A DNA stretch of 21,213 nt from a virus. How positions within the stretch are numbered: position 1 is the stretch's first letter; the number at the start of each line of letters is the position of its first letter. The position numbers and the translations under genes were made by a program. The stretch covers positions 1 to 21,213 of the IMG/VR virus record IMGVR_UViG_3300046535_000607; one strand, given 5' to 3'. The notes beneath the pieces are model-generated. The model was given only the letters and a program-made list of their open reading frames with translations. It did no database searches and had not been told where the DNA came from. Positions 1 to 21,213 of this stretch are shown here, piece after piece.

Positions 1-1
1 G

Positions 2-532
2 GAGTGTGGGCCGGTCTCTAGCGCCCGCCTGAAAGAGGACCGGGACCAGCTATGGGCCGAGGCGGTCGAGGCGTACGAAGGCGGCGAGGACTGGTACACC
101 GTGCCTAAGGAACTGGTCGTGGAAGAGCAGAGCGACCGCCAAATGTCGATCGAGAACTCGGAGCCCTGGTTCCTCAAGATTCGCATGGCCCTTACCGAGC
201 CGGACAACTACTCGAACGAAGTGTTCTACGCTGTGCCGCGCTATGAGAAGGGCCAGAAGACGGAGGACTTCAATATCCGCCTCGGCCCGATGCACGTCAT
301 CTTGGGAATCCTGCTGCAGATCGACGCGGCCCGCCAGTCACAAAACGACGTGGTGCGCCTGACGAAGATTCTGCGGGGGATCGGTTTTAAGAAAGTGCGC
401 CCGTCTGGGAAGTGGATGGGAAGTACCTACGCCTACGAACTGGACAAGGCAACTTCCCCGCACCTGTGGCCTGCAATCGACGCGGCCCGGAAATCCCAAC
501 CCTTCCCGAAGCCGGTCGACGAGACCGCGTAA
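2..532 (+). CDS. VapE-like primase/helicase-type replication protein, C-terminal part (5' end outside window)
   Basis: The reading frame is open from base 2 to the TAA at 530-532, giving 176 residues; the start lies left of the window, and the GTG at 101 is only an internal codon. The first residues include ARLKEDRDQLWAEAVEAY and then DWYTVPKEL, the pattern that ends the ATPase domain of virulence-associated E (VapE) family proteins, where the enzyme is often described as a primase-linked superfamily 3 helicase. The last ~60 residues (RLTKILRGIGFKK, then a basic patch) resemble the small winged-helix-like tail of these proteins. The Walker motifs would lie upstream and cannot be seen. By family it should act in phage DNA replication. 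It is the only plus-strand gene here, converges on the late operon, and its stop directly abuts the Rz-like stop. Family call fairly confident from the tail motif; exact activity is inferred. Confidence 0.75.
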   Translation, partial: ECGPVSSARLKEDRDQLWAEAVEAYEGGEDWYTVPKELVVEEQSDRQMSIENSEPWFLKIRMALTEPDNYSNEVFYAVPRYEKGQKTEDFNIRLGPMHVILGILLQIDAARQSQNDVVRLTKILRGIGFKKVRPSGKWMGSTYAYELDKATSPHLWPAIDAARKSQPFPKPVDETA

Positions 533-1039
533 CTACTTCTTTGCAGGAGGCGGGTCGACTGGCCACGCCTCCTGCAGGGTTTTCACATCGGCTGCGTGCC
601 GGTCAGCCTTTTCAGCCAACTGTCGATATCTTCCTGTGCACTCTTCGAGTACGGCACTAAGGGTTGTGACTGTGTGGCCAAGGGTCTCGGGGGTAGCTTG
701 GGGAACACTGGCTCGGATCGCGGCGAGGGTGTCGCGCAACCGGCCATCAGAGTTGCCAGCAGCAGCAGCGAGAGTGCGGATGGTTTGTTCACGTTCGTTC
801 GCATGGGCGTTCGCCTCCTGTAGCCGCTGAGACCATTGCTCCTCCCGCTCCGATTGGGCCTTCTCGGCCTCGGCTTTTGCGGTATCCCAGCGAGTTTGTA
901 CCTCCTGCGCCCCGAGATTCCGCTCGTGCATCAGGAACTTGTGGATTTCATAGGCCCCCACCAGAGCGCCGCCGCCGATAAGAGCAAGTTCCAGCACGAT
1001 GCGATAGGGGGCGAATCGGAGCAGGAGGGCTTCGAGCAT
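533..1039 (-). CDS. Rz-like inner-membrane spanin (i-spanin)
   Basis: 168 residues from the ATG at 1039, which overlaps the upstream holin-like stop (TGATG) and follows an AGAAGGA ribosome-binding site; a GTG one codon earlier is a possible alternative. One N-terminal transmembrane segment (about residues 14-30) is followed by a long Ala/Glu/Gln-rich helical region (about 40-110) of coiled-coil character and a short C-terminal tail. That is the architecture of Rz, which spans the periplasm and with Rz1 fuses inner and outer membranes in the last step of lysis of Gram-negative hosts. A lipoprotein gene in another frame inside it supports the call strongly. It is the last gene of the leftward operon, and no space remains for a terminator before the convergent gene. 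Confidence 0.85.
   Translation of the reverse strand: MLEALLLRFAPYRIVLELALIGGGALVGAYEIHKFLMHERNLGAQEVQTRWDTAKAEAEKAQSEREEQWSQRLQEANAHANEREQTIRTLAAAAGNSDGRLRDTLAAIRASVPQATPETLGHTVTTLSAVLEECTGRYRQLAEKADRHAADVKTLQEAWPVDPPPAKK
583..804 (-). CDS. Rz1-like outer-membrane spanin lipoprotein (o-spanin), nested in Rz
   Basis: 73 residues, lying wholly inside the Rz-like gene in a different frame. The start ATG at 804 has a strong AGGAGG site 9 nt upstream. The N-terminus has a positive/polar head, a Leu-rich stretch and a lipobox-like LMAGC with the acylated Cys at residue 23 (Met at -3 is a mild departure from the usual Leu). The mature part is proline-rich (PSPRSEPVFPKLPPRPL), typical of Rz1 proteins, which are lipid-anchored in the outer membrane and bind the Rz C-terminus across the periplasm. 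The fully embedded arrangement is the lambda-type Rz/Rz1 layout. Implies a Gram-negative host. Confidence 0.87.
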   Translation of the reverse strand: MRTNVNKPSALSLLLLATLMAGCATPSPRSEPVFPKLPPRPLATQSQPLVPYSKSAQEDIDSWLKRLTGTQPM

Positions 1040-1257
1040 CACGAATCCTTCTTGAGGCCCAGGGCCGCGCCCGTGCCACCCAGCAGCGCCCCCGCCCCGA
1101 CCCCGTACGCCTGCAGGTCGAATGGACGTTTATGGAGCACCACGTCGACCACTGCCAGGGCGATCCCGCCAACGGCGAGACCCAGCGCAATCAGGCGGGC
1201 CGGGCAGAACGTCTTGTTGTCCGGCTCGGTGAACATATCCTGGAAAATCTTCTTCAT
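1039..1257 (-). CDS. holin candidate, two transmembrane segments
   Basis: 72 residues; the ATG at 1257 overlaps the endolysin stop by 4 nt (ATGA), so translation is probably coupled. Two hydrophobic segments (about residues 21-41 and 48-67) are separated by a short charged/polar loop (HKRPFD), and the C-terminus is basic (LKKDS). Small size, two TM segments and position between the endolysin and the spanins fit a holin, the protein that times lysis by opening the inner membrane. No family-specific catalytic motif exists to prove this. The 70-residue membrane protein on the other side of the endolysin is a competing candidate; one may be the holin and the other an antiholin or unrelated. Confidence 0.65.
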   Translation of the reverse strand: MKKIFQDMFTEPDNKTFCPARLIALGLAVGGIALAVVDVVLHKRPFDLQAYGVGAGALLGGTGAALGLKKDS

Positions 1258-1691
1258 TCGACCCCCAGCGTATAATGGGTCGCGCCGCCGAAATGGGCCG
1301 TCAGAACTTGGCGGCGGGGATGGTCGGCGAAACCGATGTGGACCCAGGTGCCCTCGTAAATCAGCTGGTCGAACTCGACCTCGGGGCGCTCGGACAGGAA
1401 TTTGACGATTGCTTGCGGGGTGCCGAATTCGGGACAGGTGAAGTCCACGGCGCGACCCGTCAAGTGTGCGGAATTAGGGGCACCCCCCACCGCCGTGTTG
1501 AGCTTCAAGCTGCGGTAGCCCGAGTTCACATGGATCGGGTGGCCCAGCAGCGTGCGAACGATTTCCAGTTCTTGGGCCGTGGTACGCAGGTTGCGCATCA
1601 CGTCGACGGACGGGGATTGATCGATACACAGGCGAGTGGCGGTGTCGCTGCGCACAAGCTCTTCGACGGTGAAATGGGGGGTGAGGTTCAC
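1254..1691 (-). CDS. M15-family peptidase endolysin (D-Ala-D-Ala carboxypeptidase type)
   Basis: 145 residues when started at the GTG at 1691, which overlaps the preceding TGA stop (GTGA) and has AAGGA upstream; an ATG further upstream at 1754 would overlap the previous gene heavily and lacks a site. Motifs of metallopeptidase family M15A are clear: SGYRS (residues 57-61), SAHLTGRAVD (74-83) giving zinc ligands His76 and Asp83, and TWVHIGF (115-121) giving the third ligand His118, with acidic residues in FDQLIYE (107-113) as candidate catalytic base. Such phage enzymes cut peptide bonds in peptidoglycan stems. There is no signal peptide or SAR segment, so release through a holin is expected. 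Position among membrane proteins and spanins fits the lysis endolysin. Confidence 0.9.
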   Translation of the reverse strand: MNLTPHFTVEELVRSDTATRLCIDQSPSVDVMRNLRTTAQELEIVRTLLGHPIHVNSGYRSLKLNTAVGGAPNSAHLTGRAVDFTCPEFGTPQAIVKFLSERPEVEFDQLIYEGTWVHIGFADHPRRQVLTAHFGGATHYTLGVE

Positions 1692-1900
1692 TTGATGATT
1701 CCTTTCGCGGACAAGAACCCGTAGGTGCCGACGACGATAACGCCGATCACCCACAGCAGTTTGTTGATGATACCCTTGCCCACTTCCTGGTAGATGTGAG
1801 CGGTCATTTTGGCGACAGCCTTTTCAGCTGCCTTCTCGGCGATTTCGTCGATTTGGGCGTCCGTGAGGTGAATTGGCACGTTGTTCCCTAGGTTGGACAT
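1688..1900 (-). CDS. small single-TM membrane protein, lysis-cassette associated
   Basis: 70 residues starting 7 nt after the TAG of the upstream gene and ending in a 4-nt overlap with the endolysin GTG. Residues 10-35 are a charged amphipathic helix (LTDAQIDEIAEKAAEKAVAK), then one strong transmembrane segment (about 48-64) and a short basic end. Proteins of this form, amphipathic helix plus one C-terminal TM, are frequent beside phage endolysins. It could be a holin, antiholin or pinholin-like regulator; the sequence alone does not decide. The tight coupling to the endolysin argues for a lysis role. Confidence 0.65.
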   Translation of the reverse strand: MSNLGNNVPIHLTDAQIDEIAEKAAEKAVAKMTAHIYQEVGKGIINKLLWVIGVIVVGTYGFLSAKGIIK

Positions 1901-1907
1901 TGAAGGT

Positions 1908-2252
1908 CTACCTCTCTTCCGGAGGTAGTTGAGTTCGGAGCTTTTCCGACTGGTACGCCTGCTCGCAGTGACGGTACTGCCAGAAGAATACCACGTCGAC
2001 TATCTTCCTGGCAATCCCCCCTGTAGGACTATTCCTACACCGCCACGAGCGAGCGCTGATGCTCTCATCGGCCCACCCCCCGAGGAGGGCGTTGCCGAGT
2101 TGATCAAGCGCCAGCAGGACCTGCGTTAATTGGGCACTGAGGCAGGAGGCCCAAGAGGTCGGCCGTTGTTGCAGGGCAGACCATTTGTCCCGCCCGGACT
2201 TTGCCCAGAAGAGTATAGCAAGTGCTGTAAACAGAATCCATCCAAGTTGCAT
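1908..2252 (-). CDS. small phage protein with N-terminal TM and conserved LALDQ...GGWADES / FFWQ region
   Basis: 114 residues from the ATG at 2252, ending at the TAG 1908-1910. Residues ~4-17 (GWILFTALAILFWA) are hydrophobic and probably a membrane anchor. The C-terminal 70 residues (LLALDQLGNALLGGWADES, then VVFFWQYRHCEQAYQSEK) resemble a short conserved protein I have seen beside phage lysis or tail genes; its function is unknown to me. The start is uncertain: from 2252 the gene overlaps the upstream tail-accessory gene by 149 nt in another frame, while the recognisable part begins only around 2130, where no ATG, GTG or TTG is in frame (CTG codons exist near 2120). The coding call is sound for the distal half and moderate for the N-terminus. 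Confidence 0.62.
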   Translation of the reverse strand: MQLGWILFTALAILFWAKSGRDKWSALQQRPTSWASCLSAQLTQVLLALDQLGNALLGGWADESISARSWRCRNSPTGGIARKIVDVVFFWQYRHCEQAYQSEKLRTQLPPEER

Positions 2253-2535
2253 AGGTCACCCCCTCGTCGTGAAATGGTCCCGGATACCCGGCGCGGAGAG
2301 CCGCCGTGTGAATCGAGTCGTAGTTTCTGCGGGCCGCGCCCTCGGCAAGCATCCCGTCGACCGCCACCAGGAATTCCGCCTCGGTCGGCAACACGGGGGG
2401 CGGTGGCGTGAACTTCTCCCCGTCCCACAAGTGACCGACATTGGAATCGGCCGGATCGACGAAGCGATGACCGTCGAACGCGTTCACCTCGGCGAAGTTC
2501 ACCACCACGCCATCTTCAATTTGTGCTGCACGCAT
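2104..2535 (-). CDS. tail-fibre accessory/assembly-type protein
   Basis: 143 residues; the ATG at 2535 follows AAGGAG by 7 nt. Residues 1-50 (AAQIEDGVVVNFAEVN..., ending LWDGEKFTPPPP) match the common opening of phage tail-fibre assembly or fibre-associated proteins, a short beta module ending in W-x-G-x-x-F-x-P-P. Residues ~70-130 contain the ALRAGYPGPFHDEG and TYATWMDSVYSTCYTLL segments, a helical domain seen at the C-terminus of phage tail proteins. It lies immediately after the glycine-rich adhesin candidate, where chaperones or tip proteins of fibres are usually encoded. Function by position is inferred. Its 3' third is overlapped by the following gene. Confidence 0.6.
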   Translation of the reverse strand: MRAAQIEDGVVVNFAEVNAFDGHRFVDPADSNVGHLWDGEKFTPPPPVLPTEAEFLVAVDGMLAEGAARRNYDSIHTAALRAGYPGPFHDEGVTYATWMDSVYSTCYTLLGKVRAGQMVCPATTADLLGLLPQCPINAGPAGA

Positions 2536-2544
2536 GTCTGCTCC

Positions 2545-3375
2545 TTACCACCAGTAGATACGGACTTCACCACGGAAGCCATTGCCGCCTTTGCCGCCAG
2601 CCTGAGCAGCGTACGCAGCGCCACCACCACCGCCACCGCCCCCATTCGCCGTGGCATTACCACCAGGACTTCCGGGAACGGTATTGTCACCGCCCGTGCC
2701 GCCGCCGCCCCCCGTGCCCACCGCCATCCCGCCGAAGTAGCCCACGCCACCGTTAGCGTTCGCTGGGGTCGCGGGGACGTTCACGCCCGGTCCGACAGTG
2801 AATCCACCAGTGAATGGACCACCGCCGACGAATGGCGATTGTCCACCACCACCACCAGTCGGGGCAACATACCCGAGATTCTGCGCGCTGGTGCCCGCCG
2901 TCCCCGAATCGGTGCCCTTGCCTCCTTGGCCCCCGCCTGCGGAGTTGAACACAGCAAACGACCCCTGCTGTGCGTATCCACCGGTGACGGTCACTTGTCC
3001 AGGCTGACCGGCATTGCCGCCCGGCAGGGTGAAAAAGCCGCCAAACGACGTCGTGCCGCCTGCGGTGCCGTTCGAGCCATAAACGCTCACCCCCGCCGCC
3101 GAACCAGCGCCGCCCACCCCGCCTGCGCCCACAATGACAGGCACGGGCGCGGTCAAGAAGGCGGCAGGGAATAAGCAGCAAACGATACCGCCGCCTGCCC
3201 CGCCCGCCCCGCCCGAAGGCGACCCCCCGCTGCCGCCGCCTGCGCCACCGCCGCCGCCCGAAATGGCCTCTACAAAGTAGAAGTTAGCCCCAGGTTGCGG
3301 GGGAAACACTCCACTGGTGGTCATCACCAGCGATTTGGCCCCCGGAGGGACCGTGAAACCAGCCGGGAAAGTCAT
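2545..3375 (-). CDS. glycine-rich tail tip / receptor-binding protein candidate
   Basis: 276 residues, starting with an ATG that overlaps the upstream stop (TAATG). After ~38 residues the chain is dominated by glycine, with poly-Gly runs at about 39-45 and near the C-terminus separated by short hydrophobic or beta-like strands, and it closes with FRGEVRIYWW. This pattern is known from phage fibre tips whose glycine-rich segments form packed polyproline-II helices that carry variable receptor-binding loops (the S16 gp38-type adhesin is the structural precedent). Its place, two genes after the fibre and before a fibre accessory gene, fits a distal adhesin that sets host range. Low-complexity composition makes family assignment uncertain; an alternative is a general structural glycine-rich protein. 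Confidence 0.6.
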   Translation of the reverse strand: MTFPAGFTVPPGAKSLVMTTSGVFPPQPGANFYFVEAISGGGGGAGGGSGGSPSGGAGGAGGGIVCCLFPAAFLTAPVPVIVGAGGVGGAGSAAGVSVYGSNGTAGGTTSFGGFFTLPGGNAGQPGQVTVTGGYAQQGSFAVFNSAGGGQGGKGTDSGTAGTSAQNLGYVAPTGGGGGQSPFVGGGPFTGGFTVGPGVNVPATPANANGGVGYFGGMAVGTGGGGGTGGDNTVPGSPGGNATANGGGGGGGGAAYAAQAGGKGGNGFRGEVRIYWW

Positions 3376-3776
3376 TAGTAACTCCCGCCGTGAGCGAACA
3401 CGGTCACGTCCTGTTGAATGGTTTCCGACACGAACAGCTGATAAGTCGGGGGCAGTACCAGCGTGGTGAAGGTCTTCGCGACGCTCAGCGGGTCATTGGT
3501 GGTGCTGACCGTGTTCGCCGTCAGGTCGATGGACGTGAAATAATGACTGTTCACGCCATCGTAAATCCAGATGTCGACGGCCCCGGCAGCGGTGTTGGCC
3601 TTGCCAGTGACGGTAATCTGGTCGATGCGGGCACCGTTCACGGTCGTGGGCGTCAATTGCGCCAGACCAGCGGTGCCCACAATACGAGCATGGTTGGTGA
3701 TCGCGGCGGCGGCGATCAAGGAAGCGATGCCCATCAACGGGGCAACAGGGAAGATTGGATTGGTATTAGCAGCCAT
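3375..3776 (-). CDS. virion-associated beta-rich protein, tail/fibre region
   Basis: 133 residues; the ATG at 3776 overlaps the fibre stop (TAATG) and is preceded by a strong GGAGGT. The chain is Thr/Ala/Val-rich with predicted beta strands. Segments VNGARIDQITVTG (about 46-58), AAGAVDIWIYDG (62-73) and a final VFAHGGSY resemble a recurring short phage protein found near fibre genes of podoviruses and siphoviruses. I do not know an experimentally defined role. Position between fibre and adhesin suggests a linker, capping or decoration component of the tail. No enzymatic motif is visible. Confidence 0.6.
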   Translation of the reverse strand: MAANTNPIFPVAPLMGIASLIAAAAITNHARIVGTAGLAQLTPTTVNGARIDQITVTGKANTAAGAVDIWIYDGVNSHYFTSIDLTANTVSTTNDPLSVAKTFTTLVLPPTYQLFVSETIQQDVTVFAHGGSY

Positions 3777-4420
3777 TAGAGACCTCCGTAATTCGCGTTA
3801 AGAAACAAAGTGGACCCTGGATTGGACGTGGTGAGATCGCCCGCCCCCAAGATAGAAACACCGGCCAGGGTCTTGATGTTGACCCCCGACACCAGCGGAG
3901 ATTGAACGGCAATGTCGCCTGCACCCACAAGGGACACCCCGCCCACCGTCTTCAATGGGACCGCACCGCCGTCCGGGATAGCCACGCCGCCAACACTGCG
4001 GACGAATGACTGCCACGTGCCGTAATACCCCTCGAAGCTGTTGAGGTCGACGTTGTAGCGCATGTACCCCTGGATAGCAACCGCGTCGCGTTGTGCGGTC
4101 GTACCTGCAGGCGTGACCGCCGCTCCCGTGCTGGAAGTTCGAGCACCCAGATTGCTCTCGGCCACGCCTTGGACGGACCAGATCACATTGCCGAGCGAGT
4201 CCTGGAGCACTACGTCATAAGTGCCGCTCCAGAACACCACGGCTTCGCCTCGACCGTCCAGAATTACCGGGTTCGGATTCGGGGTCACGCCTTGGTTGTC
4301 CGCGTAGGTCGCCCTCGGGTTGGCCGTGCCCGCTGCATAAGTATAGAGCTTGCCGCCGACCAACGGCACGCCCGCGTTATCGAAGTATTGCTGTTTACCG
4401 GTTGGGAGTAGGCTCGGCAT
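3776..4420 (-). CDS. short tail fibre with P22-tailspike-like head-binding domain
   Basis: 214 residues; the ATG at 4420 follows the upstream TAA directly, with GGAG upstream. Residues ~3-85 (LPTGKQQYFDNAGVPLVGGKL, then VILDGRGEAVVF and TYDVVLQDSLGNVIW) match the head-binding domain that attaches P22-type tailspikes and other podovirus fibres to the tail. Residues ~107-140 (GTTAQRDAVAIQGYMRYNVD, FEGYYGTWQ) match the R-x(n)-G-x-[IM]-RYN module frequent in fibres. Two copies of a 14-residue repeat (157-170 and 183-196, KT-x-x-GVS-[LI]-x-GAGD) follow. No beta-helix or depolymerase domain is present, so the protein is an adaptor-length fibre and probably carries the adhesive parts encoded next to it. 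Confidence 0.8.
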   Translation of the reverse strand: MPSLLPTGKQQYFDNAGVPLVGGKLYTYAAGTANPRATYADNQGVTPNPNPVILDGRGEAVVFWSGTYDVVLQDSLGNVIWSVQGVAESNLGARTSSTGAAVTPAGTTAQRDAVAIQGYMRYNVDLNSFEGYYGTWQSFVRSVGGVAIPDGGAVPLKTVGGVSLVGAGDIAVQSPLVSGVNIKTLAGVSILGAGDLTTSNPGSTLFLNANYGGL

Positions 4421-6193
4421 TTAATTCTCCATGTTGTCACCGGCTGCGCCCCCGAGGGAACCGCCGACGAGTTGTGCAATTTTGCTGGGTGGCATCTTCA
4501 TGAGGTCCGACATCGAAATACCCTGGCGACGGAGTGCGTCCACAGTCTTCGGATTGGTCAGCACCTTTTGCAGGATGCGGCCCGTGGTCGCGCCGCTTGC
4601 CATCAGCGTGGCGAGGCCCGCGACACCATGTGCGCCGCCAGTCGCCGCGCCGCCTCCCAGGATGCTCAAGGCCATGTACCGGGGGACCGTACCCGAGTTC
4701 GGGACCTGATCGCGGACAAACTGCCGTCCGACTTGACCCAGATCGCCCAAGGTCCCGCGCCCGCCCATCGCCATTGCCTCTTTCCCGGCCTCGGTCGAGT
4801 TGAGGGCGTTTGACAAGGCAGTCGGTGGAACATCGCCGTTGCCCATGTCCTTGGCCACGATGTCGCGTACGGCCTTGAGATTGCGATATTGTCCACGGGC
4901 TTGCATCCAGGCGTCCTTATCGGCCCCGGAAACCGAGCGGTCCATGCCGTCGCGAAGGGCCGACTGCAGCCGCTTAGCGTACTGGCCCTTCTCGCCCCCC
5001 GCCTTGATCATGTTCCCGAGTTCGGTGTCGATGGACTGGTAAGTGCTGCCCGCGACTTTGGTGACCGCTGGCGCGCTCGTTGCGGGGGCGGTGACGATCG
5101 GTTGGCCGTTTGTGCCGAGGATGTTCGAAGTTTGGGCCGGTACGTTGCCCCCGGTCGTGCTACCTTGTTCATCGATTCGCCCCAGGATGTTTTCGATTGC
5201 CGCACGGGTGTCGTCGCTGGCGGTGTTGGCCGCGTCTTTGCTGATGCCGTCCAGGTGCTTCGCGAGGGCCGGGTCGACATTCAGGTCGTTGCGCTTGGTC
5301 AGGTCGTTGAAGGTGTCGCCGATGCGCTTCTTCGCGGACGCATATACTTCGGGCGTGATCTTGGGTACGTCCTCCCCGAAGGTCTTACCGACTGCGTTGG
5401 TGAAGGCCGTGCGCTGCTTCTCCGCCCATTGGGCCGCGCCCGTGAACGGGATATGCTCCAGGGTCGACGCCAGAGTCTTCACGAACTTGCTGTCGCCCAG
5501 CTGTGCCACGTTGACCGGCACGCCCAGGGCTTTCGCCTTGTCGTACAGGGCCAGGGCTTCCGGCGTGATCTTGCCAGCCAGGGATTTCAGGCCCGTCTTC
5601 GCTACGCTGCCCAGCGCCTGTGCCGCCTTCGGGATCACGACCCCGCCGACCGTGGTGGTTACGCCCGAGATAGCCGCGTTTTCCAGGCGTTCGCCCGGAG
5701 TGCCGTACTCGGCTCCCTTCGTGGCTGCTGCTGCCGCTCCCATCCGGAGGGCCGCACTACCTGCCGAGACCGCACCGCCACCGACTGGAACAGCGAGAGC
5801 AGGGAGGGTCTCGCCGACCCCCGTGGCCACCGGGTGTTCCTTCTGGAGCGCCTGATATGCGTGCTCCTCTTCATCAGCTTGCTGCTTGAGGTCGGCGGAG
5901 GCTTTGTCATTGCCGGTCACGGCGTACCAGCCCTGTTTCATGCCCTTACCGATGCGGTCGAAGGTATGGCCCGCCCCCACCAGGATGGCTTCGCCGGTCC
6001 CGGTGTCCTTGGCGACTTGGGCCTGAGCGGCATCCTTGGGGGACGGCTGCTGCAAGCGTGCGAGGATTTGCTGCGACGTGAAGCCCGCCTTGCGAGCCCC
6101 CGCCACATTGAAGCCCATCTTGGCACCCATTTCGTCGGCGATCTGGTCGTCGGTGAAACCGGCTTTGCGGGCTGAATCGATGTCAAAAGGCAT
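4421..6193 (-). CDS. ejection / internal virion protein, third of three (P22 gp16-like position)
   Basis: 590 residues; the ATG at 6193 has AAGGAG 6-7 nt upstream. The N-terminus carries a tandem repeat with a 25-residue period: ARKAGFTDDQI (8-18) and ARKAGFTSQQI (33-43), small helical modules seen at the front of podovirus ejection proteins. Residues ~123-192 are rich in Gly/Ala/Val and poor in charge, suited to inserting into or crossing a membrane; the rest is helical and Lys/Ala-rich, with another Gly-rich stretch near the C-terminus. In P22 three such proteins leave the capsid with the DNA and form a conduit across the cell envelope. The assignment rests on order, size and composition, not on a named domain. 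Confidence 0.68.
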   Translation of the reverse strand: MPFDIDSARKAGFTDDQIADEMGAKMGFNVAGARKAGFTSQQILARLQQPSPKDAAQAQVAKDTGTGEAILVGAGHTFDRIGKGMKQGWYAVTGNDKASADLKQQADEEEHAYQALQKEHPVATGVGETLPALAVPVGGGAVSAGSAALRMGAAAAATKGAEYGTPGERLENAAISGVTTTVGGVVIPKAAQALGSVAKTGLKSLAGKITPEALALYDKAKALGVPVNVAQLGDSKFVKTLASTLEHIPFTGAAQWAEKQRTAFTNAVGKTFGEDVPKITPEVYASAKKRIGDTFNDLTKRNDLNVDPALAKHLDGISKDAANTASDDTRAAIENILGRIDEQGSTTGGNVPAQTSNILGTNGQPIVTAPATSAPAVTKVAGSTYQSIDTELGNMIKAGGEKGQYAKRLQSALRDGMDRSVSGADKDAWMQARGQYRNLKAVRDIVAKDMGNGDVPPTALSNALNSTEAGKEAMAMGGRGTLGDLGQVGRQFVRDQVPNSGTVPRYMALSILGGGAATGGAHGVAGLATLMASGATTGRILQKVLTNPKTVDALRRQGISMSDLMKMPPSKIAQLVGGSLGGAAGDNMEN

Positions 6194-6202
6194 TGCGTCT
6201 CC

Positions 6203-7771
6203 TTAGTGCCAGAACGAGTCGATCTGCGGAGCTTTCATCGCTCCGGAGGCGCTCTGGGTCGAGGCCGGGCTCGGGGCCGGGGCAGGTGCTCCAGGCACAG
6301 CGGCGGGGCCAGCCGGTGCGCCGGACATGGTCTGGCGGATGGTGCGGGCCTCGGGGGAGAGCCAGCGGTCCGAGAAATCCTTGCGCTTGGTGCCGGACTC
6401 GTATTGCTGACCCAGGGCGTTCAACTGGCCGACCAGCAGGTGTTGGTACGTAGTAATCACCCCCTTCAACTGCTGCGGGGAGCTTGCGTGAGCGATGGTC
6501 GATTCGATTGCTTGACGCTCATGTTCGCCACCACCATTTGCCACCATCGCCGACACGAGCTCCTTAGCTACCAGTTGCTTAGCGGCTTCGAAGTTCTGCG
6601 GAGCGGTCCCGCCCGTTTGATTCTGCCAAGCGTTGGCCAGCGAGTTCCAGGCGGGGGCGCTGCGGTTGTTCAGGTTATCGACCAGCCCACCCAACGTCGT
6701 CAAGTGCGAAGTCACCGCATTAAAGGCACGGACCTTGGTGCCGAGCGTGCCTTGCGCGAAGTTCTTGTCGGCGGCTTGGGACGTGTGATAGTCCTGCTCG
6801 TTGTAGTTCGGGTTTGCAGCGTAGACCGCCGCCATGACCTTCATACCGCCCGGCTTGGACGCAGCATAAGGGCTCATGGGGGCTTGGCGGTATTCGGCGA
6901 TCGCTTTAGCCACGGACCCAATCTGCTCGTCGGGTACGTCGTCCTTCGACGCTGCTTCCTTCGTGGCATCGATCTGGTCGTGGGCCGTCCTGGAAGTCAT
7001 ATCTTGGCCCCGGCGCTGGGTTGCGTCCGACGCTGCTGCGTCCGGGGTAATGGTCTTGGCGGCATCGGTGCCGTCCGAGCGGACCCCGGTGAGCAGGTCG
7101 ACCGTACCATTGTTGACGACGCCACCACGATCCTGTGAGTTGAATTGCGGGAGCATGGTTTTCAGGCGCTCATTGGCATCTGCGGCACGCATACCGGCTT
7201 GAACCAGCCAGCCATGCAAAGCTTGCGGGTCACTCATCGGCATCGTCGACACGAGGTTGCGGGCATAGGTATCGACATCGACGCCCGCATGCTTAGCCTG
7301 GACATCGAAGGCACCGGCATTCGCCAGCCGGGCGGTCTCGGCCATGACCTTCTGCGGGGTCACTTGCGGGTCAGCCGCCAGACCGGCGATGCTGCCGTCC
7401 ACCATGGCCAGACCCTTTTGCAGGGTAGCATGCGTGGTTTGGTCGGTGACCGCGTTGGCTTGGGACGTCTGAGCGTTCACGTGGGCCAGTTCGGCATTCG
7501 CCTTGTTGAAGCCGGGAATTGCAACGCCCGCGCCGCCTTGCGCCAGTCCGGCCCGCACCTTGTTCGGGTCGACGGTTCCGTCTGCCCCGGTCGCGGCCTT
7601 ATATGCGTCGTTCATGACTTGAGTCTGACGCTGGGTCGCGGCCTGCGCATCGAGTTCATTCTGTTGGCCCTGATACTTCTGGGCGTTCAGGTAGACCGAC
7701 GACAGGTCGTTCAGCGGTGCATAGGCGTTGTTTGCGCCAGCAAGGATGAGATTGGGATTCAGTTCCGGCAT
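6203..7771 (-). CDS. ejection / internal virion protein, second of three
   Basis: 522 residues from the ATG at 7771, which lies next to the upstream stop with GGAGG just before it; the longer open frame upstream of this has no support. Residues 1-280 are Ala/Gln/Asn-rich and helical. Residues ~285-460 form a more conserved domain (VAKAIAEYR, MAAVYAANPNYNEQDY, AFNAVTSHLTTLGGL, SPQQLKGVITTYQHLLVGQL) that I recognise from large virion proteins of many proteobacterial phages with ejection or DNA-transfer roles. The C-terminus is Pro/Ala-rich. It probably corresponds to the P22 gp7/gp20/gp16 set. Translation is likely coupled to the preceding gene. Confidence 0.7.
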   Translation of the reverse strand: MPELNPNLILAGANNAYAPLNDLSSVYLNAQKYQGQQNELDAQAATQRQTQVMNDAYKAATGADGTVDPNKVRAGLAQGGAGVAIPGFNKANAELAHVNAQTSQANAVTDQTTHATLQKGLAMVDGSIAGLAADPQVTPQKVMAETARLANAGAFDVQAKHAGVDVDTYARNLVSTMPMSDPQALHGWLVQAGMRAADANERLKTMLPQFNSQDRGGVVNNGTVDLLTGVRSDGTDAAKTITPDAAASDATQRRGQDMTSRTAHDQIDATKEAASKDDVPDEQIGSVAKAIAEYRQAPMSPYAASKPGGMKVMAAVYAANPNYNEQDYHTSQAADKNFAQGTLGTKVRAFNAVTSHLTTLGGLVDNLNNRSAPAWNSLANAWQNQTGGTAPQNFEAAKQLVAKELVSAMVANGGGEHERQAIESTIAHASSPQQLKGVITTYQHLLVGQLNALGQQYESGTKRKDFSDRWLSPEARTIRQTMSGAPAGPAAVPGAPAPAPSPASTQSASGAMKAPQIDSFWH

Positions 7772-7772
7772 G

Positions 7773-9302
7773 TTAACCTCCCGAGGGCTTCGAGCCCATG
7801 GTCTTGAAGGTGGTATAAGTGTTGGCGATGCGGTTGAGCGCACCCTGCCAGATTTGGCCCTGAGCCGCAGCGCCCGCCGCCTCAGCATTGGCCGCACCGT
7901 AGATGCCGTTGGTCTGAGCATTGGTGACAGCGTTGATACCGTCTGCCGTAGCGTTGCCGATAGCGAGGGTGCCGTTGGCCTTGATGCCTGCCGTGCCTTG
8001 AGCGAGCAGCGAATCGTTCTGGCCAGAGGCATTGATGCGGGACGTGTCGACGTTACCCAGGTCGATGGTCTTCGACGAATTCAAGTTGCCGATGGCGACC
8101 AAGTTATTCGCCTGCGACGCACCGAGATTCGTGGTCAAATCACTGTTCAGCCCGGCGACGGTCTGGGTCGTGTTGCCCGTCATCGTGCCGATGTTGCTCA
8201 GGTTATCGCCCCTGGTTTGGCCATTCGCAGCAGCGACGCCCGCAGCGTAGGCCGCGCCGTCCTTGATGTTGCCGCTGGTGTAAGCGCCGCCTGCCTGATC
8301 CAGGCCCGCCTTTTGGGTGCCCGCGTTGGTCAGGTTGTCGGACTGCTTGCCGGAATAGGTCACACCCAACTGCGATGCCGAATTCGTCGCGCCGAGGCCG
8401 GTGTTGACCAAGGAGCTCAGCCGCGTGAAGCGGTTTTGCATGTCGGTCTGGTAACGCGTCCACGAGTTGTTGTATTCGTTCGACGCGTAGTCCTGGCCGT
8501 AGTCGGTGATCGCCTTGAGTCCGTTGCCGGACAACAGACCGCCCCGCGCCGCCGCCGAATTTTCGACCATGTTCTGACCCTGATCCTTGCGGAACTGGTA
8601 GCCAGGGTCATTGGCCATGATCTGATCGGCCGTCAGCTTCTGGTTGAATTCACCGCCGTCCTTGACCCCGGCAGCAAGCTGGGTATTGGCGTCCAGGCCG
8701 GTCTGGATGATCGGCTTGTAGTTCGCAACATCGGTGGAGTACTGGTCCTGCAGAACCTTGTTCGCAGCAGTGACCCCGGCGTCGATGTCGCCCTTGGCGC
8801 TGTTGATAGCCGCCATGTAATTCGCGTTGGCTGCGCTGATACCTGCCTGATACAAGGCGTTGGCATCATTCCGGCCCCCGGTGATGGCGGCGGTCGCAGC
8901 GTTGGCGGCGTCGACACGTTGTTGCAGGGCCTGCTTGGCCCCGTCGATCTGCTGCTGCGTGCCGGTCTGCAGCGATTGTTCGTAAACGGTCTGGGCCTGC
9001 TTGGCCGCGTCGATAAGCTGCTCCGTTGACGAATTGATGGCGGCTGTCTGCGCCGCCGAGGCGTCGGCAATCGTCTTCGTGTTGATGTCGTGAGAAGAGT
9101 TCAGGCCCGACAACTGTTGATCAGTCGAGTCGTTGATCGCCTTCACACGCACATCAGCTGCCTTTTGGGCATTAGCCGCCCCCAGGTCTGCAGCTTTGTT
9201 GGCCGCGTCCTTTTGGGTGTTGGCGGCGTGGCGAGTACCGTCGGACGCGATTGCCGCCCCCGCCACCGCTGCGCCGCCCACCACGACTGCTGCAATTACC
9301 AT
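7773..9302 (-). CDS. ejection / DNA-transfer protein, first of three
   Basis: 509 residues from the ATG at 9302, preceded by GGAGG and only one base after the GNAT stop codon. Residues ~2-19 are a hydrophobic Val/Ala/Gly segment that could be a membrane anchor. The following 200 residues are a long Ala/Gln/Asn/Asp-rich helical region with coiled-coil character. Residues ~232-320 hold the recurring phage module DPGYQFRKDQGQ, SAAARGGLLSGNGLKA, YGQDYASNEY, NRFTRLSSL, known from DNA-transfer or tail proteins of many phages. The remainder is a Thr/Asn/Gly-rich repetitive tail. The module plus order support an ejection protein that helps carry DNA through the envelope. Confidence 0.75.
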   Translation of the reverse strand: MVIAAVVVGGAAVAGAAIASDGTRHAANTQKDAANKAADLGAANAQKAADVRVKAINDSTDQQLSGLNSSHDINTKTIADASAAQTAAINSSTEQLIDAAKQAQTVYEQSLQTGTQQQIDGAKQALQQRVDAANAATAAITGGRNDANALYQAGISAANANYMAAINSAKGDIDAGVTAANKVLQDQYSTDVANYKPIIQTGLDANTQLAAGVKDGGEFNQKLTADQIMANDPGYQFRKDQGQNMVENSAAARGGLLSGNGLKAITDYGQDYASNEYNNSWTRYQTDMQNRFTRLSSLVNTGLGATNSASQLGVTYSGKQSDNLTNAGTQKAGLDQAGGAYTSGNIKDGAAYAAGVAAANGQTRGDNLSNIGTMTGNTTQTVAGLNSDLTTNLGASQANNLVAIGNLNSSKTIDLGNVDTSRINASGQNDSLLAQGTAGIKANGTLAIGNATADGINAVTNAQTNGIYGAANAEAAGAAAQGQIWQGALNRIANTYTTFKTMGSKPSGG

Positions 9303-9303
9303 A

Positions 9304-9762
9304 TTAGCCTCCGATCCATTTGGAATGATAAATTTCGATCGGCTCAAAGCCGAGGCGCTTGAACATCGCACTTGCATCTGCCTTCAGCTTGCAGCCGACG
9401 TACCAGCGCTGGACACCACGCCGCTTGAGCTCCTTCTCGACCGCACGGAACAGGCGAACGCCGGGGAGCCCGTTACCGCGTGCTGAGGGGTGGACGAAGA
9501 AGATGTCCATCTTGCAGCTGAGGCAGGTATTGTAGTGGAGGCCCGGCGAGATAAACCCGATGAAGTAGCCCACCAGCTTGCCGTCATCGCGCATCGTCAT
9601 GAAGATCAACTGGCCGTCGCGCTCGTGCCCAATGTAGACATTGTAAGACGGGGACAGCGGTACGCGGTCCTGGTCCATTGCGAGCTCTTTATAGTGCTCG
9701 GGGAGCAGGACTTTCAGTTCTTCAAGGCGATCTTCGAAGCTCTCAAGCTGGTAGGTTCTCAT
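9304..9762 (-). CDS. GNAT-family N-acetyltransferase in the virion gene cluster
   Basis: 152 residues; the ATG overlaps the upstream oxygenase stop (ATGA). The GNAT core is readable: an N-terminal helical part, strand KLVGYFIGF (62-70), motif A with IFFVHPSARGNGLPG (87-101), whose R95-G96-N97-G98 should bind acetyl-CoA pyrophosphate, a helix (VEKELKRRG), and the motif B tail FKRLGFEPIEIYHSKWI. It should transfer an acetyl group to an amine; the substrate is not known. It sits between the oxygenase and the ejection proteins and shares their operon, so a virion protein or an early host protein target is possible. Similar GNAT genes occur in structural modules of other podoviruses. Cytoplasmic, no signal or TM. 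Confidence 0.85.
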   Translation of the reverse strand: MRTYQLESFEDRLEELKVLLPEHYKELAMDQDRVPLSPSYNVYIGHERDGQLIFMTMRDDGKLVGYFIGFISPGLHYNTCLSCKMDIFFVHPSARGNGLPGVRLFRAVEKELKRRGVQRWYVGCKLKADASAMFKRLGFEPIEIYHSKWIGG

Positions 9763-10307
9763 TCTGATGTCCGGATATCAACGATTAAGTGGATGCGGTC
9801 ATCAGCGCTGTTGTTGATGACCTCGTGTTCCTTGGTGTTGTCAAACCACCATACTTGGCCGGTCTGCATGGACACCATTTCATCCCCCGAACGGAACAGG
9901 CAACCCGGTGCCGAGTTCAGGACGATGTGGAACCTCTCATAGTACCACGCCGGAGCGCCGCCGTCAATATGGGGTGTGATCTTGCAGCCTGGAGCTAGAC
10001 GGGTCGCGAGCACCCGCCCGAGGCGCTCACCGCCGACGCGACGCATGAGGTCAAACACCAGGGCCTGAGCCTGCGGAAGCCGCCACCACGCTGGGTAATT
10101 GATGCACTCGATATCGTCGACAACCTTCTCGGGGACATCTTCCTCGATCTTGTTGAAGCGCAGCCAGATGTCGTCCACCGCAGCATGGGCCGTGTTCGGG
10201 TGGTCGGTGCGCAGGGTGTTTTGATTCCACAGGTCCGGCTGGCGCATGATGGCATTCAGCAGCGGGATCGTGTCGACGTTTGCAGCGAGGCATTGGAAAT
10301 TACGCAT
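9759..10307 (-). CDS. aspartyl/asparaginyl beta-hydroxylase-like 2-oxoglutarate/Fe(II) oxygenase
   Basis: 182 residues, with the start overlapping the upstream gene by 8 nt. The C-terminal half shows the cupin-type oxygenase core: PHIDGG (112-117) giving His113 and Asp115, RFHIVLN (125-131), WWFDNTKEHEVIN (153-165) giving His161, and RIHLIVDI (171-178) whose Arg171 is placed to bind 2-oxoglutarate. The FDNTKEHEV...R...VD pattern is characteristic of the aspartyl/asparaginyl beta-hydroxylase family. The first metal motif reads His-x-Asp, a full facial triad; from memory, animal AspH has Gly at the Asp position. The expected reaction is oxygen-dependent hydroxylation of a residue on a protein, possibly another substrate. 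It is tightly coupled to GNAT and ejection-protein genes; target unknown. Confidence 0.83.
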   Translation of the reverse strand: MRNFQCLAANVDTIPLLNAIMRQPDLWNQNTLRTDHPNTAHAAVDDIWLRFNKIEEDVPEKVVDDIECINYPAWWRLPQAQALVFDLMRRVGGERLGRVLATRLAPGCKITPHIDGGAPAWYYERFHIVLNSAPGCLFRSGDEMVSMQTGQVWWFDNTKEHEVINNSADDRIHLIVDIRTSE

Positions 10308-10548
10308 TGTAGTACGGCACCTTTCGGGCCACTCCGTTGTTGTCGTTGATAATCATGAAACCGGCAGGCTGCGCCGGGAGGGTTGCAGTTCCCGCCGTGG
10401 CGGTGTCGGTGGTGGTCCCGTCCAACATGCGCAGCTTCTTGGCCACGACGTCGAGGAAGCGGAACCACTGCCGGGAAAACAGGTTGGGCCGATCCATGTC
10501 GGAAATCGGCGTGTCTTGTGAGATATAAGTCTGATTATTGTTCGACAT
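10300..10548 (-). CDS. small tail-region protein
   Basis: 82 residues; the start overlaps the gp10-like gene by 14 nt and the end overlaps the oxygenase by 8 nt, so it is sandwiched in a coupled chain. Residues 22-43 (NLFSRQWFRFLDVVAKKLRMLD) form an amphipathic helix. The second half is Thr/Ala-rich and ends PAGFMIINDNNGVARKVPYYNA, a short beta unit of a type common in small podovirus proteins next to tail genes. There is no clear Shine-Dalgarno, so coupled translation is likely. It is far too short for a P22 gp26-type needle. Probably a minor virion or head-completion component; function not known. Confidence 0.65.
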   Translation of the reverse strand: MSNNNQTYISQDTPISDMDRPNLFSRQWFRFLDVVAKKLRMLDGTTTDTATAGTATLPAQPAGFMIINDNNGVARKVPYYNA

Positions 10549-11962
10549 TGAAGTACGCTCCCATGACGGTAAACGGGGTCGGCTCCGAGTAGGACAATTC
10601 GAATACCCGGTCGCGGGCCTGACCGAGGCGCAGGAAGCGGACGCGTTGGCGGAAGTTGCCCGCCTTGCCGATCGATTTCATCCGGGCGTTCCTGAATGTG
10701 TGGCCGTAGTCATCGGACCAGCGCAACTTGACTTGGGGATCGGAGCCCTGGCCGGACTGGAGGCCGACGCCGGTTTCGATGGCGAATTCGATGTTGTTGT
10801 ACGAGACCTTCGTGCCCCCTTTGCTCAGGTGCGGAGCAGTGCGAAGGCGCACCAGGGGATTGCCGTCATCCGTGTACAACAGCGTGGACATCTTGTAGAG
10901 CTTGCCGCGATTCCAGTCGCCGACGATATTCGCCCCCCCGAAGAACACGTGGCAATTGCCGCGATGCCTGGAGAAAGTGCCGGTAATATCGAGCCATGCA
11001 CGCTGGTGCCACGTGGCGCTGGTCATGTCGTAGACCCAAGTGATGTTTTGGGTCGGGAAGGTCAACATGTAGAAATAGTGGCCCTCGGCGGCATACGTGA
11101 ACCCGATAGCGTCGGAAATCACCGGGTAAGTCGCGATCTCCTGTTCGAGCGAGTGGTCACTGATGCGCGAAGTCGCCAGACCTTGGGTGCGGAATACGAC
11201 GCCCTGGCCTTGGTCGTTGGCCGACAAGAAGAACAACGATCCGTTCATCCGGGCGACACTCGACTTGGCGGCACAGCCTTGCTCAATCAGGACACCTGGA
11301 ATCTTGGAGTACGGGAACGGCTGAGTCGGGTCCGGAGCCCATACTTCGAGCGTCTGCGTGCCGAACAGCCATACCTCTTGGTTCGCCACTGCTAGGGTGA
11401 TAAGCGCGTCCGGCGTCGCCTCGGCAGTGGCGAACCACAGCGGGTCGATGGTGGTCGAGTACGGCTTCATGCCCCAAAACTTGCCCGAGTTGGGCTGATT
11501 GAACAGATAGCTGCCGTTGATGAAGTATACCGCATCGGCCCCGAAGAAGTTCGCGTCGACGTACTTCGTGACCGTGTTGGCGGCGGGATCGATCACGTAC
11601 GCCTCGGTGCCGGTTACGAACACCACATTGATGCCATTGGTGGCCATCGACACGGGGGTATCCACGGACGTAATCGCGCCGATAACGGTCGCGACCCCGG
11701 CAGCAGTGACCCGGAGGACCTTCGGGCCAGTCACGACGAACAAGCTGTTCGCATCGAATACCAACATGCCGCGAACACCACGATCGCCGACTGCGGTGAA
11801 GTCGCAGAACGACTGCAGGCCGGGGGCGCTCACCAGCTTGGCTGGGGTCTTGGATGTCGAACTGGCCGACACTTCCGGATACATGTTGACCGTGCGCTGA
11901 GCGTCGAAGCTCGCTGCACGGTCCTTGTGGGAACTACCCACGAATCCAACGAGTTCAGGCAT
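10535..11962 (-). CDS. P22 gp10-like packaged-DNA stabilisation / tail hub protein
   Basis: 475 residues from the ATG at 11962, which overlaps the gp4-like stop (TAATG); this gives MPELVGFVGSSHKDRAASFD. The length is very close to P22 gp10 (~470). The chain has the hallmark opening RAASFDAQRTVNMYPE and a long series of beta repeats such as FVVTGPKVLRVT and EVWLFGTQTLEVWA, consistent with a beta-propeller-like hub. In P22, gp10 binds gp4 below the portal and closes the packaged head together with the needle. The order gp4 then gp10 matches the P22 group. Confident family call by pattern and synteny. Confidence 0.85.
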   Translation of the reverse strand: MPELVGFVGSSHKDRAASFDAQRTVNMYPEVSASSTSKTPAKLVSAPGLQSFCDFTAVGDRGVRGMLVFDANSLFVVTGPKVLRVTAAGVATVIGAITSVDTPVSMATNGINVVFVTGTEAYVIDPAANTVTKYVDANFFGADAVYFINGSYLFNQPNSGKFWGMKPYSTTIDPLWFATAEATPDALITLAVANQEVWLFGTQTLEVWAPDPTQPFPYSKIPGVLIEQGCAAKSSVARMNGSLFFLSANDQGQGVVFRTQGLATSRISDHSLEQEIATYPVISDAIGFTYAAEGHYFYMLTFPTQNITWVYDMTSATWHQRAWLDITGTFSRHRGNCHVFFGGANIVGDWNRGKLYKMSTLLYTDDGNPLVRLRTAPHLSKGGTKVSYNNIEFAIETGVGLQSGQGSDPQVKLRWSDDYGHTFRNARMKSIGKAGNFRQRVRFLRLGQARDRVFELSYSEPTPFTVMGAYFNVEQ

Positions 11963-12684
11963 TATCCAACCCTCCAATCCCAGCTACGGCCCGACTGGAC
12001 ATTCGGGATATCGTCGAACGTGGCCGGGGTCGGGTCGCTGTTTGCGTTCTTGATGTCACGCAGCGCTTGCTTCGCGATGTTCTTGACCGACGTGATATCG
12101 GTGGTGCTATTCGTGTACTCGGGCCAGAGTTCGACCGCCAGATTGTACCGGATCGCGCGCAAGTAGCCGGGCGGGAGGTTCAGCACGGTCTGCAAGGTCA
12201 GCGGGGTCGCGAATTGGCGGTCGGTCTGGAACGAGAGGGTGACTGCCTCGGTCGGGACCGGGAAGCAGGTCAACACCCCCAACGGGAAGGAATTGATGTA
12301 TAACACCTTCTCGATGAGAGGCTGCGAGGTGCTCTTGAGAGCGATGCTGTCGTATTGGTCCTGCGTGACGACTTCCACGGGGGTGGACACGCCGTTGCGG
12401 ATGCAGGTGGCATTATTGATTCGGACCGGGCGCTGCGTGGTGAAACCGGTCGGGCCAGCGGTGAGACCCCAATTGTAGGTGGCCTGTCCTGGAGTCAGGA
12501 CCCAATTCTCGTTGGTGCTGCCATATACGGCATAAGGCTGAGTATCCCAGCCGTCGAGCATTTCATTGAGGGTCAGCAGCGCGTCGTTGAGGTCAGCATT
12601 GTCCGGAATCTCGCCCGCAGCGATCGCATTGATCAGGTACATGGAACGACGGATCAGGTCGACTACTGCGATGGATTGGGACAT
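11962..12684 (-). CDS. P22 gp4-like tail accessory factor (head completion)
   Basis: 240 residues; the ATG at 12684 has a weak AAGAG upstream. Residues 1-55 (VVDLIRRSMYLINAIAAGE, DLNDALLTLNEMLDGW) are the helical part that in P22-type gp4 sits against the portal ring. A beta region follows (WVLTPGQATYNWG, PVRINNATCIRNG), then an LPPGYLRAIRYNLAVELWPEY segment typical of this family. In P22, gp4 is the first protein added after packaging and stops DNA leaking. It is longer than P22 gp4 (~166 residues), which is usual for relatives outside the enterobacterial group. A stable hairpin lies in the 80-nt gap upstream. Confidence 0.85.
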   Translation of the reverse strand: MSQSIAVVDLIRRSMYLINAIAAGEIPDNADLNDALLTLNEMLDGWDTQPYAVYGSTNENWVLTPGQATYNWGLTAGPTGFTTQRPVRINNATCIRNGVSTPVEVVTQDQYDSIALKSTSQPLIEKVLYINSFPLGVLTCFPVPTEAVTLSFQTDRQFATPLTLQTVLNLPPGYLRAIRYNLAVELWPEYTNSTTDITSVKNIAKQALRDIKNANSDPTPATFDDIPNVQSGRSWDWRVG

Positions 12685-12714
12685 GGTTTTCTCTTAGAGG
12701 CTACGGGAGGCGGG

Positions 12715-12755
12715 CGGACCGGTCCAGGCTATGTCGGCCCGTGCGGACCGGTCCG
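12715..12755 (-). repeat. paired GGACCGGTCC palindromes forming an 11-bp stem
   Basis: The self-complementary decamer GGACCGGTCC occurs twice, at 12716-12725 and 12745-12754, in the gap between the 49-aa gene and gp4. On the transcribed strand the two copies pair as CGGACCGGTCC with GGACCGGTCCG, giving a perfect 11-bp GC-rich stem with a 19-nt loop. No T-run follows, so it is not a standard terminator. It could be an mRNA stability or processing element, or, because each copy is itself palindromic, a pair of protein-binding sites 29 bp apart. Confidence 0.6.
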
Positions 12756-12765
12756 AGGGGCGGGA

Positions 12766-12915
12766 TCAGGCCGTGACGGTGGTGACCGAGCCATCGGGAG
12801 CATCGTGCCACTCGTCGCCGAGGGCTTTTTCCTCGTCGGCGTTGTTGACGATACGCTGCTTGGTCAGGTCGCCGTCATGGTACAGCATTTTCGGGTATTC
12901 TTGGATATCGGACAT
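12766..12915 (-). CDS. 49-aa acidic small phage protein (YPKMLYHDG motif)
   Basis: The ATG at 12915 has a strong AGGAG 6 nt upstream and the frame runs to TGA at 12766-12768. The product starts MSDIQEYPKMLYHDGDLTKQ and continues with IVNNADEEKALGDEW. It matches a small conserved type that I recognise from many phage head modules: Y-P-K-M-L-Y-H near the start, then V-x-N-x-x-[DE]-E and G-[DE]-x-W. The role is unknown; it lies between a UUCG hairpin and the hairpin before gp4, so it can be expressed separately from its neighbours. The good ribosome site and family pattern make it a real gene despite its size. Confidence 0.8.
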   Translation of the reverse strand: MSDIQEYPKMLYHDGDLTKQRIVNNADEEKALGDEWHDAPDGSVTTVTA

Positions 12916-12939
12916 GTTGTTCTCCTGGAGTTAGGAATT

Positions 12940-12955
12940 GGGGGCCGAAGCCCCC
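12940..12955 (-). terminator. UUCG-loop hairpin, attenuator or weak terminator (copy 2)
   Basis: On the transcribed strand GGGGGC-TTCG-GCCCCC forms a 6-bp GC stem closed by the very stable UUCG tetraloop, just after the decoration-like gene. It is followed by AATTCC, not a T-run, so complete termination is unlikely; partial termination, RNA end protection or processing is more plausible. It is identical to the hairpin at 13545-13560. Confidence 0.55.
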
Positions 12956-12961
12956 GGTGGA

Positions 12962-13519
12962 TTACTGCGGGCTGGTGAGGGAGCCGCCCGGATTCAGGAT
13001 GGCCCAATCGACCGAAACGGCGGCAGTCGCGTTGGCGTTGCCGTAGATGGTCACCGAGCCATTGGCCGGGACCACGCGTTGGACCGAGGTCAAGGTGCCG
13101 TCAGCCGCTGCCTGGGCGATCACCGCGTAGACGATGGATTGCAGGTTGATCAGCGGGTTGGTGATGGTCACCGACGATTGGCCCGCCGAAATGCCAGCAC
13201 AGCCGCCAGTGGCCGTGGTCGAGACGTTGCCAGGGGTCGGGGGACCCGCCGACACCGAGGCTTGGCCAGCCTGGACCAGGGCCGCTTCGGTCGACGCCGA
13301 CAATTCGATGACGGTGCCGGGCTGGTAACCCTGGATCGGGCGCGTGCCGACCAGGATGAATCCGCCCTGGCGACGCAGGCCGAATTGCGGAGCGGATGCG
13401 CCGGTCAGGTGGCGGTCGGCGAAGTTGGTGACGGCGTCGGCGGCTTTGTCGACCACCGAGAAGGCGGCGGCGAGGCCGGTCAGGAGCAGCAGTTTCAGGC
13501 GGTTCAGCGTATTTTTCAT
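12962..13519 (-). CDS. putative head decoration / accessory virion protein
   Basis: 185 residues from the ATG at 13519 with GAGGAA upstream; longer frames upstream would run through a hairpin and the coat gene end. Residues 1-22 (KNTLNRLKLLLLTGLAAAF) are a hydrophobic segment with basic residues before it, like a membrane anchor or signal. Residues ~45-100 include GGFILVGTRPIQGYQPGTVIEL. The C-terminal ~70 residues (SSVTITNPLINLQSIV, then VPANGSVTIYGNANATAAVSVDWA) look like a beta-sandwich. Position directly after the coat gene, behind a UUCG hairpin, suggests a capsid decoration or accessory protein. I do not recognise a defined family. The anchor-like N-terminus is odd for a capsid protein. 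Confidence 0.7.
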   Translation of the reverse strand: MKNTLNRLKLLLLTGLAAAFSVVDKAADAVTNFADRHLTGASAPQFGLRRQGGFILVGTRPIQGYQPGTVIELSASTEAALVQAGQASVSAGPPTPGNVSTTATGGCAGISAGQSSVTITNPLINLQSIVYAVIAQAAADGTLTSVQRVVPANGSVTIYGNANATAAVSVDWAILNPGGSLTSPQ

Positions 13520-13539
13520 GATGGTTCCTCGAAGTTCAT

Positions 13540-13560
13540 GGAAAGGGGGCCGAAGCCCCC
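13540..13560 (-). terminator. UUCG-loop hairpin with short T-tract after the coat gene (copy 1)
   Basis: The transcribed strand reads GGGGGC-TTCG-GCCCCC followed by TTTCC, 8 nt after the coat gene stop. The GC stem plus UUCG loop plus short U-tract fits a leaky intrinsic terminator that would keep coat mRNA abundant relative to the genes downstream. It could equally protect the 3' end of a processed coat mRNA. Confidence 0.65.
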
Positions 13561-13568
13561 AGGTCGTC

Positions 13569-14786
13569 TTACAGCGCGTAGCCGCAGGACAGTTCGGCGT
13601 AAGGCGCAGCCCAGCCGTACAGCACGTCGATACGCATGATCGAAGTGTCACCCATGCCGTCGTAGAATTCCGTCACTTTCAGACGGAAGCCCTTGTACTC
13701 GGTCTGGGTAACGTCGACGACGCCCTTGCCGTCCTTCGGAGCCCACATCGGCACCATGGCCAGCGTGAATGCGTCCTTGTGGAAGCCAGGGTTGAAGGCA
13801 TACTGGCCGCTGGCGGTGCCGAAGATCGTGACGGCGGCGGCGTTGACCGGGCTCGCGGACACGTTCTGGAACACGCCGGTCGGGATCAGAGCCGGGCTGA
13901 TCGACAGCGAGGTTGCACCGGCTGCAGCGTCGGCGGTCACGACGAACTGAGCCAGCGTGCCGGTCGACTGGCGCGATTGCGGGTTGACGGCGTAGACACC
14001 AGCGAAGCTGATCTTCGAGCCACGGGTGATGTTGCCGGTGATCGTGCCGCCGTTGACGTTGATCACGCTGCCCGACTGGCCAGCGCCGTTGACGGTTGCC
14101 GCGCCGACCGGCTGCGAGCCGTTGACGTGGTTCTGGACGTTCTGGTCCATGGCGTAAGCCAGACCCAGCGAATCCACCATCATGCCCTGCTTCATCTGCT
14201 TGTCGATGATCGAGGCCGAGTTGAACATGCCCGACATGCCGACGACCATCGAAGCGTTCAGGGCCGGATTCATGATCAGGCCACGGCGCTTGTCACGCGG
14301 GGCACCGAGTTCGTCCAGGCGCTGATTCAGGCCGGTCACAGCTTGCATCGCGGCCAGCTGGGTGTTCGGGGCAGCGCCCGGAGTGCCGATCACGTTCGGC
14401 GAGTTCAGGCGGGCCATGTCCAGGCCGCGACGGTCGATTTCGTTGGCGACGGTGGCGATCGCTGCCTGGATTTTGTCTTCCAGCTTCGACAGGGTCAGGG
14501 TGCGCTCAGCGCCGGTGAACTGCAGGTCGCAACCACCTTGCGCCAGGGTCAGCGGGATGGTCGACTCGACGGTGCTCTGCGGCGTGGCGACGCGGCCATC
14601 GCGGTACTGGTAACGCGGCGGGCGCTTGATGTTGATGGTCTGGCCCGGCGAGTAGCCGCGCGACATGTTGGAGGTGAATTCATCCTCCCAATCGCGGTTG
14701 ACCATCGACGAGAAGCCCAGCATGTTTTCCAGGATGGCGACGGCTTCCTTGGCCACCACTGCGGTTGTTGCGAGTACGTTGGACAT
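13569..14786 (-). CDS. major capsid (coat) protein, P22 gp5-like
   Basis: 405 residues; the ATG at 14786 has AGGA upstream. The opening MSNVLATTAVVAKEAVAILE, then NRDWEDEFTSN and SPGQTINIKRPPRY, with LQFTGAERTLTLSKLEDKI, follow the P22-type coat family (HK97 fold with an inserted domain; P22 coat is 430 residues). The N-arm, the spine helix (KLEDKIQAAIATVANEID) and a later beta insertion (GSVINVNGGTITGNITRG) are visible in order. It forms the capsid shell over the scaffold encoded just upstream. A 26-nt gap with a good ribosome site precedes it and a UUCG hairpin follows it, consistent with high independent output. Confidence 0.9.
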   Translation of the reverse strand: MSNVLATTAVVAKEAVAILENMLGFSSMVNRDWEDEFTSNMSRGYSPGQTINIKRPPRYQYRDGRVATPQSTVESTIPLTLAQGGCDLQFTGAERTLTLSKLEDKIQAAIATVANEIDRRGLDMARLNSPNVIGTPGAAPNTQLAAMQAVTGLNQRLDELGAPRDKRRGLIMNPALNASMVVGMSGMFNSASIIDKQMKQGMMVDSLGLAYAMDQNVQNHVNGSQPVGAATVNGAGQSGSVINVNGGTITGNITRGSKISFAGVYAVNPQSRQSTGTLAQFVVTADAAAGATSLSISPALIPTGVFQNVSASPVNAAAVTIFGTASGQYAFNPGFHKDAFTLAMVPMWAPKDGKGVVDVTQTEYKGFRLKVTEFYDGMGDTSIMRIDVLYGWAAPYAELSCGYAL

Positions 14787-14812
14787 GTTTATTTCCTAAG
14801 CTGAAGGGGTTT

Positions 14813-15706
14813 TTAACGCGCCCAGCTTGCGCCTTGTGACTTGCGGCGGGCAACGTATTCATCCATGGAAAGGTCTTCCAGGGACGGGGCCGTTGCTGCG
14901 CTCGCACCCACTTGGCGGCCTGCCGGGGGCGGTGCTTTCGATACTTTCACCTCGACGGCTGGCTCGGAGGAACCTGCTGCCTTGGCGGCGTCAGCTGCTG
15001 CAAACTTCGCGGCGACCTTGCCGATTTCGAATGCGGCCTTCGCCGGGGACATCGCGTTCACCGCTTCCAGGGCATCGGGATTCGACGCGAAGAAGTGGGC
15101 CACCTTGGCTCCGTCATCGTGCTCCATAATGAGCTCGGCAACGTGGCCCGCCACTTGGGCAGTCGAGTTGTCCATCACGTTGTCGAAATCCGGGATTTCA
15201 GTGCGGGCTGCTGCCAGCTTCTGGTCCCAGGACTGCGCCTTCGCGGTGGCCTCGGTCTGCACCTTGGCTTGTTGGTCGCGCTGAGCCAGCTTCTGATCCA
15301 CCTTGAAGTCAGCCAGTGCGTCGATGTACTCGGCATCGGTCGCGAACTTGTCGCGGGTCGGTGCCACGGGTTGCTGCGGTTGCGCCGGGGTGGCGGGCTT
15401 CGCTGCGCCGGGGGCTTCGCCGGTCGCCCGGACCCGCCAATACTCGGCTTCGCGTTCTGCCTCGCGGCGGGCGCGGGTCAATTCATCGATGCGGTCCTGG
15501 ACCCCACCTTTGAAACGGCCCTTGTCGTCGCGATTGCCATCGGGAGCAGGCTCTTCCGAGCCAGTTGCTTTCGGTGCTTCGGTTGCCGGGGCGGCGGCTG
15601 CTGCCGGGGCTTCCTGTGCTTCCGGTTCTTGTCCGGCGACGGTGATGATCACCGGGCCTTCGTTAACCGGGGCGGGTGCTGCGGTACTTCTCTCTTCTGC
15701 GCTCAT
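14813..15706 (-). CDS. scaffolding protein
   Basis: 297 residues (P22 gp8 is 303); the ATG at 15706 follows AGGAG by 7 nt. The N-terminal 55 residues are Ala/Pro/Glu-rich and probably disordered. RDDKGRFKGGVQDRIDEL leads into a long charged helix (ARREAEREAEYWRVRA), followed by more helix (FKVDQKLAQRDQQAKVQTEATAKAQ region), and a basic tail with positively charged C-terminal residues (EYVARRKSQGASWAR) that could contact coat as in P22 scaffold. It is needed transiently inside the procapsid. The place between portal and coat is diagnostic. It has its own promoter about 90 bp upstream. Confidence 0.85.
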   Translation of the reverse strand: MSAEERSTAAPAPVNEGPVIITVAGQEPEAQEAPAAAAAPATEAPKATGSEEPAPDGNRDDKGRFKGGVQDRIDELTRARREAEREAEYWRVRATGEAPGAAKPATPAQPQQPVAPTRDKFATDAEYIDALADFKVDQKLAQRDQQAKVQTEATAKAQSWDQKLAAARTEIPDFDNVMDNSTAQVAGHVAELIMEHDDGAKVAHFFASNPDALEAVNAMSPAKAAFEIGKVAAKFAAADAAKAAGSSEPAVEVKVSKAPPPAGRQVGASAATAPSLEDLSMDEYVARRKSQGASWAR

Positions 15707-15767
15707 TGGCGAACTCCTGGCCTTGTAATTACTCCCACAAGTCGGGCCGTACCCTTGGGCGTGTTAC

Positions 15768-15789
15768 CCCCCGGCAGGTCGACCGGGGG
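15768..15789 (-). repeat. inverted repeat in the scaffold leader
   Basis: CCCCCGG and CCGGGGG (7-bp arms) flank an 8-nt loop, lying in the ~88-nt untranslated leader expected from the promoter at 15801-15829. The hairpin has no T-run after it and lies well upstream of the ribosome site, so it is more likely a leader stability element than a terminator. Confidence 0.5.
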
Positions 15790-15800
15790 CACGAATCCGT

Positions 15801-15829
15801 AGTGTACCACGATTCCTCGTGGCTGTCAA
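15801..15829 (-). promoter_or_regulatory. sigma70 promoter for scaffold-coat genes with a palindromic spacer
   Basis: On the minus strand the -35 TTGACA (15829-15824, six of six) and the -10 TACACT (15806-15801, four of six) are separated by exactly 17 nt, and the -10 is preceded by TGG (extended -10 context). The spacer contains the perfect dyad CCACGAGGAATCGTGG (15807-15822), 6-bp arms around GGAA. The -35 overlaps the portal stop codon. The dyad may be an operator; a factor bound there would lie between the two RNA polymerase contacts. The predicted start is near 15794. Confidence 0.7.
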
Positions 15830-18027
15830 TTCCCCCCGAGTAGGGAAGGAGGCGTATTCATCGGTTCGGGCTGGGCTGGCGGGGCTGCGGGCTCCTGTCC
15901 GGGCGCGCCAGGAGCCACCGGGCTCGGGTCTGCACTTGGCGTAGCAGCACCGTTCGACCAATCCTGGGCGACGTCTTGAGTGAGACCGGGCGGAGGCTGC
16001 ATTTTGGCGATAAGAAGCTTGACCAGTCCTGTAAGTTCCGCAGTGTCCTTTCGGCTCTCCGAGACAATGTGAGCGACTTCGACTTGCGCTGTCGATTTAA
16101 TGCGCTCCCTTTCGATGGCGGCATTGTTCTTGTCGGCTTCTTGCTGGGCTTCTTGGAGCTTTTGCTGAAGTTCAGCGATTTGCTGCTGTGCCTCGGGCGG
16201 AATGGAGCTTTGGCCATTTTGCGGGTCATCCTTGATATTTGCCGGGATAGTGCGGGCGATGCGCTCCGCAATCTCCTCCGCGCCCGGCCAGTTCATTGCC
16301 TTGACCACCTTGTCGCCTGCAACGTCCATCAGCTTCGGCCAGCTTTGGCCAAACTGCACCATTGCGTCGGCTGCTTCTGCACGCATCGTGGCGTAGGACG
16401 GCCCCGAGGTTACTGCGATGTCATATTGCCGGACCGACAGGTCGTGCATGAACGTGGTTGCGAGGGCAAGAGGGTCCGCCGCCTGCGGGCTGACCGGTTG
16501 CGGGTTCGCTCCTGGTTTGACCTCGTCGGTGCTCACTGGCTGGTTGACCGGCACTGCCACGGTCGTCCCATCCTCGCCCCGGCTCCGGACGATCCGGGGG
16601 GCGTCGTAGTACGCCGGGATCATGTCCAGGAGTACCTTGCCCGCGTGACGGAGGGTCCGGGTAAAGTTGTCCATGTAGTGGTAGTTAGCCACATTGCCCT
16701 GCTTCTGCTGCGCGAGCTCTTGCTTGCCGCTGGTGGCGTTGCCCGCAGCCCCGAGCGAACTATCGAACAGCCCGGTGGTCTGCTTGACGTTATCCGAGGC
16801 ATGGTTCGCCATCATCAGCATGCCATTGGGGATATCCGCCATGGCTTGGCGCTGAGGAGGCGGGGCCAACTGGCCGTTGATTTCGATAGGCTTGTATTCG
16901 AGGAACGGGAAGCTGCGGTTGTTGGCCTGATTCCACTTCTTCTCGTGGCCTTCGAACTGGCCTTCCGCGCCGATGTAGGGGGTCTTCGGACGCAGGGACA
17001 CCTCTTCGGTGGCCGAGGTCATCCAGAAGTTGTACATCATTGCCGGGTCCTTGGCATTGCGGATCAGGCCCGCCCGGAACACCTTGCCGTCGATGTCGAT
17101 TTCCGTACCGTAGCACGGGAACACCGGAATCCACTTCGACATGATTTCGGTCTCTTCCAGTACCTCATAAGGGGTGCAGAGATACCACATGACTTGGCGG
17201 CGGACGCTCTTGCGGGTGGCGACCACGTTGACGCCTGCAGGCGGCTTTTCCCAGGTCACGGAACCATCGCCGAGCTTGTAGACGGTGCCGGGGGTGAACT
17301 TGATCTTGTAATACTCGGCCACGCGGACCATCTGCTCCCAGACCCAATCCTGGATATGGGCATCGCCGACCGCGTAAGTGTCGAATCCCTGCTGGGTGAT
17401 TTCGGCATCCGGGTACTTGGCCTTGAACTCGTCGCGGGTCATCTTCTCGGTGATCAGCGCCCACTGCATGTCGGAACCGTCCGCCTCGGCGCTTGACGGG
17501 TCGATGGACACCGTGAAAGCGTTGCGGATACGCTTGATGCGGATCACCTGATCGAACGATTCCGGGTCTTCATATTCGGTGATGAAGCGGAAATAGCCGA
17601 AGCCGATCGCCGCCGCCGAGTTGACCGCCGTGTCGTAAGCAGCGTCCGCCGACGAATCATATTCGATGTGGCGAATCATGCCCTGGATCAGTTCGGCGGT
17701 CTTGGTGCTGGCGTCCATACCAACGGCGGACACCTTCATACTGGCCCGGTTCTGACGCTGGTCATTGGTGACCTGCTGCAGGAACGTCGGAATCTTGTTG
17801 ACGGTCAGGCAGGGTCGGCCTTCGGCCTCGCGCTTGCGCTTCTGGTCCTCAGGCCATTGGTCGCCTCGCAGGAAATTCAGGTCGTTGAGGGCCTCCTTGC
17901 GGGAGTCGCCCTCAGCGGTCCCCGAAATGCGGAAACGCTCCTTCATTTCGGCCAGAATGGTGCTGTGGCCTTCGCTTACCCCGGCCTTCTTCTGGTCGGG
18001 ATTCTCGGGGGTGCCGTCTTGTTTCAT
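15826..18027 (-). CDS. portal protein, P22 gp1-like
   Basis: 733 residues (P22 gp1 is 725); the ATG at 18027 overlaps the preceding stop (TAATG). The family opening is present: EGDSRKEALNDLNFLRGDQW, GRPCLTVNKIPTFLQQVTNDQRQNR, then IGFGYFRFITEYEDPESFDQ and DPSSAEADGSDMQW. The central region follows the P22-type portal domains, and about residues 612-672 form a Gln/Glu-rich coiled coil (QQIAELQQKLQEAQQEADK) before a Pro/Ala-rich tail, equivalent to the barrel and tail helices. The portal is the dodecameric vertex ring through which TerL packages DNA and to which gp4 attaches. The scaffold promoter overlaps its last codons. Confidence 0.92.
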   Translation of the reverse strand: MKQDGTPENPDQKKAGVSEGHSTILAEMKERFRISGTAEGDSRKEALNDLNFLRGDQWPEDQKRKREAEGRPCLTVNKIPTFLQQVTNDQRQNRASMKVSAVGMDASTKTAELIQGMIRHIEYDSSADAAYDTAVNSAAAIGFGYFRFITEYEDPESFDQVIRIKRIRNAFTVSIDPSSAEADGSDMQWALITEKMTRDEFKAKYPDAEITQQGFDTYAVGDAHIQDWVWEQMVRVAEYYKIKFTPGTVYKLGDGSVTWEKPPAGVNVVATRKSVRRQVMWYLCTPYEVLEETEIMSKWIPVFPCYGTEIDIDGKVFRAGLIRNAKDPAMMYNFWMTSATEEVSLRPKTPYIGAEGQFEGHEKKWNQANNRSFPFLEYKPIEINGQLAPPPQRQAMADIPNGMLMMANHASDNVKQTTGLFDSSLGAAGNATSGKQELAQQKQGNVANYHYMDNFTRTLRHAGKVLLDMIPAYYDAPRIVRSRGEDGTTVAVPVNQPVSTDEVKPGANPQPVSPQAADPLALATTFMHDLSVRQYDIAVTSGPSYATMRAEAADAMVQFGQSWPKLMDVAGDKVVKAMNWPGAEEIAERIARTIPANIKDDPQNGQSSIPPEAQQQIAELQQKLQEAQQEADKNNAAIERERIKSTAQVEVAHIVSESRKDTAELTGLVKLLIAKMQPPPGLTQDVAQDWSNGAATPSADPSPVAPGAPGQEPAAPPAQPEPMNTPPSLLGGN

Positions 18028-18374
18028 TATTTACCCTTGGTCTTGATGATAATTGCGTGCATTCGGGCGAGCATCACCTTGTCCCCGTTCGGGAGCGGCG
18101 TGAAACCGAACTTCCCGTACCATTCGACAAGCTGCTCAGTCGACATCGGCTCGTCGTCGAAGGGCTCCACCATGAGGACCAGGACGATCTTGCGATTGTC
18201 GGCATCCTTGCAGATGTAATTCATGAGTTCCGTAGCATGGCCCTTGTGCCGGAATTCCGGCAGGGTCTGCAGGTGCGAAATCTCGCGGATGTCCTTCTTC
18301 ATGTGAGCAGGCAGTGCATCGCAGAATGATACCATGCACTTTGCTCCTTCGTAAACGCGTTCACCGATTCTCAT
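18027..18374 (-). CDS. GNAT-like acetyltransferase between terminase and portal
   Basis: 115 residues when started at the ATG at 18374, which overlaps the TerL stop (TAATG); a TTG 12 nt upstream could extend it by four residues. The core of a compact GNAT fold is visible: ISHLQTLPEFRHKGHATELM (32-51) gives strand 4 and motif A with R42-H43-K44-G45-H46-A47 for acetyl-CoA binding, KIVLVLMVEP is strand 5, and LVEWYGKFGFTPL (82-94) is motif B. The N-terminal part is short compared with typical GNATs (~140-160 residues). Its substrate is unknown. It lies inside the packaging block, joined by overlaps at both ends, which is unusual for a modifying enzyme. Confidence 0.78.
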   Translation of the reverse strand: MRIGERVYEGAKCMVSFCDALPAHMKKDIREISHLQTLPEFRHKGHATELMNYICKDADNRKIVLVLMVEPFDDEPMSTEQLVEWYGKFGFTPLPNGDKVMLARMHAIIIKTKGK

Positions 18375-19723
18375 TATCCCATCCAATCCCCGGCCACATA
18401 GCCCATATCGTCTTCAATCTCCTCGCGAACCTTCCGGCCCTTCACCATGCCGGGAAACAGTTCTGCGAGCGCCCAAAACAAAGCATCGGCCCTATTCGGG
18501 GAACCGGTGCCCACGTATCCAATCGTCGAGAAGTGCACGATCTCCTCTTCCAAGTCCTGGAACCGCCCGACGTGCCGCACTTTCCCCTGCTCGTACAACG
18601 CCGAGAAGGGTTCCGCCCGGATATGCTTCCCTCGGGAGGCCGTGACGGTCTTGAAGGGGGTCTTCGGACGGCTGGTCTGGATCACGAACTTCACCATTGC
18701 GCCACCGTAGTTGGTCTCGCCCACGATCACGTCGGCCTCGTGCCGGTCGTAAGCGGAGGTGGCAACGTCGCCCCAGACCTTCGGCCCCGCCTTGACGGTA
18801 CAATCCTCCAGGATGTATGCGTTGCCGTCGATACCCAGGCCCGCCACCACGATACCAATCGCGTCGTTCTCGGCGTTGTCCTTGTCGTCGGAGCCGGACG
18901 GGTCGACAGCCACCACAATGCGGACGAACTCGGGAATGTCATCATCCCCCGCCCGCCACATTTCGATAATCTCGTCCTTGAACAGGGCATTCTGCGTTGC
19001 GTCGGCGAAGTCGCCGTCCTTGAAACGCTTCCGCAGGCGGGCGGACAACTGCCCCAGCGTGTCCATGTACGTGGAGCTTAAGTTCTCCTTGTTGTCCTCC
19101 GGGTTCATCTTGCAGAACACGTAGTCAGCAGGATTCGGCAGGCTGATCTTGGTATCCGGGTCGACCTTCTGGATGAACAGCTTGTACGTCCAGTGCATCT
19201 TGTTGGACGGATTGCAGTCGTAGAATGCGCGGGGCTTGAGGTAGACGCCGGGCTGGCCGTCAACCTCCACCTGCTGTGCAAGGCGGGTCATCGCCATGCC
19301 GCGTGCTTCGTTGGTGATCTGGCTGGCCTCGTTCAGGTACATCGTAACGTATTCTTGGCCCAGAATCTTCTCGGTGCGCTCCTTGTCGTCCAGGCCGCCG
19401 AACCAAATCTCGGAGCCATTGGGGAAGCGCACGAACCAATCCGTCTTACTCAGGTTGTACGTGATTTCCGGGTAGCAGACCTTCATGACCTTCGGGAAGG
19501 TATCGAAGATCACCGAGGCTTTGATGTGGTTGAAACGGAAACGCAGGATGGCGTGCCTGGACCCGGATGCCTTGAGCGCGCGGAGCACGATGTTGCGGAC
19601 GTGGAGGAACGTCTTGCCCGAACGGGAGCCGCCGTAAAGCATGCCGTGCGTGGCCGACCCCGCCAGAATGGCTTGGGCCTCCTGTTGCTTCGCGGTGAGC
19701 TTGAATTCGGTACGCTGAGCCAT
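18374..19723 (-). CDS. terL: terminase large subunit (packaging ATPase/nuclease)
   Basis: 449 residues; the ATG at 19723 overlaps the 39-aa gene stop (TAATG). Walker A is GGSRSGKT (31-38); the Walker B-like strand is VTMYLNEAS (126-134) with catalytic Glu132, where Asn131 replaces the usual Asp. The C-terminal RNase H-like nuclease shows three well-placed acidic residues: Asp274 in VVAVDPSGS, Glu336 in VIVGETNYGG and Asp413 in NRADALFWAL. The enzyme pumps DNA through the portal and cuts the concatemer. Slightly shorter than P22 gp2 (499). Follows terS in the packaging block. Confidence 0.95.
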   Translation of the reverse strand: MAQRTEFKLTAKQQEAQAILAGSATHGMLYGGSRSGKTFLHVRNIVLRALKASGSRHAILRFRFNHIKASVIFDTFPKVMKVCYPEITYNLSKTDWFVRFPNGSEIWFGGLDDKERTEKILGQEYVTMYLNEASQITNEARGMAMTRLAQQVEVDGQPGVYLKPRAFYDCNPSNKMHWTYKLFIQKVDPDTKISLPNPADYVFCKMNPEDNKENLSSTYMDTLGQLSARLRKRFKDGDFADATQNALFKDEIIEMWRAGDDDIPEFVRIVVAVDPSGSDDKDNAENDAIGIVVAGLGIDGNAYILEDCTVKAGPKVWGDVATSAYDRHEADVIVGETNYGGAMVKFVIQTSRPKTPFKTVTASRGKHIRAEPFSALYEQGKVRHVGRFQDLEEEIVHFSTIGYVGTGSPNRADALFWALAELFPGMVKGRKVREEIEDDMGYVAGDWMG

Positions 19724-19842
19724 TATTCTTCGCCCAGGTGATGCGACCAGAACAGGTCAATCAGACCGGTGATGGCGGGGGCGCACAACACGCCAGCCAG
19801 GAAGCACGCTCCCATGATCGCAGAAAGTTCGAATCCGTTCAT
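19723..19842 (-). CDS. 39-aa membrane miniprotein between terS and terL
   Basis: A short frame from ATG (19842-19840) to TAA (19725-19723) overlaps the terS stop by one base (TGATG) and the terL start by one base (TAATG), so it fits the gap exactly. The product begins MNGFELSAIMGACFLAGVLC and continues APAITGLIDLFWSHHLGEE. Residues ~6-30 are a single transmembrane-like helix with two Cys and small residues, ending in an acidic tail. The exact junctions with both neighbours and the clean hydrophobic segment argue for a real gene. I know no function; a membrane anchor or toxin-like peptide in the packaging block would be unexpected. Confidence 0.72.
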   Translation of the reverse strand: MNGFELSAIMGACFLAGVLCAPAITGLIDLFWSHHLGEE

Positions 19843-20360
19843 CAGATGTCCTTGTCGTGAGGTGAAGCCATATTGACCTGGATGACGACTTGGTTGCCAC
19901 CAGGGTTCTTGTTCTTGGCGTCGTGCTTCTGGTAAATACCGACCGCCTCGCCCCGGCTGCGTTCCGCGCTGAAAGCCACCTTGAGCTCACCCGTGGCAAT
20001 GCTCAGGTCGCGAATGCGGGCCAATTCGGTAAGGTGCGCGCCGACTGAAATCAGGCAGGCGTCCTCAACACTGTCGGTAATCGCCTTGATCTTGAGGGCC
20101 ACGGCAGGCAAGCCCATAAGCTCCTTACCACGGGCGGTGGGCATCTTGGCATCATCGCCGAACGCGGCCTTATACGCAGCAGCGATGTTGCCGCCGTACT
20201 CCACCACGGCCAAGGCGAAGTCCTCTTGCTCACGGGTGAGGGGCGGATACGCAAACACCACGGGCTCTTGAGCCTGGATTGTGGCCACCGGGAAGTCCTG
20301 TTGAAGGTCCACGGGGCCTGCCTGGAGGTCGGCGGTGTAGGTGGGGTCGAGTTCAGTCAT
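19842..20360 (-). CDS. terS: terminase small subunit
   Basis: 172 residues (P22 gp3 is 162). Residues ~42-95 (LTREQEDFALAVVEYGGNIAAAY, then LPAVALKIKAI) match the small-terminase helix-turn-helix DNA-binding domain, with the L-x-x-x-Q-x-x-F start and the GN-x-x-x-A core. The middle is helical (VEDACLISVGAHLTELARI) for oligomerisation, and the C-terminus (NPGGNQVVIQVNMASPHDKDI) is the typical beta tail that contacts TerL. It recognises the packaging site in phage DNA. The ATG at 20360 has no ribosome site and falls where transcription should start, so translation is probably leaderless unless an internal GTG is used. Confidence 0.85.
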   Translation of the reverse strand: MTELDPTYTADLQAGPVDLQQDFPVATIQAQEPVVFAYPPLTREQEDFALAVVEYGGNIAAAYKAAFGDDAKMPTARGKELMGLPAVALKIKAITDSVEDACLISVGAHLTELARIRDLSIATGELKVAFSAERSRGEAVGIYQKHDAKNKNPGGNQVVIQVNMASPHDKDI

Positions 20361-20366
20361 CTGGCG

Positions 20367-20395
20367 AGTATACCACGTTCGGGGACTTGCGTCAA
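20367..20395 (-). promoter_or_regulatory. sigma70 promoter for terS and the late operon
   Basis: On the minus strand -35 TTGACG (20395-20390, five of six) and -10 TATACT (20372-20367, five of six) are 17 nt apart, with TGG before the -10 (extended -10). The -10 ends six bases before the terS ATG, so the transcript should begin at or within a base or two of that ATG. The CGTGG next to the -10 is shared with the scaffold promoter. Confidence 0.75.
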
Positions 20396-20637
20396 GTTAT
20401 ATTCCCGGCGAGGTTTTTCGTTTCCGGAGCGAGCCGCATTTGGGGTGGGAATTCGTACGGGTACTGCGGAGCGAGGTATAGGGGCCTAAGGCCATGTTCC
20501 GGGGTGTTTTTTCTATGTAGAGGAATCCCGGCAAATCCCGGATCGGGTTCAACCTTTCCAAGGGGTGGGGGTGGCATTGGCACGAATCTTGCCTTCCCTG
20601 GAACCTCCCTGGGTAATCTGGCACGGGCCTTGCTAAG

Positions 20638-20690
20638 TAGTGAGCGCTAACTGGGGCGTTGCACGTGGTTAGTGAGTGCTAACTGGGGCG
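20638..20690. repeat. two 21-bp direct repeats with 32-bp period
   Basis: 20638-20658 and 20670-20690 are identical except for one C/T, sharing the core GAGYGCTAACTGGGGCG. The second copy with its preceding base forms GTTAG-N6-CTAAC, a dyad of operator type. The 32-bp period puts both copies on nearly the same face of the helix. A CACGTG lies between them at 20662-20667. Confidence 0.75.
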
Positions 20691-20776
20691 GTCAATGGGT
20701 CTGACCCCGGCTCTCTGCTGCGCCGCACCATGGCCTTCCCGCTGCCCCCCACTGGCCTCGGCACAGGGCCTAAGGG

Positions 20777-20792
20777 TGCTTCACGTGAAACG
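20777..20792. promoter_or_regulatory. parS-like palindrome, site 1
   Basis: The sequence TGCTTCACGTGAAACG matches 14 of 16 positions of the universal bacterial chromosomal parS consensus TGTTTCACGTGAAACA; the inner 10 bases TTCACGTGAA are a perfect palindrome. It lies in non-coding DNA. ParB-family proteins bind such sites in chromosome segregation; no parA or parB lies in the window. Confidence 0.6.
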
Positions 20793-20864
20793 CAGACGTG
20801 CGGTCGAGCGGTCCCCCCGCCCTGCTCCATGCGGATACCCCCCCACTCCACCCCCTCCACCCCG

Positions 20865-20978
20865 CTCCTACCACTCCAGGTCTCTCCCAGGGAGGGTCGT
20901 CGTGTCCTGCCGTCCTATCTCAGGGTATCCCAGACCCCACCACCGCCCAGCCCTCTAGAGGGGGTGGAGTGGTAGGAG
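20865..20978. repeat. 14-bp perfect inverted repeat, arms 86 bp apart
   Basis: CTCCTACCACTCCA (20865-20878) is exactly complementary to TGGAGTGGTAGGAG (20965-20978). The flanking C-rich and G-rich tracts extend the complementarity imperfectly, so the stretch could form a large stem or cruciform with a 12-bp palindrome close to the right arm. Confidence 0.7.
20951..20962. repeat. 12-bp perfect palindrome CCCTCTAGAGGG
   Basis: CCCTCTAGAGGG is fully self-complementary and sits directly beside the GGAGTG tandem, at the point where the plus strand switches from C-rich to G-rich. It may be a dimer-binding site or part of a larger extruded structure. Confidence 0.6.
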
Positions 20979-21013
20979 TGGTAGGAGTGTCGGGGCGGAG
21001 CCTGCTCCTGGCT

Positions 21014-21057
21014 ACCTGGAGTGGGGGTGGAGTGGGGTGGCCAGCACCTGGAGTGGG
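21014..21057. repeat. 12-bp direct repeat ACCTGGAGTGGG with 32-bp period
   Basis: ACCTGGAGTGGG occurs at 21014-21025 and 21046-21057, again with a 32-bp period, the same as the repeat pair at 20638-20690. A further GGAGTG lies between them at 21029-21034. Confidence 0.65.
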
Positions 21058-21137
21058 TTCGACCTTAGAGCCTCTAATCGGGGAGCCGCTAGAGCGAGGT
21101 CTCACCTCTCGGCCCATGGCCCGCCGCCAGTCGCCCA

Positions 21138-21153
21138 AGTTCCACGTGAAACA
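21138..21153. promoter_or_regulatory. parS-like palindrome, site 2
   Basis: AGTTCCACGTGAAACA matches 14 of 16 positions of TGTTTCACGTGAAACA, and 15 of 16 if position 5 is allowed to vary as in the Bacillus consensus TGTTNCACGTGAAACA. It lies 361 bp from site 1 in the same non-coding region. Confidence 0.65.
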
Positions 21154-21213
21154 GGTCCAAGCCCCATCAGGCAAGACTCGTGCCAGTATAACTTGAGCTC
21201 ATGGCTCGATGGT

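Follow-up and report, generated by a model that had tools for sequence, protein, structure and literature searches.

The locus raises the question of what an aspartyl/asparaginyl hydroxylase-like (AspH-like) enzyme does in the virion operon of a short-tailed phage, and which protein it would act upon. The window, meaning the whole stretch of DNA analysed (21,213 nucleotides), comes from a P22-like short-tailed phage and is a linear virus record of 21.2 kb, with its genes on the minus strand. These run in the order terminase, portal, scaffold, P22 coat, head closure Hc3, an 82-aa ORF, the AspH-like gene, a GNAT acetyltransferase gene, and three ejection-type genes. The features relevant to the question are as follows.

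15826..18027, minus strand: portal of the P22 family (PF16510, P22_portal, 593 bits)
13569..14786, minus strand: major capsid protein of the P22 coat family (PF11651, 119 bits)
11962..12684, minus strand: conserved protein before head closure (phrog_12985)
10535..11977, minus strand: head closure Hc3, P22 gp10-like (phrog_578, 2.3e-122)
10300..10548, minus strand: 82-aa ORF upstream of AspH, overlapping the AspH start by 8 nt and varying between phages
9759..10307, minus strand: AspH-like Fe(II)/2-oxoglutarate (2OG) oxygenase, 182 aa, PF05118, with predicted ligands H113, D115, and H161 and predicted 2OG-binding R171
9304..9762, minus strand: GNAT acetyltransferase, 152 aa (PF00583, 36.3 bits against a cut-off of 20.7; phrog_1249), placed where P22 has gene 14 and T7 has gene 13
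7773..9302, minus strand: P22 gp7-like DNA-ejection protein, 509 aa, start MVIAAVVVGGAAVAG at 9302 (phrog_598, 4.9e-21), the proposed substrate
6203..7771, minus strand: second ejection-type protein, in the P22 gp20 position, with its true start MPELNPN at 7771
4421..6193, minus strand: third ejection protein, in the P22 gp16 position (phrog_26400 DNA ejection protein, 2.6e-69)

The first-pass annotation had the coordinates of the AspH-like ORF exactly right, and the three motifs it read there (PHIDGG, FDNTKEHEV, and RIHLIVDI) are all present. The ORF is on the minus strand, starts with ATG, and encodes 182 aa. Its description of the surroundings as a tail gene block was slightly loose. The gene lies between the ejection genes and the head-closure gene with the 82-aa ORF. 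The product of 6203..7771 is 29% identical to gp28 of Rhodoferax phage P26218, which has the same position. Two further genes of the window were recorded. A second small GNAT (18027-18386, minus strand) is encoded between terminase and portal, with counterparts in the same place in P26218 (35.5%), EBPR podovirus 1 (a weak GNAT match), and loci L050 and L060. A glycine-rich protein (2545-3375, minus strand; Gly_rich_2, 33.6 bits) is encoded downstream of the ejection genes and is perhaps a tail tip or adhesin.

Family, fold and catalytic residues

The product of 9759-10307 matches Pfam PF05118 (Asp_Arg_Hydrox) with 67.6 bits against a cut-off of 22.6 (E 1.5e-18). Its sequence matches in the PDB include human AspH (8.5e-5) and L-proline cis-4-hydroxylase (cis-P4H; 1.2e-4). 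In the PDB alignments H113/D115, H161, and R171 pair with the HRD, H, and R of cis-P4H, and D115 has no Asp partner in human AspH. The AlphaFold2 model, built on a 57-sequence alignment, is a double-stranded beta-helix with a pLDDT of 94.6. VIA-align places it with a nucleoside-antibiotic hydroxylase, proline 3-hydroxylase, cis-P4H, and AspH at Z 14.4–15.9, with 144–166 residues aligned at 14–20% identity. As these top matches are tied in Z, no substrate can be deduced from them. It is near certain that the protein belongs to the PF05118 2OG/Fe(II) oxygenases, the class that the first-pass annotation had read from the motifs, and the comparison of a predicted structure with AspH and related enzymes that it had proposed returned the same fold.

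H113 and D115 are invariant in 180 distinct phage sequences, H161 occurs in each of the 179 that extend to it, and R171 is kept in 177 of 178. The full HxD...H triad described at first pass is borne out by this retention and by the alignment to cis-P4H. The absence of the Asp from animal AspH, named at first pass, also agrees with the alignment; its use to mark HxD as a special feature does not hold, because bacterial cis-P4H has HxD too. The triad of the phage protein is thus no novelty, and animal AspH is the exception among the relatives aligned. The gene is under purifying selection, with a dN/dS of 0.03–0.24 between near relatives.

More specific assignments were tried and rejected. The animal AspH type, with an HxG dyad and a TPR domain, is ruled out as D115 is invariant and 182 aa leave no room for the TPR domain. 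The LpxO lipid A hydroxylase model (NF033391) gives 20.1 bits against an equivalog cut-off of 500, and the protein scores far below the cut-offs of the ornithine-lipid and non-proteinogenic amino-acid hydroxylase models.

A profile scan of IMG/VR confirmed 229 viral relatives, of which the best 80 were retrieved as sequences. Five annotated phage records carry a homologue (PfAn1 of Pseudomonas fluorescens, DC33, the Manatee Spring podovirus, and Itty13 twice). A profile search of bacterial genomes found 27 relatives, mostly in prophage-like loci, with hosts that include Paraburkholderia, Cupriavidus, Massilia, Janthinobacterium, Achromobacter, Sphingopyxis, and Acinetobacter. For the most part these are aerobic bacteria, as would be compatible with an O2-using enzyme. 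The phage sequences form about 121 clusters at 90% identity and 52 at 70%. AspH is nearly absent among 226 phage records with a related portal (five AspH records overall). Most P22-like isolates do without it, so this type of virion does not in itself require AspH.

PF05118 genes in phages also occur away from ejection genes. In Pseudomonas phage Itty13 (L004:7686-8240) a PF05118-like gene lies among replication genes and encodes HxG rather than HxD, like animal AspH. A chromosomal, non-phage operon of Rhodobacterales and relatives (L120-L124, e.g. L123:5386-9685) combines an AspH-like protein with a hydrolase-like protein, a CbiA/DUF1611-like P-loop protein, and an ABC transporter, perhaps as a peptide or amino-acid pathway.

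Gene neighbours and the place before the ejection gene

The GNAT start overlaps the AspH stop in the ATGA at 9759-9762, and the GNAT model has a pLDDT of 95.8 and a GNAT fold at Z 16. GNAT is the next gene after AspH in all 101 loci examined, and the gene after GNAT belongs to a single homologous family, P22 gp7-like, in 96 of them. The two enzyme genes overlap in 85 of these loci, by 4 nt in 51 (ATGA-type, as in the window), by 1 nt in 21, and by 7 nt in 13. The gene before AspH falls in more than 25 clusters. A reciprocal search with GNAT found AspH upstream in 80 of 80 loci; both sets consist of top hits with many contigs in common and are not independent. The coupling to GNAT and the ejection genes noted at first pass is thereby confirmed, and AspH lies within one gene of a DNA-ejection protein gene in well over a hundred related phages.

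The association persists in several rearranged loci. In four of them (L044, L051, L060, and L066) the head-closure gene now lies downstream of the ejection genes, and AspH, GNAT, and the ejection gene are still together. DC33-type phages have another portal family (phrog_332), and in DC33 and 24 contigs the order AspH, GNAT, small gly-zipper protein is intact, with one further contig stopping inside AspH. In relatives of L016 a cupin-like protein takes the place of GNAT after AspH, and a glycine-rich protein comes next (24 of 24). No homology to gp7 was detected for this 343-aa glycine-rich protein; most of the loci L247-L270 encode a homologue of the third ejection protein two genes beyond it and downstream of AspH-cupin. 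Manatee Spring phage ctXG1253 has AspH immediately upstream of a phrog_21132 DNA-ejection gene. As AspH without GNAT still lies beside ejection genes in the AspH-cupin loci and ctXG1253, the constant neighbour is the ejection block.

The place itself is occupied by other proteins in other phages. GNAT stands alone before an ejection-type gene in AspH-free relatives, among them Zobellviridae, and P22 gp14 and T7 gp13 share this slot by position. With single sequences as partners, hhalign gave a probability of only about 0.4% each between the window GNAT and P22 gp14 or T7 gp13. The named isolate closest by portal is Rhodoferax phage P26218, whose slot protein is cupin-like in its first half and SET-like in its second, and in Vibrio phage VvAW1 and Shewanella phage X14 the slot holds a protein resembling the cupin half. 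The cupin-SET family was found at 74 IMG/VR loci, none of which has AspH or GNAT, and an ejection-type gly-zipper gene follows wherever the contig extends that far. The SET domain was detected in 18 of 20 members (best 4.5e-8), with motifs that align with the MLL1 SET domain. Such lysine-methyltransferase-like fusions beside ejection genes were recorded at L273:13584-14459 and L276-L349, and PHROGs files their cupin half under tail fibre names.

Two direct swaps with homologous flanks were identified. One is between the window and P26218 (portal 50%, coat 68%, ejection protein 46%), and the other is between ctXG1253, with AspH, and ct1fd225, with SET. These gene-order comparisons give good support for a conserved but exchangeable place next to the ejection gene. 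Literature searches, in which subscription papers were thinly covered, returned no description of the AspH-GNAT-ejection cassette or of the exchangeable slot. Already reported are GNATs beside internal virion proteins and, under the name of an auxiliary metabolic gene (AMG), the AspH of phage DC33.

Mirror-tree comparisons gave a distance correlation with AspH of rho 0.36–0.40 for GNAT, 0.15–0.22 for the ejection protein, and 0.05 for the coat; structural genes mostly track each other at 0.3–0.7. No structural gene in this comparison strongly follows AspH divergence and so stands out as substrate, and GNAT follows best. The AspH-positive label needs at least two changes on the GNAT tree. By these figures AspH-GNAT is a cassette moving among backgrounds and not a tightly co-evolving enzyme-substrate pair.

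The ejection protein as candidate substrate

The ejection gene starts at 9302 directly behind the GNAT stop and has a GGAGG site. Its family profile matches P22 gp7 in both hhalign (95%, 1.8e-8) and hmmsearch (6e-15). The first residues of the protein switch with the content of the slot, being mostly MVAAA in AspH-GNAT loci and MSG or MSA in 18 of 19 SET loci, and the rest has the same conserved positions in both groups of phages. Apart from the N-terminus, no residue was found to be conserved only in AspH-type phages, and no single hydroxylatable residue separates AspH-type from SET-type ejection proteins. A tree of the ejection protein built without the N-terminus mixes the two types, with nine switches of which at least four are forced, although this was a quick tree with long branches and the counts are rough.

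About ten AspH-type ejection proteins carry a mostly basic leader of 14–26 residues that ends directly before V-A-A-A. In seven of these the codon at that point is not a usual start, and the leader therefore looks real. Carriers among the genes after GNAT include L020, L050, L070, L090, L093, and L118, and the leader often ends in Cys-x before V-A-A-A. The record annotation of P22 gp7 states that host OpdA removes its first 20 residues. These observations suggest that the mature N-terminus is important and is perhaps the site at which the slot enzymes work. The N-terminal switch can be read just as simply as hitch-hiking of the first codons, since the slot gene directly adjoins the ejection-gene start.

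The preferred reading, given a probability of roughly 0.45, is that AspH, partnered by GNAT, hydroxylates the gp7-like ejection protein at a site probably close to the N-terminus. The data point to this protein because AspH stays with the ejection genes while its other surroundings change, and gene order makes it a likelier substrate than tail or host proteins. The proposed mechanism begins with a presumably active Fe(II)/2OG-dependent hydroxylase of the PF05118 fold, expressed from the virion operon out of the exchangeable slot just upstream of the gp7-like gene. AspH would most likely be co-translated with GNAT and the ejection protein. It would hydroxylate a side chain of that protein, probably in the conserved glycine-zipper-like N-terminal stretch (V-A-A-A-V-V-G-G...), and GNAT would acetylate the same protein, perhaps at its N-terminus. 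Proteins of the gp7-like class act at the outer membrane, and ejection proteins are soluble in the cell and the capsid yet form channels in the envelope. The marks may help the ejection protein to stay soluble and unpolymerised, to be packaged, or to insert into the envelope. Other phages may meet the same need via GNAT alone, a cupin, or a cupin-SET methyltransferase.

The closest competitor is that AspH and GNAT act on a host protein or another virion protein, such as one of the tail or capsid, and that the site is an insertion-tolerant and late-expressed place. The weak co-divergence of AspH with gp7 is consistent with this, as are the movement of the cassette between backgrounds and the varied proteins that GNAT and SET enzymes modify elsewhere. 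It is nonetheless judged unlikely, since AspH-GNAT stays before the ejection gene where the head-closure gene has moved, since the place is also kept in the DC33 phage type, and since unrelated enzyme types converge on the same slot.

A metabolic role is improbable; AspH would here aid the infected cell by lowering 2OG or by hydroxylating a small metabolite or a free amino acid. The closest solved structures do include free-proline hydroxylases and a nucleoside-antibiotic hydroxylase, the DC33 paper lists the gene among AMGs (PMC12195039), and a cyanophage paper proposed roles via 2OG levels (PMC3037559). The fixed place in the virion operon, the translational coupling to GNAT, and replacement by SET or cupin proteins at the same site argue against it.

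Least probable is an assembly chaperone that keeps fold and metal site and works by binding, as P22 gene 14 and T7 gene 13 may: P22 gp14 and T7 gp13 do occupy the same position, T7 gp13 is linked to virion morphogenesis (PMC6775973), and the slot cupins may be non-catalytic, but the three metal ligands are invariant and the 2OG arginine nearly so down to about 30% identity, which argues for catalysis.

Modification of the ejection protein may also be one case of something wider. It is tentatively proposed that the slot holds one of several protein-modifying enzymes (a 2OG hydroxylase paired with GNAT or a cupin, a lone GNAT, a lone cupin, or a cupin-SET methyltransferase), each of which would modify the neighbouring ejection protein at its N-terminus, with oxygen-dependent virion maturation in some phages. 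If so, neighbour-encoded enzymes would set the change of the ejection protein by hydroxylation, acetylation, or methylation, and phage assembly would have a further, hidden layer. A role would also follow for the position occupied by the P22 gp14 and T7 gp13 genes, and the infectivity of some phages would be tied to oxygen.

Comparison with known systems

The bacterial PF05118 hydroxylases cis-P4H and proline 3-hydroxylase type II resemble the phage protein in fold (Z about 15 over 144–166 residues), and the HxD...H triad and 2OG arginine of cis-P4H align with it. They differ in sequence (19% identity) and length (about 260–290 aa versus 182 aa), and the phage copy lies in a virion operon. Animal AspH has the Pfam domain in common with the phage protein, the PDB match covering the C-terminal half (E 8.5e-5). 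Unlike animal AspH, the phage protein has no TPR domain and no known EGF-like substrate, and its Asp ligand is present.

ORF8 of Limnohabitans phage DC33 is an AspH homologue 32% identical to that of the window, and is followed by GNAT and the small gly-zipper protein. It was published as an AMG, and its place beside an ejection-type gene is not discussed in the available part of that paper (PMC12195039). The DC33 record (PQ492659.1) is filed under Inoviridae, yet the phage is tailed, 39 kb in size, and has terminase-like and portal-like genes.

In a study of cobaviruses, a GNAT encoded beside internal virion proteins was suggested to be the counterpart of T7 gp13, with a possible role in morphogenesis (PMC6775973). 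Both resemble the window GNAT in their position beside ejection proteins; AspH is not mentioned in that study. A parallel to the exchange itself is gp30 of P26218, which lies in the same slot between homologous flanks, with a cupin followed by a SET lysine-methyltransferase-like domain replacing the hydroxylase and the acetyltransferase of the window.

Follow-up and report, generated by a model that had tools for sequence, protein, structure and literature searches.

Candidate host-type parS sites upstream of the terminase genes in a clade of P22-like podophages

The window analysed here is the entire 21,213-base virus record, a fragment that covers the late half of the genome of a P22-like podophage. 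Its coat, portal and large terminase subunit (TerL; 18374..19723, minus strand) were named by similarity, TerL also serving for the clade tree described below, and its scaffold, lysis and tail genes as well as the small terminase subunit (terS; 19842..20360, minus strand) by their place and by comparison with relatives; 2 of 48 relatives' proteins subjected to a Pfam scan match Terminase_2 and are presumably their TerS. On the left, a plus-strand frame at 2..532, cut by the contig end, encodes the C-terminal part of a VapE-like primase with 53% identity to the primase of the relative G017. In relatives the corresponding sequence is the end of the VapE-like primase, with which the early operon closes, so that the window lacks the early half of the genome. 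Between the late (terS) operon and the missing early operon lies a candidate non-coding control region (20361..21213), which runs off the contig; a gap like it is present whole in relatives.

The preliminary description of this DNA had pointed to two parS-like palindromes, each matching the consensus at 14 of 16 positions. Taking as a parS-like site any 16-bp palindrome with at most two mismatches to TGTTTCACGTGAAACA, a limit also applied in PMC10197239, we confirmed both of them by consensus scan, shuffles and clade comparison: palindrome 1, TGCTTCACGTGAAACG, at 20777..20792 and palindrome 2, AGTTCCACGTGAAACA, at 21138..21153, neither assigned a strand, each with two mismatches and thus of the chromosomal type. 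Even at up to three mismatches the whole window yields just these two. Dinucleotide shuffles of the window (n=100) contained on average 0.06 matches and in no case two (0/100), which bears out the earlier claim that a pair is improbable by chance. When T or C at position 5 and A or G at position 12 are permitted, as in bacterial parS, the mismatches become two for site 1 and one for site 2; site 1 has one mismatch inside the 14-bp core, at position 3, and the core of site 2 is perfect. A third CACGTG core at 20662..20667, said earlier to keep a single half-site, is indeed present in degenerate form with one near half-site, and was not counted. Both palindromes lie upstream of terS within 20361..21213 and, as had been stated, outside genes, in so far as this stretch, whose open reading frames are low-complexity frames, is taken as non-coding.

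Relatives were collected by a TerL search of viral contigs, which gave 13 loci and, when carried out with an alignment, the best 80 of at least 540 relatives, and by a TerS search, which gave 17 loci; a single-sequence TerS search returned one distant locus only. Upstream of terS, sites including TGTTCCACGTGGAACG, TGTTTCACGTGGAACG and TGTTCCACGTGGAACA were found in close relatives. We found that 13 of 16 hand-picked clade loci, the window included, carry 24 parS-like sites within 5 kb upstream of TerL, four of them in the contig of L145 and one or two in each of the remaining 12 loci, while the late-gene DNA downstream of the TerL start (up to 5 kb) has none in any of the 16. In a half-site permutation control, 3,359 palindromes reached on average 0.07 loci and none reached 13; the best of them, at 12 loci, are close variants of parS. 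This test omitted the copies L139 and L218, site-less rows whose upstream DNA is short, and the TerS-only relatives L223 and L224 (sites present) and L217 (no sites). A site was also noted in the contig of L153 (L243). The window and L004, with less than 1.5 kb upstream of TerL, were retained in the test and in the tree since they are site-positive; minus these two, 11 of 14 loci have sites.

A TerL tree with 95 rows places the window in a clade of 25 rows (SH-aLRT 97), 14 of which have sites, four have none and seven have too little upstream DNA, and among the 70 rows outside the clade three have sites, 48 have none and 19 are undecidable; a row with less than 1.8 kb upstream entered the count if it had a site and not otherwise, a rule to the advantage of the window and L004. 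Gain and loss of the sites on this tree require at least five changes. Conservation in relatives, proposed earlier as a check, therefore holds for these 14 clade rows and 13 loci and fails in L142, L162/L218 (one contig), L220 and the TerS relative L217, which has the polymerase DpoZ. Because these lack parS-like sites, the sites are not essential; in L142 the rest of the control region is kept, including the sigma-54-type sites described below, and parS is absent. The flanks of 29 sites, 24 from the clade and five from the cultured phage BUCT555, carry mostly 0-0.3 bit of information, with a maximum of 0.5. The 14-bp core alone is common to the 29 sites, a conservation that stems in part from selecting sites at two mismatches or fewer, and, as in chromosomal parS, position 5 alternates between T and C and position 12 between A and G. 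Given the clade-wide sites, the permutation control and the low-bit flanks, we conclude that the 14-bp palindrome is retained while the surrounding sequence changes. That base composition alone produced these sites, as E-box-like palindromes in GC-rich DNA, is an idea best suited to single occurrences: a lone two-mismatch site is weak by itself, and PBR31 has one inside a gene. The shuffles, the permuted palindromes, the clade-wide conservation and the downstream late genes devoid of sites make chance a very improbable explanation for the window, and for the clade as a whole it is refuted.

The control region also contains three exact predicted sigma-54-type promoter sites, defined by GG-N10-GC at -24/-12 within TGGCACRNNNNTTGCY, the last letter of which was widened from W to Y post hoc. 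Two of them, TGGCACGAATCTTGCC at 20578..20593 and TGGCACGGGCCTTGCT at 20619..20634, are on the plus strand and point away from terS; the third, TGGCACGAGTCTTGCC at 21170..21185, is on the minus strand, and parS 2 is 16 bp downstream of it. Altogether 19 exact TGGCACRNNNNTTGCY sites occur in 10 of 14 clade loci covering 199,930 bp (the window, L005, L006, L138, L142-L144, L148, L152 and L206), all of them within the control region, upstream of the terminase genes, and none was found in seven other phage records; the best of 2,000 permuted motifs reaches five loci. A search of 12 records for a sigma-54 activator gene gave none. Two further palindromes were read by eye in the window, AGTAGTGAGCGCTAAC at 20636..20651, a degenerate GTTAGTG..CACTAAC element, and GTTAGTGAGTGCTAAC at 20668..20683; neither is listed by the scan for such elements, which covered just the opposite strand here. 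The GTTAGTG..CACTAAC family lies near sigma-54-type sites, with like elements in L007, L142, L150 and L206, and is possibly an activator or repressor site. Separately, CACTCCTACCACTCC-like repeats, inverted and G-rich on one strand, are found at 20840-21040 of the window and in L004, L005, L006 and L142. Mimicry of the host origin was also considered and rejected: G012 has two DnaA-box matches, G017 one and BUCT555 none, and none is near parS.

With promoter-like sites so close by, host ParB might act mainly as a local transcription regulator beside divergent sigma-54-type promoters, bound ParB blocking or timing early or late transcription with no role in segregation. Ten regions contain both elements, and in 6 of them the starts of parS and of a sigma-54-type site are no more than 65 bp apart (mean under the null 2.6 of 10, P ~0.02); in the window, as noted, parS 2 is 16 bp downstream of such a site. 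The test is weak, however, since the null was our own choice, the 65-bp limit and the region length were set after viewing the sites, and L150 entered it through a promoter with one mismatch. Such regulation has parallels in two publications, according to which parS cloned upstream of repA leads to plasmid failure in ParB excess (PMC4368675) and ParB near parS alters gene expression in P. aeruginosa (PMC7022226). On the other hand, side and distance vary, the latter exceeding 150 bp in 4 of the 10 regions, L004, L007 and L145 have parS but lack a sigma-54-type site, and BUCT555 has five parS sites but no exact sigma-54-type site. We regard a mainly regulatory role as rather unlikely; it is compatible with the recruitment of host ParB that we favour below.

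The preliminary description had offered, as one alternative, a plasmid-like prophage using its own ParB, and had proposed a search for parA/parB or a lone ParB-like gene. That search came back empty: ParB_N matched nothing in 20 records (the window, 15 clade contigs and four outside the clade), and TIGR00180, HTH_ParB and the tyrosine-integrase profile matched nothing in 12 records, which included BUCT555, a complete genome, and the terminally redundant G012, complete as judged from its first bases recurring after 36,460 bp. In control runs the profiles were positive in 9-14 of 14 known genomes. A Pfam scan of 48 proteins selected from G012 and G017, the one scan that covered parA, turned up families for packaging, structure, nucleotides, replication and lysis, and ParA, ParB, integrase and repressor are not among the 25 listed of 31 families. 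Moreover, one scan of GTDB by two peptide patterns revealed no TerL relative. The records searched, of which the window is without its early half, thus yielded no parB, nor the 48 proteins a parA among the families listed, such as a ParABS locus or phage-plasmid would carry, and the tyrosine integrase and GTDB relative by which an integrating temperate phage would be recognised were absent from the 12 records and the scan, respectively. The plasmid-like prophage with its own ParB was accordingly not borne out, nor did the 12 records hold a tyrosine integrase that would signal chromosomal lysogeny; the clade phages look virulent, with orphan parS sites.

Two database annotations touch on these results. 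The BUCT555 gene at 11687-13957 is annotated 'integrase', but the tyrosine-integrase profile does not detect it, and its positional counterparts in phages ZP6 and VP2 bear the name DNA primase. In MW202557 (L236), a distant portal relative with no parS-like site at up to three mismatches, the gene at 11457-12299 is annotated putative parB. The latter annotation lends something to the view that the palindromes are bound by a protein that the phage encodes, be it a ParB or some other regulator, in a plasmid-like prophage or as operators, and so do the location of the sites where operators would be, the missing early half of the window and the early proteins scanned, nine of ten of which match no PHROG family. 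We nevertheless consider a phage-encoded binder improbable in view of the profile and Pfam results above; furthermore, the early protein family shared with BUCT555 also occurs in Z-phages without parS, and the match to chromosomal parS would have to be a coincidence.

Genes of 2-aminoadenine (Z) DNA chemistry recur among the relatives. DpoZ exceeds its curated cut-off in 6 of 38 contigs, five of which belong to the clade by the tree and the sixth (L217) by TerS only; the genes are in L229 (G017, 460-3350), L227/L228 (G012), G003, G013, G014 and G060. G017 passes the curated cut-offs of both PurZ and DpoZ, and G017 and G012 have PurZ-like and HD nucleotidase genes, G012 also a dATP/dGTP pyrophosphohydrolase; the window is without the early half of its genome. 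From the DpoZ genes of the clade relatives, together with PurZ in G017, this lineage of P22-like structure probably makes 2-aminoadenine DNA. Outside the clade, the contig of L202 (G053:C1:5421-7244) encodes a polymerase that resembles DpoZ but scores far below the curated cut-off. An early protein family with the motif ..HLNxGQQxMN.. (L227 9956-10618 and 11755-12735; L237 38177-38869; L239, L240, L242), mostly in two copies per genome, was found in the Z-phages examined and is absent from 10 further records listed, and is a possible Z-phage marker; as a partner of parS it was rejected, since it is also present in Z-phages without parS.

Stenotrophomonas phage BUCT555 (MW291508), a cultured and deposited Z-phage grown on a named strain of S. 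maltophilia, resembles the clade in its DpoZ (35%) and PurZ (37%, both to G017) and in having five orphan parS sites at two mismatches or fewer, but differs in its terminase, portal and capsid and in the lack of exact sigma-54-type sites. None of 40 first-order simulated BUCT555 sequences contained a site, and no sites at two mismatches or fewer occur in the Z-phages Alteromonas ZP6, Vibrio VP2 and Acinetobacter SH-Ab 15497. One BUCT555 site, TGTTCCACGTGGAACG, is identical to the chromosomal parS of X. citri, which is located at the 3' end of dnaN according to PMC3937727; a copy of this 16-mer is found in Stenotrophomonas humi, next to dnaA and 4 bp from where dnaN ends. Three of the five BUCT555 sites are inside annotated genes, and two of these sites force the identical peptide LFHVE in unrelated small genes, a coincidence that we read as a sign of selection on the DNA. 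Among the matches listed, the TGTTCCACGTGGAACG 16-mer is found in many bacterial groups, so that a BUCT555-type site does not point to the host of the window.

Among known systems, chromosomal parS (X. citri TGTTCCACGTGGAACG; P. aeruginosa parS1-4) shares with the window's clade the 14-bp core GTTYCACGTGRAAC, and BUCT555, L006 and L145 contain the X. citri 16-mer; the window sites differ in being phage-borne, degenerate by one or two bases and not near the host oriC. The phage-plasmids P1 and N15 and the mycobacteriophage RedRock encode their own ParABS. They resemble the window as phage genomes bearing a centromere-like site, whereas in the window's clade parB and tyrosine integrase were not found and the site is of the chromosomal type. 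Rhodoferax phage P26218 is a near cultured structural relative of the window (portal 49.6%, coat 67%), but it has no parS-like sites at two mismatches or fewer, no TerL match and other replication genes.

The closest precedent is Bacillus phage phi29, in which host Spo0J (ParB), in work attributed to Meijer and colleagues in 2005, is said to act on phage parS and to carry phage DNA into spores. We found four exact TGTTYCACGTGRAACA sites (TGTTTCACGTGGAACA) in the phi29 genome. Like the clade, phi29 is a virulent podophage with exact parS sites, no ParB among its annotated genes and divergent early and late transcription. Unlike the clade, it has an unrelated 19 kb genome, protein-primed replication and a sporulating Gram-positive host; its sites are spread across the genome, three of four inside genes, whereas the clade has one to four sites upstream of terS, mostly with sigma-54-type sites and in a lineage with Z-DNA genes. 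We know of no sporulation in hosts of the clade phages, so the benefit to phi29 is not directly transferable. What the two have in common is the orphan arrangement, host-type parS, often in several copies, and no parB in the records searched. The earlier statement that no P22-like phage with such sites had been described stands for P22-like phages in the literature we found, but for phages at large phi29, with its four exact sites, is a precedent. Titles and abstract openings retrieved by our search mention no orphan host-type parS in a phage, a search that also missed the phi29/Spo0J work, and in a review of chromosomal ParB (PMC7022226) the word 'phage' does not occur.

Exact TGTTYCACGTGRAACA sites occur in at least 120 viral loci; of 120 listed, 24 have two or more sites at two mismatches or fewer and five match phi29 proteins. 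A ParB_N gene was found in one contig when 49 of the 120 listed and BUCT555 were searched. That orphan parS is widespread among viruses is thereby no more than hinted at, since single-site contigs include chance matches and many contigs are fragments. The phi29-like contigs with exact parS are L030, L111, L029, L059 and L076, L030 having four sites between ORFs. Contigs of other types with two to five exact parS sites, mostly between ORFs, are L047, L100, L046 and L018, of which L018, L100 and, weakly, L047 have genes resembling those of a terminase or portal.

What we observe, then, are conserved sites, their location, their match to host parS, and relatives in which the searches found no ParB or tyrosine integrase. 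We propose, with a probability of about 0.5, that the window palindromes are orphan host-type parS sites that nucleate the chromosomal ParB of the host, by which phage DNA would be positioned in the cell or shared out to daughters. The parts of this proposal differ in strength: judged by the sequences, host ParB very probably binds the phage sites, and by analogy it is an even call whether the sites serve genome positioning or inheritance. ParB loads at parS as a CTP-dependent clamp and then spreads. Host ParB would load on the phage sites in the same manner, spread over the phage control region and tie the phage genome to the ParA, nucleoid or SMC machinery of the host, so that phage DNA would be positioned in the cell and divided between daughters while lytic growth is delayed, as reported for phi29 and Spo0J; loaded ParB could also affect nearby promoters. 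Recruitment of host ParB, the other alternative raised in the preliminary description, thus gains support from the conservation in the clade, from the ParB_N search and from BUCT555, which bears the exact parS of its host genus. The sites might instead be decoys, the many replicating copies of the phage titrating ParB off the host origin and disturbing segregation or division. The four sites of the L145 contig and the five of BUCT555 would suit such a function, but the other 12 of the 13 site-bearing clade loci have one or two, and we find titration quite improbable. We think that genome positioning or inheritance is the most likely role, followed by local promoter control and lastly titration.

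If host ParB does load on these sites, then phages other than those of Bacillus exploit the bacterial centromere system while encoding none of its parts, which would offer a concrete route to pseudolysogeny and to the location of phage DNA in the cell and would raise the question of how ParB clamps fare on aminoadenine DNA. As a tentative extension, which we hold to be possible though doubtful, the two kinds of elements may form a waiting strategy: in virulent Z-DNA phages the sigma-54-type promoters would gate transcription, tying the onset of early and late expression to host physiology, and the orphan parS would hand the non-integrated genome to host ParABS, so that in a starved host the waiting phage genome would be inherited along with the host origin. 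Were this true, it would be a Gram-negative, spore-free counterpart of phi29 spore entrapment, and host-type parS would be a feature of phages from several unrelated families.
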